The notes beneath the pieces were generated by a model. It saw only the letters and a program-made list of their open reading frames with translations. It was not told the DNA's origin and made no database searches. A DNA stretch of 64,000 nucleotides from Isosphaeraceae bacterium EP7 (lineage in GTDB: Bacteria > Planctomycetota > Planctomycetia > Isosphaerales > Isosphaeraceae): assembly GCA_038400315.1 (NCBI GenBank), contig CP151667.1, forward strand, positions 6,397,174 to 6,461,173, read 5' to 3'. A program made the position numbers and the translations under genes. This document shows positions 1 to 64,000 of this stretch, in pieces. Position 1 is the first letter of the stretch, and every line of letters begins with the position of its first letter.

Positions 1-1313
1 GCCAGGCCCAGGCAGTGCTGGAGGCGGACTTCCTTGCCGATGCCGTCGACGTCGCCGAAGCCGAAGAGGCCCACCCCCGCGATCCGGTCGACCTTGTCCT
101 TGTTGTCGCCGGCCAGTCCGATCGAGCGGACGCCGGAGACCTCGGAGTCGGCCACGAAGAGGTACTTGCCGTCGGTCGCCAGGCCGCTCGGCTGCGCGAA
201 CTCGGCACTCTGGACGGGGCCGTCGGCGATGTTCTCGCGGCCGTTGCCCGCCCAGACGCTGACCTCCTCGGTCTTGATGTCATACTTCCAGATCTGGTGC
301 GGGCCGGCCATCGCCACGGCCAGGGTGTCGGTTCCCGGGATCAGCAGGACGTCCCAGGGGCTGTTCAGGCCGGTCGCGGTGCCGGGGCCCCCGCCTTCGC
401 GCCGGTTCGACTGCTCGCCGTTGCCCGCCACCGTCTTGACCGACTTGGTTGTCAGGTCAATCGCGCGGATCGCGTGGTTCTCGGTGTCGGCCACGTAGAG
501 GGTCTCGCCCACCAGGGCCATGCCCTGCGGCCGGTTGAACTTGGCCTCGCCGTACTTGCCGTCCGAGAGCCCTTCCTCGCCCGTTCCGTAGGTGGCGATC
601 GCCTTGCCTTCGAGGTCCAGCACCACGATCCGGTTGTGGCCCGTGTCGGCGACGAACAGGCGATTGCCGGGCGTGTCGGCCAGCACCTTGCCGGGGTAGA
701 GCAAGGGCCCGCCGGAGGGCCGGTCGCTCTCGGGCTGGAAGACCAGCTTCGCGTCGCTGAGCTCCCCCGCCTTCTTGTGCTTCTCCGCGAGCTTGCCGAT
801 CACCTTGTCCAGGACGTCGTAATTGCCCTCGCCGCTGACGTAGCCGACGTACTTGCCGGTGGCGTCGAGCAAGACCAGGGTGGGCCAGCTCTGCACGCCG
901 AACCGGTTCCAGATCACCTGATTGGCGTCGTTGACAACTGGGTGCTTGATCCGGAACTCGGCCACTTTCTTGCGGATGTTCTCCGTCTCGCGCTCGGCCG
1001 GGAACTTGGCCGTGTGGACGCCGATGACGACCAGCTCGTCGGGGTATTTCGCCTCAAGCCGGGCCAGATCCGGCAGGATGTGGTGGCAGTTAATGCAGCA
1101 ATAAGTCCAGAAGTCCAGGAGCACGATCTTGCCGCGCAGGTCGTCCATGTGGATCGGCCCGCCGACGTTGATCCAGCCGAGTCCCCCCTCCAGCGAGGGC
1201 TTCATCTCCTCCTGCGCCTGCGCCCTGGGTTGTGCCAGGGAGCTGTACACCAGCGACGCCAGCAGCGCCGCGGCGCCCAGAGTCATGCCCGCCCAGGCTC
1301 TCTTCGCGATCAT
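1..1313 (-). CDS. Thioredoxin-like/NHL-repeat protein (partial, 3' end off window)
   Basis: Reading right to left from an ATG at 1313, the protein opens with a signal-anchor (basic MIAKRAW, then an Ala/Leu core). A thioredoxin-fold domain follows around residues 40-170 with the sequence WTYCCINCHH; the redox pair is C73 and C76. After that come NHL beta-propeller repeats, for example LFVADTGHNRIVVLDL and LYVADTENHAIRAIDL. This Trx-NHL fusion is a known family of secreted or periplasmic thiol-disulfide proteins; its substrate is unknown. About 437 codons are visible with no stop, so the C-terminus lies beyond base 1. A long plus-strand ORF over the same bases is only its antisense shadow. Family assignment is firm; the biological role is not. 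Confidence 0.85.
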   Translation of the reverse strand, partial: MIAKRAWAGMTLGAAALLASLVYSSLAQPRAQAQEEMKPSLEGGLGWINVGGPIHMDDLRGKIVLLDFWTYCCINCHHILPDLARLEAKYPDELVVIGVHTAKFPAERETENIRKKVAEFRIKHPVVNDANQVIWNRFGVQSWPTLVLLDATGKYVGYVSGEGNYDVLDKVIGKLAEKHKKAGELSDAKLVFQPESDRPSGGPLLYPGKVLADTPGNRLFVADTGHNRIVVLDLEGKAIATYGTGEEGLSDGKYGEAKFNRPQGMALVGETLYVADTENHAIRAIDLTTKSVKTVAGNGEQSNRREGGGPGTATGLNSPWDVLLIPGTDTLAVAMAGPHQIWKYDIKTEEVSVWAGNGRENIADGPVQSAEFAQPSGLATDGKYLFVADSEVSGVRSIGLAGDNKDKVDRIAGVGLFGFGDVDGIGKEVRLQHCLGL

Positions 1314-1646
1314 CGGGGGCCAATCCTTTCCTTCGACGATTCGATCCGGGGTTCGGGTGCGGCCTCGGCGCCGTCCCGCCTCCCCTCAACGTTTCAAGCC
1401 CGCATTGTATTCGCCCGAGGGGCCCGCCTGGTCGCTTTTTCCGGCCGCGTCGCCGCCCGGGCAACGTCCCCCGGACGCGAGATCATCTGGCGGCCCCCCG
1501 ACATGGCGGTTAATCTAGCTGACCTTGAGGCCGGTGGCCCCGACCGCGGGGGCCTCTCATGCCCCGACCCCACGCCCATTGCCCGCCCCAGAACGCCGTC
1601 GCCGCGGCCGCGCCGGACAGGCCCCGTCAGGTGAGCATCCCCCGCA
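1314..1646. other. Intergenic region between divergent genes
   Basis: These 333 bases separate the minus-strand Trx/NHL gene from plus-strand prs, so both promoters should lie here. I see no convincing -35/-10 pair, tRNA or strong hairpin. A purine-rich AGGTGAG 15-20 bases before the prs ATG is its likely ribosome-binding site. Confidence 0.5.
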
Positions 1647-2648
1647 ATGGACCAGTCGCTGATTTGCACCTCCAAGCAGGCCGATCCCTACGGCGAGCTG
1701 AAGATTTTTGCGGGCAAGGCCAGCAAAGACCTGGCCGCAAAAATCTGCGAGTACCTGACCATCTCCTGCGCCAAGTCCGAGGCCATGGTCTTCAGCGAGG
1801 GCAATGTCTTCGTCAGGGTCCTTGAGAACGTGCGCGGCCGCGACGTCTTCATCGTCCAGGGGACCGAGCAGCCGGTCAACGACAACTTCATGGAGCTGCT
1901 CTTCTGGATCGACGCCTTCAAGCGCGCGAGCGCCACCCAGGTCACCGCCGTCATCCCCTTCTTCTCCTACGCCAAGGGGGACAAGAAAGATGAGCCACGC
2001 GTCTCCATCCGCGCCCGCGTCTGCGCCGACTGCCTGGAGGCCGCCGGGGCCGACCGCGTCCTGACGCTCGACCTCCACAGCCCGCAAATCCAGGGGTTCT
2101 TCCGGATCCCCGTCGACCACCTCTACGCCATGCCCGTCCTGGCCGACTACTTCCGCAAGAAGCAGATCGAGGACCTGGTCATCGCCTCGCCCGACGTCGG
2201 CTTCAGCAAGCAGGCCAACAAGTTCGCCAAGCTGATGAAGACCTCGTTCGTCATCGGCAACAAGACCCGGGCCGACCACACCGAGACCGCCGAGGTGCTC
2301 GACATCATCGGTTCCGTCGAGGGGAAGAACGTCCTGATCGTCGACGACTTCACCATCTCCGGCGGCACCCTCATCGAGATGGCCCACGCCTGCAAGGCCC
2401 GAGGCGCCAAGGACGTCTACGCCTGCGTCTCGCACGGCGTCTTCTCGCTGGGCTCGGCCGCCAAGATCGCCGCCAGCCCCATCAAGGAGCTGGTCCTCAC
2501 CGACACCATCGGTTATCGAACCGAGCCCCTCCCCCCCAACTGCACCGTCGTCAGCGTCGCCCCCCTCTTCGCCCAGGCCATCCTCTCCATCCACAGCCGA
2601 GAGAGCGTCAGCCGCCTGTTCGAAGACCCGATGCCCGCCGGCGGCTGA
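1647..2648 (+). CDS. prs: Ribose-phosphate pyrophosphokinase (PRPP synthetase)
   Basis: Makes PRPP from ribose 5-phosphate and ATP in the cytoplasm, supplying purine, pyrimidine, His and Trp synthesis. At 333 residues it has the usual family length. Visible motifs are the flexible-loop region FFSYAKGDKKDEPRVSIRA, the LTLDLHSPQIQGFF stretch that follows it, and the PRPP-binding loop VLIVDDFTISGGTLIE. That loop reads TISGGT rather than the common class I form DT(A/G)GT, and the following HGVF also recalls class II (plant-type) enzymes. The N-terminal half looks class I. An AGGTGAG precedes the start. No operon partner is evident; the PEP-CTERM genes downstream have their own leaders. The pyrimidine genes that use PRPP lie about 32 kb away. 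Confidence 0.93.
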   Translation: MDQSLICTSKQADPYGELKIFAGKASKDLAAKICEYLTISCAKSEAMVFSEGNVFVRVLENVRGRDVFIVQGTEQPVNDNFMELLFWIDAFKRASATQVTAVIPFFSYAKGDKKDEPRVSIRARVCADCLEAAGADRVLTLDLHSPQIQGFFRIPVDHLYAMPVLADYFRKKQIEDLVIASPDVGFSKQANKFAKLMKTSFVIGNKTRADHTETAEVLDIIGSVEGKNVLIVDDFTISGGTLIEMAHACKARGAKDVYACVSHGVFSLGSAAKIAASPIKELVLTDTIGYRTEPLPPNCTVVSVAPLFAQAILSIHSRESVSRLFEDPMPAGG

Positions 2649-2663
2649 GTCGAAATCCTGAGA

Positions 2664-2765
2664 TTGACACCCCCCGATCTCGCGGTTACCTTCGCCGCCA
2701 TCCCCTGCGCATGCAACCAAGACAAGGTCGTCGGGTCGGTGCGCGGGGCACACGGATGGCCCCCC
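2664..2765 (+). promoter_or_regulatory. Repeated leader element, copy 1 of 3
   Basis: The ~100 bp before the first PEP-CTERM paralogue begins with TTGACA (2664-2669). It contains GATCTC ten or so bases on, GCATGCAA near 2708, and the block GGTCGTCGGGTCGGTGC. Copies 2 and 3 carry the same blocks at matching positions before the other two paralogues. TTGACA could be a -35 box, but the hexamer 17 bases further on (TACCTT) is a weak -10. Whether the element acts as promoter DNA or leader RNA cannot be told from sequence alone. Confidence 0.55.
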
Positions 2766-3569
2766 ATGCTTTCCTCATGGAAGCGGTTTGCGGCGAAGAG
2801 CCTCACCCTCGTCGCGATCTCTGTGTTCGCCTCGGAGTCCGAAGCCTCCAATCTGGTCACGAGTTACGACCAATGGAGGACGTTCCCCGACCAGTCGATC
2901 ACGGTTCCCGGAGACACACCCTTCCAGGGCCTCACGTTCCAGTCCGGCAACACATCGATGGCGGGCAAGATCCCGGAGTTCGTCCCTTCCCCGGACGACT
3001 TTCCCGTATTTACCGGGACGAGGCATCCGTTCACCGCGACGGATCAGGGATCGTTCCTCATGTTCGTCCATTTCGACCGTCCTGAAGGGGGTGAATCCTC
3101 GTCGGAACCCTTACGCGTCTATCTCGCGATCAAGGGGACATTCCAAGGCCAGCTCGGCGGCTATTCCGTTGACCCGAGGAAGGATTATCCTTCGATCGGC
3201 GGCAAATACACCGGCAACGTCGAATCGGTCCGGGTCAGCGGGATGACGCTCGACGGCCAGCTTCGCTCCGCCGAGATCACCGACCCCAAGCAGGTGGTCG
3301 ACCCCGCCCTGATCGCCAGCGTCGTCGAAGGCACCAACATCCCCGCGTCGTTGGTCGACGCCTTCCTGCACCTCGACCGCTACAGCGTCAAGGGTGATAT
3401 CGGCGTCAAGTCCACAAACTTCAAGCGGCAGCTCAATCTGACCCTCGCCGCCACCTCTCCCGCCCCCGAGCCGGTGCCCGAGCCCACCACCCTCCTCACC
3501 TTCGCGGCGCTCATCGGCGGCCTCGCCTATCGTCGGCTCCGCCCTCACGCCACCCCAGCCTCGGCCTGA
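2766..3569 (+). CDS. PEP-CTERM sorting domain protein, tandem paralogue 1
   Basis: A secreted protein of 267 residues. It has an N-terminal signal peptide (MLSSWKRFAAKSL, hydrophobic core, then cleavage near SEASN) and ends with a PEP-CTERM anchor: VPEPTTLLTF, a transmembrane stretch, and a basic YRRLRP tail. This signal is recognised by the exosortase/EpsH system in bacteria that make exopolysaccharide. The body is an uncharacterised beta-rich domain that aligns with the next two genes (LVT-YDQ, LDG, DPSK/DPKQ, LHLDRYS blocks). An upstream in-frame extension to 2664 would add the leader as protein; I chose the ATG at 2766 because it begins the signal peptide. Function of the body is unknown. 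Confidence 0.8.
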   Translation: MLSSWKRFAAKSLTLVAISVFASESEASNLVTSYDQWRTFPDQSITVPGDTPFQGLTFQSGNTSMAGKIPEFVPSPDDFPVFTGTRHPFTATDQGSFLMFVHFDRPEGGESSSEPLRVYLAIKGTFQGQLGGYSVDPRKDYPSIGGKYTGNVESVRVSGMTLDGQLRSAEITDPKQVVDPALIASVVEGTNIPASLVDAFLHLDRYSVKGDIGVKSTNFKRQLNLTLAATSPAPEPVPEPTTLLTFAALIGGLAYRRLRPHATPASA

Positions 3570-3750
3570 GCTCAAGTCGCCGACCGTTGATCCGATCCAA
3601 AGGCTCGGCCTGAGCACCCGCGGGCCCGGGCCCTCAGCCAATTCGAAGTGGCCTCGCAGGCAATCTCGCGACGAGAACGACCCGAGAATTGTCGGGATCT
3701 TGGCCAGCTCGGGATCCAAGGACCGCCGACGGCGAGACGTCAAGTTGGGA

Positions 3751-3852
3751 TTGACACAACTCGATCCCGCGGCGACCATCGCCGCGATTCCCTCCGCGTG
3801 CATCTTCGACACGGTCGTCGGATCGATGCAGGGGGCGCACGGATGCGACCTA
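3751..3852 (+). promoter_or_regulatory. Repeated leader element, copy 2 of 3
   Basis: TTGACA at 3751-3756 is followed by GATCCC, GCGTGCAT and GGTCGTCGGATCGATGC, in the same order and almost the same spacing as copy 1. TTGACA sits 102 bases from the ATG in both. The upstream stretch 3570-3750 has no gene, and I see nothing else in it beyond a GC-rich segment near 3620-3640. Confidence 0.55.
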
Positions 3853-4620
3853 ATGCTCTCCTCGCGGATGCTCCCGACGACAGCCCTCGTCCTCGCCCTG
3901 CTCGGCTCAATCGCCCCGGCAACCCCTGCTTCGGCCTCAACCCTGGTCACCTTCTGGGATCAGCGACACATCTTCAGTGAGAATTCATACCAGCTCTCGG
4001 CTGACCCCTCGTTCGGTGGCACGGCGATCAAGGGGGAGCGAGGGATTGCAGGTGTATTCGGCCCGCGATACACGTCAGACGGCATGTCAGACGGTACCCT
4101 GTGGCACGCGACCGACTCGAATTCGTTCGCCATCATTGCAAACTTCATCGTCCCCTCGGACACCCAGAACGATACGGGCCGCCGAGTCTGGGTCACGCTC
4201 GAAGGCTCCTACACCGGGGACCTGACAGGCGGAGACCGGTTTGGCAGGATGAGCGGCTCCTATACCGGCCAGGTCAATTCCATTCACCTCGGTGGCTCGA
4301 CCCTCGACGGAGAACGAGTCTCCCTCGACATCACAGATCCCTCGAAGCCCATCGATTACACCGCAGTCTCCCGATCCATCGAGGGAACGGACGTCCCGCT
4401 TGCCCTGATCGACGGCTTCCTTCATCTCAACCGCTACAGCATCTCCGGCTACATCGGCGGCGGCCACTACGATGTCCGCCTGCTCACCCTGAACATCGCC
4501 GGCGGCCCCGCCCCCGAGCCGGTCCCCGAGCCCGCCACGCTCCTCACCTTCGCGGCCCTGCTGGGTGGCCTCGCATACCGCCAGTTCCGCAGCAACGCGA
4601 GCCCAGTACCAGCCGTCTGA
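3853..4620 (+). CDS. PEP-CTERM sorting domain protein, tandem paralogue 2
   Basis: Secreted protein of 255 residues and a paralogue of its two neighbours. Signal peptide MLSSRMLPTTALVLALLGSI is followed by cleavage around ASAS. The central domain shares ADPSFGGT, SYTGQVNSIHLGGSTLDG, DITDPSKPIDY and GFLHLNRYSISG with paralogue 3. The C-terminus has VPEPATLLTF, a hydrophobic helix and a basic tail (YRQFR). The start at 3853 heads the signal peptide; the second Met (3868) is an alternative. The 3' flank (GAGCCCTGGCGCCGAGGCG) resembles that after paralogue 3, so whole transcription units seem to have been duplicated. The role is unknown; the anchor implies surface or matrix localisation. Confidence 0.8.
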   Translation: MLSSRMLPTTALVLALLGSIAPATPASASTLVTFWDQRHIFSENSYQLSADPSFGGTAIKGERGIAGVFGPRYTSDGMSDGTLWHATDSNSFAIIANFIVPSDTQNDTGRRVWVTLEGSYTGDLTGGDRFGRMSGSYTGQVNSIHLGGSTLDGERVSLDITDPSKPIDYTAVSRSIEGTDVPLALIDGFLHLNRYSISGYIGGGHYDVRLLTLNIAGGPAPEPVPEPATLLTFAALLGGLAYRQFRSNASPVPAV

Positions 4621-4771
4621 GCCCTGGCGCCGAGGCGAATCCACCGCGGAGCCCAGCCCGGCCACTTCGCGTGGGCGGCTATCCGATCGTCAGCCGTGCA
4701 ATTGTCCATTCACGGCTCCAAGGACAGGCTTCCGGGGCCACGAGAGCGGCGACCGACTCAGACGATCGGGA

Positions 4772-4871
4772 TTGACATCATCCGATCTCAAAGCGATTGT
4801 CTCCACATCCCCCTCGCATGCAACCACGACAGGGCTGTCGGGTCGATGCCCGGGGACCATGAAAGCCCCCA
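4772..4871 (+). promoter_or_regulatory. Repeated leader element, copy 3 of 3
   Basis: TTGACA at 4772-4777, then GATCTC, GCATGCAACCA, and GGCTGTCGGGTCGATGC, again about 100 bases before the start codon. A small length difference between TTGACA and GCATGCA shifts the reading frame relative to copies 1 and 2. The shared signal is therefore nucleic acid, not an N-terminal peptide. Confidence 0.55.
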
Positions 4872-5660
4872 ATGACCACGTCATGGATGTGTCGCACCGC
4901 GAGTCTCCTCGTCCTCACCCTGATCGGCGCGATCGCCCCGGTGTCACCCGCCTCGGCATCGACCCTCGTCACCTACTACGACAAGATGCGCAACTTCGAC
5001 AATGATTCGGCCCCCGTTTCGGCCGATCCATCGTTTGCCGGCACAACGATCGCGCTGAACTATGGCCCCATTTCGACAGGTGTTCTGTCCGATTTGACAT
5101 ACTCGCCGATCGATGGCCGATATCGCGGGACCGACCAGGGGACCTTCACGGTTTTCACCTACTTCAATCGCCCGATCAGCGGTCGGCGTGATTCTTTCGA
5201 TCCTGATCCGAGCGATCCCTTCCCGCCGTATGTCGCGATCAGCGGCACTTATATCGGGCAAATCGTCGGAGGTGGTGTTGAGGACAGAGCCGGTGGCAGC
5301 TATACCGTCCAGGTCAACCATCTCTACCTCTCCGGAATGACTGCCGACGGGGACCACCTCTCAATCGACACCTCCGACCCCTCGAAGCCCATCGATTACA
5401 ACGCAGTCTCCCGACTCCTTGAGGGGAGGGATATTCCCCTGGCGTTGGTCGACGGCTACCTCCATCTCGACCGCTACAGTGGCACCGGCTCGATCACCGA
5501 TGGTCACCGGAGCACGAAATTGCTCACCCTGACCATCGCCGGTGGCCCCGCCCCCGAGCCGGTGCCCGAGCCCGCCACCGTCCTCACATTCGTTGCCCTC
5601 ATCGGTGGCCTCGCCTACCGTCGCTTCAACAGCCCGGCGAGCCCGGCACCGGATTGCTGA
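4872..5660 (+). CDS. PEP-CTERM sorting domain protein, tandem paralogue 3
   Basis: Secreted protein of 262 residues, closest to paralogue 2. Signal peptide MTTSWMCRTASLLVLTLIG leads to a cleavage region near SPASAS. The body includes STLVTYYDKMRNF, GSYTVQVNHLYLSGMTADG, SDPSKPIDYNAVSR and GYLHLDRYSGTGS. A C-terminal PEP-CTERM anchor follows (VPEPATVLTF, hydrophobic helix, YRRF). It is the last of three head-to-tail copies, all under the same kind of leader. The bodies have diverged far more than the anchor and the leader. No enzymatic motif is visible. Surface or matrix protein is inferred from the anchor only. Confidence 0.8.
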   Translation: MTTSWMCRTASLLVLTLIGAIAPVSPASASTLVTYYDKMRNFDNDSAPVSADPSFAGTTIALNYGPISTGVLSDLTYSPIDGRYRGTDQGTFTVFTYFNRPISGRRDSFDPDPSDPFPPYVAISGTYIGQIVGGGVEDRAGGSYTVQVNHLYLSGMTADGDHLSIDTSDPSKPIDYNAVSRLLEGRDIPLALVDGYLHLDRYSGTGSITDGHRSTKLLTLTIAGGPAPEPVPEPATVLTFVALIGGLAYRRFNSPASPAPDC

Positions 5661-6044
5661 GCCCTCGCATCGAGGCGAACGAACCGACCGCGACCGAAGC
5701 CAGCCCGGCCACCCCGCAACAGCGTCGATTCAATCGACGTCGGCGAGGTCGATCGGGCCGTTTCATGCGCCAGAGCGCGGGCCGACACTGGTGGGGCGAA
5801 TGGTGGCCCTGCCAGCATTCGCCGTCCGGTCGGGGAGCGGACACAAATCCGCCTCAGGTGGACATAATTTCGACGTGCGCCGCGATGATTCGAGCGACAC
5901 CCGCGTCGATTCGCCCGAGAATCAGGCATTTTGGGCCCTCGAACGACCAGGGCATGGGGCATGCATTGACGCTTGATTGACCGGCCATGCACGGCGGCAA
6001 TCGGCCGTGCCGGGTGGACCGGCCCTCCCCCCCCCGAGGTTTCC
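5661..6044 (+). other. Intergenic region with a perfect palindrome
   Basis: No gene is supported in these 384 bases. At 5723-5739 there is a near-perfect palindrome, CGTCGATT-c-AATCGACG, that could be an operator or a short transcript-ending hairpin. A CCCGAGG 6-12 bases before 6045 is the probable ribosome-binding site of the DUF1559 gene. Confidence 0.4.
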
Positions 6045-7067
6045 ATGCGTCGAAACGCATTCACGCTCATCGAGCTTTTGGTGGTCATCTCGATCATCGC
6101 CGTGCTCATCGCCCTCTTGCTCCCCGCCGTGCAGAGCGCCCGCGAGGCCGCCAGGCGCATCCAGTGCACGAATAACCTCAAGCAGATGGGGTTGGCCGTC
6201 CACAACTATGAGTCGACCGTCGGCGGTCTGCCCCCCACGCTCTGCATCACTGGGGTCGGCACGACCGTTACCTGGACGAACAGCTTCGGGCCGCACGCGC
6301 GGGTACTCCCCTATCTGGAACAGGGGAACATCTTCAACACCACCAACTTCACCGTTGATATGCAGTCGCCCCCCAACACCACGGTGCTGGCTCAGGTGAT
6401 CGGCACGCTCATCTGCCCCAGCGAGATCAAGCCCAACACCAGGCCCCTGGCCGACGGCACGCGTTATGGCATCTCCAACTATGGCTACGTCACCGGCGAC
6501 TGGTACGTCTGGGGCGGCCTGGGCAGCACCCGCCAGAACCGGGGCGCCTTTGGCGTCAACCTCTCGCGCGGCTGGTCGAGCTTCCAGGATGGCACCTCGA
6601 ACACGTTGCTGATGAGCGAGGGAAAAGCCTTCTTCGACTACATCCGCGACTGCGGCACGCTCGCCAACATCAACAACCCCGACATCATCCCGCCGCCCAA
6701 CGCCGACCCCTACACCGTCGCCCCCGAATACCTCTCCGGTTGCGCCCTGCGGCCGCAGGAGGGGCGCACCCAGTGGTTCGAGTCGGGCTCGCACCACAAC
6801 GGGATCACCACCGCATGGCCCCCCAACAAGGTCATCCCCGGCGGCCCCAACCGCGTCTACCCCGACAGCGACCTCAATGGCAGCCGAGAGAAGCTTGGCA
6901 GGCCCAGCTATGCCGCGTCCACCGCGCGAAGCTTCCACCCCGGTGGCGTCAACACGCTCTTCGGCGATGGATCCGTCAAATTTGTGAAATCCACCATTGA
7001 TGGCATGATATGGCGTTCGCTCGGCACAGTCGCCGGCGGCGAGATCGTCTCGGCCGACGCATTCTGA
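6045..7067 (+). CDS. DUF1559 domain-containing prepilin-like protein
   Basis: 340 residues. It begins with a class III/type IV pilin-type signal, [16 protein letters not shown], with the conserved Glu five residues after the predicted cleavage site. A long hydrophobic helix and the typical [20 protein letters not shown] follow. The C-terminal part has the DUF1559 signature region around [17 protein letters not shown] (the H-x9-DG motif). This family is massively expanded in planctomycetes, and its members are thought to be pseudopilin-like surface or periplasmic proteins. Start chosen at 6045 because the pilin leader begins there. Specific function is unknown. Confidence 0.93.
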
Positions 7068-7110
7068 AGCCTCTACCTGGGGATCGGCCCGGCGGCCTCA
7101 CGCCGGATCT

Positions 7111-7131
7111 GGCCGGATTCGCCATCCGGCC
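7111..7131 (+). terminator. Hairpin after the DUF1559 gene
   Basis: GGCCGGAT-tcgcc-ATCCGGCC forms a perfect 8-bp stem 44 bases after the stop codon. There is no T-tract, so it may be a Rho-dependent or mRNA-stabilising hairpin rather than a classic intrinsic terminator. Confidence 0.4.
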
Positions 7132-7581
7132 TCGTCCCGATTGACTTCCAGGTCGGCCGGGCCTATGCCATCCGGCGGGCCCCTCTTGCATAATGCCGGC
7201 CGGTCGCTCAGAATCCGAAATGCCAGGCGAAGCCGGCGAATCGTCGCACCCGTGCGAGGCAAGGTAGGGGTGGTGCACATCCCGGCAAGACCGCCCGACC
7301 GCGGCCCCGGGCCTCCTCGACGCGCCCCCGTATCCTCGATACGGGCCCGCCCGAGGAAGTGCCCGGCCGCCCGGGGGGTCCTGGACTTACGTTCGGCTCA
7401 CGCGTCGCCGCGTGCGGGGCCGTCGCGCCCCCAGAACTCGCAGTCACGACGCCACGTCCCATCCATTCTGATCTTCAGATCCTTCAACTCATGAATGCGT
7501 GAATGGCCCGCCGCCCGCGCCCCGGGATGGGCGTCGGCCGCCACCGCGGCGGGCCGAACTCGGCCCCCAGGAGATCGAACG
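7132..7581 (+). other. Gene-free stretch before the beta-propeller gene
   Basis: About 450 bases with no supported gene. TTGACT at 7141 followed 17 bases later by TATGCC is a possible weak promoter, but it would leave a 5' UTR of about 400 bases. CAGGAG at 7568-7573 is a clear ribosome-binding site for the ATG at 7582. Confidence 0.35.
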
Positions 7582-9012
7582 ATGACGCGACGCAAGACGT
7601 TGGCAATCGCCTGCCTAACCCTGGCCGCGACTTACGGGGCGGCGGCCCCCGGGGCGCAGGCCCAGCCGGTCGTGGCGGCCCCCTACCGGGCGAAGCTCTC
7701 CATCGAGACCGCCCTGCCCGCCCTGCCGGGCCACCCGACGCAGATGGCCTGGGGCCCTCGGGCCAGGCTCTACGTCATCAGCACAAATTCGGGCATTACC
7801 AGCTATCGATACAACTGGATCACCGGCAAGCTGACCAGCCCCGTCCAGGCCCTCCCCTCCGCCAACGGCCTCGGCCTCGCGTTCCACGGAGGCGACCTCT
7901 ACTACTCAAGCATGGACGGCTCGCTCTGGAAGGCCAATGACGCCAACGGCAACGGCCTCTTCGGCGAGACCGGCCTGGGCGAGCTGAAGGTTGCGCTCGT
8001 CACCGGCATCCCCATCGGCGACCACGGCGTCGACAACATCCAGATCGCTGGCAACACCCTCTACGTCGGCATCGGCACCCGCACCATCAACGGCCAGAGC
8101 GGCCCGCTCTCCAGCGGCGCCCTCGACGACTTTGGCAACCAGGGCTTCTTCAGCGGCGGCCCGGGCAACACCTGGGGAGACTCGTCCTACAACGGCACCA
8201 TCGCCTGGATCAAGGATCTCGGGCAGGTCGTCAACGCCACCAACTCGGCCAACGCCTTCAACACCGTTCCCGCCAACATCTCTCAGGCCTTGATCCAGGA
8301 CGACTCCGGCCCCGTCACCAAGACCGACGCGGGCAAGCTCGTCGTCCACTCCGCGGGCACCCGCAACCCCTTCGGCCTCGCCCTCGACGCCGCCGGCCAG
8401 CTCTTCTTCACCGTGAACTACAACCGGGCGAAGACCAACGGCGACGGCACCACCGTGCAGGCCCACCCCAAGGACGTCGTCGGGCCCGACCTCTCCATGG
8501 AAGTCTCCGACCAGCTCTTCAGGGCCGTCCCGGGGGCGGACTACGGCTTCGCCAACGTCAACTGGCGCGGCAAGTCCCCTTTCCTCAGCCTCAATGCCGA
8601 CGGCCCCAACCGGGCCCATTCCATCACCTTCGACAACCTGGCCAACCCAGGGCCCTACGTCCTGCACAACCCGGCCCAACCCGTCGGGCTCGGCCCGAAC
8701 GCCTCCGCCGACGGCGCCTCGTTCTTCTACGCCGCCGGCCTGCCCGATGACCTCGCCGGCAACCTCTTCATCGTCCGCTTCAACGACGAGGTCACCGAAT
8801 CGAGCCCCGGCAGCCGCACCCTCCGCTACGCTGACCTCGTCGCCGTCGACGTCCAGACCGGCGCAACCAAGCGCGTGGCCTCGCAATTCAGCAGCCCGCT
8901 TGCGGTCCTCTCCGACGGCCTGGGCAGGCTCCTCGTCGCCGACTTCGGCCTGACTAGCAACCCCGGCGGCAACGGGGCCATCTATACCCTCAAGGTCAAG
9001 CAGACCCGCTAG
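7582..9012 (+). CDS. Secreted glucose/sorbosone dehydrogenase-like beta-propeller protein
   Basis: 476 residues, with a Sec signal peptide (MTRRKTLAIACLTLAATYG, cleavage near AQAQP). The rest looks like a soluble quinoprotein-type beta-propeller. Visible elements are AWGPRARLYV, HGGDLYYSSMDGSLWKAND, GDHGVDNIQIAGNTLYVGIG, AGTRNPFGLALDAAGQLFFT and GADYGFANVNW, in the order seen in the PQQ glucose/sorbosone dehydrogenase-like superfamily. Many members lack PQQ, and I cannot confirm cofactor residues. Start at 7582 is supported by CAGGAG nine bases upstream and by the signal peptide. A REP-like hairpin and a PEP-CTERM gene follow. Confidence 0.75.
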   Translation: MTRRKTLAIACLTLAATYGAAAPGAQAQPVVAAPYRAKLSIETALPALPGHPTQMAWGPRARLYVISTNSGITSYRYNWITGKLTSPVQALPSANGLGLAFHGGDLYYSSMDGSLWKANDANGNGLFGETGLGELKVALVTGIPIGDHGVDNIQIAGNTLYVGIGTRTINGQSGPLSSGALDDFGNQGFFSGGPGNTWGDSSYNGTIAWIKDLGQVVNATNSANAFNTVPANISQALIQDDSGPVTKTDAGKLVVHSAGTRNPFGLALDAAGQLFFTVNYNRAKTNGDGTTVQAHPKDVVGPDLSMEVSDQLFRAVPGADYGFANVNWRGKSPFLSLNADGPNRAHSITFDNLANPGPYVLHNPAQPVGLGPNASADGASFFYAAGLPDDLAGNLFIVRFNDEVTESSPGSRTLRYADLVAVDVQTGATKRVASQFSSPLAVLSDGLGRLLVADFGLTSNPGGNGAIYTLKVKQTR

Positions 9013-9121
9013 AGCGGTCCCGATTGAACGTATCACGCCGGAAAAGGGGGACAGGTCCCTGCGCTTCGCTGCGGAGCCGGTCCCCTTTTCCTCAACCGCG
9101 CCGAGCTAGCAGGAACCGCTC
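9012..9121. repeat. Nested inverted repeat, REP-like
   Basis: Outer arms AGCGGTCC (9013-9020) and GGAACCGCT (9112-9120) enclose an inner hairpin. The inner arms GGAAAAGGGGGA (9040-9051) and TCCCCTTTTCC (9081-9091) are imperfect by one G. The AAAGGGGGACAGGTCCC wording resembles dispersed palindromic repeats found between genes in many bacterial genomes. Only one copy is present in this window. Confidence 0.5.
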
Positions 9122-9185
9122 GAATCTCGGCGGCACCGCAGCCCTCGCGCCGCAACGGCCGAATCACTCACGGGGAACGAACCCA

Positions 9186-9713
9186 ATGCCCAGACGCACG
9201 CCCAGCCTCCTCGCCGCCGCACTCGTCGCGCTCGCCACAGTCGCGGCCTCCGCTCCGGCCAGGGCCGACCTCGTCACCGTGCTCACGGCCACCGTCAGCG
9301 ACGCCGGCGGGGGCGCCTCGCTCTACCTGTACACCCTGAGCAACGAGCCGGACAGCACCCTGCCCGTCGTCCAGTTCGACCTCGCCGTCGACGCCACCGC
9401 CGACCTCCAGGACATCACCGGCCCCGCCGGCTGGGCCTTCGACTACACCGCGGGCGCCACCACCGTCTCCTTCTTCCTCGACACCGCCGACGGGATCCTC
9501 CCCGGCACCTCCGCCGAGTTCTCCTTCACCAGCCTCCTGGGCCCGGTCCTGTCCGACTACGCCATCACCGGCGCCGCCCCCCCCATCATCGGCGTCAACT
9601 CAGGCAGCATCCTCGCCCCCGGAACTTCCACCGTCGTCCCCGAGCCCGCCACCCTGGCCCTCCTCGGCCTGGGCCTGGCCGGCCTCGCCGCCGCGCGATC
9701 GCGCATCCGTTAA
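9186..9713 (+). CDS. PEP-CTERM sorting domain protein
   Basis: Secreted 175-residue protein. Signal peptide MPRRTPSLLAAALVALATV is cleaved near APARA. A small beta-rich body (LVTVLTATVSDAGGGASLYL through the region before STVVP) looks like a cohesin/dockerin-type or Ig-like sandwich. The C-terminal sorting signal is VVPEPATLALLGLGLAGLAA with a basic RSRIR tail. It is not a paralogue of the three tandem PEP-CTERM genes upstream and has no copy of their leader. GGGGAA 8-13 bases before the ATG supports the start. Role unknown. Confidence 0.82.
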   Translation: MPRRTPSLLAAALVALATVAASAPARADLVTVLTATVSDAGGGASLYLYTLSNEPDSTLPVVQFDLAVDATADLQDITGPAGWAFDYTAGATTVSFFLDTADGILPGTSAEFSFTSLLGPVLSDYAITGAAPPIIGVNSGSILAPGTSTVVPEPATLALLGLGLAGLAAARSRIR

Positions 9714-9743
9714 GGGCGATTTTCGACAGGGTGACGATCAATC

Positions 9744-9790
9744 AACGGGGCCCGGCTCCGCCGCGAAGAGCGGGAGCCGGGCCCCGTTTT
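9744..9790. terminator. Bidirectional intrinsic terminator between convergent genes
   Basis: AACGGGGCCCGGCTCC pairs with GGAGCCGGGCCCCGTT in a very stable stem flanked by A and T runs (TTTT at 9787-9790). It lies between the PEP-CTERM stop (9713) and the stop of the minus-strand gene (9811), and so can serve both. Confidence 0.85.
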
Positions 9791-9810
9791 CAACGTCATC
9801 GAGGTCCGGT

Positions 9811-11169
9811 TCAGAACCGGATGCCCACCTGGGCGATCAGCTCGTAGGAGAACGGCCGGGGCCCCGTCACGGGAGTCACCACGCCGAAGGCGAACCGGCT
9901 CCGCTCGCCGATGATCGTGTTCAGCCCGTAGGTGAAGTCCAGGACGTCGGGCGTGCCGGCGAGGTCCGTCAGCGAGAACCCTCGGTGGTTCAAGGGGGTG
10001 CTCAGGTGCACCTCGAACGTCGGCGCGATCGTCGTGATCCAGGCGCTCTCTTCCTTCGCCTGGTACAGGTAATAGCCGAGGCCGAAGTCGTTGAACATCA
10101 AGGTCACGTCGGCCGAGTTCATCGGCACGTCGATGGATGAGAATCCCTGCACGAACCAGCTCTCGTTCGTCCAGAAGTAGCCCAGATAGGGCTGCAAGCC
10201 CGCATAATGCAGGTTGCGCACCGCGGGCGAGTTGGCGAACGAGGATGGCCCCGTCGGCGCCGTCACCGCCAGCCCGGCCGACATCAGGCTCGGCCCGTTC
10301 GGATCGCGCAAGAATACGTACTTGAACACGATTGCCAGATCGCCGAACGACGACGTGTAGCCGTTGTATGCCTTGATGGGGCTGACCACGGAGAGCGTGT
10401 TGATCGGCAGCTGCAATCCGATCGACGCATCGCCATCCCAGAACGTCTTCTCGACGCCCAGGATGTTCCGATAGACCCGAAGCTGGCTCACCTGCGCGTT
10501 CACGCGTCGATTGAGCGAGGCATTCACGTTGTCGAAGTAGTTGTACTGGTAATAGACCCGGTCCAGCGGCACCGGGCTCTGGTTGTCGGCGATCTTGAAC
10601 CCGCGGATCGAGGGCACGAAGATGACGCCCTGAGACTGCCCGCCGGCCCCCGGCTCGATCGGCTTGGGGGGCGGGAACGGGGTCGGCAGCCCGTTCGCCT
10701 GACCGGCCAGCCTCCCCAGCCTCGGGTCCGGCAGCTTGTCGCCGAACATCTCCATCGCGCGGCCACGCCGCAGCCCCGACAGGTTCGACCGCGTCGCCCG
10801 GCTCCCCAGCGCGGGGGCCCCCTGCGTCAGCCCATCACCCAGGACCCGCGAGGCACTCGGCCCCGCCAATCCCGGAGCAAGCGGAGCCGGCGCGACCGGG
10901 GCGGCGGGCGCCGCGACGCCCGGCAAGGCCGGGGCCGCGACCGGGGCAGTCGCCGGGGCCCCGGGCGCCTGCATCGCCAGCCGATCTTCGCCAGGCTCGT
11001 CCTCGCCGGCGAGATCCGTCGAAGACTCCTCGGGCCCTTCCGCGACCGGAGCGGCCGGAACCGGATTCGGAGGCTCCTGGCCCGCGGCAAAGCCGGCAGG
11101 GCCGGGCCTGAGCCCGTAGGCCAGCGTCGCCAGGAAGACCAGAGGCATGCCCCAACCAGTCCGTCGCAC
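9811..11169 (-). CDS. Putative outer-membrane beta-barrel protein
   Basis: 452 residues, GTG start at 11169 with GGGGAGGAG seven bases before it. A signal peptide comes first, then a Pro/Ala-rich spacer (residues ~30-110, low complexity). From ~190 on the protein alternates aromatic and polar residues (VYYQYNYFDNV, FGDLAIVFKYVFL, GLGYYLYQAKEESAW) and ends in QVGIRF, a C-terminal Phe as in beta-barrel outer-membrane proteins. No known substrate or family name can be read from it; similar proteins are common in planctomycetes. Outer-membrane location is an inference from the C-terminus and strand pattern. Confidence 0.65.
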   Translation of the reverse strand: MRRTGWGMPLVFLATLAYGLRPGPAGFAAGQEPPNPVPAAPVAEGPEESSTDLAGEDEPGEDRLAMQAPGAPATAPVAAPALPGVAAPAAPVAPAPLAPGLAGPSASRVLGDGLTQGAPALGSRATRSNLSGLRRGRAMEMFGDKLPDPRLGRLAGQANGLPTPFPPPKPIEPGAGGQSQGVIFVPSIRGFKIADNQSPVPLDRVYYQYNYFDNVNASLNRRVNAQVSQLRVYRNILGVEKTFWDGDASIGLQLPINTLSVVSPIKAYNGYTSSFGDLAIVFKYVFLRDPNGPSLMSAGLAVTAPTGPSSFANSPAVRNLHYAGLQPYLGYFWTNESWFVQGFSSIDVPMNSADVTLMFNDFGLGYYLYQAKEESAWITTIAPTFEVHLSTPLNHRGFSLTDLAGTPDVLDFTYGLNTIIGERSRFAFGVVTPVTGPRPFSYELIAQVGIRF

Positions 11170-11607
11170 GCGATCTCCTCCCCGTCACCACACAGTCCGG
11201 TCCATCCCGCCAGGCCAACGTACGCCCCTTATCGACACAATCATCACCCGCCATTGAACCCCATTTCTCCAATCACCCAACCGGGCCCCTTCCGAGGCTC
11301 GGAACTCGCACCGGACCGAGCCATAGTCGACGGGCCGACCAACGGTTTCCAGGGTGTTCAAAAGCACGAATTTGCACCCCGGCCCACCGGCGACGGGACG
11401 CTTGCGCACGGCGGACGGGCGGGCCCGCCCGTCGTCGCCGATGACCGGCCATCGACGAGCCGCGCAGAGGCTGGACGTCGATCCGCGGGCCTCGGCAAGC
11501 TAGGATACTGGCGGCATCGATCAGGCGTTCCGATCAAGTGCTGTTTCGAGCCGCTCGAGTGACCTTCGACCGGCGTTATTGTATAAACGCCCATGGGCTC
11601 ACCCAAA
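11170..11607. other. Intergenic region between divergent genes
   Basis: 438 bases between the minus-strand barrel protein and the plus-strand P-type ATPase. Apart from the ribosome-binding site of the barrel gene and the promoter at 11559-11587, I see no further feature. Confidence 0.5.
11559..11587 (+). promoter_or_regulatory. Sigma-70-type promoter for the P-type ATPase
   Basis: GTGACC (11559-11564), a 17-base spacer and TATAAA (11582-11587). Transcription would begin near 11594. That makes the ATG at 11593 unlikely and favours 11608 or later as the start codon. Confidence 0.5.
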
Positions 11608-14451
<2,844 letters not shown>

Positions 14452-14529
14452 GGCTCCCGGGAAACGTTCAAACTCTCTCGCCGCGTCCCCTTCGGGAGAT
14501 CCGGCCGTCCCTCGCGAATGGAGCCCGTC

Positions 14530-15501
14530 ATGCATCGATTCAGGAACATCCTCGTCCCGATCGACGACACCTCGAATCAGCCCGTGCTGGCGCGAGCCAC
14601 CCGGCTGGCCAAGTGGAAAGGGGCGGCGATCAAGCTGATCGCCGTCGTGGAGGACCTCCCCTGGTATTCCCGACTCCTCTCCCCCAACTCGGAAGACCTG
14701 CGTGCGCTCCTCGTCCGCGAGAGGTCCGAGGCGCTCGATGGCCTCGCAGCCCAGCTCCGCGAAGACGGCCTCGACGTCACCACGGAGGTGCTCCGGGGCC
14801 GTCGTCACCACGAGATCGTCCGCGAGGTCCTCAGGGGCGGGCACGACCTGCTGCTGAAGAAGGCCGAACCCAACGAGGGACTGCTGTTCGGCTCGACCGA
14901 CATGCACCTGCTCCGCTCCTGCCCCTGCCCGCTCCTGCTGCTGAAGCCCGAGCACGACGGCGGGGACTTCGCGCGGATCCTGGCGGCCGTCGACCCCGCG
15001 CCACCGCCCAACGAGGCGGACCCGCTCCACCTCAAGGCGGAGCTGACCGCGAAGGATGCGGCCCTCGACGCCAAGATCCTCGAACTCGCCGGCTCCCTGG
15101 CCGACGAGGAAGGTGGAGACCTCCACATCGTCCACGTCTGGTCGGCACCCGGCGAAGAGTTGCTACGCGGCGATCCCATGCTGGCCCAGGATCAGGTCGA
15201 TCGCTACGTGTCGGACTCGCAAGCGGAGGCCCGCAAGGCCCTCGATCATCTCCTCGCGAAGGTCCCCGATCAGTCGGGACATCGCATCGTGCATCTGATC
15301 AAGGGCGTCCCCGAGGACGCGGTCGTGGAGGCCGCGAAGACCAATCGCATCGACCTGATCGTGATGGGGACCGTCGCCCGCACCGGCATCTCCGGCCTCC
15401 TCATCGGCAACACCGCGGAGTCCATCCTCCAGCGAGTCGACTGCTCGGTCCTCGCCATCAAGCCGGACGCGTTCGTCTCCCCGGTGAGCCTCAACGACTG
15501 A
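14530..15501 (+). CDS. Tandem-domain universal stress protein
   Basis: 323 residues with two Usp domains. The first runs from FRNILVPIDDTSNQPVLARA to about residue 140 (LLRSCPCPLLLLKP). The second runs from ~150 to the end and carries the ATP-binding pattern VMGTVARTGISGLLIGNTAE (G-x2-G-x9-G-T), followed by ILQRVDCSVLAIKP. It probably binds ATP in the cytoplasm and responds to stress. GGAG six bases before the ATG at 14530 favours that start over the in-frame ATG at 14518. Close spacing to the cation ATPase suggests one transcript, a common pairing of Usp proteins with transporters. Confidence 0.88.
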   Translation: MHRFRNILVPIDDTSNQPVLARATRLAKWKGAAIKLIAVVEDLPWYSRLLSPNSEDLRALLVRERSEALDGLAAQLREDGLDVTTEVLRGRRHHEIVREVLRGGHDLLLKKAEPNEGLLFGSTDMHLLRSCPCPLLLLKPEHDGGDFARILAAVDPAPPPNEADPLHLKAELTAKDAALDAKILELAGSLADEEGGDLHIVHVWSAPGEELLRGDPMLAQDQVDRYVSDSQAEARKALDHLLAKVPDQSGHRIVHLIKGVPEDAVVEAAKTNRIDLIVMGTVARTGISGLLIGNTAESILQRVDCSVLAIKPDAFVSPVSLND

Positions 15502-15892
15502 AGATCCAAGCCGGCCGGAAGTCCTACCGATCCACCGACCCGAACACACCGCAGTCGGACGCACGATTGGGTTTCAGCCACCATTCACGGGCGCCTCAAG
15601 GCAGGACGGCCCGTTGAGCGGAGTTCAAGGCCAGGAGCGACGGCGAGGTCGCGCCGTCGCTCCTCGACCGCAGCCGATCACCGAGGCCTCCCGCCAGGCC
15701 GATCCACGCCGTTGACCGACATGGCCTACTTGACCCATAAAAATTTCCAGAAACACAGAACTAAATCGCGCGTTCTCAGGATTATCTCTAAAGGAGGCCC
15801 GTGCACGCGAAGCCGCGTGCGGCAAGCCCACCGCCGACGTCGGCGGCAATCGTTCGATGATGCACCCCTCGCGACGAAAGCGACGCAAACCC
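15502..15892 (+). other. Gene-free region with hairpins and an AT-rich patch
   Basis: Three structures stand out. A 13-bp stem AGGAGCGACGGCG / CGCCGTCGCTCCT at 15633-15664 may end the Usp transcript. An unusually AT-rich patch at 15730-15790 (TTGACCCATAAAAATTTCC and onward) ends in AAAGGAGG at 15790-15797. A hairpin GCACGCG/CGCGTGC (15803-15820) is followed by the 16-bp perfect palindrome CCGCCGACGTCGGCGG (15831-15846), 46 bases before the next start codon. These probably belong to regulation of the next gene. Confidence 0.5.
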
Positions 15893-17101
15893 ATGGGCAA
15901 GATCGCCGTCAGCCAGGCCCGCCTCGACGCCAACCGCAGGAACGCCGAGCGCAGCACCGGCCCCCGCACCGCCGAGGGGAAGGCCAGATCACGCCAGAAC
16001 AGCCTGATCCACGGGCTCTCGGGCGCCGGGACCGTCGTCCCGCACGCCGAGGCCGAGGCCATCGCCGAACTCGCCGAGCAGTGGAACTCGTCGCTGCGGC
16101 CCAACAACGCCTTCGAGATGAACCTGGTCGAGACCGTCGCCACCGAGAGCATCCGCATCAACCGCTGCAGGATCGAGGACCGGGTCGTCCGCACCATCCG
16201 CGGCCTCCGCGCCGAGACCTGCTGGGATGACGACCGCCGGGCCGCCGTCGACCGCATCGCCCGCTCGCTCCCGTCCCGCCCCGGCGAGATCTCCCGCAAG
16301 CTGGCCGGCACCGCCCACGGCTGCGACTGGCTCATCGAGCGCTGGACCTCGCTAGGCCGCACCCTCGACCATCACGGCACCTGGACCGACGCCCAGTGCG
16401 CCCGGGCCCTCGACCTCCTCGGCGTCGAGCCCGAGGACCGCGACACCCCCACCGCCATCGACCCGCCCGCCGGCGAGCCCCCCCTCTTCCATCGACAGGA
16501 ACTCGTCAGCGACCAGATCGACGACCTCAACCGCCGCAAGGCCGAGTCCCTCGACCTTGTCGAGCAATACCACCGCGACGCCACCATCGAAGGCCTGACC
16601 ACCCTCGACGACCCCACCCTCGTCCTCCTCCGTCGCTACGAGACCGCCAGCCACCGCCGGCTCTACCGGGCCCTGCACCAGCTCAACCAAGGGCGCCAGA
16701 AAGCCCTCCCCCCCCTCGACGAGATGTCGCACACCTACCGCGAACGCCCCAAAGACCACACCTTCGTCCGAGGCCCCGCCCGCGAATTCGAAGACGACCC
16801 CAAGCCCGACCTCAACACCCCCGGAGGCCCCACCCAGAACCCGTCCACCGACCCCCGCCCACCCCAGTCCGGCCCCACCCATCAAACCCCAGCCCCGCCA
16901 TCCCCCACCGACCAAGCCCCCACTGAACCAGCTCCAGCCGCCAACTATTTCGGTCTTACCGCCCGCCTCGCCCCCCAGATCCGGGCCGCCGCCCCCCTCG
17001 CAACCCGTCAGGCCCCCCGCCCCATCCAATCCAAGTCCCGAACTCGCCGCACCCCCACTCAGGCCCACGCCAGGGCCCGAGCCCTCTGCCTCGCCCGCTG
17101 A
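15893..17101 (+). CDS. Conserved hypothetical of the 'NRRNAERSTGPRTAEGKA' family
   Basis: 402 residues. The N-terminal block, ANRRNAERSTGPRTAEGKAR followed by an SLIHGLSG-type stretch, is a recognisable module of multicopy hypothetical proteins in planctomycetes and acidobacteria. The middle is helical (WNSSLRPNNAFEMNLVETVA, RRYETASHRRLYRALHQLNQ). From ~residue 310 on the protein is Pro/Thr-rich and disordered. Function is unknown. The amino-terminal Arg/Lys-rich block and the multicopy, variably placed nature of the family suggest mobility or nucleic-acid contact, but nothing in the sequence proves it. Start at 15893 heads the conserved block; upstream residues MMHPSRRKRRKP are an alternative. 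Confidence 0.7.
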   Translation: MGKIAVSQARLDANRRNAERSTGPRTAEGKARSRQNSLIHGLSGAGTVVPHAEAEAIAELAEQWNSSLRPNNAFEMNLVETVATESIRINRCRIEDRVVRTIRGLRAETCWDDDRRAAVDRIARSLPSRPGEISRKLAGTAHGCDWLIERWTSLGRTLDHHGTWTDAQCARALDLLGVEPEDRDTPTAIDPPAGEPPLFHRQELVSDQIDDLNRRKAESLDLVEQYHRDATIEGLTTLDDPTLVLLRRYETASHRRLYRALHQLNQGRQKALPPLDEMSHTYRERPKDHTFVRGPAREFEDDPKPDLNTPGGPTQNPSTDPRPPQSGPTHQTPAPPSPTDQAPTEPAPAANYFGLTARLAPQIRAAAPLATRQAPRPIQSKSRTRRTPTQAHARARALCLAR

Positions 17102-17276
17102 CCCATCAGGCCAACCTCAAGCAACCAATCCGCCTCTTTGACAATTCGGACGCAGAACGGCCCCGGCAAATCGCTTGCGAGCGAGAGCTGACTCCCGCAC
17201 AATCCCGGTTCGTCCCGGCCCTCAATGATTAATCTGCGAATCCATTCAGGCTCGACGGATCGATAGGGGACCGCCG

Positions 17277-17864
17277 ATGCCGCCCGACTCTCCCACGGTC
17301 TATGTGATCGCCGGCCCCAATGGCGCCGGCAAGACGACGTTCGCCACGGAGTTCCTCACCCACTTCGTCCACTGCCGAGAATTCCTCAACGCCGACCTCA
17401 TCGCCGCCGGCCTCTCCCCCTTCGCCCCCGAAACCCAGGCCATCCGGGCCGGCCGCCTCCTGCTCTCTCGCATCCACGAACTCGCCGAAGCCCGGCAGAC
17501 CTTCGCCTTCGAGACGACGCTCGCGGGCCTAGGCTACGTCAAGTTGATCACGCGGCTGAAACGCTCGGGCTATCAGGTCGCCCTCCTCTTCCTCTGGCTG
17601 CCGAGCGTTGATGATGCCCTGGAGCGGGTCGCCAACCGTGTCCGACAGGGGGGCCACAATATCCCCGAAGAAACCATCCGTCGTCGCTACGTCGCAGGCC
17701 TCCGCAACTTCTTCCGCTTGTATCAGCCTCTCGCGGATTCCTGGCGGCTGTATGATGGGTCGACTCTGATTCCAAGGTTGATCGCTGAAGGCTCAGAGGC
17801 GGGAACTCGAGAATGGCTCCCCGACATTTATCGGGCGATTCTCACGCTTGGGGAAAATTCATAG
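17277..17864 (+). CDS. Zeta-toxin-family P-loop kinase
   Basis: 195 residues. Walker A is VIAGPNGAGKTTFA (residues ~9-22), then FLNADLIAAGLSPF (substrate-binding Asp) and the family-typical FAFETTLAG (~residue 78-86), LPSVDDALERVANRVRQGGHN and RRYVAGLRNF. Zeta toxins phosphorylate UDP-GlcNAc and block wall synthesis; the substrate of this short chromosomal clade is not established. The stop at 17864 is followed one base later by the ATG of a 68-residue gene, so the two are translationally linked. That layout fits a toxin-antitoxin pair with the toxin first, opposite to epsilon-zeta. A housekeeping kinase role is possible. Confidence 0.82.
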   Translation: MPPDSPTVYVIAGPNGAGKTTFATEFLTHFVHCREFLNADLIAAGLSPFAPETQAIRAGRLLLSRIHELAEARQTFAFETTLAGLGYVKLITRLKRSGYQVALLFLWLPSVDDALERVANRVRQGGHNIPEETIRRRYVAGLRNFFRLYQPLADSWRLYDGSTLIPRLIAEGSEAGTREWLPDIYRAILTLGENS

Positions 17865-17865
17865 C

Positions 17866-18072
17866 ATGTTTAAACCGAACGAAGATCCGCTCTTGGGAAA
17901 GGCCGACGCCGCCTTTCGACTGGTTGCCGCCAAGGTCTTGAATCTCGCGAGACAGACTGGAACCCCGGTCATCATCCGGGTCGATGGCGAACGACGCTCC
18001 ATCTCGCCGGACGACCTGCAAGACCTCAAAAATCATCCGATCGAGGGCGATCCCATCCGGCCACCAAGCTGA
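17866..18072 (+). CDS. Small partner protein of the zeta-like kinase (possible antitoxin)
   Basis: 68 residues, starting one base after the stop of the zeta-like kinase with GGGGAAAA as ribosome-binding site. It has a helical N-terminal half (DPLLGKADAAFRLVAAKVLN) and a short beta hairpin with charged turn (TPVIIRVDGERRSISPDD), ending PIRPPS. No known domain can be named. The size, charge and coupling to the upstream gene suggest an antitoxin or regulator; this is context inference only. An upstream TTG (17848) in frame is a less likely start. Confidence 0.65.
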   Translation: MFKPNEDPLLGKADAAFRLVAAKVLNLARQTGTPVIIRVDGERRSISPDDLQDLKNHPIEGDPIRPPS

Positions 18073-18222
18073 AACCAGAAAGCCCGGCAGCCGTTGGCGT
18101 GAGTCGCAGCGGTCCAGGAAACTGCCGTAATCCTTCTTGTGAGCGGCTTCCCGAGATGCGACAATTGTCATAGATGGTCGAAGCGAATCGGTCAGCCAGC
18201 GTTGAGAAAGTGGCGACCACAC

Positions 18223-18756
18223 ATGGCGCTCCCTTCAGAATCGATCCACAGACCTCGGCACTCACTCGTCTGGATGATGTCTCTCATCGTGATCATCGCC
18301 GCCGATCTGGCCGCCTTACGCCCGTTCATTCCGTTGCCACCCATCTTCGAGGCTTCTTATCCCTGGTTCCCTCGTGAGCCCGAGTTTCTACCTATCGGAT
18401 TCCCCAATCTTGGGATCGTCTTCATCATCCTCGTGCTCGAAATCGGCATTTTCCGATTGGTTTCACGGCAGGGAGCGGGACGAGCGTTCTGGCTCGGCTT
18501 CGAGGCCGCGGGATGGGCATGCGTCATCACAAGCTCGATCTTTGCCAGGACGATCTGGTGGCACACTCGCTCGGTTTTTGAAGGATCTTTGCTCGGTCGG
18601 CAGATTGGACATCCGCTCGACATGAGCCGATTCATCCTCTTCGTGGGGGCGATTCATCTGATGGTCATACTGGCCATCGCCCTCTTCGTCGGCATGCTGG
18701 CACGCTCCATCTGGTATCAAAGGTCGAACTTGCAGAAGTGGCAGTTAAGGTGCTGA
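18223..18756 (+). CDS. Hypothetical four-helix membrane protein
   Basis: 177 residues with four likely transmembrane segments: LVWMMSLIVIIAADLAAL, LGIVFIILVLEIGIFRLV, AFWLGFEAAGWACVITSSIF and IHLMVILAIALFVGMLA. The C-terminal tail is short and basic (YQRSNLQKWQ). No catalytic motif or recognised family. The local GC content is lower than in neighbouring genes (many A/T-ending codons). Start at 18223 is chosen because the preceding in-frame residues look non-coding; the ribosome-binding site is weak. It lies between the toxin-like pair and uvrA without evident linkage to either. Confidence 0.6.
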   Translation: MALPSESIHRPRHSLVWMMSLIVIIAADLAALRPFIPLPPIFEASYPWFPREPEFLPIGFPNLGIVFIILVLEIGIFRLVSRQGAGRAFWLGFEAAGWACVITSSIFARTIWWHTRSVFEGSLLGRQIGHPLDMSRFILFVGAIHLMVILAIALFVGMLARSIWYQRSNLQKWQLRC

Positions 18757-19036
18757 ACGAAGATTTCCACGATCCACCGGACAAAGCAGGGGCATCAAGG
18801 CCCAAGGCAGTCACAGATAGAGTGCACTCCATCCGTCCCATCGGTTTTCGGACGGCTCGAGTCGGTTTTCTGCTCGGTTGCGACTCACGGCCCGCCATCG
18901 AAGTTCCGGGGCAAAACGAACCCACTTTCGCCCCATCAAGCCTTCGCGAAACGGCCCGGGTTGCGGCCCGGGAATCGCGACCGGTAGGCTGGCGGGGCGG
19001 ATGGTGAACCGGGGTCGAGCGGCGGGGGCGGGGTGC

Positions 19037-21889
19037 ATGGCGAAGCGACGGGGCTCGGGCGGGGAACAGGGTGTGGAGGTGGCGGCGGTTGTGGTCGAGG
19101 AGGGCGACGAGCCTGACGCGTTTATCAGAGTGCGCGGGGCGAGGGTCCACAATCTCCGGGATGTCAGCGTCGATATTCCCCGCGACAAGCTCGTGGTGCT
19201 CACCGGGGTCAGCGGGTCGGGCAAGAGTTCGCTGGCGTTCGACACGATCTATGCGGAGGGGCAGCGGCGATATATCGAGGGGCTCTCCAGCTACGCTCGC
19301 CAGTTTCTGGATCAGATGGAGCCCCCCGACGTCGACCTGATCGACGGGCTCCCGCCCACCGTCGCCATCGACCAGCGGGCCGGCACCGCCAGCCCCCGCA
19401 GCACGGTGGCGACCGTCACGGAAATCCACGACTACCTGAGATTATTATACGCTCGCGTCGGCATCCCTCATTGTCCCTCGTGCGGCGAGGCCATCCGCCG
19501 CCAGGCCCCCGAGCAGATGGTCCGCACGGCTCTTGCACTGGGCGACGGCCGTAAGGTGCTCGTCCTGGCCCCCCTGGTCCGCGCCCGCAAGGGGCTGCAC
19601 CGCGAGTCGTTCGAGGCCATCCGCCGCGCGGGCCTGCTGCGGGCCAGGGTCGACGGCCAGGTTATCGAGATCGCCGACGACCCTATTCTGGCCAAGACCA
19701 AGGTCCACACCATCGAGGCCGTCGTCGACCGCCTGGTCATCCGCGAGGGCATCGCCCCCCGGCTCTCCGAGAGCGTCGACCTGGCCCTGAAGCTGGGCGA
19801 CGGCTCGATCCTGCTCTCCGCCCAGGCCGGCGAGACCTGGGACGACCTGCTGCTGAGCACCCGCTTCGCCTGCCCCGCCTGCGGCCTCGGCTTCGAGCCG
19901 CTGGAGCCGCGCAGCTTCAGCTTCAACAGCCCGCAAGGGGCCTGCCCCGCCTGCGACGGCCTGGGCACCGTCCCCGGCTTCGACCCCGAACTCGTGTTGC
20001 CCGACCGCTCGAAGTCCGTCGCCGCAGGGGCCATCGCCCCCTGGAACCGCCCCGGGGCAAAGTCGAAATCCAGGGTCGCCGAGCGTGCCGCCCTCGACGA
20101 CTTCCTCGCCCGCCTCGAAGTCTCCCGCGACACCCCGCTCGCCGAATGGCCCGACGCCACGCTCCAACAGATGCTGAAAGGAGACAAGACGACACACTTT
20201 GACGGAATCATACCCATGCTCGAACGCGAATATAAGACCGAGCCCGCCCGCCCGCCGCTGGAGGCCTACCGCGGCCAGGCCCCCTGCCCCGCCTGCAACG
20301 GGGCCCGCCTGAAGCCCGAGTCCAGGGCCGTGAGCCTGGGCGGAATGGGCATCCACGGGGCCTCGGCCCTGGCCATCGACAAGGCATTTACTTTCTTTGA
20401 CTCCTTGATTTTCGAGCCCGAGATGGCGGCGATTGGCCCGCCGTTGGTCCGGGAGATCATCGGCCGGCTGACCTTCCTGAGGCGCGTGGGCCTGGGCTAC
20501 CTGAGCCTCGACCGCCCGGCCGACACCCTCTCCGGCGGCGAGCTCCAGCGCGTCCGCCTGGCCACCCAGACCGGCTCGGGCCTGGTCGGCGTCTGCTACA
20601 TCCTGGACGAGCCGACCGCCGGCCTCCACCCCCGCGACACCGGCCGCCTGCTGGACAGCCTGGCCGCCCTCCGCGACGCCGGCAACAGCGTCCTCGTCGT
20701 CGAGCACGACGAGGCCACCATCCGAGCGGCCGACTGGGTCCTCGACATCGGCCCGGGCGCCGGCCCCGACGGCGGCCGGATCGTCGCCGAAGGTCCCCCC
20801 GACGCCCTGGTCGACCTGGGCGGCTCACGCACCATCGCCTACCTCGCCCGGACCCACGTTCCCGCCCTCAGCGATCCCGCCCGCCTGGCCGCCAGCCCCG
20901 GGAGCATCGACGTCATCGGGGCCCGCGAGCACAACCTGAAGAATGTCGACGCCCGCTTCCCCGTCGGCTGCCTGACCTGCGTGGCGGGCGTCAGCGGCTC
21001 GGGCAAGAGCACCCTCGTCCACGACGTTCTGGCCCGCGCCGTCCGCCGAGCCCTGGAGCAGGTCGGGCCCAAGCCGGGAGCCCACGACCGCGTCGACGGC
21101 CTGGCCGCCTTCGACAAGCTCATCGAGGTCGACCAGTCCCCCATCGGCCGAGGGCCGCGGTCCACGCCGGCCACCTACACCGGCGTCTTCGACGAGATCC
21201 GCAAGGTCTACGCCCTGACCCGCGAGGCCAAGGTGCGGGGCTACAAGCCCAACCGCTTCAGCTTCAACGTGAAGGGGGGGCGATGCGAGCGGTGCGAGGG
21301 CCAGGGGATGCGCCGGGTGGCCATGCAGTTCCTGGCCGACCTCTACGTCGGCTGCGAGTCGTGCCACGGCCTGAGATTCAACCGACAGACGCTGGAGGCC
21401 CGTTACAAGGGGAAATCCATCGGTGAAGTGCTCTTGATGCGAGTCGACGAGGCCCTCCCCTTCTTCGACGCCGTGCCCAAGGTTCGCAGAGGCCTGCAGG
21501 CGCTGCACGAGGCCGGGCTGGGCTACGTGACCCTCGGCCAGTCGAGCACCACGCTCTCCGGCGGCGAGGCCCAGCGCGTCAAGCTGGCCGCCGAGCTGGG
21601 CCGGGCCTCGACCGGGCGGACGCTTTATATCCTGGACGAGCCGACCACCGGCCTGCACTTCGCCGACGTCGCCAACCTGCTCCTGGTCCTGCAACGCCTG
21701 GTGGACATGGGCAACACCATGATCGTCATCGAGCACAACCTGGACGTCATCGCCGCCGCCGACTGGGTCGTCGACCTCGGCCCCGACGGCGGCGACGCCG
21801 GTGGCCACGTCGTTGCCCAGGGCTCCCCCGCCGGCATCGCCGCCGATCCTGCAAGCGTCACCGGAGCTTACTTGCGTCCCCAGCCATGA
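19037..21889 (+). CDS. uvrA: Excinuclease ABC subunit A (UvrA)
   Basis: DNA damage-recognition ATPase of nucleotide excision repair; works with UvrB and UvrC. 950 residues, the normal length. First ABC half: Walker [21 protein letters not shown] (~residue 57). A zinc module follows with CPSC (~149) and CPAC...CPAC (~280-320), then signature [14 protein letters not shown]. Second half: Walker [19 protein letters not shown] (~651), zinc finger [11 protein letters not shown]...CESC, signature [14 protein letters not shown] and [13 protein letters not shown]. Start at the ATG 19037 behind a GGGGCGGGG stretch; the upstream in-frame region reads as non-coding. Its stop lies 8 bases from the stop of the convergent hydrolase gene. 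Confidence 0.97.
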
Positions 21890-21897
21890 GCACCCAC

Positions 21898-22821
21898 TTA
21901 CTTGGCCAGAGACTCCCCGAAGAACTCGTCCACCGCGGCGATATACTGCGCCGGCGACGCGGCATAGGCCCGCACGTGCATGACCCCCGGCAGCGTGACG
22001 GCTCGGCACGTGGGCCCGGCGGCATGGGCGATCCGGATCGCCTGGTCCACGGGGACAATCTCGTCCTCCTCGCCGTGGATCAGGAGCATCGGCCTGTCGC
22101 CCCAGGCTCGCGCCGAACGGATCGGCACCAGGTCATCCGTCCGCACGCCGAAGGCCCAGTGGGCCGCCAGCAAGATGCCCGGATTGAAGAAGGCGGGCAG
22201 GTGGCTGTGCCTGGGCAACTGTGCGGCCAGCAGCTCGGGCAGGTCGCCGTAAGGGCTGTCCATCACCGCCGCCCTGATCCCCGGGTTGCGAGCCGCCTCC
22301 ATCAGCAGGGCCGACGCCCCCATCGACTGCCCCAGCCAGCCGATCCGATCCGGCGTGAAACCCTGCGTCCCCGCCCACCCCTGCACGGCCCGGAGGTCGC
22401 CACGCTCATTGCGCCCCATGAATAGCCGCGAGGGGTCGCTGCCGCCGTGGCCGCGGAGGTCGAACAGCAGGACGTCATAGCCCCTGGCGTGGAGGTCCAG
22501 ACCGATCAGCGCAATCTTATCCCACGAGTCCCGCATCCCGTGCACCAGCACCAGCAGCCGCCGATGCTCGGGCGTCGGCAGGTACCAGCCCCGCAAGGTC
22601 AGGCCGTCGGCGGTCTGGGTCGACCACCCTTCCGCCGACTCATCCAGCTCGCGAATGTCCACCAGCGATGGCCGATTCGAGGCCCGCGTGAGCTGGTCGG
22701 CCACCGCCAGCGAGATCGCCGCGTAGCCCATGGGCAGGGCCAGAATCAGGGCCAGCGCAGCCACCCGCAGCCGCCGCCTCGGACGTCTCACCTCAGCCGC
22801 CGCCGTCATCTCGATCGCCAT
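21898..22821 (-). CDS. Alpha/beta hydrolase, membrane-anchored
   Basis: 307 residues. One N-terminal transmembrane helix (residues ~14-36, VAALALILALPMGYAAISLA) is followed by an alpha/beta-hydrolase fold: oxyanion region LVLVHGMRDSW, nucleophile elbow GWLGQSMGASAL (Ser), acid in LIHGEEDEIVP and catalytic His in LPGVMHVRAY. It resembles the YqiK/BAAT-like 'serine aminopeptidase, S33' group of lipolytic or peptidolytic enzymes; substrate unknown. The ATG at 22821 is preceded by GAGGAGGGG with good spacing, so the longer ORF start is rejected. Confidence 0.85.
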   Translation of the reverse strand: MAIEMTAAAEVRRPRRRLRVAALALILALPMGYAAISLAVADQLTRASNRPSLVDIRELDESAEGWSTQTADGLTLRGWYLPTPEHRRLLVLVHGMRDSWDKIALIGLDLHARGYDVLLFDLRGHGGSDPSRLFMGRNERGDLRAVQGWAGTQGFTPDRIGWLGQSMGASALLMEAARNPGIRAAVMDSPYGDLPELLAAQLPRHSHLPAFFNPGILLAAHWAFGVRTDDLVPIRSARAWGDRPMLLIHGEEDEIVPVDQAIRIAHAAGPTCRAVTLPGVMHVRAYAASPAQYIAAVDEFFGESLAK

Positions 22822-23204
22822 GAGACACCCCTCCTCAGGCCGGCGAGCCATCCCGGGACGCCACAATCACAACAACCCTACTCCTCCTTCGGAACACCGC
22901 GACCCTCTCGGACAGGAAAATCCCGAAACTCGTGGGGCCTACCGAGCCTACCATCGCCTCGCCGCACGAGCCATCCCCACCGACAGGACCGCGCGCAGGT
23001 GAGCCCCGCGCCGTCTGAACGCGACCCCGCGATCCCTGCGACCCGCCGATTCCGGAGATCCATCCCGGCAATCGCGCGATTCCGGCCAGTCCGCGGCACG
23101 CCCACTGCTGTAACTGATTCCCGGACGGCGGAACTGCCGAAGCTGATGAGAACGCCGATGTCGGCCCGTGGAGCGGGCCCGGCCCGGCTTACCGGGGAAC
23201 TGCC
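22822..23204. other. Intergenic region between divergent genes
   Basis: 383 bases between the hydrolase (minus) and a small lipoprotein gene (plus). I see no RNA gene, repeat or clear promoter pair here. Divergent promoters are expected. Confidence 0.4.
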
Positions 23205-23429
23205 ATGCGGATTAAGCTTGCGACCTTCGCCCTGCTGGGCCTCGCCACCCTGGGCGGCTGCGCCAATGGTCAGGCGGCCGGTCGCCCCTGGAATAATCGG
23301 TCGGCCATGCAGGCCCCTGTCGTCGGCAAGCCCACCAGGCTCTCCCAGCAGCTCAAGGTCAACCGCGAGATCAAAGCCCAGCGTGAGATCGCCGGACACA
23401 CCGTCGTCGACGGCAACATCACCCGTTAA
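23205..23429 (+). CDS. Small putative lipoprotein
   Basis: 74 residues. The signal peptide MRIKLATFALLGLATLGGC ends in a good lipobox (LGGC), so the mature protein would be acylated at Cys19. The mature part is short, polar and helical (RLSQQLKVNREIKAQREIAG). No known domain. It stands alone between a hydrolase and a frameshifted surface protein gene. Confidence 0.65.
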   Translation: MRIKLATFALLGLATLGGCANGQAAGRPWNNRSAMQAPVVGKPTRLSQQLKVNREIKAQREIAGHTVVDGNITR

Positions 23430-23541
23430 TTCCGACCCCATCGCCCCGCGAAGACGGCACGAGCTCGCTCGCGCCAACTCGATCAGAGCCCAGGCCGCCG
23501 AGCTTCCCCTCGCGAGGATGCCCGACGGCCGGGCGCAGCGG

Positions 23542-25610
23542 TCAGTTCGGGGTGACCACCACCCGGAAGACGGTATTCGAGGCCGTGCTGGCCGTGCTCT
23601 CTCCCTGGGCATTCGTCGCCGTCGAGATGATCCCGCCGTAGATGTACCCCACCGTGGTCGCCCCGCGAAACTGCTTCAGCGGGATGACGCCATTGTCGAA
23701 CGCCTTGATCCCGGGGGCCGCGAAGAACCTGGCCTCCGCGCCGTAGAGGCCGGGCAACTGGGCGGACAGGCTGTACTCCAGGCTCGACCCGTTCGCACTC
23801 CGGACCAGGGCGGTCACGTCGTTCACGAATGGCAGGCCCGGGTCCTGGGTCAACTGGCCGGTGCTAAAATCATAGTGCGACAAGCTGATCCCACCGAACA
23901 GGATCGTGTGCGACGACCTGTCCCGGGCGTCATACAAGGTGATGTTCGGGGCGCTATACTGCGAGAAGTATTGCTGATACGGGTCGACCCGGCTCCGTCC
24001 GCCGCCGCCGATGATGATCGGGTTGAGGAAGCCGCCGCCGGTGTCGGCCGTGAAGACGCCCCCGTAATAGGCCAGCGCGGGCCGGCCCGATGCGACGATC
24101 GGCGACAGGTTGCCGTCGCGGCGGCGGTAATTCACCGGGTCTCGCGTCGCGCTGTAATTGTCGATGCGAAGCTTCGAACCGTGCTCCACGATCCGGAAGC
24201 TGCGGATCTCGCTGCTATAGACCTGGCTGAGGTCGGCCGTGGAACCGTTATACAGCCCCTGGAAATCGTGCCCGACGACCAGGAACGTCCGGTCGCCGAT
24301 GGCCGCCATGTCGCCGCCCGTCACTTCAAAGCGCGGGTCTTGGATCTGCCTGACCGCGCCCAGGGCCGTCGTCCCCCCGATCACCGCGTCCATGAGCGCA
24401 CTGACGTTGATCGAGGAGAGCGTGTCGTAAGTCTGGAACGTCCCCGTGGACGGGTCGCTGGAATAGCCCCCGACGGCGTAGAGCCGGTTGCCCTTCTGGT
24501 AAAACTCCTGGTTGGTCGACGCCAGAGAGGCCGTCATCGAGGAGGGCAGGCCGGTCTGCGTCCACGACTCGGACCAGACCTGGCCGGTGGCAGGATCGAT
24601 GACGAAGATGTCGTTGTTCTGATAGAGCGGCGGGAAGCTCGTAAGGCCCGTGGGATCGAACCCGTGCAGGCCGTTGGTCCGGCCGCCGAAGACCAGCCAC
24701 TTGCCGCCGTACTGGGCCGCGACGGGAGACTGGATCGACGGAACGGAAGGCATCGAGACCTGCTCGAGGCTCACGGAGTAGGGGAGATTCTTCGATGTCG
24801 CCACGACCGGCGTGGGCGCGACATTCACCCCGCCGAGGCCCGGCGTGGGGGGGACGGCCGAGAAGGCCGAGATCGGCAACGAGTTCGCCGACAACTGATT
24901 GTCGACCCCGTCCAGGCCGTTCGTGGGCAGGCCCACCACGCCGTCGCCCAGCCTGCCTCGGACCACCGAGCCCCTCAGCACGGTCCCGCCCGGGACGGCC
25001 CCGGACACCCCGAACTGGTGCACATTACCGTCGAGGTCGCGCCAGACCTGGACTCGCCCGCCGCCGGTCACGCGGATCCCGGCGACGTCTCCATTGATGT
25101 CCGCGAAATGGACCCGCGATCCCGCGGCCACCAGGCCGTAGAAGTCGCCCGCCGCCGTCTGATCATCGTCGCCGTCAAACGTGGTCCCGTCGATGCCGGC
25201 CAGGCCCGTCAGGGGTGTGCCGTCGATCCGGACCCGGTAGAACTGCCCCGCGTTCAGGGGGTGCGCCAGGCCGAGGGTCACCTGCCCGGCGGCGGCGTCG
25301 TACACCACCGATCGGATCGGGTCGGCACGCCCGGGAGACGTGATCACCCGCGGATCGGCCGTGCCGACGTCGGAAACCCGGTAGAACTTCGGGTCATGGC
25401 CGAGGCCGGATCCAGGGGGGAGTCGAAGCTCACGACGATCGTGCTCCGGTCCCGGATGACCAGCCCCGTCACGATCGCTCCCGTGCCGACGGCGAGGAGT
25501 TGACGGCCTTCCATCGGCTCCGCACGGGGGCGGGACGGCCTTCTCGACCTCCCGGCGGGCGATGCGTTCGTGCCATCCCGGTCGGGGCGAAAGAGCGACT
25601 TGCTTCTCAT
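23542..25610 (-). pseudogene. LEPR-type secreted kelch-like protein, frameshifted
   Basis: Two minus-strand frames make one gene. The 5' part (from 25610) has the planctomycete N-terminal signal motif as AEPMEGRQLL, then TGLVIRDRSTIVVSFDSPLD. The 3' part runs from about 25400 to 23542 with RVSDVGTADPRVITSPG, a calcium-rich-looking FDGDDDQTAAGDFYG, and kelch-like units (WLVFGGRTNGLHG, RLYAVGGYSSDP, ILFGGISLSHYD). One base is missing near 25395-25440; the run CCCCCC at ~25424 and the GGCC just after are both candidates. Adding one C joins the frames into a ~690-residue protein. This may be a real lesion or a sequencing error. Function: surface or secreted beta-propeller, inferred. Confidence 0.75.
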
Positions 25611-26096
25611 CCGAGATTCGTCCGATTGCTCATAGGATATCATGCATGGGCCGAACCCCCCGGCGGCATCGATACCGCGGACAGGGCGATCAATATCATG
25701 AAAGACCCGTGGACCGCCCGCAAGACAGGAGGTCTAGGCAAAATGAAACGACAATTTCTTGGGCTCACCCCGAAATCCTCCTGGTCTTTCTCAGGCGCGT
25801 GCATCGGCCTCGTGACGGGCCGGCGCCACGTAGCCCGGAATAGAATTCATCGAGCCATAATAATACCATACCTATTATGAGATAACATTCGGAGTTTCCA
25901 CGGGGGATATAGCCTCTTCAGATCGACACGTCTGCGAAGACTTCGAGGAAAACCCCGGCGCGCGGGCCCCTCCGGGCGGGAGTCCTGCATCGGACGGCGG
26001 ATCGCATCTCACAAAAAATCCATGTCGATTGATGCTCCCATGGTGTAAGATCTTCTCCGTTGCATACCCCCATAGCTCCAAGATAGGATTCGCATC
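25611..26096. other. AT-richer intergenic region between divergent genes
   Basis: 486 bases with lower GC than the neighbours, notably 25840-25900 (ATAATAATACCATACC...) and 26005-26060. An ATG at 25743 opens a 45-codon frame (MKRQFLGLTPKSSWSFSG...) that I do not consider a supported gene. Promoters of both flanking genes probably lie here; no confident -35/-10 pair was found. Confidence 0.4.
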
Positions 26097-26552
26097 ATGG
26101 CCCGCAAGTCCGCGTCGAAAGTGATCGAGGCGACCGCCGAGCCGCTGGAGCTCGACGACGAGCAGGTCGAAAACGGTTCGACCGAGGTCGACGGCGCGCC
26201 GCTTTCGCAGACCGATGCCGTGAAAGCGGCCCTCGACGGCGGCTATGAGATGCCCGGCGAGGCCACCGACTACATCCGCGACCAGTACGGGATGGAAGTT
26301 ACCAAGGCCTATTTCAGCGCCATCAAGTCCAAGCTCAAATCCCAGGGCGGGACGGTGAAGAAGCGCGGCTATACGAGATCCGCGGCCACGGTTGCGAAAC
26401 ATGCCGGGGCGTCGAGCACCTCCCAGGCGTCGGCCAGGCTGAAGTCGGCCGGCGGCGACGAGGGATTGCTCAAGGCCCTGGAGGTGATGAAGCCGCTGGT
26501 CGAGAAGCTCGGGGCCGAGAAAGTCCGGCGGCTCGTCGACCTCCTCGGCTGA
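26097..26552 (+). CDS. Conserved planctomycete hypothetical protein
   Basis: 151 residues. The acidic N-terminus (EPLELDDEQVEN) is followed by a helical segment AVKAALDGGYEMPGEATDYI and DQYGMEVTKAYFSAIKSKLK. A basic linker (GGTVKKRGYTRSAA) and a C-terminal helix (LEVMKPLVEKLGAEKVRRLV) complete it. The segment from ~45 to 85 looks like a small helix-turn-helix or SWIB-like fold, as in related planctomycete proteins, so DNA contact is possible but unproven. It has its own start with AGGA before the ATG and is followed 40 bases on by the flavin reductase gene. Confidence 0.6.
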   Translation: MARKSASKVIEATAEPLELDDEQVENGSTEVDGAPLSQTDAVKAALDGGYEMPGEATDYIRDQYGMEVTKAYFSAIKSKLKSQGGTVKKRGYTRSAATVAKHAGASSTSQASARLKSAGGDEGLLKALEVMKPLVEKLGAEKVRRLVDLLG

Positions 26553-26592
26553 ATCGGCCTCGACCCGACGCCCGGCCCACGGGGATGCCGCG

Positions 26593-27225
26593 ATGGATGA
26601 AGTAAGCAGTACGTACTTCTATGAACCGTCCAAGGGGCATGGCCTTCCCCACAGCCCGTTCAAGGCGATCATCGCGCCCCGGCCGATCGGCTGGATCTCG
26701 TCGAGAGACCGGCAAGGGCGGGTGAACCTGGCCCCATATAGCTTCTTCAACGCCTTCTGCGAGACGCCGCCGATCCTCGGATTCAGCAGCACGGGCCGCA
26801 AGGACAGCCTGCGGAATGCCGAGGAGACCGGCGAATTCGTCTTCAACCTGGCGACGAGGCCGCTGGCCGAGGCCATGAATCTGACGTCGGCACCGTTCAA
26901 GCACGGTGTCGACGAGATGGCCAGGGCCGGCCTGACGCCGGCCGCTTGCCGGATCGTGGGCACGCCTCGCGTCGCCGAGTCGCCCGCGTCGCTCGAATGC
27001 AAGCTCCTGCAAATCATGCCGATCCTCGACCTCGATCGGAGGGAGACGAACTCGTTCCTCGTGATGGGTCAGGTGGTCGGGGTCCACATCAACCCGCTCT
27101 ACCTGAAGGACGGGATCTTCGACACCGCCGCCGCCAGGCCGATCGCCCGATGCGGCTATCTCGGCGACTATGCGGAAGTCGGCCATCTCTTCGACATGCA
27201 GCGTCCGAAGTTCGACGAAGAATAA
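26593..27225 (+). CDS. Flavin reductase family protein (FMN-binding split barrel)
   Basis: 210 residues. The fold is recognisable from SPFKAIIAPRPIGWISSRD (flavin-binding start), VNLAPYSFFNAFCETPPILG, EFVFNLATRPLAEAMN and LQIMPILDLDRRETNSFLVM, with VVGVHI near the end. Members bind FMN and act as NAD(P)H:flavin reductases or flavin-dependent oxidoreductases of unknown substrate. The length is normal. It may be cotranscribed with the preceding hypothetical gene (40-base gap). Confidence 0.88.
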   Translation: MDEVSSTYFYEPSKGHGLPHSPFKAIIAPRPIGWISSRDRQGRVNLAPYSFFNAFCETPPILGFSSTGRKDSLRNAEETGEFVFNLATRPLAEAMNLTSAPFKHGVDEMARAGLTPAACRIVGTPRVAESPASLECKLLQIMPILDLDRRETNSFLVMGQVVGVHINPLYLKDGIFDTAAARPIARCGYLGDYAEVGHLFDMQRPKFDEE

Positions 27226-27701
27226 CCGTGGAGACTCCCGCCTTGCCGGGACATCCGCACCGATCCTCCGGACATCAGCGGCCTGACCGTTGTGAGATGT
27301 GCCATGCAATGAATGGCCGTGGATCGATATAGATCGGGCCAGATGTCATGTCTTGGCAAGTGGGGGACGAGCGTCGCTCGGAAGGCTCGTAACATGATGC
27401 GCATCCGGTCGTCGGCCTGGGCGATGGCAATTCTCGGCCCGAACCGGCTGCGCGGCGATTGACAGGTGTTGCGAGGTCGGGCGCCCCGGAACTGGCCGAA
27501 TGGCCTCAGGAATCGGCATATCCTCTTGAAACGGCGTGAGTTTCGGCGCGAACATTCGCCTTCCGAGCCCAGCAGGGCGGAAAGGTCCGTGCACGCCTGG
27601 ATCTCATCTAACCCGACTCACGAGATCGATGGCCGCCACCACTCAGCGCCGACGCCGGGGCGGCCTCGGCCGTCCCGGCGTTGATGGACCGATGACGCGC
27701 G
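27226..27701. other. Gene-free region between convergent genes
   Basis: 476 bases between the flavin reductase stop and the VOC protein stop. Several short open frames exist, but none shows a ribosome-binding site, domain or plausible composition. I see no clear terminator. Confidence 0.4.
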
Positions 27702-28166
27702 TCAGGCGCCGCAGAAGGCGGCCATGCGCTCCTGCATCTGCTCGGTGGTCAGGTCTTCCAGGTGCTCGGCGATCGACCAGTGGTGGCCGAACGGGTCGAC
27801 GACCTTGCCGTATCGATCGCCCCAGAACATGTCGGCCAGCGGCATGCTCACCGTGGCGCCCGCCTCGACGGCGCGTGCGAACGTGGCGTCGGCATCGGTC
27901 ACGTACAGGTGGATGGTCACCGGTGAGACGCCTACAGGGCCGAACGAGTCGCATTCGGGGAACTCATCGGCCAGGAAGATCCTCGAGTCGCCGAACAGGA
28001 GCTCGGCGTGACCGAGCCGCGGCGTGCCGTCGGGCGACGGGAACGGCATGCGGCTCACTTCCACGGCCCCGAAGGCCTTCGTGTAGAACTCGATGGCCTC
28101 CGACGCCCCTTTGATGACCAGGTGCGGGGTGATCGCGTGATGACCTGCCGGAATTGGGTGACCCAT
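27702..28166 (-). CDS. VOC family protein (glyoxalase/PhnB-like)
   Basis: 154 residues with two beta-alpha-beta-beta-beta units: ITPHLVIKGASEAIEFYTKA...GHAELLFGDSRIFLADE, then TIHLYVTDADATFARAVEAG...GDRYGKVVDPFGHHWSIAEH. This is the PhnB-like branch of the vicinal oxygen chelate superfamily. Metal-binding or catalytic function is not certain, since many PhnB-like members are uncharacterised. ATG at 28166 follows GGGAGGG at good spacing. Confidence 0.88.
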   Translation of the reverse strand: MGHPIPAGHHAITPHLVIKGASEAIEFYTKAFGAVEVSRMPFPSPDGTPRLGHAELLFGDSRIFLADEFPECDSFGPVGVSPVTIHLYVTDADATFARAVEAGATVSMPLADMFWGDRYGKVVDPFGHHWSIAEHLEDLTTEQMQERMAAFCGA

Positions 28167-28438
28167 GGTTCCCTCCCGTCGTTGAGGAGCCCGGCCTTCC
28201 CTGATCACTTGAACAGGATTCCTGCCGGGCTCGTGGATTGGAACCTGGTATCGGCAAGATGTCAACGGCTGTACAGTCCATTTTGGAGAAAGAGGATTTC
28301 AGATCGAGGCGATGGGCGATCCCACGGCCCGCATCTTGCGGAATTTGTCCGTCAATGGGCGGTCGAGAATTGCCTCCCGGCAGACTTCACGCAGCAATCC
28401 GAGTCACACATCGCATACCTTGGACTCACGAGGGTGAC

Positions 28439-28927
28439 ATGATGCCCGCCCAGGACCTCGCGGTTTACGTGGACGACCTGGCACGAGGCTATGACGGAGA
28501 CGCCTGGCATGGTCCACCCCTCCGCAAGGTCCTCGAGGGCGTGACCGCCGAGATCGCGTCCGCGCGGCCCATCCCGGGCGGCCATAGCATCCGCCAGATT
28601 GTCGTCCATCTCTACTCATGGGATGACGTGGTCGTCCGCCGGATCGAGGAGAATTGTGTCATCGAGGCGCCCGACGGAGGCAACTTCCCGCCGCCCGAGG
28701 GGACGGGCCCGGACGCCTGGCAAGACGACCTTTCCCGGCTGGATTTATGGCATGCTCGCCTCCTGAAGACAGTCCTGCATCTCGACGCCTCTCGGCTGGA
28801 ATCGCGGGTCGCCGGCAAGGAATATACCATCGGCCACATGCTGCGCGGTGCCGTGCAGCACATGGCCTACCACGGCGGCCAGATCGCGCTGCTCAGGAAG
28901 CTCTCGGAGCGAGGCACGGACGGCTGA
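28439..28927 (+). CDS. DinB-like family protein
   Basis: 162 residues, four-helix DinB/YfiT-like fold. Key positions are the His in IRQIVVHLYSWDDVVVRRI and the pair in GAVQHMAYHGGQIALLRKL near the C-terminus, which form the usual three-His metal site. Members include thiol-dependent transferases and putative metal-dependent hydrolases; a substrate cannot be assigned. Tandem ATGs at 28439 and 28442 are both possible starts. A 10-bp inverted repeat follows the stop. Confidence 0.85.
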   Translation: MMPAQDLAVYVDDLARGYDGDAWHGPPLRKVLEGVTAEIASARPIPGGHSIRQIVVHLYSWDDVVVRRIEENCVIEAPDGGNFPPPEGTGPDAWQDDLSRLDLWHARLLKTVLHLDASRLESRVAGKEYTIGHMLRGAVQHMAYHGGQIALLRKLSERGTDG

Positions 28928-28933
28928 AATGAC

Positions 28934-28969
28934 GCATCATATCACCGAGATTCTTACGAGATATGATGC
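28934..28969 (+). terminator. Inverted repeat after the DinB gene
   Basis: GCATCATATC and GATATGATGC are perfect 10-bp arms around a 16-base loop, starting 6 bases after the stop codon. No T-run follows, so it may be a transcript 3' end or an operator-like palindrome. Confidence 0.4.
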
Positions 28970-29235
28970 ACGATTCTTGAGCGGAACGGACGGGTGGCGG
29001 CCCGGTCGAAGGCGTCGTGCATGGCCGTTGGTGCGCCGTCTTCCCCCTCGGTGCACGGTCGCAGGGAACGTCGCGCGGTTCCGAGCTTGCCCGGAGTTGG
29101 CCCGTGGCGGACAATCGGCGGACCTGGATCGACGTAACCCGCGCAGGGTCTCCCTGACGACGAATTGCAATCGGGCATCCCATCGGAATTCATGAGAATG
29201 ATGGGATCCCACAACGCCCCTCGGAAGAGCGATTT
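28970..29235 (+). other. Gene-free stretch before the oxidoreductase gene
   Basis: With the inverted repeat, a gap of about 308 bases. No supported gene or clear promoter was found. CGGAAGAG about 10 bases before 29236 may be a weak ribosome-binding site. Confidence 0.4.
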
Positions 29236-30288
29236 ATGAAAACCGTGCGGATCGGGATCGTCGGCGTCGGCTTCATGGGCATGATCCATTACCTCGCCGC
29301 GCAGAAAGTCCCCGGGGCGAAGGTCGCCGCGATTTGCAGCCGCGACCCCAAGAAGCTGGCCGGCGACTGGACCGGGATCAAGGGGAATTTCGGCCCTGCG
29401 GGGACGCAGATGGATCTGACGGGGATAACAGGGTATTCCGACGTGGCCGAGCTGCTGGCCGACCCCTCGATCGACCTGGTCGACCTCTGTGTGCCGAACG
29501 ACGAGCACGCCGCCCTGACCATCCGGGCGCTTGAGGCGGGCAAGCACGTGCTGGTGGAGAAGCCGATCGCCCTGACAGGGGCCGACGCGGACGCGATGGT
29601 GGCCGCCGCGAAGTCCAGCGGCAAGCTGCTGATGGTCGCCCACGTGCTGCCGTTCTTCCCCGAATTCGCCTATGCGTTCGAGGCCGTGCAGTCGGGCCGA
29701 TACGGCAAGGTGCTGGCCGCCCGGTTCGCCCGGGTCATCAGCAAGCCCGACTGGTCCAGCGGCATTGCCGACTCGGACCGCAGCGGCGGGCCGGCGATCG
29801 ACCTGCACATCCACGACACCCACTTCGTCGGCTTGCTTTTCGGCGTGCCCCGCGCCGTGGCATCGCGCGGGGTGGAGCAGCAGGGGGCGGTAGTCCACCT
29901 CGACACGCACTATCTGTATGACGACTCGAACCTGGCCGTGACGTCGGTCTCGGGCGCGCTGAGCCAGTCCGGGCGCCCCTTCATGCATGGCTATGAGATC
30001 TACTTTGAGAAGGCGACGATCTTCTTCGAGTTCCAGAGCGTCGTCGACGGCGCCAGGGTCTCGCCGCTGACGGTCCTGCACGCCGATGGGACCGCAGAAC
30101 GCCCCGAGCTGGGCTCGGGCGACCCCGTGGATGGATTTGTCGCCGAGATCGGCGTGGCGGTCGAGGCCGTCGCCACGGGCACCCCGGCGCCCAGGCTCGC
30201 CGGCGAGCTGGCCAGGCAGGCGCTGATCCTCTGCCAGGCCGAGGTCGAGAGCGTCAGGCGCGGCGGGGCCCCGGTCGAGGTGGCCTGA
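29236..30288 (+). CDS. Gfo/Idh/MocA family oxidoreductase
   Basis: 350 residues. N-terminal Rossmann domain: RIGIVGVGFMGMIHYLAAQ (GxGxxG-type dinucleotide site), DLVDLCVPNDEHAALTIRAL, and the family hallmark HVLVEKPIAL. The C-terminal alpha/beta domain has AIDLHIHDTHFVGLLFGVP, where the D-x3-H type catalytic residues would lie. These enzymes oxidise or reduce sugars and cyclitols using NAD(P). Planctomycetes carry dozens and the substrate cannot be read here. A strong hairpin follows, so it is probably monocistronic. Confidence 0.92.
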   Translation: MKTVRIGIVGVGFMGMIHYLAAQKVPGAKVAAICSRDPKKLAGDWTGIKGNFGPAGTQMDLTGITGYSDVAELLADPSIDLVDLCVPNDEHAALTIRALEAGKHVLVEKPIALTGADADAMVAAAKSSGKLLMVAHVLPFFPEFAYAFEAVQSGRYGKVLAARFARVISKPDWSSGIADSDRSGGPAIDLHIHDTHFVGLLFGVPRAVASRGVEQQGAVVHLDTHYLYDDSNLAVTSVSGALSQSGRPFMHGYEIYFEKATIFFEFQSVVDGARVSPLTVLHADGTAERPELGSGDPVDGFVAEIGVAVEAVATGTPAPRLAGELARQALILCQAEVESVRRGGAPVEVA

Positions 30289-30300
30289 CTCCCCTCTTTG

Positions 30301-30352
30301 ATGTGTCGATGGCCCCACCCCCGGCCTCCGGGGCGACGGGCCATCGACACAT
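30301..30352 (+). terminator. Hairpin terminator after the Gfo/Idh/MocA gene
   Basis: ATGTGTCGATGGCCC and GGGCCATCGACACAT form a perfect 15-bp stem with a 22-base loop, 12 bases after the stop codon. Confidence 0.65.
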
Positions 30353-30464
30353 GCGACGCGCATTCCGGGAAGCTTCGCTGAAGAGGCCCCCGGCGCCGGG
30401 CCGATACAAAGAAGCGGACAGGAGGTCCAAGGCCGAAGCCGCCCGAGCAGGGAGGAGACCGAAG

Positions 30465-31283
30465 ATGACCATCACGATGTCGGAGATGATCCATCCGACG
30501 GCAGTCATCGGCCATGAGGTCGAACTCGATGACTCGGTCCAGGTCGGACCTTACGCCATCCTGGAAGGGCCCGTTCAGGTCGGCCCCGGATGCGTCGTCG
30601 AAGGGCACGCCTGCCTGAGCGGCCCGCTGGTCATGGGCAGGAACAACCTCGTCGGCCACGGCGCGGTGCTGGGCAAGGCCCCTCAGCACCGGGGCGACCG
30701 TGGCGATTCGTGCAGGCTGGTCATCGGCGACAATAACGCCTTCCGCGAGCACGTCACCGTGCATCGGGGGACCTCCGCCGGGGGGGGCGAGACGTCGATC
30801 GGCGACGATAACCTGATGATGATCGGCTCCCACCTGGGCCACGATGCGCGGATGGGTAACGGCTGCACATTGGTCAACGGGGCGCTGGTGGCCGGCCACG
30901 CCGTTCTCGGCGACGGCTGCATCCTCTCGGGCCACTCGGCGGTGCAGCAACGGGTGAGGATCGGCCGGCTGGCGATGCTCGGCGGGCTCGGCTCCTCGAC
31001 CAAGGACATCCCCCCGTTCGTCCTCCAGCAGGGCTACAACACGGTCAGCGGCCTGAACGTCGTCGGGCTGAGGCGGGCGGGCCTGGCGCACGCCTCGATC
31101 AACGCCTTGCGCGAGGCCTTCAGGATCCTCTACAAGGAAGGCCGGACCCTGACCGCGGCCGCTGATCGCATTGAATCGGACCTCGGTCAATTCGGCGAGG
31201 TCGCCGAGTTCGTCCGGTTCCTCCGCACCTCGACGATCGGCGTCTGCCCCGGCCGCGAGGCGACCCGACTGCGGTCGGTCTGA
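30465..31283 (+). CDS. Acyl-ACP--UDP-N-acetylglucosamine O-acyltransferase-like (LpxA family)
   Basis: 272 residues of left-handed beta-helix hexapeptide repeats: IHPTAVIGHEVELDDSVQVG, GPVQVGPGCVVEGHACLSG, VIGDNNAFREHVTVHRGT. The catalytic-His region is GSHLGHDARMGNGCTLVNG, and the C-terminal helical domain runs from AGLAHASINALREAFRILYK. This matches LpxA, the first step of lipid A synthesis, in length and order. It stands alone rather than with lpxD/fabZ/lpxB, so a lpxA-like acyltransferase for another sugar nucleotide is possible. GGAGGAG ten bases before the ATG at 30465 fixes the start. Confidence 0.87.
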   Translation: MTITMSEMIHPTAVIGHEVELDDSVQVGPYAILEGPVQVGPGCVVEGHACLSGPLVMGRNNLVGHGAVLGKAPQHRGDRGDSCRLVIGDNNAFREHVTVHRGTSAGGGETSIGDDNLMMIGSHLGHDARMGNGCTLVNGALVAGHAVLGDGCILSGHSAVQQRVRIGRLAMLGGLGSSTKDIPPFVLQQGYNTVSGLNVVGLRRAGLAHASINALREAFRILYKEGRTLTAAADRIESDLGQFGEVAEFVRFLRTSTIGVCPGREATRLRSV

Positions 31284-31301
31284 ACCGACCGAGCCGGCCG
31301 A

Positions 31302-31949
31302 TCAGCCCTTCTTTTTCGTCTTCTTGGTCGCCGGAGGCGCGATCTCGCCGAACTCGCGGTCGATGTCGCGCTGCATCTGCACGATCTCGGCATCGGTGAG
31401 CATCGTGGGCTCGGGGGCAAGCTGGCGATGGACCTCGGGGTCGGTGGCCAGGTCGGCGAATTCCTCGAGCCAGTACTCGGCGTCGGCGTGGCTGGGCCCG
31501 TGGTGCTTGGACGCGGCGTCGACGCGGGGGATCAGCCGATCGGCCCGCTCCTTGCGACCGTCCAGCTCGGTCCAGTACTCCTCCGAGGTCACGGAGTGGG
31601 CCTTGCGGCGGGTTGCGGCCGTGCGGATCCGCCGGTCGGTCGAGACGACCGTCAGGGTCTTGGGAGCGTTGTGGCCGAGGATGAGCAGCTCGATCCGCTC
31701 GTCGGCGTCGTCCTCGTCGACGGCGTAGAGGACCGTGATCCCCTTGTGCACCGCCTGGCTGGGAAGCCCGTGCGGGGCCTCGGCGGCGTCGAAGACGACG
31801 GTGGCGGCGTGGGCGTCAACCGGCCCGAGGCGGACGGCCAGCGTGTTTAAAAACCGGGTGCGGGCCTTGCGAAGGCCGTCGGGCCCGAGCTTGCGGTCGA
31901 GCAGCCCGTTGGCGTACATCAGGTTATAGCCGTCGATGAGCGTGCGCAT
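31302..31949 (-). CDS. NYN domain protein (YacP-like predicted RNase)
   Basis: 215 residues. PIN-like NYN fold with the first acidic strand as RTLIDGYNLMY, then ATVVFDAAEAP, DADERIELLILGH and VSTDRRIRTAATRR, which place the conserved acidic residues. YacP/Rae1-type proteins are endonucleases acting on mRNA or rRNA. The C-terminus is Lys-rich (KKTKKKG). It lies 86 bases downstream of pyrC in the same direction, so it may be the last gene of the pyr operon. Start at 31949 matches the family N-terminus. Confidence 0.85.
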   Translation of the reverse strand: MRTLIDGYNLMYANGLLDRKLGPDGLRKARTRFLNTLAVRLGPVDAHAATVVFDAAEAPHGLPSQAVHKGITVLYAVDEDDADERIELLILGHNAPKTLTVVSTDRRIRTAATRRKAHSVTSEEYWTELDGRKERADRLIPRVDAASKHHGPSHADAEYWLEEFADLATDPEVHRQLAPEPTMLTDAEIVQMQRDIDREFGEIAPPATKKTKKKG

Positions 31950-32035
31950 CACGGCCCCGGTCGGTTGGACACTCGCGGAAAATCCGCCCTCATTCCAACC
32001 ATACAAGCCGGGGACCGCGTCGTCCAATCGGACTC

Positions 32036-33358
32036 TCAGGGCGTGGCGGCCTCGCCGGCCTCGTGGACGATGCCGCCCAGGCTGTGGCGAACCTCTCCGG
32101 CGACGATGGCCACGTGGGCCCGGCCCTTCACCTTCCAGCCGCCGTAGGGGGTGTTGCGGCTGCGTGAGAGGAACTTCTCGGGGTCGATGGTCCAGGGGGT
32201 TTCGGTGTCGATGATCGTCACGTCGGCGTCGGCCCCGGGTCGGAACGTCCCCTTGTCGACCAGGCCCAGCAGCTTGGCCGGGGCGACGGTCAGCATCCGG
32301 ATCACGTCGACCCAGGTGAGGTGCCCCGGCTCGATCAGGCCGTGGACGGTGATCGGGATCAGGGTCTCCAGGCCGACGATGCCGAAGGGGGCCTGGTCCA
32401 GCTCGCGCATCTTCTTCTCGGGCGCGTGGGGCGCGTGGTCGGTGGCCAGCAGCTCGATGGTGCCGTCCTTCAGCCCTTCGATGACGGCGGCCACATCGTC
32501 GGCGGTGCGCAGGGGGGGGTTCATCTTGAAGTTGGAGTCGAAGGTCCTGAGCCGCTCGTCGGTGAGGGTGAAGTGGTGCGGGCAGGCCTCGGCGGTCACG
32601 TCGATCCCGCGTTTCTTCCCCTCGCGGACCAGCTCGACGGATCGGGCCGTGGAGATGTGCTGGATGTGCAGGCGGCCGCCGGTGATCTCGGCCAGGCGGA
32701 TATCGCGGGCGACCATGATGTCCTCGGCCGCGGCGGGCATCCCGCCCAGGCCGAGGCGGGTCGACTCGGCCCCCTCGTTCATCACGCCGCCGACGGTCAG
32801 CTCGGGCACCTGGCAGTGCTGCATGATGACCCGGTCAAGCATCTTGGAATAGAGCAAGGCCCGGCGCATCAGCGACGCCGAGGCGACGGGGGCGCCGTCA
32901 TCGGTGAAGGCGACCGCGCCGCCGGCGACGAGTTGGCCCAGTTCGGCAAGCTCGTCCCCCTTGCGTCCCTTGCTGACGGCCCCGACCGGGTAGACATTGG
33001 CCTTGCGCGCCCGCTGGGCTTGTAGTACGACGAACTCGGCGGCGCCCTGGGTGTCGAGCGCCGGGATGGTGTTGGGCATGCAGGCGACGGTCGTCACCCC
33101 GCCGGCCAGGGCCGAGGCCGCGCCGGTGGCGATGGTCTCGTCTTCTTCGTTTCCGGGCTCGCGCAGGTGGACGTGCACGTCGATCAGGCCGGGGCTGACG
33201 ATCATCCCTCGGGCGTCGATGACGACGTCGGCCGTCCCCTGGGCGTAGGCTTCACCGATGCCGAGCACGCGGTCGTCGCCGAGCCAGAGGTCGGCCACCT
33301 CGTCCACGCCCTGGCTCGGATCGATGATCCGACCGCCCTTGATCTGGATGGTGCGCAA
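32036..33358 (-). CDS. pyrC: Dihydroorotase
   Basis: Converts N-carbamoyl-aspartate to dihydroorotate, third step of pyrimidine synthesis. 440 residues, type I (long) class. Zinc site motif GLIDVHVHLREPG at ~residue 60, MPNTIPALD, ligand His region LHIQHISTARS, CPHHFTLTDE, and the catalytic Asp in LLATDHAPHAPEKK. Start MRTIQIKGGRIIDPSQG is typical. It follows pyrB with a 44-base gap, and both lie behind pyrR. Confidence 0.95.
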   Translation of the reverse strand: MRTIQIKGGRIIDPSQGVDEVADLWLGDDRVLGIGEAYAQGTADVVIDARGMIVSPGLIDVHVHLREPGNEEDETIATGAASALAGGVTTVACMPNTIPALDTQGAAEFVVLQAQRARKANVYPVGAVSKGRKGDELAELGQLVAGGAVAFTDDGAPVASASLMRRALLYSKMLDRVIMQHCQVPELTVGGVMNEGAESTRLGLGGMPAAAEDIMVARDIRLAEITGGRLHIQHISTARSVELVREGKKRGIDVTAEACPHHFTLTDERLRTFDSNFKMNPPLRTADDVAAVIEGLKDGTIELLATDHAPHAPEKKMRELDQAPFGIVGLETLIPITVHGLIEPGHLTWVDVIRMLTVAPAKLLGLVDKGTFRPGADADVTIIDTETPWTIDPEKFLSRSRNTPYGGWKVKGRAHVAIVAGEVRHSLGGIVHEAGEAATP

Positions 33359-33402
33359 GTCAGGGAACTCCCAAACGAATCAGTCGGCGAGTCTAAGACG
33401 GG

Positions 33403-34392
33403 TCAGTCGGCCGCGGGCTTCGCATCGGTCTTGCCGCCCAGCAGGTAAAGCACGGCCATGCGCACGGCCAGGCCGTTCTTGACCTGCTCCAGGATGGCCG
33501 AATTCGGGCCGTCGGCCACCTCGGGGGTCAGCTCGACGCCTCGGTTGATCGGGCCTGGGGCGAGGAGCAGCAGGTCGCCGGGGGCCTTGGACACTCGTTC
33601 CTGGTTCATCCCATAGAACCGGGAATACTCGGCCACGGAGGGGAACAGGCCCTGCTGCTGGCGCTCGGACTGGATGCGCAGGACGTTCACCACGTCGAGC
33701 CTGGGGAGGATGTCGTCCAGGCTATAGGCGATCTCGCAGCCGAGCCCTTCGAGGCTGCGGGGGACGAGCGTGGGCGGGCCGCAGAGGATGACCTTGGCGC
33801 CGAGCTTGGTCAGGCCCCAGATGTTGGAACGGGCGACCCGCGAGTGGCTGATGTCGCCGACCAGGCCGACGGTCAGGCCTTCGATGCGGCCCTTGGCCTT
33901 GCGGATCGTGAGCAGGTCGAGCAAGCCCTGCGTGGGATGCTCGTGCGCGCCGTCGCCCGCGTTGATGATGCCGCACTGGACGTGCCTGGCCAGCAGGTGC
34001 GGGGCACCCGGCGAGGAGTGGCGGACGACCAGGACGTCGGCCCCCATGGCCTCGATGTTCTTGGCGGTGTCGATGAACGTCTCGCCCTTGGAGAGGCTGG
34101 AGACGCTGGCGGAGAAGTCCTGCACGTCGGCGGAGAGCCGCTTGGCGGCCAGGCTGAAGCTGGTCCGGGTGCGGGTGGAGTTCTCGAAGAAGAGGTTGAA
34201 GACGATGCGCCCCTGCAGCGCGGGGACCTTCTTGCGGGTCCGGCTGGAGACCTCGCCGAAGCTCTCGGCGGTGTCCAGGATGAAGTGGATCTCCTCACGC
34301 GAGAGGTCTTCCAGGCCGAGCAGGTGCTTGCCGGACCATCCCGAGGCGGGCGGCTTGGGCGGTTCGGCCGAAGTCAGGGCGGCGATGGACAC
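33403..34392 (-). CDS. pyrB: Aspartate carbamoyltransferase, catalytic subunit
   Basis: Joins carbamoyl phosphate and aspartate, the committed step of pyrimidine synthesis. 329 residues. Carbamoyl-phosphate loop [20 protein letters not shown] (~residue 65), [35 protein letters not shown] and the aspartate-site [12 protein letters not shown] are all intact. A Pro-rich N-terminal extension (residues 1-22) precedes the core. Placed between pyrR and pyrC, as in Gram-positive and some planctomycete operons. No pyrI partner is visible. Confidence 0.95.
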
Positions 34393-34443
34393 CTCGGGCG
34401 CTCCGGGAGAAGGGTGAAACGTGCAAGGGGGAGCGATGACGAG

Positions 34444-35007
34444 TCAGGCCCGCACTTCGCCGGCCTTCGGGGCCGAGATGCGGACGACCTCCTCGACGGC
34501 GTCGACCGGCGCGATCCTGACATGAACTCGGGCGCCAGGCGCGGCGACGACGACCAGGCCGACCGCGTCGGGCTGGATGGGCAGCTCGCGCCCGCCCCGG
34601 TCCACGGCGATGGCCAGCCGGATGCAGGCGGGCCTGCCCAGGTCGCAGATGGCGTTGAGCGCCGCCCGGACGGTCCGGCCGGTGTGCAGCACGTCGTCGA
34701 CCAGGATGACCTCGACGCCGTCGACCGCGAAGGGGATGTCGGTCCCCTGCAGGACCGGCCAGCGGCGGGCACGTTCCATGTCGTCGCGATAGAGCGTGAT
34801 GTCGAGCGCCCCGACGGGAACGGCGTCCCCCGTCTCGCGCCTCAGCTGGATCGCGATGCGTTCGGCAAGCGGGACGCCGCGGCTGCGGACGCCGACCAGC
34901 GCGAGCGGGACCCCCGCGGTTCGGCCGTCGAGGATCTGCCCCGCGAGGCGGATGATCAGGGCGTCCAGCCCCAGGGCGTCGCAGAGGCGTTGCTCGGGCC
35001 CGGACAT
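34444..35007 (-). CDS. pyrR: Bifunctional pyr operon regulator / uracil phosphoribosyltransferase
   Basis: 187 residues. PRPP-binding loop EVILVDDVLHTGRTVRAALN (~residue 95-115), and ALVGVRSRGVPLAERIAIQL near the N-terminus. PyrR binds UMP/UTP and attenuates pyr mRNA; it also has weak UPRTase activity. ATG at 35007 is chosen (TTGGAG upstream); the longer ORF is rejected because it runs through the promoter region. First gene of pyrR-pyrB-pyrC, so probably autoregulatory. Confidence 0.93.
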   Translation of the reverse strand: MSGPEQRLCDALGLDALIIRLAGQILDGRTAGVPLALVGVRSRGVPLAERIAIQLRRETGDAVPVGALDITLYRDDMERARRWPVLQGTDIPFAVDGVEVILVDDVLHTGRTVRAALNAICDLGRPACIRLAIAVDRGGRELPIQPDAVGLVVVAAPGARVHVRIAPVDAVEEVVRISAPKAGEVRA

Positions 35008-35075
35008 CGTCGACTCCAAGGGATCGGTCCCCGGCCGTTGCGGCCGGCGCGCGGGCCTCGTCTGCGGCCGGCCGG

Positions 35076-35104
35076 ATCGTAGCAGCCAGCCAATCGGCCC
35101 GCAA
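35076..35104 (-). promoter_or_regulatory. Probable promoter of the pyr operon
   Basis: On the minus strand, TTGCGG (35104-35099), 17-base spacer, TACGAT (35081-35076). The ~65-base leader that follows contains CCGGCCG-caa-CGGCCGG and a competing GGCCGGC/GCCGGCC pairing, compatible with attenuation by PyrR. The rest of the 313-base gap to the plus-strand gene at 35321 shows no other feature. Confidence 0.4.
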
Positions 35105-35320
35105 GCGTCCGCGGCAGGCAGGCAGGCGTCCCCGAGGCAATACGGACCGGATTTTCGCCGGTTTTCCTCAAGTTTTCGGATCCGGAATGTGGCGCGCGCC
35201 GTCCCATGCCGGCTCCGGTTTGCTGAGTGTCCGCGACCTGGCCCGCCGCCCGAGACCGGAGCGTCATCGACCCCGGCGCGGCCCATCGGCCCGATCCGTC
35301 TCCTCAAATTCAGGATGAAA

Positions 35321-36730
35321 ATGATGAACACTCGCTTTTCCGACGCAATCCGCGGCCTTTCCACCGACCTCGACGCCCGCGCCAAGCGAGACGCACGCCG
35401 CGGCAAGCCGGCTTGCGAGTCGCTCGAAGGACGCGTCGTGCTCTCGACCATGGGCGCCGGGATGGGCGGCTGGGATTCGCAGGGGGCCGACCGATTCGCT
35501 CAGGTTGACCTCCAGGCGACGAGCGGCATTGCCATGGAAGGCGGCGGCCCGCAAGACGGCGGGCAAGAGATCCAGCGGGCCAGCTTCCACAGCGGCCCCG
35601 GGGGCCAGGGCTTCCGCCAAGGCGGGTTCCAGCAAGGTTTCGAAACCGGATCGAGCGGCCAGTTCGGCAACGGATCGGTGGCCATGTTCGGTGGTCAGGG
35701 CGGGATCGGCTCGGGCGTCACGGCGGTCGGCAGCGTGGGCAACTTCGGGATGGGGATGCCGACCGGCTCACCTTCGAGCCTGATCGGTAGCCTCGCCGAC
35801 CTGGGCATCCTCGGCGACAGCTTCGGCAGCGGAGGCGGTGGTGAGATCGGCGTGGCACCCGGCGGCCCGCACATGATGACCGGAGTCCCGCCGGCGGATT
35901 CCCTCACGATCAACGCAACGGCCATCGACGCGACGGCGACAACGGACGCCACCGCGGCGAAGACCAAGCTCGACACCGACCTGACGGCGCTCCAGACCGA
36001 CATCCAGGCGATCGCCGCCAAGTCGGGCGTCACCGTGGCCGACCTCACCACGCTGGCCGCCGATGAGAAAGCCCTAGCCATGGCCGGCTCCCGGCCCGAC
36101 GCCACGGCCTTGAAGACGGCCGTCACCGAACTGGCCACCGCCGTCGCCACCGGGGCCGACACCGCCCAGGCGAAGACCGACTTCAACGCGGCTTACGCCA
36201 AATCAGGGGTCTCGCAGACCGTGCTCGACCAGGCCTTCGCCGACCTGTCGAAGACGATCACGAACAGCAAGATCACCGCCGACGACCTGACCAGGATCGC
36301 CGCCGATCGCGCCGCCATCGAGGCCGACCTCACCGCCCTGAAGCCCGTCAAGCCCACCGAAACCACGACGACCCACGCCGCTACTCCGACGACCATCACC
36401 GCCGCTGCGGTCGCGGAGACCACGACCATCGAAGCGGCCACGACGACCGAAGCCGGCACGACCACCGCCGTGGCCGCGGCGACCGAAGCCGCGCCCGCGA
36501 CGACCCTGACGCCGGCCGATGTGGCCACGACCAACGCGGCCCCGACCGACGCGCCGAGGACCTCGACCGCCTTCGGACGCCGGTTCGGCCAGCGTAAACT
36601 GGCCTCACGCGGCTTCGGCGGCGGCCAGAACTCGGGCCAGGCCACGATGCTGACGCAGGCCATCACTCAGCAAACCCAGGGCGGGATGCAGTCCCTCGGC
36701 CGATTCCGCGGGTTCAGCCGCCAGCGTTGA
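35321..36730 (+). CDS. LEPR-type secreted hypothetical, Ala/Thr-rich
   Basis: 469 residues. Near the N-terminus lies KPACESLEGRVVLST, a version of the planctomycete LExR-x-LL signal placed about 30 residues in. Residues ~45-170 are Gly/Gln/Phe-rich and low complexity (GGQGFRQGGFQQGFE). Residues ~190-330 form a helical Ala/Asp/Thr-rich domain, and ~340-410 is a Thr/Ala-rich linker. The end is Gly/Arg/Gln-rich (QSLGRFRGFSRQR). No enzyme motif. AGGA seven bases before 35321 supports that start among three nearby ATGs. Secretion is inferred from the N-terminal motif. Confidence 0.7.
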   Translation: MMNTRFSDAIRGLSTDLDARAKRDARRGKPACESLEGRVVLSTMGAGMGGWDSQGADRFAQVDLQATSGIAMEGGGPQDGGQEIQRASFHSGPGGQGFRQGGFQQGFETGSSGQFGNGSVAMFGGQGGIGSGVTAVGSVGNFGMGMPTGSPSSLIGSLADLGILGDSFGSGGGGEIGVAPGGPHMMTGVPPADSLTINATAIDATATTDATAAKTKLDTDLTALQTDIQAIAAKSGVTVADLTTLAADEKALAMAGSRPDATALKTAVTELATAVATGADTAQAKTDFNAAYAKSGVSQTVLDQAFADLSKTITNSKITADDLTRIAADRAAIEADLTALKPVKPTETTTTHAATPTTITAAAVAETTTIEAATTTEAGTTTAVAAATEAAPATTLTPADVATTNAAPTDAPRTSTAFGRRFGQRKLASRGFGGGQNSGQATMLTQAITQQTQGGMQSLGRFRGFSRQR

Positions 36731-36801
36731 TGGACGCACCACGGACGCGTGTCTCGGGGGACGGGTTGGTCCGATCCGCTCCCCGGACCCGCCGAGTTCC
36801 G

Positions 36802-36838
36802 CGGCCCGGGGTTGTCCGTCTCCTGCAACCCCGGGCCG
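36802..36838 (+). terminator. Hairpin terminator after the LEPR-type gene
   Basis: CGGCCCGGGGTTG pairs with CAACCCCGGGCCG (13 bp) around an 11-base loop, 72 bases after the stop. Confidence 0.6.
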
Positions 36839-36879
36839 TCGTGGAGGACACCTGGCGACCCGACCGACCTTCGACGCGT

Positions 36880-36915
36880 GGGCCCGCCGAGCTGACCGGC
36901 GGGCCCTTCCCTTTG
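36880..36915 (+). terminator. Second hairpin with T-rich tail
   Basis: GGGCCCGCCG / CGGCGGGCCC (10 bp, 7-base loop) followed by TTCCCTTT. With the hairpin at 36802 it insulates ispH from the upstream gene. Confidence 0.55.
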
Positions 36916-36985
36916 CGCGAAGGTCGATTGCGCTTAGAATCGGGATGGATCTAGGATTGAAGACGTGGCCGGAGCCGACCCCTCG

Positions 36986-37948
36986 ATGAAGGTTTACCTG
37001 GCGAATCCCCGCGGCTTCTGCGCGGGCGTGAACATGGCGATCGAGAGCCTCGACCGGGCGCTCGACTTCTTCGGGTCGCCGGTCTACGTCTATCACGAGA
37101 TCGTCCACAACAAATATGTCGTGGAGCGGGCCAAGCGCCGGGGGGCCGTGTTCGTCGAGAGTATCGACGAGGTCCCCGAAGGCTCCCCCCTGCTCTACAG
37201 CGCCCACGGCGTCTCGCCGCAAATCCGCGAGGAGGCCCGCGCCCGCAACCTGCGGGCGATCGACGCCACCTGCCCGCTGGTCACTAAGGTGCACCTGGAG
37301 GCGATCAAGTACGCCCGCGAGGGGTACACGATCATCCTCATTGGCCACGAGGGGCACGACGAGGTCATCGGCACCATGGGCGAGGCCCCCGACCGGATGA
37401 TCCTGGTCGAGACCGCCGAGGACGTCGAGAAGCTCGACCTGCCCGATGACGCCAAGGTTGCCTATCTCACCCAGACGACCCTGAGCGTAGACGACGCCAA
37501 TGTCGTGATCGGGGCCTTGCGGCGGCGGTTCAAGTCGATCGCCAATCCGCCCAAGGATGACATCTGCTACGCGACCCAGAACCGCCAGGAGGCGGTGCAC
37601 GAACTGGCCAAGCGGGCCGACCTGGTGCTCGTCCTGGGCAGCCAGAACAGCTCGAACAGCAAGCGCCTGGCCGAGATCGCCAACTCGCTGGGACCGCGTG
37701 CCCACCTGATCGACGGGGTCTCGGAGATCCAGGCCGAGTGGCTCGACGGCGTCGAGACCGTCCTGATCACGGCCGGCGCAAGCGCCCCCGAGGACGTGGT
37801 GCAGGAGTGCGTCGAATTCCTCGAGGCCCGCTACGGCGCCACGATCCACGAGGAGACGATCCGCGAGGAGGACGTCCATTTCCCCCTGCCCAAAACGCTC
37901 AGGGAACTACTCCCCGCATCGGCCATCGCCGGCCCACGCATGGCCTGA
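36986..37948 (+). CDS. ispH: 4-hydroxy-3-methylbut-2-enyl diphosphate reductase
   Basis: Last enzyme of the MEP isoprenoid pathway; a [4Fe-4S] protein forming IPP and DMAPP. 320 residues. Cluster cysteines are in NPRGFCAGVNMAIE (~12), DATCPLVTKVH (~96) and DDICYATQNRQ (~195). Also present are YHEIVHNKYVV, SAHGVSP, the catalytic GHEGHDEVIGTMGE and the C-terminal VLITAGASAPEDVVQ. ATG at 36986 matches the usual MKVYLANPRGFC start; an in-frame GTG at 36965 is an alternative. Confidence 0.96.
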   Translation: MKVYLANPRGFCAGVNMAIESLDRALDFFGSPVYVYHEIVHNKYVVERAKRRGAVFVESIDEVPEGSPLLYSAHGVSPQIREEARARNLRAIDATCPLVTKVHLEAIKYAREGYTIILIGHEGHDEVIGTMGEAPDRMILVETAEDVEKLDLPDDAKVAYLTQTTLSVDDANVVIGALRRRFKSIANPPKDDICYATQNRQEAVHELAKRADLVLVLGSQNSSNSKRLAEIANSLGPRAHLIDGVSEIQAEWLDGVETVLITAGASAPEDVVQECVEFLEARYGATIHEETIREEDVHFPLPKTLRELLPASAIAGPRMA

Positions 37949-37963
37949 ACCCGATTCGTATCG

Positions 37964-38773
37964 TCAGAACGCTTCCTGAAAGGCGGGTTCGAGGGGGAGA
38001 CCCGACTCCTCGGACCTCGACTTGAGCGGGTCGTTGGCGTGCTCCTCGCGGTCGATCTCGGCGAGGACGTGGCGGCAGCGAGAGGCGGCGAGGAAGCTGA
38101 GCGAGGCGACCTGGAAGGCGACGATCGTCTGGATGAAGAGGTTCGCCAGGGAGAACATGAACAAGCCAGGCGTCACCCTGAGCCGGGGCTCCAGCGGCCA
38201 GAACGGGTGGCCCCAGTTCGTCCCCTGGATGAAGAGATACATCCAGGACAGGGCGCCGACGGCCACCAGCGAACGCGTCGTCTTTCCCGAATCGGCAGCA
38301 TGCGGCACCCCCAGGTGGACGGCCAGATCGGCGGCGAGCCCGGCGATCAGGGCGAACTCGGCCCACCCCAGCGCCTGGGCCAGCTTGATCCGGAACCAGA
38401 GGTGCTCGGCATCGGCGGCCATCAGGCCCAGCTCGGGACCGCGATCGATCGCCCAGAGGACCGAGTCGACCAGGTTCATCACGACGAGAAGGCCGGCGCG
38501 ACGCTGCCAGCTCGGGTCGTCCCAGCGACCCCAGAGGAGGTAGGTGCCGAGCAGGGCCATCCAGGTGATCGGGGCCCCGATGAGCCAGGAATAGGCCGGC
38601 GAGTTCAGGGCCCAGGCCCAGGGGGCCGGCTGGCCGCGCATCCAACTGAGCCGCAGACCCAGGTTCAAGGTCGAGTCGACGGCCAGCAGCAAGATCGACA
38701 CCGCGGTCAGGCCGAAGCCGATCATGCAGAGCCGGTAGCGCCGCCGTTGGATGTCGTGGTCGGATTCCATCAT
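37964..38773 (-). CDS. Hypothetical multi-pass membrane protein
   Basis: 269 residues with about six hydrophobic helices, among them LCMIGFGLTAVSILLLAVD, LIGAPITWMALLGTYLLWG, AEFALIAGLAADLAVHLGVP, SLVAVGALSWMYLFIQ and LFIQTIVAFQVASLSFLAAS. Both ends are charged and cytoplasmic-looking. No known motif. It ends 15 bases from the stop of convergent ispH. The family seems confined to planctomycetes; function unknown. Confidence 0.7.
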   Translation of the reverse strand: MMESDHDIQRRRYRLCMIGFGLTAVSILLLAVDSTLNLGLRLSWMRGQPAPWAWALNSPAYSWLIGAPITWMALLGTYLLWGRWDDPSWQRRAGLLVVMNLVDSVLWAIDRGPELGLMAADAEHLWFRIKLAQALGWAEFALIAGLAADLAVHLGVPHAADSGKTTRSLVAVGALSWMYLFIQGTNWGHPFWPLEPRLRVTPGLFMFSLANLFIQTIVAFQVASLSFLAASRCRHVLAEIDREEHANDPLKSRSEESGLPLEPAFQEAF

Positions 38774-38817
38774 CGATGCGGCCTCGGAGTGAGTGGCGGT
38801 CCCGATCCGTCGAGGGA

Positions 38818-39261
38818 CTATGATAAAGCCGCGACCGGGCCATCGCCAATCGGATTCGCCGGGGCGATGACCAGGGCGACCTCGCCCCAGGGCCTTCCGT
38901 CCACGCAGGCCGCCAGGTCGACCTCCAGGATCAGGCGATTGGATGGCCCCAGGAGCCCTTGAATTTCGGACCCGGCTTCGACTTCCGCCTCGTTGAGCCT
39001 GGCGGCGACGAGACCCCGGACCTGCTCAAGGCGCAGGATGACCGCCTCGTCGGTGTCGATGGGCGGGCGGTTGAAGCGGCGGACGAGCGTCGCGGCGGTC
39101 CCGGCGTCGTCGGGCCAGGTGGTGGGAAGGGCAAGGCGCCGGGGTGCCTCGTCGGGCGTGGCGGGGTTGTGCCATTCCCAGCCGCCCCTCAGGCGGATGG
39201 CGTGTCCTGCTTGATCCATCGGGAGCGCGTCTCGCGGGGCGTCGGTTGGTCTGGCCATCAT
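38818..39261 (-). CDS. Hypothetical protein resembling a glycosidase sugar-binding domain
   Basis: 147 residues. LRGGWEWHNP, LALPTTWPDD, ATLVRRFNRPP, AVILRLEQVRGLVAARLNEAE and NRLILEVDLA follow the order of the jelly-roll sugar-binding domain at the front of family 2 glycosidases (W, then fixed strand pattern). No catalytic domain is attached. Tandem ATGs at 39261/39258 lie only 12-15 bases from a TATAAT, which would make the mRNA nearly leaderless. ATG 39219 (MDQAGHAIRLRGGW) is a good alternative start. It may be cotranscribed with the membrane protein gene 44 bases downstream. Confidence 0.6.
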   Translation of the reverse strand: MMARPTDAPRDALPMDQAGHAIRLRGGWEWHNPATPDEAPRRLALPTTWPDDAGTAATLVRRFNRPPIDTDEAVILRLEQVRGLVAARLNEAEVEAGSEIQGLLGPSNRLILEVDLAACVDGRPWGEVALVIAPANPIGDGPVAALS

Positions 39262-39272
39262 CGGCCGATTGG

Positions 39273-39278
39273 ATTATA
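39273..39278 (-). promoter_or_regulatory. -10 element for the minus-strand gene pair
   Basis: A perfect TATAAT on the minus strand just before the hypothetical gene starting at 39261. No good -35 hexamer is seen 16-18 bases upstream. Confidence 0.4.
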
Positions 39279-39492
39279 GTTCTAGCCTATCGTGAAGCGT
39301 CCGCGGTCATGCCGGTCATGGACACGCGCGAGCGTCCGACTTCGGCGGGCCGCCCGCGCGAGGACGCCGGCAAGCGACCGATCGCCCGCCCATCTCCCCT
39401 CGAGCTTGCTCCCGGCATCGCGGCTGGTCGGACCCCTCGGCAGGCCCAAAGCCCCGTCCGGTCGCCGGTCCGCGACCGCCGCGAAATGCCCT

Positions 39493-40512
39493 ATGAACCA
39501 AGCGCAAACCACGGTCAAGCCCCGCACTCGATCGCTGACCGGGGTGCAGATCCTCGGCACCGGGCGGTACCTTCCCGACAACGTCGTGACCAACGACGAC
39601 CTGAAGATCTCGCACGGGTTCGACCCCGAGTGGATCGTCAACCGGACGGGCATCCACGAGCGTCGGTTCGCCCTGCCGCACCAGGCGACGAGCGACCTCT
39701 GCGTCCACGCCGGCGTCAAGTGCCTGAAGGCCGCGGGGTGCGACCCTTCGGAGGTCGACCTGCTGGTCGTCGGCACGTTCACGCCCGACATGTCGTTCCC
39801 GTCGTCGGCCAATCTGGTCCAGGACCGGATGAAGCTGACCTGTCCGGCGTTCGACCTCCAGGCCGCCTGCGCGGGATTCGCCTACGCCCTGGCCACCGCC
39901 GCGCAATTCGTGGCGGCCGGGACCAGCCAGCGGGCCCTGGTCATCGGCGGAGACTGCAACAGCCGGGTCATCAACCCCAATGATATGAAGAGCTTCCCGC
40001 TCTTCGGCGACGGCGCTGGCGCGGTGCTTCTCGGCCCCGGCTCGCCCGAGCAGGGGATGCTCGCGTATCAACTCGGCTCCGACGGCGGCGGCGGCGACTT
40101 GCTCTGTCGCCCCGCGTGCGGCAGCCGGATGCCCCCGACGGCCGAGGCGCTGGATGCAGGCCTGCAATACCTGACGATGGACGGCCGGGCCGTCTTCAAG
40201 TGGGCCGTGCGGGTGCTGGCCGACTCGTCGCAGACGGTCCTCGCCCAGGCGGGCCACACGGTCGACGACGTCCGCTGGTTCATCCCCCATCAGGCCAACG
40301 TGCGGATCATCCACTCTGCCAGCGACGTGCTCGGGTTCCACCGCGACGCGGTCTACAAGAACCTGGACCGCTACGGCAACACCTCGGGCGGCTCGATCCC
40401 GATCGCCCTGGATGAGCTGGTCGAGGAAGGGCAGGTCAAGCGGGGCGACCTGCTGCTGACCTCCGGGTTTGGCGCGGGCCTGAACTGGGGCACGATCCTC
40501 TGGCGTTGGTGA
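39493..40512 (+). CDS. fabH: Beta-ketoacyl-ACP synthase III
   Basis: Condenses acetyl-CoA with malonyl-ACP to start fatty acid synthesis. 339 residues, normal length. The Cys-His-Asn triad is visible: FDLQAACAGFAYAL (Cys), WFIPHQANVRII (His), RYGNTSGGSIPIALDE (Asn). GTGRYLPDNVVTNDDL and NRTGIHERRF at the N-terminus are typical. ATG at 39493 is picked over longer in-frame options because the upstream part is Arg/Pro-rich and non-conserved. A strong terminator follows. Confidence 0.93.
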   Translation: MNQAQTTVKPRTRSLTGVQILGTGRYLPDNVVTNDDLKISHGFDPEWIVNRTGIHERRFALPHQATSDLCVHAGVKCLKAAGCDPSEVDLLVVGTFTPDMSFPSSANLVQDRMKLTCPAFDLQAACAGFAYALATAAQFVAAGTSQRALVIGGDCNSRVINPNDMKSFPLFGDGAGAVLLGPGSPEQGMLAYQLGSDGGGGDLLCRPACGSRMPPTAEALDAGLQYLTMDGRAVFKWAVRVLADSSQTVLAQAGHTVDDVRWFIPHQANVRIIHSASDVLGFHRDAVYKNLDRYGNTSGGSIPIALDELVEEGQVKRGDLLLTSGFGAGLNWGTILWRW

Positions 40513-40543
40513 GACGCCATCCGTTCGACCCGTCAACGAAGTA

Positions 40544-40580
40544 CGGCCGGCGCCCGCGAGAAGCTCGCGGGCGCCGGCCG
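40544..40580. terminator. Very stable hairpin between convergent genes
   Basis: CGGCCGGCGCCCGCGAG and CTCGCGGGCGCCGGCCG pair perfectly over 17 bp with a 3-base loop. It sits between fabH (plus) and the LEPR-type gene (minus) and can terminate both. Confidence 0.8.
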
Positions 40581-40607
40581 TGATTGATTGACCCGATAGG
40601 GCCCGGA

Positions 40608-42332
40608 TCAGGCCTTCCGCACGCCATGCACGCGAAGGGCGGCCTGGGGCGGCGGCAGGTAGCCGCCTTGTTTGGTCCTGGCGTAGAAGCCGGCCCCGAC
40701 ATTGCCCAGCGCGGTGGTCGTCTGGGTGTTGTAGGTGTTGCCGGTCAGGTCGCCGGTGATCGTGCCATCCCCCGCGGTGCTGGTCGAGGAGCCGTAGACA
40801 TTCCCCCCGGGAATGTACGAGGCAGAGACGACCGAGTTGACCATGTCTCCACGCTGGTGGTAGCGGCCAATCCTGCTGGCGCCCCGGGTCCCTTGCAGGC
40901 CGGCGGCCGCGGCGGCGGCGTTGTAGCCCGCCTTGATCTCGGTGTTCTGCAGGTTGCCGACGATCTCGGTCTTGCCGATGTCCGTCGAAGACGTGACCGC
41001 GGCGTTGGTCATCGCATTGCCGGGACGGACATAGTAGGTCGTCGAGTTGGTCCGACGCGACTGGATGCTGCCGGGGTTCTGCGCGGTCGAGAGGATCGCG
41101 TTGGCCGGTCCAGCCTTGATGTGGCCGATGCTCGACGCGACGATCTTGCCGCCGAGCAGCCTGTTGCCGGGGTAGCCGAAGTTGGCCGTGGGCGTGCCAA
41201 GCGTCGTCGCCGCGGTGGAGACGCCGGTCGGGTTGCCCAGGCCTCGGTTGAACTTCAGGCCGCCGATTCTGCCACGCACGTCCAGGCCGAGCCCGTCGGC
41301 GTTGCCGCCAAAGGTCGCCTTGTTCAGGTGGGTCAGTCCGCTGGTGCTGCTGGAGAAGGGGACCGCCTTGCGGGACGCGGTCACGTTCACGGCCGAGCCG
41401 GCGACGGCCAGCGTGTTCAGGCCCACGGCGCGGATGGCCGTGCGGCCGGTGACGCCGACGGTCGGGTAGAGATACTGGATGCCGGCCGGGATCGTGGCAT
41501 CGGCCGTCGAGGAGACGAGCTCGACCTTCTGAGCCTGGCCGTTGATGACGAGGTTCACCGTCGGGGACGTCTGCGGGCCGGTCGGCACGCTCGTCGAGGT
41601 GCTGTCTACAACCGTGTTGTAGATCGACCGGATCTTCACCGAAGGCCGGACGAGCAGGGCCGTGTTGGCGCTGCCGATGACGATGTTGACCGGCTGGTCG
41701 TTCGTCGAGGTGTCGATCGTGGCGATGACGTCGTTGAACTGGAGGACTTGGGCCCCGCCACTGAGGAACACGCCCGTCTGGGTGTTATTCAGGGCGTCGC
41801 CGGTGGGGGCGACGGTGCGGGTCAGGTTGAACCCGTTGAGGATCACCGACTTGACGCCGCTGGCGGCCGTCAACTTGTTGAACAAGACGACCGGGGAGGT
41901 CTGGACCTCGCCGGATCCGACCACCGTGCCGGTGACGTAGGTGTTCTTCAGGCTGGTGCCGACGAGCTGAATCGTGTCGATGTCGTCGTCGAGCACGCCG
42001 TCATTCGGCGTGGCGTCGGTGACGATGACGGCACCCGGGCCGTGGACGGTGATGGTCCACTGGTTGCCGTTGCGATCGCGGCCGGTGAGGATCTTGCCGT
42101 CGTTATCCAGGAACGAGAGCTGTCGGGCGCCGTTGCCGAACCCGCCTTCCAGATTGTTCGTCTGGAGCGTCCCGTGGTGCGCCGTCCTCAGGGACAGGTC
42201 GGCGGGGGCATAGAGCCCCAGGCCGGGGGAACCGGTCGAGAGGAGCTGCCGGATTTCCAAGGTTTCAAGGTGTGCCGCCGGCCGGCGCCGGGATGAGCCA
42301 CCTCGGTCGATTTGCCGCCGCTTAGATTGCAT
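40608..42332 (-). CDS. LEPR-type secreted hypothetical, beta-rich
   Basis: 574 residues. The N-terminal signal region has a basic stretch (SKRRQIDRGGSSRRRP) and then HLETLEIRQLLSTG, a clear planctomycete LExR-x-LL motif. The rest is Asn/Thr/Gly-rich and looks like a repetitive beta-solenoid or hemagglutinin-like surface domain (TPNDGVLDDDIDTIQLVGTS, KVELVSSTADATIPAG, STDIGKTEIVGNLQNTEIKA). GGAGGGAG six bases before the ATG supports the start. Location outside the cytoplasm and adhesive role are inferences. Confidence 0.75.
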   Translation of the reverse strand: MQSKRRQIDRGGSSRRRPAAHLETLEIRQLLSTGSPGLGLYAPADLSLRTAHHGTLQTNNLEGGFGNGARQLSFLDNDGKILTGRDRNGNQWTITVHGPGAVIVTDATPNDGVLDDDIDTIQLVGTSLKNTYVTGTVVGSGEVQTSPVVLFNKLTAASGVKSVILNGFNLTRTVAPTGDALNNTQTGVFLSGGAQVLQFNDVIATIDTSTNDQPVNIVIGSANTALLVRPSVKIRSIYNTVVDSTSTSVPTGPQTSPTVNLVINGQAQKVELVSSTADATIPAGIQYLYPTVGVTGRTAIRAVGLNTLAVAGSAVNVTASRKAVPFSSSTSGLTHLNKATFGGNADGLGLDVRGRIGGLKFNRGLGNPTGVSTAATTLGTPTANFGYPGNRLLGGKIVASSIGHIKAGPANAILSTAQNPGSIQSRRTNSTTYYVRPGNAMTNAAVTSSTDIGKTEIVGNLQNTEIKAGYNAAAAAAGLQGTRGASRIGRYHQRGDMVNSVVSASYIPGGNVYGSSTSTAGDGTITGDLTGNTYNTQTTTALGNVGAGFYARTKQGGYLPPPQAALRVHGVRKA

Positions 42333-42570
42333 GGGTGACTCCCTCCACGGCCGTACCTGCGAAGATCAACCCCCGAGTGGGGATCAATCCGTCGAGGCCG
42401 ACGTCCGTGTCTCGGATGGCCGTCCGGGTCGAAGAAACACAGCCCGCACTGTCGCCTTGGACGATGGAGACGCGACCGACCGGTCAACCCGGGGGTCGGA
42501 CCTCATCGCCGAGGCGCATTGCGAGGACACCCTAACTCTCGGACAGTCCCAAGCGGAGACTTCATGCGAC

Positions 42571-42969
42571 TTAGGAAGATAGGGAGGTTGCGGTGTCGAG
42601 GAAATCGGGGGGAGTGGTCGAAGCGCCGGCGAGCTTGATGGCGGTCGGAAGGTCCGGAACGATCGTGAAGAATTTATCCAACTTCATGACAGAAAGGACG
42701 TCATTTAAGTAGGGCTGAAGGCCGAAGAGAACGAACTGGATCTTGCGGTCTTCGAAGCGTCGCTTGATGCCGATGAGCAGGGCGACGCCGGAGCTGGTGA
42801 CGATGCCGACGTCCGCGAGGTCGACGGCGGCCGTCGGCGTGGGACATTCCTCGACCGCGCGATAGATTGCCGCCCGGTATTCGTCGGACTGGCGGTCGCT
42901 GAGCGCGGGCAGATTCTCGAGCGTGAGGATCTGCACGCCGGCTTCCTGGCGGGTCTTGACGGTTTGCAT
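42571..42969 (-). CDS. STAS domain protein (anti-sigma factor antagonist-like)
   Basis: 132 residues. Typical STAS order: GVQILTLENLPALSD, DEYRAAIYRAVEEC, AVDLADVGIVTSSGVALLIG (the Ser pair that is phosphorylated in SpoIIAA-type proteins), FEDRKIQFVLFGLQPYLNDV and LDKFFTIVPDLPTAI. It probably takes part in a partner-switching or signal-relay pathway, but no kinase/anti-sigma gene is next to it. Start at 42969 with CGAGG upstream; the longer ORF is rejected. The 238-base gap to the next minus gene (42333-42570) shows nothing else. Confidence 0.88.
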   Translation of the reverse strand: MQTVKTRQEAGVQILTLENLPALSDRQSDEYRAAIYRAVEECPTPTAAVDLADVGIVTSSGVALLIGIKRRFEDRKIQFVLFGLQPYLNDVLSVMKLDKFFTIVPDLPTAIKLAGASTTPPDFLDTATSLSS

Positions 42970-43077
42970 GAGGTCGCTACCTCGGGGCTGGGATGGATCC
43001 GCCGGTTCCGCTTGACAGGTCAGCCGCGGGGGCGATGCTCTTCGCTGCAATCTTAACCCAGGCCTCAAGGATACGCC

Positions 43078-43314
43078 ATGAGACGCCGCCTCCACCACCC
43101 AATGCACGCGGCGCTGGGGCTTACCCTGCTGATGACCGGCTGCAATTGCGGCCACAGCCGGCAGGTGATGTACCCGGCGGGCACCCGCGATTCGAACGAC
43201 GACATCCACATTCGAGCCCCCTTCGTTGACGTCCGGGTCCCGCGCAACAACAAGAGCAGCCGAGTCGTCCCGCAGGCCGTCGAGGTCCAGCCGCCCCTGG
43301 AAGTTGAAGACTGA
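43078..43314 (+). CDS. Small putative lipoprotein
   Basis: 78 residues. Signal MRRRLHHPMHAALGLTLLMT followed by a lipobox cysteine (LMTGC) predicts acylation at Cys22. Mature part: GHSRQVMYPAGTRDSND, then IRAPFVDVRVPRN and an acidic tail. No recognised domain. It is divergent from the STAS gene and upstream of the DUF2760-Hsp70 pair, without obvious operon linkage (117-base gap). Confidence 0.65.
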   Translation: MRRRLHHPMHAALGLTLLMTGCNCGHSRQVMYPAGTRDSNDDIHIRAPFVDVRVPRNNKSSRVVPQAVEVQPPLEVED

Positions 43315-43431
43315 GCCGGCCTCCGATCGGTGGTGGCGTGCCGGGCGGTCGTGGTATGATGGGAAAGTCGGGCGGGCCCCGTCGCGAAGGGATGCCCCCG
43401 GCCTCAGACGACCCAGGTGAGGAATGCCCCG

Positions 43432-43914
43432 TTGAACCGCCTCTGGCTGGCCTTGCGCGCCTTCTGGCTGATCCTGACCGATGCCGAGGTCGCCGTTCGC
43501 GTCGAGTCGAGCCTCGTCGCCGCGTCGAAGGGCCCCGACCTGCGGGTGCTCACGGTGCTCCAGCGCGACGGGCGACTGGTCGACTTCCTGCAGGAAGACA
43601 TCGACCCGTTCAGCGATGACCAGATCGGTGCGGCGGTTCGAGACATCCATCGTGGGTGCCGCAAGGCGCTGCGGGATTACCTGACGATCGAGCCGATTCT
43701 GGCCGGCGACGAGGGGGAGGGCGTGACCGTCCCGCTCGGATTCGACCCCGCCTCGATCCGCCTGACCGGCGACGTGCAGGGGAATCCGCCGTTCCGCGGG
43801 GTGCTGAAGCATCACGGCTGGAAGGTCAATTCCGTGCACCTGCCGGCCCTGCCGGGGTCCCGCGACGACGGGTCGGTGCTGGCCCCCGCCGAGGTCGAGG
43901 TCGAAGTCCGCTAG
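43432..43914 (+). CDS. DUF2760 domain-containing protein
   Basis: 160 residues. DUF2760 core: LRVLTVLQRDGRLVDFLQED, DQIGAAVRDIHRGCRKALRD, LGFDPASIRLTGDVQGNPPF and GVLKHHGWKVNSVHLPALP. Preceded by a hydrophobic/amphipathic helix (LWLALRAFWLILTD). DUF2760 genes are regularly found just before a divergent Hsp70, as here (47-base gap to the next gene), so it probably works with that chaperone; biochemical function is unknown. The TTG at 43432 has GAGG nine bases upstream; an in-frame GTG at 43417 is possible. Confidence 0.85.
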   Translation: MNRLWLALRAFWLILTDAEVAVRVESSLVAASKGPDLRVLTVLQRDGRLVDFLQEDIDPFSDDQIGAAVRDIHRGCRKALRDYLTIEPILAGDEGEGVTVPLGFDPASIRLTGDVQGNPPFRGVLKHHGWKVNSVHLPALPGSRDDGSVLAPAEVEVEVR

Positions 43915-43960
43915 CGCGCCGGGTTCGTTTCGTCATCGCGCAATCAAAGGGCCCGAGCCA

Positions 43961-45778
43961 ATGCCGCGGTACGTCGTGGGAATCGACCTGGGGACGACTA
44001 ACTCGGCCCTCGCCTATGCCGACATGCGTGAGGCAGGGGCCGACGCGATGGCCCCCATCCGGCCATTCGCGATCCCACAAGTTGTCGACTTGAAAGAAGT
44101 TGCGCCGCGTCCGTCGCTGCCCTCGTTCTTCTATGTGCCCGCGGCCAAGGAGTTTCCGGCCGGCTCGATTGACCTGCCCTGGGAGAAGGGGCCCGAGTGG
44201 GTCGTGGGGACGTTTGCTCGCGAGCATGGGGCGAAAGTTCCGGGCAGATTGGTCTCCTCGGCCAAGAGCTGGCTGTCGCATTCGGGCGTCGACCGGCGGG
44301 CGGCGATCCTGCCCTGGGGTGGGCCGCCGGACATGGCCAAGGTCTCGCCGGTGGAGGCCTCGACCGCCTACCTGACGCACTTGCGCGACGCCTGGGACGC
44401 CGCGATGGCGACCGGGCCCGACGCCAAGGAGTGCCGGCTGGCCGATCAGGACGTGCTGTTGACCGTCCCCGCCTCGTTTGACGCCGCGGCCCGTGAGCTG
44501 ACCGTCGAGGCCGCGCGCGCCGCGGGTCTCGACCGAGTGACTTTGCTCGAAGAGCCGCAGGCGGCCTTCTATGCCTGGCTTGACGCCATGGGCGAAGGGT
44601 GGCGTAAGCGGGTGAAGGTGGGGGACCTGCTCCTGGTTTGCGACGTGGGCGGCGGCACGACCGACTTCACCCTGATCGCGGTGACCGAGGAGCAAGGAAA
44701 CCTCGGCCTCGACCGGGTCGCCGTGGGCGAGCACATCTTGCTGGGCGGCGACAACATGGACCTGGCCCTGGCTCATGCCGTGGGAGGGACCCTTCCCGGC
44801 GGATATGAGTCGCTCGACGCGGGCCAGCGTGTGGGCCTGGGCCACGCCTGCCGGGCGGCCAAGGAAGCCCTCTTCTCGAATCCCAAGAAGGCGTCGGCCC
44901 CCGTGACGATCCTGGGTCAAGGGTCGAAGGTGATCGGCGGGACGAAGCGTTCGGAGCTGGACCGAGAGACGCTCAGCCGCGTCTTGCTCGACGGCTTCTT
45001 CCCCGCGTGCGAGCCGACCGCCGTGCCGGCTCGAGGGCGTCGAGTGGGTCTGACCGAGATCGGCCTTCCCTATGCCGCGGACGCCGCGGTGACCCGCCAC
45101 CTGGCCCGGTTCCTGGGCCGGCAGGCCGACTCGCTGGGTTCGTCCGGATCGCAGGTGGCCCCCTCCGCGGTGCTGTTCAACGGCGGCGTCTTCAAGGCCG
45201 ACCCGCTGCGCGAGCGGGTGGTGGATGTGCTCTCGGGATGGGCCGGGCGACCGGTCCCGACCCTGGGCTCGGGCGACCTCGACCTGGCCGTTGCGCGGGG
45301 GGCCGCCTATTACGGCCTGGTCCGCGCGGGTCAAGGGGTCCGCATCCGCGGTGGCGTGCCTCGATCTTACTACGTGGGGATCGAAGGCTCGGCGCCGGCC
45401 GTGCCCGGCGTGGCGCCGCCGATCAAGGCGCTCTGCGTGGTCGCCCTGGGGATGGAAGAAGGGACCGAGGCCGACGTGCCCGGCCCCGAGTTCGGCCTGG
45501 TCGTGGGCGAGCCCGCGTCGTTCCGGTTCCTGGGCTCGACCACAAGGCGCGACGACACGGTCGGCACGATCCTGGACCGTTGGACCGCCGAGGAGCTGCA
45601 AGAGCTCGAGCCGCTTGAGACCTCCCTGGGCGCCGCCGACGGCGTCGAGGGGCAGACCGTGCCCGTGCGGCTGCACGCCCGCGTCACCGAGGTGGGGACG
45701 CTGGATCTCTGGTGCAATAGCACGCGAGACGACCGCCGCTGGAAGCTGGAATATGACGTCCGCCATGACGCCGAATGA
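43961..45778 (+). CDS. Hsp70 family protein (divergent DnaK-like)
   Basis: 605 residues. ATPase-domain motifs: phosphate 1 VVGIDLGTTNSALAYAD (N-terminus), phosphate 2 LLLVCDVGGGTTDFTLIAV (~residue 225), connect/adenosine-type VAPSAVLFNGGVFKADPLRE (~400), and LAVARGAAYYGL. The C-terminal region is shorter than in DnaK, with a reduced substrate-binding part (VPVRLHARVTEVGTLDLWC). It is the DUF2760-associated Hsp70 type, which lacks known DnaJ partners. Its last 14 bases overlap mobA. In many genomes a second, larger Hsp70 follows; here it does not. Confidence 0.88.
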   Translation: MPRYVVGIDLGTTNSALAYADMREAGADAMAPIRPFAIPQVVDLKEVAPRPSLPSFFYVPAAKEFPAGSIDLPWEKGPEWVVGTFAREHGAKVPGRLVSSAKSWLSHSGVDRRAAILPWGGPPDMAKVSPVEASTAYLTHLRDAWDAAMATGPDAKECRLADQDVLLTVPASFDAAARELTVEAARAAGLDRVTLLEEPQAAFYAWLDAMGEGWRKRVKVGDLLLVCDVGGGTTDFTLIAVTEEQGNLGLDRVAVGEHILLGGDNMDLALAHAVGGTLPGGYESLDAGQRVGLGHACRAAKEALFSNPKKASAPVTILGQGSKVIGGTKRSELDRETLSRVLLDGFFPACEPTAVPARGRRVGLTEIGLPYAADAAVTRHLARFLGRQADSLGSSGSQVAPSAVLFNGGVFKADPLRERVVDVLSGWAGRPVPTLGSGDLDLAVARGAAYYGLVRAGQGVRIRGGVPRSYYVGIEGSAPAVPGVAPPIKALCVVALGMEEGTEADVPGPEFGLVVGEPASFRFLGSTTRRDDTVGTILDRWTAEELQELEPLETSLGAADGVEGQTVPVRLHARVTEVGTLDLWCNSTRDDRRWKLEYDVRHDAE

Positions 45779-46412
45779 TCCGACTCCGACCGATCCGAGC
45801 CCTGCCCTTTCCAGGCCCGCCGCGATCATCCTCTGCGGTGGATTGAGCCGCCGGATGGGCCGGCCCAAGGCCTGGCTGCCGTTCGGGCCCGAGGTCTTGC
45901 TCCAGCGCATCGTCCGGCTGATCGGCGAGGCAACCGACCAGGTCGTGGTGGTCGCCGCCGAGGGTCAGGACCTGCCCCCCCTACCCGGCTCGGTCCTCGT
46001 CGCACGCGACCCGGCCCCCGACCGAGGCCCGTTGCAGGGCATCGCAGCGGGGATGGATGCGCTACCGTCGGATGCCGATCTCGTCTTTGTTTCGGGCACC
46101 GACACCCCGTTCGTGGAGCCCGCCTGGATCGGCCTGCTGGCGGAGTTGATCGGCGACGCCGACCTGGCGATCCCCGAGGTCGACGGCTTCCTCCAGCCGC
46201 TCGCGGCGCTGTATCGCAGGTCCGGGGTGCGGCCCTCGATCGAGGGTCAGCTCTCCTCGAATCGGCGGAGCCCATCGTCGCTGGTCGGCGTGGTCCGCTC
46301 CCGGGTCGTGCGTCCCGAGGAGCTTGCAGCGGCCGACCCGAGCCTGGCGACGCTCTGGAACCTGAACACCCCCGAGGATTATCGGGCGGCGCTGGCCGAG
46401 GCCGGCTTCTGA
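45765..46412 (+). CDS. mobA: Molybdenum cofactor guanylyltransferase (MobA-like)
   Basis: 215 residues, nucleotidyltransferase fold. Signature AIILCGGLSRRMGRPKAWLP (LxGGxSxRMGxxK), ARDPAPDRGPLQGIAAGMDA and SGTDTPFVEPAWIG (metal-binding Asp), then VDGFLQPLAALYRR. It adds GMP to molybdopterin. The start overlaps the Hsp70 stop by 14 bases, so translation is coupled, an unusual pairing. No other Mo-cofactor gene is nearby. Its 3' end overlaps the convergent hypothetical gene by 34 bases. Confidence 0.87.
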   Translation: MTPNDPTPTDPSPALSRPAAIILCGGLSRRMGRPKAWLPFGPEVLLQRIVRLIGEATDQVVVVAAEGQDLPPLPGSVLVARDPAPDRGPLQGIAAGMDALPSDADLVFVSGTDTPFVEPAWIGLLAELIGDADLAIPEVDGFLQPLAALYRRSGVRPSIEGQLSSNRRSPSSLVGVVRSRVVRPEELAAADPSLATLWNLNTPEDYRAALAEAGF

Positions 46413-47323
46413 GACCGGACCTGGAACCGGGACGGATCGGCGGATCGGTGAGCGGCGTGCGGCTGAGCGGGGGCGTGGCGCGGGTCGAGCCGGACCTGCG
46501 CCACGCTCGCGGTCGAGGCCTTGGGGCGAGCCTGGGCACGCTCTGAATCCAGGCGGGCGAGGAGCTTCGCCTTCTGGCGAGCCTTGCGGCGTGCCCGAGC
46601 GGCCTGCACTTCGGGCTTGCGGTCCCTGGGCCTCGGGGCGTCGTTGCGGGGCGGTGCGCCGGCGGCGCGGAGGAGCCGGTGCGTGGTGGGGGCGGCCCTC
46701 AGCAGCGCGTCCAGGCCCCAGCTGTCGCAGACCAGGCAGTACTCGTGCGGGTCGAGCTCACGGCCGGCGCAGGCCGGGCAGACCGGCGGGGGCGTGGGCA
46801 TCGGGCCCGGAAACGGGCTCAGCCCCTCGCCGATGAGCAGGGTGGGGTGCGGGAGGCGGTCGAGATTCTTCGCGGCGGCCGACGGGGCCAGGGTGACGGC
46901 GTGCGCGGCCTGGCGTGTGGCCTCCTCGGCCAGCTCGGCGGCCTCGTCTGGGGTGGGGGCCTGGTCGAAGAGCTGGTCGAGCTGGGCGGCCCGATGGCTG
47001 ACGAAGACGCCGCGTGCACGGGGGGGAGAGGGCTCGGGATCACCCTGGCGGATCCAGCGCGGGACCTCGTCGAAGCCGACCTCGACGAGTCGGACGCCCA
47101 TGATCTCGGCGGCGGCGGCCGTCAGGGTGACGACGGGCCCCTGCCGCGGGTCGCACTCCCAGACGTCGAGCCAGCCGGCCAAGTCGAGATCGGCCAGCAG
47201 GTCGGTCGTCTGCTCGACCTCCAGGCCGGTCGCCGAGGCGACCTCGCGGGGCGTCTGCCAGGCGCGTGAGGAGCGGATCAGGGCGTCGATCAGCGGTGCG
47301 CACGATTCGGGAAGTGTGTCCAC
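46379..47323 (-). CDS. Hypothetical protein with winged-helix-like N-terminus and zinc ribbon
   Basis: About 314 residues from the GTG at 47323 (MDTLPESCAPLIDALIRSSR in protein). Residues ~25-60 look like a winged helix (TPREVASATGLEVEQTTDLL, DLAGWLDVWE). In the middle is a four-Cys ribbon, VCPACAGRELDPHEYCLVC, followed by an Arg/Lys/Ala-rich basic tail (KARQKAKLLARLDSERAQA). The make-up suggests nucleic-acid binding. An upstream ATG at 47452 would add ~43 residues of poor coding quality; I prefer the GTG. It is the last of three same-strand hypotheticals (48778-49077, 47574-48656, this gene). Function unknown. Confidence 0.6.
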   Translation of the reverse strand: MDTLPESCAPLIDALIRSSRAWQTPREVASATGLEVEQTTDLLADLDLAGWLDVWECDPRQGPVVTLTAAAAEIMGVRLVEVGFDEVPRWIRQGDPEPSPPRARGVFVSHRAAQLDQLFDQAPTPDEAAELAEEATRQAAHAVTLAPSAAAKNLDRLPHPTLLIGEGLSPFPGPMPTPPPVCPACAGRELDPHEYCLVCDSWGLDALLRAAPTTHRLLRAAGAPPRNDAPRPRDRKPEVQAARARRKARQKAKLLARLDSERAQARPKASTASVAQVRLDPRHAPAQPHAAHRSADPSRFQVRSQKPASASAAR

Positions 47324-47573
47324 GGTCGTCCAGCCTTCTTTGGGGATCCAAGGATGAATTTCAGTGCGAGATGACAAAAAGTCTGCGGCCTTTGAGAGTC
47401 CGAGCCCGGGTCGGCGGTCCCGGGTCGCGTGCTGACGTCGGAGCATCATCATGAATGCGGATGGCGTGATTGACCCGGTCCGAGCCCCGGGTGCGTGCTT
47501 CTGCGGAGCCTGATCTTGGGGCGAGGCTGGCTGTTCTCAAGCGGATGCGCCGCAGAAGCGTGCGCCCGGATGG

Positions 47574-48656
47574 TCAGACCTCGAAGAGTTCGGCGGACAG
47601 CGCGTCGAACTCTTCGGGGGTGGCCCCTCGGCGGTCGAGGGCCAGGCCAATGGGCTCTCCCAGGGCGGCGCGGGGCCGGGCCAGGAATCGTTCCTGCTGC
47701 TCGAGCTCGGCCTCGGTCGGGGCTTCCAGCGACGAGAACCGGCCCTCGGCGTCGGCCAGCGCGATGGCGAACTCGGCCTTGGTCCGGGCCCCTTCCGCCT
47801 CGGCGCTGCGGGCGTCGGCCTCCGAGGAGCGGAGGGCCGCCAGGGCGGCGTCGGGGAACTCGGGGACCCCGTCGAGGACGCGGCGCACCCAGCGCAGGGC
47901 CGGCCCTTCGGGGGCCTCGCGGGCCAGGACGAACGCGGCACAGCAGGCGTTGGAGTCGCCCGAGCGGAGTGCCTCGGCGACGAACGTCTCCAGGGCATCC
48001 GCATCCTCGCCGCGCATCGCGTCGAGATAGGTCGTGATCAGCCTTGGGTTGATGCGATCGGGGCGGTCGCAGGCCAGGTCGATGCGCCTGAGGTCGGCCT
48101 CGACGAACGTCTGGCTGCGGCGCGACTCAAGCTGGCGGCGGGCCCACTCGCGGGCCGAGTCGTCGCCCGAGACGGTCGCTTCCTGGTGGAACTGGAGGAG
48201 CGACTCGATGGTCGGGGCGGGGACGCCGCCGCCGACGGACCTTCGGAACGAACGGCCCTCGAATTCGGCGGCGCGGGTCTGCATCTGCTGCTCGATGATG
48301 GACTGCCGCAACAGCTCGTTGGTGTCGCGCTGGAGGGTCTCCAGCGAGGCCTGGGACCTGGCCTTGCGGCGCGACTCCGAGGCGTCGACGAGCCGGTCGA
48401 GGAAGGCGCGAGGGACGGGGCTGTAGGTGTCGGCCCGGGTCAGAAGATCGGCCCGCATCGAGGCGGCGGCGGCCTCGGCCTTCTGGCGGGCGAGCTTCAC
48501 GGTCAGGTCGCCGCGCCGCACCTGACGCTCCAGGTCGGAGCGGATGGCCCGGAAGCCGGCCAGAGCGACCTCGGCCTCGGCCTGGAACGGGGAGTCTTCG
48601 TGGTGCGATCGCATGCCGGTCAGATTCAGCAGGCTGCGGTTCGGATTCAGGGACAT
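47574..48656 (-). CDS. Hypothetical helical/coiled-coil protein
   Basis: 360 residues, almost wholly helical. Likely coiled coil at ~30-120 (AIRSDLERQVRRGDLTVKLA, RQKAEAAAASMRADLLTRAD) and again at ~290-330 (EADARSAEAEGARTKAEFAI). A Gly/Pro break (VGGGVPAPT) separates them. N-terminus MSLNPNRSLLNLTGMRSHHE resembles MNLSLLNLWNQHDE of the gene just upstream, hinting at a shared signal. GAGGA nine bases before the ATG. No known family recognised. A structural or assembly role is a guess. Confidence 0.6.
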   Translation of the reverse strand: MSLNPNRSLLNLTGMRSHHEDSPFQAEAEVALAGFRAIRSDLERQVRRGDLTVKLARQKAEAAAASMRADLLTRADTYSPVPRAFLDRLVDASESRRKARSQASLETLQRDTNELLRQSIIEQQMQTRAAEFEGRSFRRSVGGGVPAPTIESLLQFHQEATVSGDDSAREWARRQLESRRSQTFVEADLRRIDLACDRPDRINPRLITTYLDAMRGEDADALETFVAEALRSGDSNACCAAFVLAREAPEGPALRWVRRVLDGVPEFPDAALAALRSSEADARSAEAEGARTKAEFAIALADAEGRFSSLEAPTEAELEQQERFLARPRAALGEPIGLALDRRGATPEEFDALSAELFEV

Positions 48657-48777
48657 CGGTCGGGTCCTCGGCGGTTCAAAGGGTGCCGGTGCGTGGTGCG
48701 CCCGGTCGATTCAAGTGAGTGGACCGGCGTAGGCCGGTGCCGTCAGAAAGGGTGGAACCAAAAGGGTCTGACATCGT

Positions 48778-49077
48778 TCAGGATTCGGGGGTCGACTCGG
48801 GCTCGGGCGTGATCCGATTGGTGAAGAAGCTCCGGTCGCCCCGCAGCGCGAGCATCGCGCCCATCGCCCGATAGGCCCGGTCGATGGCCTGAAACCGCGA
48901 GCGGCCGGTGCGGCTGATGGAATAGGGGAGCTCTCGCGTGGAGATCGTGGCCTGCCAGAATCCGTCCTCGGTGAGCTGCCAGCTGAGCAGCCAGCCCTTG
49001 AGGCCGAAGTCGGCGCGATACTTCCTGGCGATGCTCTCGTCGTGCTGGTTCCAGAGATTCAGCAGGGATAGGTTCAT
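48778..49077 (-). CDS. Small hypothetical protein
   Basis: 99 residues. MNLSLLNLWNQHDESIARKY is followed by a compact basic/aromatic domain (GLKGWLLSWQLTEDGFWQAT, SRTGRSRFQAIDRAYRAMGA) and a Pro/Glu tail. AGGGGA six bases before the ATG. First gene of the three-gene minus-strand block; its promoter should lie in the AT-rich stretch 49200-49320. No domain recognised. Confidence 0.6.
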   Translation of the reverse strand: MNLSLLNLWNQHDESIARKYRADFGLKGWLLSWQLTEDGFWQATISTRELPYSISRTGRSRFQAIDRAYRAMGAMLALRGDRSFFTNRITPEPESTPES

Positions 49078-49558
49078 CGAAGTCCCCTCGGCGAAGGCGG
49101 GCCATACCCGCCGCCGTCCGGATGCCGGGCGCCCGGCCGGATCTCACGCAACTTCGCGCGTTCCGGTCCAGAACTCAGGCCCGCCGGCAACACCGCCGTG
49201 GGCCCCGAAGATGTGACCACTTCATCACCGCCTCTATTGGGAACTATCCTAAAAAAAGCGAGCGCGGTTCTCCCTTTTTGGGAAAAGTCTCGAAATATTT
49301 TTCAGACCCCTCCCGAGAGCCGCTTTTGAAAGCCGATGACCCGAGTCGGACGTTGCCGGCCGTTGATCCCAGGTCGGGGCGTCGTTCTCGGGAAGCGACG
49401 AGGTGTCGGTCGGCGTCGAAAAATAGGGCGGGTTGTGGTTGGACGTTTGAATCAGGCCGCGGTGGGCCGTACCATGTCGGCTTGCGAGGCAAGATGATGA
49501 CCCCGACAACCTTGGATGCGATGGGCTGATGAGGCCCGACGCCGAGGGCGATTGCGCC
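49078..49558. other. Intergenic region with AT-rich patch
   Basis: 481 bases between divergent genes. At 49240-49320 the composition changes to AT-rich (CCTAAAAAAAGCG, CCCTTTTTGGGAAAAG, AAATATTTTTCAG), in sharp contrast with the surroundings. TCCC-ttttt-GGGA forms a small hairpin. A tiny CTTGC-gag-GCAAG hairpin sits at 49483-49495. This is probably the control region for one or both flanking transcripts; no gene is seen. Confidence 0.45.
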
Positions 49559-50986
49559 ATGGCCCCGACCGACCCGTATGCCCTGCCCGCCGACGCGATC
49601 CAGGATCCCCCCACGAGCCTGCTGGGGGCGATGCGGAAGATTGGCCCCGGCCTGATCCTGGCCGGCTCGATCGTGGGCACCGGCGAGCTGATCGCCACGA
49701 CAGGTCTGGGGGCCGAGCAGGGATACGTGCTCCTCTGGCTGATCCTGTTCAGCTGCGTGATCAAGGTCTTCGTGCAGGTTGAGCTGGGCCGGTACGCGAT
49801 CACGCACGGCAAGACGACGCTGGCGGCGCTCGACACGCTGCCCGGCCCGCGGCTGGGCGTGTCCTGGATCTGCTGGGCCTGGCTGCTGATGATGCTGGCC
49901 ACCCAGGCGCAGATCGCCGCGATGGAGGGCCTCATCGGCCAGGCGGCGCACATGACCTTCCCGAGGGTCAGCTTCGCGATGGCCGGGGCCGCCGGAAGTT
50001 TCCACCTGGCCAGCGGCGCGTTCCTGGAGAGTCGGCCCGAGCATGTCTGGGCCACCCTGACGGCCATTGCGGCGGTGGTCCTGCTGCTGTCGGGCGGATA
50101 CAAGCGGCTGGAGCGGATCACGACGACCCTGGTGGCCCTGGTCACGCTGATTACCGTCGCCTGCGTGCTCGGCCTGTCATGGACCGACTATCCCTTGAGC
50201 CTGAAAGGCGTGGTGGATGGCCTGAAGGTCACGGTGCCGACGGCGGGCGTGGCGCTGGCGTTCTCGGCGTTCGGGATCACCGGCGTCGGCGCGAGCGAGC
50301 TGTTCGCCTATCCGTACTGGTGCATCGAGAAGGGCTACGCACGATCGGCGGGCCCCAGGGATGACTCCGCGGGCTGGGCGATGCGGGCGAAGGGCTGGAT
50401 GCATGTCATGCAGGTTGACGCCTGGTTCAGCATGCTGGTCTTCACCGCCGCCACGATCGCGTTCTACCTGCTGGGGGCGGCCGTGCTGCACCCTCAGGGG
50501 CTGGTGCCCAAGGGCTCTGAGATGCTGGAGACGCTCTCCAGGATGTATGTGGAGCCGCTGGGCCCCTGGACGAGATCGGTGTTCCTGGTGGGTGCCTGGG
50601 CCGTCCTGTTCAAGACTCTTTATGTGGCGACGGCGGCCAACAGTCGGCTGTCGGCCGACTTCCTCGACCTGGCCGGCTTCTGGCGTCAACCCGACGCGGC
50701 GTCGCGCGAGCGGACGATCCGGGCGTTCTGCGTCTTCTACCCCGCGCTGGCATTGGGGTTGTACTTCGGCCTGCGCGACCCGAAGGCGTTGGTGACGCTG
50801 GGGGGTTATGCCCAGGGCTTGATGCTGCCGGTGATCGCCGCGGCGAGCCTGTACCTGACTCGCCGCGACCGCGTGGCCAGCGTGGCCGAGGGCCCGTTCT
50901 CGAAACTCCTCTCCTGGGTGGCATTCCTCTCGATCACGGCGGTGGCGAGCTACAGCGTCTACGACCTGCTGGCGCGACTTCGCTGA
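49559..50986 (+). CDS. NRAMP-related membrane transporter
   Basis: 475 residues, about 11 transmembrane helices in the LeuT/NRAMP arrangement. The first helix reads GPGLILAGSIVGTGELIATT and the sixth AFGITGVGASELFAYPYW. Classical NRAMP Mn/Fe carriers have DPGN in helix 1 and MPH in helix 6; both are replaced here, so the substrate is not necessarily Mn2+ or Fe2+. Related NRAMP-like proteins are common in planctomycetes and usually annotated as divalent metal transporters. ATG at 49559 with GAGGG upstream; an in-frame ATG at 49529 is an alternative. Confidence 0.8.
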   Translation: MAPTDPYALPADAIQDPPTSLLGAMRKIGPGLILAGSIVGTGELIATTGLGAEQGYVLLWLILFSCVIKVFVQVELGRYAITHGKTTLAALDTLPGPRLGVSWICWAWLLMMLATQAQIAAMEGLIGQAAHMTFPRVSFAMAGAAGSFHLASGAFLESRPEHVWATLTAIAAVVLLLSGGYKRLERITTTLVALVTLITVACVLGLSWTDYPLSLKGVVDGLKVTVPTAGVALAFSAFGITGVGASELFAYPYWCIEKGYARSAGPRDDSAGWAMRAKGWMHVMQVDAWFSMLVFTAATIAFYLLGAAVLHPQGLVPKGSEMLETLSRMYVEPLGPWTRSVFLVGAWAVLFKTLYVATAANSRLSADFLDLAGFWRQPDAASRERTIRAFCVFYPALALGLYFGLRDPKALVTLGGYAQGLMLPVIAAASLYLTRRDRVASVAEGPFSKLLSWVAFLSITAVASYSVYDLLARLR

Positions 50987-51549
50987 GAATGACCGGCGGC
51001 GACGGCTCGACATCGGCCCACGTTTCTCGCACGCATATTGGCTGACCAACGATCGTTTGCACCCGAACGAGAACGATTCGCATCACTCCAGCAGTCTGGC
51101 TCCGGGTCCGATCGCGTGCCCGGCATGCGCCAGCCCTGGAATTGGGCGAGCGAGAACCAGATCGCAAAGTCGGTCGATGATCAACGAAATTGATCGACGC
51201 ATTCCTGGAGATCGAGTCTGCTCGGCCGGCGCAGGCCGAGGCCGCGACAGGGCAAATTCTCCATCGGAGAGAACAGGGGCCCGCCGAAACGGGGATTGAA
51301 ACGCGAAGGGCGGCGAGGGACAATCTCGCGGTGTCTCGCGAACGTCTCGGACGACCGTGCGCCCAAGAGGGCAAGGAAGCCTCGAAATCGCGAGACGCGC
51401 CGCACAATGCAACGTGGCCTGAGCCACCGCATTCGAGCGCTTTAGGGATTTCGATTGAGAATATTGCGTCCGCTCCTACAACGGATCGGATGGGCCGTTC
51501 GCCGTAGGTCGGCGATTCGGTCCGGAGAGCGGCCCCGGGGTGCGTTCCG
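50987..51549. other. Gene-free region between NRAMP-like and MMPL genes
   Basis: 563 bases without a supported gene. A small inverted repeat GATCAA-cgaaa-TTGATC lies near 51179-51195. Short open frames on both strands show no ribosome-binding site or domain. No RNA gene recognised. Confidence 0.4.
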
Positions 51550-53919
51550 TTGATCTCCACCTTGCTGCGCGCCCGTTACGTCTCCCTGGCCGTCGTGGTC
51601 CTGACCCTGGTGAGCCTGGCCCTGTTCGGCCGTCGGGTCAGCTATGAGCAGTCGATCAAGTCGTTCTTCGCCGACGATGACCCCGAGTTGGCCAAATACA
51701 AGGTGGCGTCCGACTCGTTCGGCGACGACAACTTCGTCTTCGTCGCCTACGACGACCCCGAATTGCTCACCCCAGGCGGCATGGACCGCGTGGCCGAACT
51801 GGCACGCGAGCTCGGCCCTCTGAATATCGAGGGGGTGCTGCGTATCGAGTCGCTGGACGCGATGCCGGTTTTCTGGAAGATCGACGAGGCCCTGGTCCGC
51901 CTGGAAGGTCTTCCCATGTTCGCCCGCAACATAGCGGTCGCGGGCTTGATGCGGGGAGTGAAGGGGGCCGACCTGGCGGGGAGCCCGTTCACGATCGGGG
52001 CGGCCGTGCGCGCCGGCGGCGACGAGAAAACGAGGACGCTGCTTCGCGAACGGATCACCGCACACCCCCTGCTTCTGGGAACCCTGGTGAATTCCAAGGC
52101 GACGAGCACCGCCCTGGTCGTCCGGCTGAGGAAGACGGAGGAGCACGACGTCATCCGGACGATCGGCGGCCTGAGGTCGAAGGCCGACGCATTCACGTCC
52201 CGGCACAAGCTCGGAACGTCCTACGTCGTGGGCCCGCCGGTCCTACTGGCCGACGGCTTCGCCAGCATCGAGGTCGACGGCAAGCGACTGGCCGCGGTGG
52301 GGATGGCCTTGATCGCGCTGGTGACCCTGGGGGCGGTTCGTAGCGTCTGGTGGGCGATCGTCCCCCTGCTCTGCGGCTGGACGGTCTGGCTGGCGACGGA
52401 GGAAATCCTCTCGGTGTTCGACCTGCGCCTCTCGCTCTCGGGCGGCCCCCTGGTGGCTCAAATCATCGTTCTGACGATGCCGGCGGCGAGCCACCTGGCG
52501 ATCCACTTCCGGGATGAACGCAGGCGCAGGACCGACCCCGAGAAGGCGGCGCGGTCGACGTTGCAAGCGGTTGCGGTGCCGATCACCTGGTGCGCCGTCA
52601 CTGGCGCGATCGGCTACGGCGCATTGCTGACGAGCAGCGTGGTCCCGATCCAGCAGTTCGGCTGGATCATGGGCGCCTGCACGTTCGTGTCGGCCATGAT
52701 GGTGATGGCGCTCTCTCCCGTGGCGATGATGCCCCCCTGGCGGATGGAAATCCCGGTGAAGCCCGGCTCGACCTCCAGGGCGTCGAACATCGTCGCCCCG
52801 CTGCTCGGCCTGGCTTACCGACGGCCAGGTCTCGTGGTGATCGCGACGGTGGCGCTGGCCTTGCCGCTGGCCCTGGGGATCGCGCGACTACGCTATGAAT
52901 CGAACTATATCAACGCCTTCCGTCCGACGGCGCGGGTGGTGAAAGACTACCACTCGGTCGAAAGTCGGTTGGGTGGCATCGGCCTGGTCGAGTTGATCGT
53001 GCCCGTGGGCAACGCGATCACCCCGGCGCACATGGCCCAGTTCCGGGCGATCGGCGGGGGCTCGGGCGACGGCGCGTCGAGCGAGGTCCGGCCGATCTCG
53101 CTCGCGACGGTCCTGGATCCCGACCATCGCCTCGAGGAGGAGCTTGACGAGGCGGCTTATGCACACGCGTTGACGACCAAGCTCGACCTGATCGCCGCGT
53201 CGCCGCAGTCCGAACTGCTGGCGAGTTTCTGGAACAAGACGACGGGGGAAGCCCGGATCCTGGTGCGTGTGTCCGAGCAGCAACCGGCCGAGGTGAAGGA
53301 CGCGACGTTCCGGCGGGTGGAGGCGAAGACGAAGGAAGTCTTCGGTCCCGGGGCGTTCCTCACGGGACTGTCCTACCTGATGACCAAGACGGTCCAGGGG
53401 GTGATCCTGACGCAGTGGACGACGTTCATCTGGTCGGTGCTGGGCATCCTGGCCATGCTGACGATCGCGCTGCGGGGGCCATTCCTGGCGGCCCTGGCCA
53501 TGTTGCCGACGCTTCTGGCGGTGGCCCTGGTGCTGGGGCTGATGGGCTGGCTGGGGGTGAAGCTGGACATGGCCACGGCGCTGGTAGCCAGCGTGGCGCT
53601 CGGGCTCTCGGTGGACGACACGTTCCACTGCCTGCTGCAATATCGCCGCGAGCGTAAGGAGCAGGACTTCAAGACGAGCCTGTTCGACAGCTATGCCGTG
53701 ACGGGACCTGGCGTCTTGCTGTCGAGCCTGGCGGTCGCCGTCGGGTTCGCGGCGCTGCGGCTGAGCGAGTTCGAGCCGTTCGTCAACTTCGGCACGATGG
53801 TCGGCATCGCCACGGCGGGCAGCACGCTGGGCAACATCCTGCTGTTGCCCGCATGCCTGACCCTGGCCGATCGAGTCTCGACGCGTCGGCCGACCAGGGT
53901 GCCCGCGAAGGTAAGCTGA
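51550..53919 (+). CDS. MMPL/RND-superfamily transporter
   Basis: 789 residues with the duplicated RND layout. TM1 (ARYVSLAVVVLTLVSLALFG), a large outer loop (~30-240), five TMs, TM7 (LVVIATVALALPLALGIARL), a second loop, then five TMs with TALVASVALGLSVDDTFHCL (conserved acidic pair in TM10) and the end ALRLSEFEPFVNFGTMVGI. MMPL proteins use the proton gradient to export lipids or hydrophobic molecules. No membrane-fusion partner is adjacent. Start is the TTG at 51550; no ATG lies near the first helix. Confidence 0.85.
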   Translation: MISTLLRARYVSLAVVVLTLVSLALFGRRVSYEQSIKSFFADDDPELAKYKVASDSFGDDNFVFVAYDDPELLTPGGMDRVAELARELGPLNIEGVLRIESLDAMPVFWKIDEALVRLEGLPMFARNIAVAGLMRGVKGADLAGSPFTIGAAVRAGGDEKTRTLLRERITAHPLLLGTLVNSKATSTALVVRLRKTEEHDVIRTIGGLRSKADAFTSRHKLGTSYVVGPPVLLADGFASIEVDGKRLAAVGMALIALVTLGAVRSVWWAIVPLLCGWTVWLATEEILSVFDLRLSLSGGPLVAQIIVLTMPAASHLAIHFRDERRRRTDPEKAARSTLQAVAVPITWCAVTGAIGYGALLTSSVVPIQQFGWIMGACTFVSAMMVMALSPVAMMPPWRMEIPVKPGSTSRASNIVAPLLGLAYRRPGLVVIATVALALPLALGIARLRYESNYINAFRPTARVVKDYHSVESRLGGIGLVELIVPVGNAITPAHMAQFRAIGGGSGDGASSEVRPISLATVLDPDHRLEEELDEAAYAHALTTKLDLIAASPQSELLASFWNKTTGEARILVRVSEQQPAEVKDATFRRVEAKTKEVFGPGAFLTGLSYLMTKTVQGVILTQWTTFIWSVLGILAMLTIALRGPFLAALAMLPTLLAVALVLGLMGWLGVKLDMATALVASVALGLSVDDTFHCLLQYRRERKEQDFKTSLFDSYAVTGPGVLLSSLAVAVGFAALRLSEFEPFVNFGTMVGIATAGSTLGNILLLPACLTLADRVSTRRPTRVPAKVS

Positions 53920-53933
53920 GCGTGGCATCCGAC

Positions 53934-53952
53934 CGTGGCGCGCACCGCCACG
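53934..53952. terminator. Hairpin between the MMPL gene and the ncRNA
   Basis: CGTGGCG-cgcac-CGCCACG, a 7-bp stem 14 bases after the MMPL stop on the plus strand and about 30 bases past the 3' end of the minus-strand ncRNA. It could end either transcript, though no T-run is present. Confidence 0.4.
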
Positions 53953-53982
53953 TCTGTCGCATTCAGCGATTCTGATGGAAGG

Positions 53983-54102
53983 GGAAGGAGCCAGCGTCTG
54001 CCCAGACGGTATGTTGCTCTGCCAGTTGAGCTACATTGGATTTCGCCAATGGTCGGAGTCGAACCGACAGCCGACGGTACCCGGACAGGCCTGGCTCCCT
54101 CC
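53983..54102 (-). ncRNA. Y RNA (YrlA-like), circularly permuted tRNA mimic
   Basis: Read on the minus strand, GGAGGGAGCCAG (54102-54091) pairs with CTGGCTCCTTCC (53994-53983), 12 bp with one G-U, closing the molecule. Inside come CTGTC/GGCAG and GGTA/TACC helices. Next is a perfect T-arm GTCGG-TTCGACT-CCGAC (54068-54052) and an acceptor-like hairpin CATTGG-cgaaat-CCAATG (54051-54034). A canonical D-arm GCTC-AACTGGCA-GAGC (54031-54016) follows two bases later. The order T-arm, closed acceptor, D-arm, with a long stem replacing the anticodon arm, is that described for bacterial YrlA RNAs, which tether Ro60/Rsr to effector enzymes. GTCCGGGTA in the 5' strand recalls the Ro-binding GUCCGAAGGUA of metazoan Y RNAs. 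It follows the UvrB/C-motif gene on the same strand. Confidence 0.78.
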
Positions 54103-54191
54103 ACCCTCCACATCCCCAGAGCCACAAAGCAAGGCTCAGGTTCGCGGGTCTGTTGCAATACTCCCGGATGGAGGCCGTCGCTTCATCCCAT

Positions 54192-54953
54192 TCAATGGCG
54201 GGCGCGGATCTGGTCGCGCAGGCGGGCGGCGGCCTCGTAGTCTTCGCTGGCGACCGCCTCGTCGAGCTGCTCCCTGAGAGTCTTCTGGACCTCGAAGTTG
54301 CGGCGGATTTCCTGCTCGAGGAAGCGGAGCTGCTCGATCATCGCCTCGTAGTGGACCTCGGCCTGGTCGTTGTCGCCGGCCAGGGCATCGGCGTGGCCCC
54401 TGATGCGATCGGCGCCGTCGCGGACGACGTCGATGGCCTCCTCGGGCTTGCGTCGCTCCAGGGCGAGCGCGGCGGCGGCCTGGGTGCGATGCAGCAGCAC
54501 GAGGGCGCGGAATCGCTCGTGAGAGGCGATGTAGTCGGGGTTCTCACCGTGGCGGGCGACGAAGTCCATCAGGGCCAGCGTGTGCTCTGAGTCTTGCAGG
54601 GCCCGCTCGTACCGCTGGAGCGAGAGCCAGGCGAGCCGTCGCTGGTAATACTGGGTGAACTCGCGATCGGCCTCCATCCGGTGCTCGGTGCCCATGGTCC
54701 AGCTTGGCGACTTGCCGCCCCGGGTCTGGCCGCGGCCGGCGGCCCGGTAGCGCATGTAATCGAGATAGCTGACGAAGCCGAACGGCTTGACGCCGTCGGG
54801 TCGGTTCTCGACCTCCATTTGCAACAAGCCCAGCTCGACGCGCATCTGGAGCACCGTGCGGCCGTCGCGGGCGCGCACTTCTCGCGCCATCACTTCCCCG
54901 GGCGTTGGCTCGTACGGCCAGCCCTGAAGCGCCTCATCGATGTCCCGCCGCAT
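54192..54953 (-). CDS. UvrB/UvrC-motif protein
   Basis: 253 residues. The C-terminal ~40 residues, QKTLREQLDEAVASEDYEAA followed by ARLRDQIRARH, form the UvrB/UvrC (UVR) helical hairpin used in protein-protein contacts and also found in McsA/ClpC. N-terminal part: YEPTPGEVMAREVRARDGRT, LQMRVELGLLQMEVENRPDG (a regulatory-looking conserved planctomycete domain), then helices (RRLAWLSLQRYERALQDSEH). Not a nuclease. GGAGGGAGA before the ATG at 54953 supports that start. It lies 65 bases after the M24 peptidase gene and immediately upstream of the Y-RNA-like gene. Confidence 0.8.
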   Translation of the reverse strand: MRRDIDEALQGWPYEPTPGEVMAREVRARDGRTVLQMRVELGLLQMEVENRPDGVKPFGFVSYLDYMRYRAAGRGQTRGGKSPSWTMGTEHRMEADREFTQYYQRRLAWLSLQRYERALQDSEHTLALMDFVARHGENPDYIASHERFRALVLLHRTQAAAALALERRKPEEAIDVVRDGADRIRGHADALAGDNDQAEVHYEAMIEQLRFLEQEIRRNFEVQKTLREQLDEAVASEDYEAAARLRDQIRARH

Positions 54954-55018
54954 CGCCACGTCTCCCTCCGCAGTCGAGCCCCGTTTCCCCGCAGGAATTA
55001 TAGCGGGAGGGCCAAGGG

Positions 55019-56170
55019 TCAACTACTGACGCCGGATTCGCCCTGGTCCAGCGTCAGCCGGTGATGCGTGAGAACCTCAAACCCTGAGGACGTGATGAGG
55101 TAATTCCGCTCGAACCTCATCCCCGATTCCCCCGGAACATACACGCCCGGCTCCAGCGTGACGACATCGCCGAGAACCAGCGATTCCATGCTGAGCGGGA
55201 CGAGATAAGGAGGCTCGGGATGACCCAACCCAAGTCCGTGGCCGGTGTGACCCGGGCAGACCAGGCGACCTGGAGAAACTGGGATGGCTTGCCTGACAGC
55301 CAGGTCGATCTCCCGACACTCTGCGCCCGGCATGAGCAGGCCCTCGCCCACCTCGATCGCCGCCAGGCAGTGGGCGAGGTCGTCACGCTGTTTCTGAGTT
55401 GGGCCTGCGCCCACGACGAACGTGTTGGCGAAGTCGCCGCGGTAACCGTGGACGATCACGGAGAGGTCGACAAGGAACAGGTCGCCTGACTTGATGACGC
55501 GATCCGTCGGCGGGCCGCCGATCTCGCCGGTGCGGGATCCCGAGACGAAATCTCCGTAGACGACCACCGGATGGCCGGCCGACTCGATGGCCGCACGCTG
55601 GGCGATCAGGTAAGCGTCCAGCTCGGTCATCCCGGGCTGCAAGTTCGCCAGGACCGCCGCCAGCGCCGCGTCGCCGGCGCGCATCGAACGTCCCAGGACG
55701 ACCAGCTCGTCGGCGTCCTTCGACCGGCGCATCGGCCGGATGATGGGGTCAAGGTCGACCACGGCCGACTCGGGACGACCCCGCAACAGCGAGGCGGGTA
55801 CCGAGGCCAGTTCGACGCCAACGCGGGCGGGATGGAGCCTCGACAGGACCTCGCCGGCCGCGTTGGCCAGGTGCACCCTGCGGTTGCCGGCCGACGACTT
55901 GCCTTCGTACCAGGCGGGGGCGACGACCTCGTCGACATGCGCCGCGGCCCAGGCGGGTTCGAGGAGGTTGTCGGCGACGAGCGTGGCGCGGTCGGGCTCG
56001 AGGATCAGGATCGCACCCGCCTCGGCGGCCCGGAAGGTGAACGGGGTGACGAAGAAATTGGCGAAGTAGACGAGGTGCTGCGGGTCGGCGACGACCAGGG
56101 CATCGCAGGGCGTCGGGAGCGACTCCCAGAGGCGTTTGCGGCGGGCACGGCAGCCCTCGGCGGTCAGCAT
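55019..56170 (-). CDS. M24 family metallopeptidase (Xaa-Pro aminopeptidase-like)
   Basis: 383 residues, pita-bread fold. N-terminal creatinase-like domain (residues 1-150, LVVADPQHLVYFANFFVTPF). In the catalytic domain all five metal ligands are present: LFLVDLSV (Asp), YRGDFANTF (Asp), CPGHTGHGLGLGHPEPP (His), VVTLEPGVYV (Glu) and GMRFERNYLIT (Glu). It should cleave X-Pro bonds or a related substrate in the cytoplasm. GGAG nine bases before the ATG. Probably cotranscribed with the UVR-motif gene. Confidence 0.92.
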   Translation of the reverse strand: MLTAEGCRARRKRLWESLPTPCDALVVADPQHLVYFANFFVTPFTFRAAEAGAILILEPDRATLVADNLLEPAWAAAHVDEVVAPAWYEGKSSAGNRRVHLANAAGEVLSRLHPARVGVELASVPASLLRGRPESAVVDLDPIIRPMRRSKDADELVVLGRSMRAGDAALAAVLANLQPGMTELDAYLIAQRAAIESAGHPVVVYGDFVSGSRTGEIGGPPTDRVIKSGDLFLVDLSVIVHGYRGDFANTFVVGAGPTQKQRDDLAHCLAAIEVGEGLLMPGAECREIDLAVRQAIPVSPGRLVCPGHTGHGLGLGHPEPPYLVPLSMESLVLGDVVTLEPGVYVPGESGMRFERNYLITSSGFEVLTHHRLTLDQGESGVSS

Positions 56171-56250
56171 GGAAGTCGGCTCCTTGGCCGTTCAACCGAG
56201 GTTGGGTGGCATGCCCGATTTCGAACAGGCATGCCACCGGCGACGCTCAG

Positions 56251-56925
56251 TTACTTGGCCGGCACGAGCCAGATGTTGCGGAAGGAGACGAGATTGCCGT
56301 GATCTTGCAGCATGATCGGGCCATCGTCTTCATCCTTCAGGCCGTCGATGCCGCCAGGGGTGATGACAATCTCCTTGTCGTCGATGATCGTCTGGCCGTT
56401 CTGCACGACGCTGAGACGGGCCTTTTTCCCGTCCTTGGCGGCGTTGAACGTGATGTCGTAGGTCTGCCAGCGCAGGGGGGGGAGGCAGGCGTTGACGGAC
56501 GGGACGATCTGCTGATAGATCGCGCCGCACTCGTTGTTCTTGGGGGTCAGGCCGTAGGAGTCGAGCACTTGAAGCTCGTACTTGCCCTGGAGGTAGACGC
56601 CGCTGTTGCCGCGAGCCTGGCCCTTGGCATCGGGCATGTAGGGGATGTTGAACTCGACGTGCAGGACGAACGAGCCGAAGGTCTTGTCAGTGCGGATGAC
56701 GCCCGACTTCGGCTTGACGGTGAAGATGCCGTCTTCGACCGTCCAGGGGGCCGGGCTCTTGCCGTCCCCGCCGCGCCAGGCGGACAGGTCCTTGCCGTCG
56801 AACAGGACGACGGCGCCCTCGGGGGGCTTGGCGTTCAGCGTGGGAGAATCCTTGGCGTCGGCGGCCTGGGCCGAAGTGACGCCGGCGAGGGCGACGAGGG
56901 CGAACGCCGCGAGGGTGGGACGCAT
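56251..56925 (-). CDS. DUF1080 (3-keto-disaccharide hydrolase-like) secreted protein
   Basis: 224 residues. Signal peptide MRPTLAAFALVALAGVTS is cleaved near AQAAD. Then the DUF1080 concanavalin-like fold: GAVVLFDGKDLSAWRG, PWTVEDGIFTVKPKSG, FGSFVLHVEFNIPY, GNSGVYLQGKYELQVLDSYG, RWQTYDITFNAAK and GPIMLQDHGNLVSFRNIWLV. Very numerous in planctomycetes; some members hydrolyse 3-keto-glycosides. Start at 56925 heads the signal peptide. Confidence 0.92.
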   Translation of the reverse strand: MRPTLAAFALVALAGVTSAQAADAKDSPTLNAKPPEGAVVLFDGKDLSAWRGGDGKSPAPWTVEDGIFTVKPKSGVIRTDKTFGSFVLHVEFNIPYMPDAKGQARGNSGVYLQGKYELQVLDSYGLTPKNNECGAIYQQIVPSVNACLPPLRWQTYDITFNAAKDGKKARLSVVQNGQTIIDDKEIVITPGGIDGLKDEDDGPIMLQDHGNLVSFRNIWLVPAK

Positions 56926-57117
56926 GGAAGGGGAAGCTCCTGGTGGGTTTCGGTCAGACGGCACGACGCGGCGTGACCGGCCAGTGTAGCGGGCGGGCGG
57001 CCCGACACAAGCCGATGGTTGAACCCCGGCCGGACATCGGCGACGATTGAATCCGACGGGCCGGCGACCGGCCCCCGCGCCATCCCCATTGCTTGTCGTC
57101 CGAGCGCCGGAGCCGCG

Positions 57118-58419
57118 ATGCCCCTGGATTTGTTGACTCGGCTCGACCCGCTCCGCCGGATCCGCTGCCCGTTCTGCTTCGAGCGGTTCGCCGCCTACGA
57201 GATGCATCTTCGGTGCAACGACCCGGCGTGCAAGACCGACTTTTCCCGGATGATCGAGGACCCCATCCTCTCCAGGGCCCTCAACGGTCGACGTTACACC
57301 GGCGGCGCGGGCTCGGCCCTGCGCAGCCCTTGGTGGACCGACCCCATGGCCGACCCACGACGGGGCGTCGGCAAGTATCTCGACTGGATGCTCCTGCCCG
57401 CGTCGCTCGACTGCCCCAACTGCAAGAAGCCGACCGATTACCACCTCTGCCCGCGCTGCCACGCCCACCTGCCCGACTCCGTCATCACCCACGACGCCGG
57501 CCACCTGGCCATCTTCGGCCCGCAGTCGGTGGGCAAGACCACATTCGTCACCGTCCTGCTGCACGAACTCGAAGAACGGGTGGGCCCCGCCCGCGGCTTC
57601 GTCCTCGACCCCCTCACCGACGAGATCCGCGAGCGTTACGAGCGTGAATATCGCGAGCTGACCTACGGCGGCGGCCAGTTCGGCGTGGGCGAAGCGGGCA
57701 TCAACGACCTCGACCGTCGGAGCCACTCTGCCACCCCCAGCATCGAGACCAACCGCAGCATCTTGCAGCCCCTGGTCTACCGTCTGACGCGACGAAATCG
57801 CCGGGGCGGGCCGTCGGGAAGCGGCACCCTGCTCTCCTTCTTCGACACGGCCGGCGAAGACTGGGAGATGAACATCGACCTCCTCCGATCCGAGGCCCGC
57901 TACCTCGGCCAGGCCCGCGGCCTCCTCTTCCTGATTGACCCCCTGCGCATCCGCGAGGTGGCATTAGACCGTCGCCTGAACCTCACCGAGAAGGAGCGCC
58001 GGGTGCCGCCGGCCAACTACCTGGACGACGCCCGCAAACTGGCCACCTTCTTCCCGAAGTCCCCGGTTAAGACCCCGCTGGCCATCTGCCTGAACAAGCT
58101 CGACCGCTGGGGCCGCCTGATGGACGAAGGCACCGCCCTCCGCGAGTGGGGCTCCTCAGTCCCGACCCAGCCCGCCGACGCCAGGCTCGACCAGACCATC
58201 CACGAGGAGGTCAAAACCGCCCTGCGAAAGTGGGGAGCCGCCGGCTTCCTGGAACACGTCGCCCTCACCTTCCCCAACCACCGCTTCTTCGCCTCCAGCG
58301 CCCTGGGAGACGCCGCCCAGCCCGACGAGAACGCCCCCCAACCCCTGCCCACGCCATTACTCGTGGAGCGTCCGGCGCTCTGGCTTTTGGAGCAGCAAGG
58401 GATCATCCGGCCGGAATGA
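57118..58419 (+). CDS. Zinc-ribbon GTPase of the TRAFAC type, function unknown
   Basis: 433 residues. Two zinc ribbons come first: CPFCFERF...CNDPAC (residues ~17-38) and CPNCKKPTDYHLCPRCHAHL (~101-120). A GTPase domain follows: Walker A/G1 FGPQSVGKTTFVTVLL (~134), G3 SFFDTAGEDWEMN (~242), and G4 CLNKLDRWG (~326) giving guanine specificity. Similar zinc-ribbon plus 'double-GTPase'-like proteins occur in conflict or membrane-dynamics loci, but no companion is visible here. Not an Era/Obg-type housekeeping GTPase. ATG at 57118 begins the ribbon domain; the upstream in-frame part is non-conserved. Confidence 0.75.
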   Translation: MPLDLLTRLDPLRRIRCPFCFERFAAYEMHLRCNDPACKTDFSRMIEDPILSRALNGRRYTGGAGSALRSPWWTDPMADPRRGVGKYLDWMLLPASLDCPNCKKPTDYHLCPRCHAHLPDSVITHDAGHLAIFGPQSVGKTTFVTVLLHELEERVGPARGFVLDPLTDEIRERYEREYRELTYGGGQFGVGEAGINDLDRRSHSATPSIETNRSILQPLVYRLTRRNRRGGPSGSGTLLSFFDTAGEDWEMNIDLLRSEARYLGQARGLLFLIDPLRIREVALDRRLNLTEKERRVPPANYLDDARKLATFFPKSPVKTPLAICLNKLDRWGRLMDEGTALREWGSSVPTQPADARLDQTIHEEVKTALRKWGAAGFLEHVALTFPNHRFFASSALGDAAQPDENAPQPLPTPLLVERPALWLLEQQGIIRPE

Positions 58420-58511
58420 ACGATGATGGAAAAAATCGAAAAGACCTTCTCCCGAACATCACCTCTTCCCCAGCATGGGGTAGTGGCCCTAACGAAGTGA
58501 TAACATGTACC

Positions 58512-59483
58512 TTATTTGATCTGCCAGCTCAGTCCGTCCGAGTCCCGGTTGATCATCGATGACCACGTGCCCCAAGCGCCAGAGACGCTTTCGATAATGC
58601 GGTCTACGTGGTCTGTCTCGTCACCCCGAAGTTTGATGCCGACCATGTAATTTCCGTAGCAGAAGACCACAGAGCGATGGTACTCGGTCCGAGCGTCATC
58701 ATGGAAGGCGGCGATAAGTGCGGGCCTGCCTGGCCCATCCTGGCTCGCAAAAAACATGATTCCTGCTGTCAGTTCTGCATCTTGGTGAAGTTTGGTCAAC
58801 CAGTGGGAATGGGCCGAGCTGTCTACCTGGCCGGGTCTCGGAACTCTTGCCGCGACATAAGAGTCGGGGTCGAGAAATCCGATTCGGACCATGCACCTTC
58901 TGCTCCACGACGCCATCGCCGGAACACTATCAGGGAACGCTTCGCTGCAGAACGAATCGATTCCAGGGATGACGCCGCAGTTTGTTGATAGTGCGGCGGC
59001 GTATTCGGTCGTGCGCGGGCATTCAGTGGACGCATCGGGCATAGGAATTCTACGGTAACGAGATTGATTGTCCGAGAGGTCATTGGACCAGGTTCGAACG
59101 GACTGGCCTTGCCTCATTGCGAGTAGTGCCGCCAACAACGCGCCGTTCGGCCCTCCGTATTCGTATAACTCTGAACCGTCAGCTAATGCGTAAGGTACGA
59201 CGGGCAAACCCGGCACATTTGTAAGGCAATCTCTTAGCAGTGCTGGATAAGAAGTGCGTGCTCCCACGGCGATGACGCCGTTCAACAAATTAGCCATCAC
59301 ACCCTTGTTGAACCTAGGGTTATTCCCTGGTTCGTGCGGAGTTTTGTGCCAGCATTGGGTGAGCGGAGGCATCGAGAATGAAGATGCGACTTCGACAGTG
59401 GCTTCTGGGTGTCTCATTAAGACACGAGCCACTTCGAGTACTACGAGATTTTCCAGTAGTGTTCCGTGATTCAACCGTGGCAT
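58512..59483 (-). CDS. Orphan hypothetical protein in a lower-GC island
   Basis: 323 residues from ATG 59483 (MPRLNHGTLLENLVVLEVAR); a GTG at 59507 could add eight residues. Codon use and base composition differ from the neighbours, with many A/T third positions. Features: TECPRTTEYAAALSTNCGVI, four or more Cys, WSRRCMVRIGFLDPDSYVAA, PALIAAFHDDARTEYHRSVV and YGNYMVGIKLRGDETDHVDR. No signal peptide, membrane helix or recognised motif. Probably acquired by transfer. Flanks 58420-58511 and 59484-59729 share the low GC and hold no complete gene. Confidence 0.6.
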   Translation of the reverse strand: MPRLNHGTLLENLVVLEVARVLMRHPEATVEVASSFSMPPLTQCWHKTPHEPGNNPRFNKGVMANLLNGVIAVGARTSYPALLRDCLTNVPGLPVVPYALADGSELYEYGGPNGALLAALLAMRQGQSVRTWSNDLSDNQSRYRRIPMPDASTECPRTTEYAAALSTNCGVIPGIDSFCSEAFPDSVPAMASWSRRCMVRIGFLDPDSYVAARVPRPGQVDSSAHSHWLTKLHQDAELTAGIMFFASQDGPGRPALIAAFHDDARTEYHRSVVFCYGNYMVGIKLRGDETDHVDRIIESVSGAWGTWSSMINRDSDGLSWQIK

Positions 59484-59729
59484 ATTATAAGCAACCTCAA
59501 CTTGCACGAGAAGAATGTAAACCTTCGGGCTCTGCTGGGATCCGCATGCCGCGAAATGGGAAAATAGAAGAGTGGCGACCTCGGACTGGCCGACGATCCC
59601 TCCACGAAAGCCCTGGACACGTTCCTCGCCGGGGTGTTGAAGAAGTGAGTCGGCCGATCATGGAGCCGGTCGAGAGGTCTGACACATGCCTATTGCTTTC
59701 CGTTGATCAGGTTTCGCCAGAGCCTTTGA

Positions 59730-60311
59730 TTAACGCTTGATTTCTGTGCCCAGCAGCGTCAGGAACTTGGCCATCCAGGCGGGATGAGCCGGCCATGCGG
59801 GTGCGGTGACCAGATTGCCTTCCACATGGGCCTGGGTCACGTCCAACTCTACATACGTGCCGCCGGCCGTCCGCACGTCCGGGCCGCACGCCGGATAGGC
59901 GCTGCATTCTCGGCCCTTCAGAACTCCGGCCGTTGCCAGGATCTGGGCGCCGTGGCAGACGGCGGCGATTGGCTTCTTGGCCTCGTCGAAGGCCCGGACC
60001 AGGGCGATGACTTCGGGCTTCAGGCGCAGGTACTCGGGCGAACGGCCTCCGGGGATCACGAGGGCGTCGTAGTCGTCGGCCTTCACACGGGCGAAGTCGA
60101 AGTTGAGGGCGAAGAGGTGGCCGGGCTTCTCGCTGTAGGTCTGGTCGCCTTCGAAGTCGTGGATGGCGGTGCGCACGGTCTGCCCGGCGAGCTTGTCGGG
60201 GCAGACGGCGTGGACGGTGTGGCCGACCATCAAGAGGGCCTGGAATGGGACCATGGCCTCGTAATCTTCCACGTAGTCGCCGACCAGCATCAGGATCTTC
60301 TTCGCGGCCAT
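59730..60311 (-). CDS. DJ-1/PfpI family protein
   Basis: 193 residues. [20 protein letters not shown] carries the conserved Glu, [16 protein letters not shown] follows, and the nucleophile elbow is [15 protein letters not shown] (Cys with adjacent His). Members act as cysteine peptidases, glyoxalase III/deglycase or stress chaperones; I cannot choose among them. CGGAGAA before ATG 60311 fixes the start. It is divergent from the GrpE-domain gene (121-base gap). Confidence 0.9.
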
Positions 60312-60432
60312 GGCGCTTCTCCGGGACGTTGGGGCTGGCGGCTCGGCGGGAACTCGGTGCCTCCTCGTGGACGGCAAGCCCGGCAGGATAAGATTGTGGG
60401 ACAGACTCGACCGGCTTGCGAGAGGATTTCCC

Positions 60433-61143
60433 ATGACGCCGATGGATGACGATCTGATCGAGGTTGACGGGCCCGACGAGGCCGAGGGGGTCGACGTCTC
60501 GCTGGTCGTCCCGCCCGAGATCGTCGACTCCGTCGACACCGACGAGGGGGGATGGGCCGGCGAGGTCTCGCAGGTCGAGGCCTCCATCGCCGTCGTGCCC
60601 GACTTGCCGGCGGTCGCTGCCCAGATTCCCGAGAACCCGGCGATCCGCGAACTGGGCGAGTCACTCACCGGCCGGCTCGACAAGCTTCAATCATTGTTCG
60701 AGCGCGAGGTGAGGGCCGAGGCGACTCGCGAGCGGGTGGTCGACCGGCTTCATGCCGAACTCCAGGAGTACAAGAACGACCTGCTGCTGAAGGTGCTCCG
60801 CCCCGTGTTCGTCGACCTGATCCAGCTTCACGACGACATCGGCAAGATCGCCGAGGCCCAGCCCGACGGGCAGGGGCCCGAGGTCGCCCGGCTTCTGGGC
60901 CTGATGCGGGGGTTCCAGCAGGGGATCGAGGATATTTTGTATCGGCAGGGGGTCGAGCCGTTCGAGGTCGACGGCGACGAGTTCGACCCGCGACGGCAAC
61001 GCGCCGTGGCGACCACGGCCACCGACGACCCGGGGCTCAACCGTCGGGTGGCCTCGCGGCATCGTCGAGGGTTCAAGTCCGAGGACCGGATGATCCGACC
61101 TGAAGTTGTCTCCGTCTTCGCTCACCGGCCGGGGTCCGACTAA
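60433..61143 (+). CDS. GrpE-domain protein (nucleotide exchange factor-like)
   Basis: 236 residues. The acidic N-terminus (~1-70) is disordered. A coiled coil follows ([40 protein letters not shown]), then the GrpE-like four-helix and head region ([40 protein letters not shown]). The C-terminus ends basic ([13 protein letters not shown]) rather than in the usual beta-wing end, so it is a divergent GrpE and may serve the non-canonical Hsp70 at 43961. GAGG before ATG 60433. The ATP-grasp operon starts 153 bases downstream on the same strand. Confidence 0.75.
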
Positions 61144-61296
61144 TCTCGGGGGGCGGGTCGTTCGCGGCCCGACTGTTGCAATGACGGGAAGCCATCCCGA
61201 ATCGATGAACAACGGCCCGATTTTGCCCGAATCGACGGCATTTATGCCCGAAAATTGGGCGTCGCGACGTTTGATTGGGTGGAACGACGCGTTCTG

Positions 61297-62796
61297 ATGG
61301 CCCCGAGGTACCTGAGACTGATGGACGACCTCGAAACCTCGGCGCCCCAGACGATGCCGGCCCCCTTCGGGCGATACGAGGTCGGCGATACCTTCTTCGA
61401 CGAGATGTTCGACCCGGCGGAGGGGCCGAGGCCGGCCTACCGGAATATCCACCGGCGAATCATGGAGCTGCTCCCCGAGGAGCTGAGGCTCAAACAGCAC
61501 GCGGCCGACCTGTCGTTCCTCAATCAGGGGATCACGTTCACCGTCTATGGTCGCGACGAGGGGACCGAGCGGATCTTCCCGTACGACCTGCTGCCGCGGA
61601 TCATCACCGGCGCGGAATGGTCGCGCATCGAGCGCGGCCTGGTGCAGCGGATCACGGCCCTGAACCTGTTCCTGAAAGACCTGTACGACGACGCCCACAT
61701 CCTGAACGACAACGTCGTGCCGCGCGAGCTGGTGTATAGCTGCCCGCAGTATCAGCGGGAGATGCGCGGGTTCAGCGTGCCGCGGGACATCTACGTGTCG
61801 GTCGCGGGCACCGACCTGGTGCGGCTGGAGGATGGCTCGTTCGCGGTGCTGGAGGACAACCTGCGGGTGCCCAGCGGCGTGTCGTACATGCTGGCCAACC
61901 GGCAGGTGATGAAGCGCGTCTTCCCGGCGATGTTCCGCGACCATGGCGTCCGGCCGATCGAGAACTACGGCCAGATGCTGCTGTCGACGCTCAAGGCGCT
62001 GGCACCGCCGCACCGGATCGACCCGACGATCGTGCTGCTGACGCCGGGCGTGTTCAACTCGGCCTACTTCGAGCACACGTTCCTGGCCCGCCAGATGGGC
62101 ATCGAGCTCGTCGAGGGACGCGACCTGGTCGTGCACGACAACGTCGTCTGGATGAGGACGACGGCCGGACTGGAGCGGGTCGACGTCATCTATCGGCGGC
62201 TCGACGACGACTTCCTCGACCCGCTCGCCTTCCGGAGCGACTCGCGCCTGGGCGTGGCCGGGCTGTTCAACGCGTATCGGTCGGGGAACGTGGCGCTGGC
62301 CAACTCGATCGGGACCGGCGTGGCCGACGACAAGGCGATCTATGCGTACGTCCCCGCCATCATCAAATACTACCTGAATCAGGACCCGATCCTGCCCAAC
62401 GTCGAGACCTTCCTGATGACCAACCCGGTCCATCAGGCTCACACACTCGACAACATCGAGAAGCTGGTGGTCAAGGCGGTGGGCGAGTCGGGCGGCTATG
62501 GGATGCTGATCGGGCCGCACTCGACGAAGGCTCAGCGGGATGACTTCCGGGCGCTCATCAAGGCCGACCCGCGCAACTACATCGCCCAGCCGACGCTCTC
62601 GCTCTCACGCGCCCCTTGCTTCATCGACGGCGAGGTCGAGGCCCGGCACGTCGACCTCAGGCCGTTCATCCTCTATGGCGAGAAGGTGACGATCATTCCG
62701 GGAGGCCTGACCCGGGTGGCGCTGAAACGAGGTTCGCTGGTGGTCAACTCGTCCCAGGGGGGCGGCAGCAAGGACACCTGGGTCCTGTACGAGTAG
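61297..62796 (+). CDS. Circularly permuted type 2 ATP-grasp protein
   Basis: 499 residues. Characteristic blocks: [119 protein letters not shown], and the ATP-binding [18 protein letters not shown] near the end. These enzymes are predicted to form amide bonds on peptides or amino acids. They are found with alpha-E and transglutaminase-like genes, exactly as here. Starts at 61297 or 61321 are both possible. Confidence 0.9.
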
Positions 62797-62866
62797 CGGG
62801 ATCCGACGACGCCCGCTCGCACCAAACGAAGCCAATGCCCAGGACCAGGACCGAGGCCTTTCCACC

Positions 62867-63826
62867 ATGCTCTCCCGAGTCGCCGACACGCTCTACTGGA
62901 TGAGCCGCTACCTGGAGCGGGCCGAGCACACCGCGCGGCTGGTGGACGTGAACCTGAACCTGATGCTCGACCAGTCCCCCGAGTCCGCCGTGCCTCGGTG
63001 GGACCGGGTGTTGACCAGCCTGCGGGCGAAGATCCCCGGCGTGGACCTGGAGAGCGACCCGTACGCGATCGCGCGGACGTTGATGTTCGACCCGACCAAT
63101 CCGTCCTCGGTCGTCGCCTGCATCGGCGTGGCCCGCGAGAACGCGAGGCAGGCCCGTGAGTTGATCAGCTCGGACATGTGGGAGCACCTCAACCGGATGT
63201 ACCTGGATGCCCGGACGGCCGGCGCCGACGGGTTTTTCCAGGCACAGCCGGCCGACTTCCTCCGCGGCGTCCGGCTGTCGGCGCACACGTTCCAGGGGCT
63301 CACCGAGTCAACCATCGCGCATGACGAGTCGTGGCGGTTCATCGAGCTGGGCCGCTACATCGAGCGGGCGGGCGCGGTGGCCACGCTGCTCGACGCCTAC
63401 TTCAACACGCTGGACGAGGCCGAGGCCGCGCCCGGCGGCGACCACCTCGAGTGGATCGGCCTGCTGAAGGGCTGCACCGCCTTCGAGGCCTACTGCAAGG
63501 TGTACACGGCCGACCTGCACCCCGACCGGATCGCCGAGTTCCTGCTGCTAAGCGGCGACTTCCCGCACTCGGTCCGGTTCGCCGTCGAGCGAGTGCAGGG
63601 GGCCTTGCAGGCGATCGCGGCGCAGGCCGTGCGCCGCAACGCCGGGCGGCTCGACCGCCTGGCCGGGCGGCTCCGTTCGGCCCTGAGCTTCGGCCAGATC
63701 GACGAGATCCTCGTCTCCGGCCTGCACGCCTACCTGGAAGAGATCCGCAGGCAGTGCGCCCTGATCCACAAGGCGATCCACGACTTCTACATCGCCTATT
63801 CCGTCGAGAGTGCCCTGGGGGCCTGA
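62867..63826 (+). CDS. Alpha-E domain-containing protein
   Basis: 319 residues, all-helical. MLSRVADTLYWMSRYLERAE is the family N-terminus, followed by TARLVDVNLNLMLDQ, SCIGVARENARQAREL-like helix and SWRFIELGRYIERAGAVATL. It ends LIHKAIHDFYIAYSVESALGA. Alpha-E proteins are always adjacent to the permuted ATP-grasp enzyme and are thought to act with it in making a peptide tag or cofactor. The gap is 70 bases on the same strand. Confidence 0.92.
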   Translation: MLSRVADTLYWMSRYLERAEHTARLVDVNLNLMLDQSPESAVPRWDRVLTSLRAKIPGVDLESDPYAIARTLMFDPTNPSSVVACIGVARENARQARELISSDMWEHLNRMYLDARTAGADGFFQAQPADFLRGVRLSAHTFQGLTESTIAHDESWRFIELGRYIERAGAVATLLDAYFNTLDEAEAAPGGDHLEWIGLLKGCTAFEAYCKVYTADLHPDRIAEFLLLSGDFPHSVRFAVERVQGALQAIAAQAVRRNAGRLDRLAGRLRSALSFGQIDEILVSGLHAYLEEIRRQCALIHKAIHDFYIAYSVESALGA

Positions 63827-63870
63827 CCGAGCCCGGACATCGGCGACGCCCGACCTGGAGGACGCCCTTC

Positions 63871-64000
63871 ATGTTCTATTACGCGATCCGCCACGTCACC
63901 CGCTACCGCTACTCCACCCCCATCGGCGAGAGCGTGATGGAAGTGCGCATGCAGCCCAGGAGCGAAGGCTCGCACCGCTGCTGGGACTTCCAGCTCTCCA
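63871..64000 (+). CDS. Transglutaminase-like protein (partial, 5' end only)
   Basis: Only the first 43 codons are in the window: MFYYAIRHVTRYRYSTPIGE, then VMEVRMQPRSEG and HRCWDFQL. This is the bacterial transglutaminase-like N-terminal beta domain that precedes a Cys-His-Asp peptidase-type core. It is the third gene of the ATP-grasp / alpha-E cluster. TGGAGG 11-16 bases before the ATG. The catalytic domain lies beyond the window. Confidence 0.82.
   Translation, partial: MFYYAIRHVTRYRYSTPIGESVMEVRMQPRSEGSHRCWDFQLS

Follow-up and report, generated by a model that had tools for sequence, protein, structure and literature searches.

Three tandem PEP-CTERM genes with a common promoter-like leader in Isosphaeraceae bacterium EP7

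Three tandem PEP-CTERM genes in Isosphaeraceae bacterium EP7 were each preceded by a common leader of about 106 bases, which resembles an inherited promoter followed by a short untranslated stretch and not a genome-wide regulatory element. The explanation that we favor, with a probability of about 0.7, is tandem duplication within this lineage, every copy retaining its promoter and 5′ untranslated region (UTR) and being transcribed from its own start. A leader of roughly 100 bases had been noticed in the preliminary description, and the arrangement was borne out. Positions are those of the window, the whole 64,000-nucleotide (64-kb) stretch that was analyzed:

1647..2648, + strand: prs, ribose-phosphate pyrophosphokinase, with a stop 11 bases upstream of leader 1
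2660..2765, + strand: leader of copy 1, with an inverted repeat, promoter-like elements and a presumed 5′ UTR (alignment; profile 104.5 bits)
2766..3569, + strand: gene of PEP-CTERM protein 1, 267 aa, with a signal peptide (by eye), an orphan body and a PEP-CTERM tail
3747..3852, + strand: leader of copy 2 (alignment; profile 103.6 bits)
3853..4620, + strand: gene of PEP-CTERM protein 2, 255 aa
4768..4871, + strand: leader of copy 3, shorter than the others by two separate single-base deletions (alignment; profile 95.7 bits)
4872..5660, + strand: gene of PEP-CTERM protein 3, 262 aa

The three proteins had the features of exosortase substrates, namely a C-terminal PEP motif, a transmembrane helix and a basic end, and an exosortase was present in the genome (PF09721 at G000:C1:1413946, 205.9 bits). 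The tails of proteins 1, 2, and 3 scored 20.3, 17.1, and 16.0 bits with the NCBIfam model TIGR02595 (cut-off 16, which protein 3 barely reached), and the whole genome contained 46 tails above the cut-off. The bodies had diverged strongly, as the preliminary description had stated; the other two proteins were 42 and 45% identical to protein 1. Among 391 other genomes sampled across the phylum, none gave a match to the protein body, and a search of the named genome collection with the protein profile yielded no relative. The profile of the three copies matched 12 of 58 relatives in the C-terminal part only (positions 184–260 of 261), and a leader profile search of the 17 loci matched in this way found nothing. 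The AlphaFold model of protein 1 had a mean pLDDT of 52 and was not used for interpretation; Foldseek found no match to it at E ≤ 0.001. Among 34 prs loci tested for synteny (80 were fetched, many truncated by contig ends), neither the three proteins nor the 7495 ORF turned up at E ≤ 1e-3. Three of the 34 had a DUF1559 protein, each time upstream of prs, and a PEP-CTERM regular expression gave two matches over all 80 loci, both without a tail that looked hydrophobic by eye.

The elements named in the preliminary description, TTGACA, CGATC, GC(A/G)TGCA, and GTCGG(G/A)TCG(G/A)TGC, were in register in all three leaders. Their near-constant distance from the start was also confirmed: TTGACA (2664, 3751, and 4772) lay 102, 102, and 100 nt upstream of the ATGs at 2766, 3853, and 4872. 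Pairwise identities in the MAFFT alignment were 79/106, 75/104, and 71/104 (68–75%), and 63 of 106 columns were invariant. Such gapped identities are inflated, since leader 1 against shuffled leader 2 averaged 0.585 with the same aligner (99th percentile, 0.70); weight was therefore placed on the gap-free comparison of leaders 1 and 2 and on the three-way invariance. The leader profile recovered its own three members at E = 1.6e-29 to 8.5e-27, which are matches by construction. BLAST with leader 1 alone found leader 3 (73% identity, E = 2.6e-9) and missed leader 2.

The leader evolves more slowly than the four-fold synonymous sites of the genes. Three-way invariant columns made up 63/104 of the leader vs. 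23/55 of the four-fold sites (Fisher p = 0.018), and leader identity exceeded four-fold identity between copies 1 and 2 (p = 0.002) and 1 and 3 (p = 0.03). This bears on the possibility that nothing but duplication is involved, the leaders being alike by common descent, not yet eroded, and under no selection beyond a bare promoter. For copies 2 and 3 the excess was not significant (p = 0.10), and about 52 bases after their stops were also alike (41/52 with 7 gap columns; local score 57, reached by 0 of 500 shuffles), so preservation is not peculiar to the leader. The preliminary description had said that leader identity no higher than synonymous identity, together with a lack of other genomic copies, would indicate recent duplication only. 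Indeed, no other copies were found in this genome or in the family genomes searched; the first part failed for two of the three pairs. Against duplication alone stand also the intergenic DNA beyond the leader and 3′ flank, which showed no similarity (for the DNA preceding leaders 2 and 3, 169 of 500 shuffles were as good), and the fit of the conserved leader positions to promoter geometry and an inverted repeat. We consider this simpler account rather unlikely.

The promoter-like elements were as follows:

2664..2692, + strand: TTGACA-17-TACCTT, copy 1
3751..3779, + strand: TTGACA-17-GACCAT, copy 2
4772..4800, + strand: TTGACA-17-GATTGT, copy 3

In terms of a sigma-70-type promoter, the −35 box was perfect and the spacer of 17 was within the range of 16–18; the −10 boxes matched at only 3 of 6 bases, which is why a general promoter scan called none. 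In the second hexamer, the A at base 2 and the T at base 6 were invariant and the remaining four positions varied. TTGACA-N17-NANNNT occurred three times in the window, precisely at the three leaders (0.40 expected), although these are homologous copies and not independent sites. Genome-wide, 17 of 21 TTGACA-N17-TANNNT sites lay outside predicted ORFs, vs. 16 of 48 sites of two other motifs (Fisher p = 0.0005). The count of 21 vs. 2 for the reversed pattern is weak support, because reversed controls were also low for motifs without a regulon (80 vs. 6 for TTGACA-N5-CGATC; 43 vs. 1 per strand for the inverted repeat). A regulatory role of the leader is likely from this geometry.

Under the favored explanation, a PEP-CTERM gene behind prs would have been duplicated in tandem to give three copies, each retaining a promoter and 5′ UTR of its own and thereby a separate start of transcription. 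The promoter would be of the housekeeping-sigma type, with a −35 TTGACA, a 17-base spacer and a −10 NANNNT. Transcription would start near alignment column 45–46 (about 2699 in copy 1), and the last ~66 bases of the leader are probably a 5′ UTR that may fold.

An inverted repeat of 22 bp overlapped the −35 box in each leader:

2660..2681, strand not assigned: GAGATTG-N8-CGATCTC, copy 1
3747..3768, strand not assigned: GGGATTG-N8-CGATCCC, copy 2
4768..4789, strand not assigned: GGGATTG-N8-CGATCTC, copy 3

Seven contiguous pairs were present in all three copies, which was equaled by 5 of 1500 column shuffles, and one pair appeared as AU, GC, and GU across the copies. Exact sites in the genome numbered six, comprising the three leaders, two sites inside predicted coding frames and one intergenic site. 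This repeat may be an operator, through which a common regulator could act on all three genes at once. A bolder version sees in the leader a portable cassette for regulation, with the operator of a dimeric regulator over the −35 box and a structured 5′ UTR, by which one planctomycete lineage would switch a diversifying, orphan group of exosortase-sorted surface proteins jointly and apart from its other ~43 PEP-CTERM genes; we regard this as unlikely. From three sequences, operator and RNA control are candidate functions.

The leader is not a general PEP-CTERM element. It was found upstream of none of the 43 other PEP-CTERM genes examined, so that the idea of a coordinator of the surface-protein family at large, raised in the preliminary description, was not supported; the likely regulatory role argued above may be that of a regulator site or of a leader RNA. 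The motif search of the whole genome and relatives that had been suggested there gave no further copy in this genome or in 44 other family genomes. In the genome itself, the next best profile score was 18.6 bits vs. 95.7–104.5 for the array (150 of 1901 first-look candidates scored). Across the 45 family genomes, this one included and none of the others of the same genus, scores outside the array were at most 22.2 bits (as a rule 84 first-look candidates scored per genome, with stricter filters). A structured leader model gave one match of 25.3 bits (E ≤ 0.01) in the family genomes, which fell inside a dihydrolipoamide dehydrogenase-like coding frame and was attributed to chance. Two short blocks were also tried as marks of a genome-wide regulon and rejected. 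The 3′ block GTCGGRTCGRTGC had eight exact sites, three of them the leaders, and no leader surrounded the four inspected among the five others (all but L003, on the minus strand). This inspection was confined to exact sites, and one-mismatch sites were many. TTGACA-N5-CGATC had five exact sites, three of them the leaders, and the other two had no leader; one of these (L033) lay between two convergent coding frames.

Possible hairpins were located in the presumed 5′ UTR:

2703..2748, + strand: possible hairpin, copy 1 (alignment columns 49–94)
3790..3835, + strand: possible hairpin, copy 2
4810..4855, + strand: possible hairpin, copy 3

In one alternative, the whole block would be transcribed as a cis-regulatory RNA whose hairpins govern how each gene is translated or how stable its mRNA is. 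The RNAalifold energy of the 112-column leader alignment was indeed low (z = −4.0, a level that 0 of 1000 column shuffles reached), compared with a mean z of −0.85 and a minimum of −2.35 in 23 overlapping coding windows and −2.5 for the reverse strand of the leader; shuffles were as low in 3 of 400 cases for columns 46–98 alone and in 7 of 400 for columns 46–111. However, taken singly, the presumed-UTR sequences had no folding advantage over dinucleotide shuffles (z = −1.15, −0.11, and −0.17), and the strongest signal (columns 1–45, z = −5.2) coincided with the presumed promoter and is accounted for just as well by an operator. The covariation check suggested in the preliminary description, made with three sequences, gave no support: two pairs changed on both sides, as they did in 218 of 500 shuffles, and the covariation score was equaled by 149 of 500. 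Four of the seven pairs of the second hairpin were unpaired in copy 3 and one in copy 1. No Rfam family exceeded its gathering score in 2400–6200, where the only match (19.9 bits vs. 56) was on the other strand at 3550–3643, outside the leaders. Control by such an RNA thus appears quite improbable.

That the leader is coding, either extending the PEP-CTERM genes at the N terminus or forming an upstream ORF, is very improbable and was rejected. In copies 1 and 2 the main frame, with TTG starts at 2664 and 3700, runs through the leader without a stop. Copy 3 lacks a single base at each of alignment columns 45 and 110 and has an in-frame TGA four codons upstream of its ATG; the frame break reported earlier is thus real. 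Variable columns by reading phase (14/33, 11/34, and 15/33) showed no third-position excess, and the signal peptides began, by eye, at the assigned ATGs. This agrees with the earlier view that the conserved unit is DNA or RNA and not peptide. Out-of-frame peptides from about column 57 looked alike by eye; the phase test gave them no support (columns 57–109: 8/18, 4/18, and 8/17).

Among the closest known elements is the sigma-54/PrsR site, which the available text of Haft et al. (2006; PMC1569441) describes upstream of PEP-CTERM genes of Proteobacteria (99 of 167) and reports from that group only. It consists of −24 GG/−12 GC plus an upstream activator motif and ends 23–221 nt before the start codon. 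Like that site, the leader is a conserved non-coding element before several PEP-CTERM genes of one genome and is probably cis-regulatory; unlike it, the leader has the geometry TTGACA-17-NANNNT and is confined to three tandem paralogues instead of being present at many PEP-CTERM genes. No −24 GG/−12 GC at fixed spacing was found in the leaders: each had a single GG-N10-GC, which stood at column 92 in copies 2 and 3 but at column 93 in copy 1, with no column common to all three, and which ended only about 6 bases before the ATG. The pepA gene of Aquincola tertiaricarbonis, as described in the available text of PMC9850573, resembles our genes in having a promoter of its own, which was mapped and RpoN1-dependent in an intergenic region of nearly 85 nt; it differs in that the promoter is of the sigma-54 type and that the text treats a single gene rather than a tandem set.

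The three-gene leader is mostly ordinary and distinct from the proteobacterial sigma-54 element, and the general picture is unchanged by it. It offers a small, concrete planctomycete candidate for the further regulators and DNA motifs that, in the same text of Haft et al. (2006; PMC1569441), await discovery for PEP-CTERM genes in and beyond Proteobacteria. It suggests that planctomycete PEP-CTERM genes need not have one common genome-wide element, and it presents a duplicated surface-protein set in which the bodies diverge and the control region is held. A further parallel was in the genome itself, where two neighboring PEP-CTERM paralogues (starting at G000:C1:3058131 and 3059522) also had similar upstream DNA, as in an ordinary tandem duplication with its promoter. 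That pair is younger, with four-fold sites identical at 98/112, and its upstream identity (77/107, gapped) was lower than its four-fold identity, the opposite of the three-gene leaders.

The planctomycete genome carrying the window comprises 7.2 Mb in five contigs. It probably belongs within or close to Isosphaeraceae, since the closest relatives of its prs in the named genome collection come from Isosphaeraceae, Singulisphaera, Tautonia and similar groups. Three tandem genes downstream of prs encode proteins with PEP-CTERM tails, and signal peptides were recognised by eye in all three. The same genome encodes an exosortase and contains 46 PEP-CTERM tails above the cut-off of the short tail model (TIGR02595), which was also passed in 2 of 14 control genomes. 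The shared leader noticed in the preliminary description was confirmed: a block of ~106 bases, with GRGATTGACA at its 5′ end, runs up to the ATG of each array gene.

Features around the array (window positions)
1647–2648, prs, directly ahead of the tandem PEP-CTERM array
2660–2765, leader 1; 2766–3569, array copy 1
3747–3852, leader 2; 3853–4620, array copy 2
4768–4871, leader 3; 4872–5660, array copy 3
6045–7067 (+), DUF1559 protein adjoining the array; its N-terminus is type IV pilin-like and it carries an H-X9-DG domain
9636–9704 (+), PEP-CTERM tail encoded ~4 kb downstream of the array by a fourth such gene

The array is best read as a tandem duplication in which each copy would have retained its promoter and 5′ UTR, both probably under moderate constraint. 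Leader identity was 79/106 (copies 1 and 2), 75/104 (1 and 3) and 71/104 (2 and 3), against 40/76, 42/73 and 52/89 identical four-fold synonymous sites (one-sided Fisher, p = 0.002, 0.03 and 0.10). A single three-way test, in which no pair is counted twice, gave 63/104 invariant leader columns vs. 23/55 four-fold sites (p = 0.018). The intergenic DNA ahead of leaders 2 and 3 showed no recognisable kinship outside the leader (169 of 500 shuffles were equally good). However, the first ~52 bases past the stop codons of copies 2 and 3 are also related, so that leader similarity is partly plain duplication. A single control, another tandem PEP-CTERM pair in this genome, displayed the opposite balance (upstream 77/107, gapped, vs. 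four-fold 98/112). This pair (L256; genes starting at 3058131 and 3059522 of contig 1) is younger, with 168 of 211 residues identical. Of the two outcomes named as refuting in the preliminary description, one was seen (no further leader copies in the genome searches) and the other was not (leader identity exceeded that of synonymous sites, significantly in two of the three pairs).

A conserved leader peptide was disfavoured by a TGA four codons upstream of the copy 3 ATG and by variable columns being spread evenly over the three codon phases, as the earlier view of a non-peptide unit had held. Out-of-frame peptides starting at 2711 (ATG), 3798 (GTG) and 4818 (ATG) resemble one another by eye; testing the codon phases gave no support for coding.

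Each leader contains TTGACA, 17 bases and a second hexamer (TACCTT, GACCAT and GATTGT in copies 1–3) in which only the A at base 2 and the T at base 6 are invariant. Positions 2 and 6 are the most important bases of −10 hexamers. The built-in promoter scan, requiring at least 4/6 per hexamer, detected none in the leaders. TTGACA-N17-NANNNT occurs three times in the window, always at the array leaders. Genome-wide, TTGACA-N17-TANNNT has 21 sites vs. 2 for the reversed pattern, a weak control because TTGACA-N5-CGATC is likewise skewed (80 vs. 6). Site position gave better support for a promoter: 17 of the 21 sites lay outside ORFs predicted by a simple rule, vs. 16 of 48 for two other motifs (p = 0.0005), and for 14 of the 17 an ORF began no more than 400 bases downstream. 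The copy 1 site was scored inside an ORF only because its TTGACA supplies the TTG with which the frame opens.

The leaders may be under the control of a regulator site or leader RNA, as proposed earlier. An inverted repeat (GRGATTG-N8-CGATCYC, columns 6–27 of the leader alignment) keeps 7/7 pairs in all copies, one being a conserved T-G, and columns 7/26 read AU, GC and GU. When the loop was limited to 12 bases, an equally long conserved helix arose in 5 of 1500 column shuffles. The repeat overlaps the −35 box, which suggests a candidate operator. A regulon is not visible, since exact matches elsewhere lie within coding frames except for one between two genes. The whole-block consensus fold was below all 1000 column shuffles (z −4.0), and 23 coding-window controls all had z above −2.4. 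Much of this signal lies over the presumed promoter (columns 1–45); in the presumed UTR, 3 of 400 shuffles were equally low for columns 46–98 and 7 of 400 for columns 46–111. Single leaders folded no better than dinucleotide shuffles, and the covariation check suggested earlier gave a result inside the shuffle range. Three sequences are too few for a claim of RNA control.

Haft et al. (2006; PMC1569441) report, from Proteobacteria only, an element of sigma-54 type ahead of PEP-CTERM genes and state that further elements are still to be discovered; Xia et al. (2023; PMC9850573) mapped a promoter of this type. The array leader does not correspond to the proteobacterial element: GG-N10-GC occurs once per leader but not at one column common to all three, and ends ~6 bases before the ATG. 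Among the matches listed from the open-access literature, none described a PEP-CTERM leader in planctomycetes.

The motif-model search proposed earlier found no further copies among the candidates scored. R1, a sequence profile built from the leaders, recovered all three at 95.7–104.5 bits; nothing else in this genome exceeded 18.6 bits (150 of 1901 first-look candidates scored), and the best match in 44 other family genomes, all from other genera, was 22.2 bits. The structured model (R2) reached 25.3 bits in the family genomes, within a coding frame. The leader was not found upstream of 43 other PEP-CTERM genes in this genome (42 with tails above the cut-off and one with a tail below it), with local scores of at most 32 and a shuffle maximum of 31 (n = 405). 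In the same run two array genes scored 91–212 and 54–158, with gene starts set by a simple rule that misplaced the copy 2 start. The region upstream of the fourth PEP-CTERM gene lacked the leader (local scores 20, 16 and 18). The leader and the array proteins look like a lineage-specific set, since the leader was not found elsewhere in the genomes searched and the protein body, without signal peptide and tail, matched nothing at E ≤ 0.001 among 391 further genomes sampled across the phylum.

A family relative has adjacent PEP-CTERM tails (G028:C1:4150816 and 4151560; loci L064 and L078), possibly another tandem set, at which no leader match was found. The upstream regions of two distant PEP-CTERM genes in the present genome (tails at 6196092 and 3055417 of contig 1) align locally with each other with a score of 70, a similarity unrelated to the array leader.
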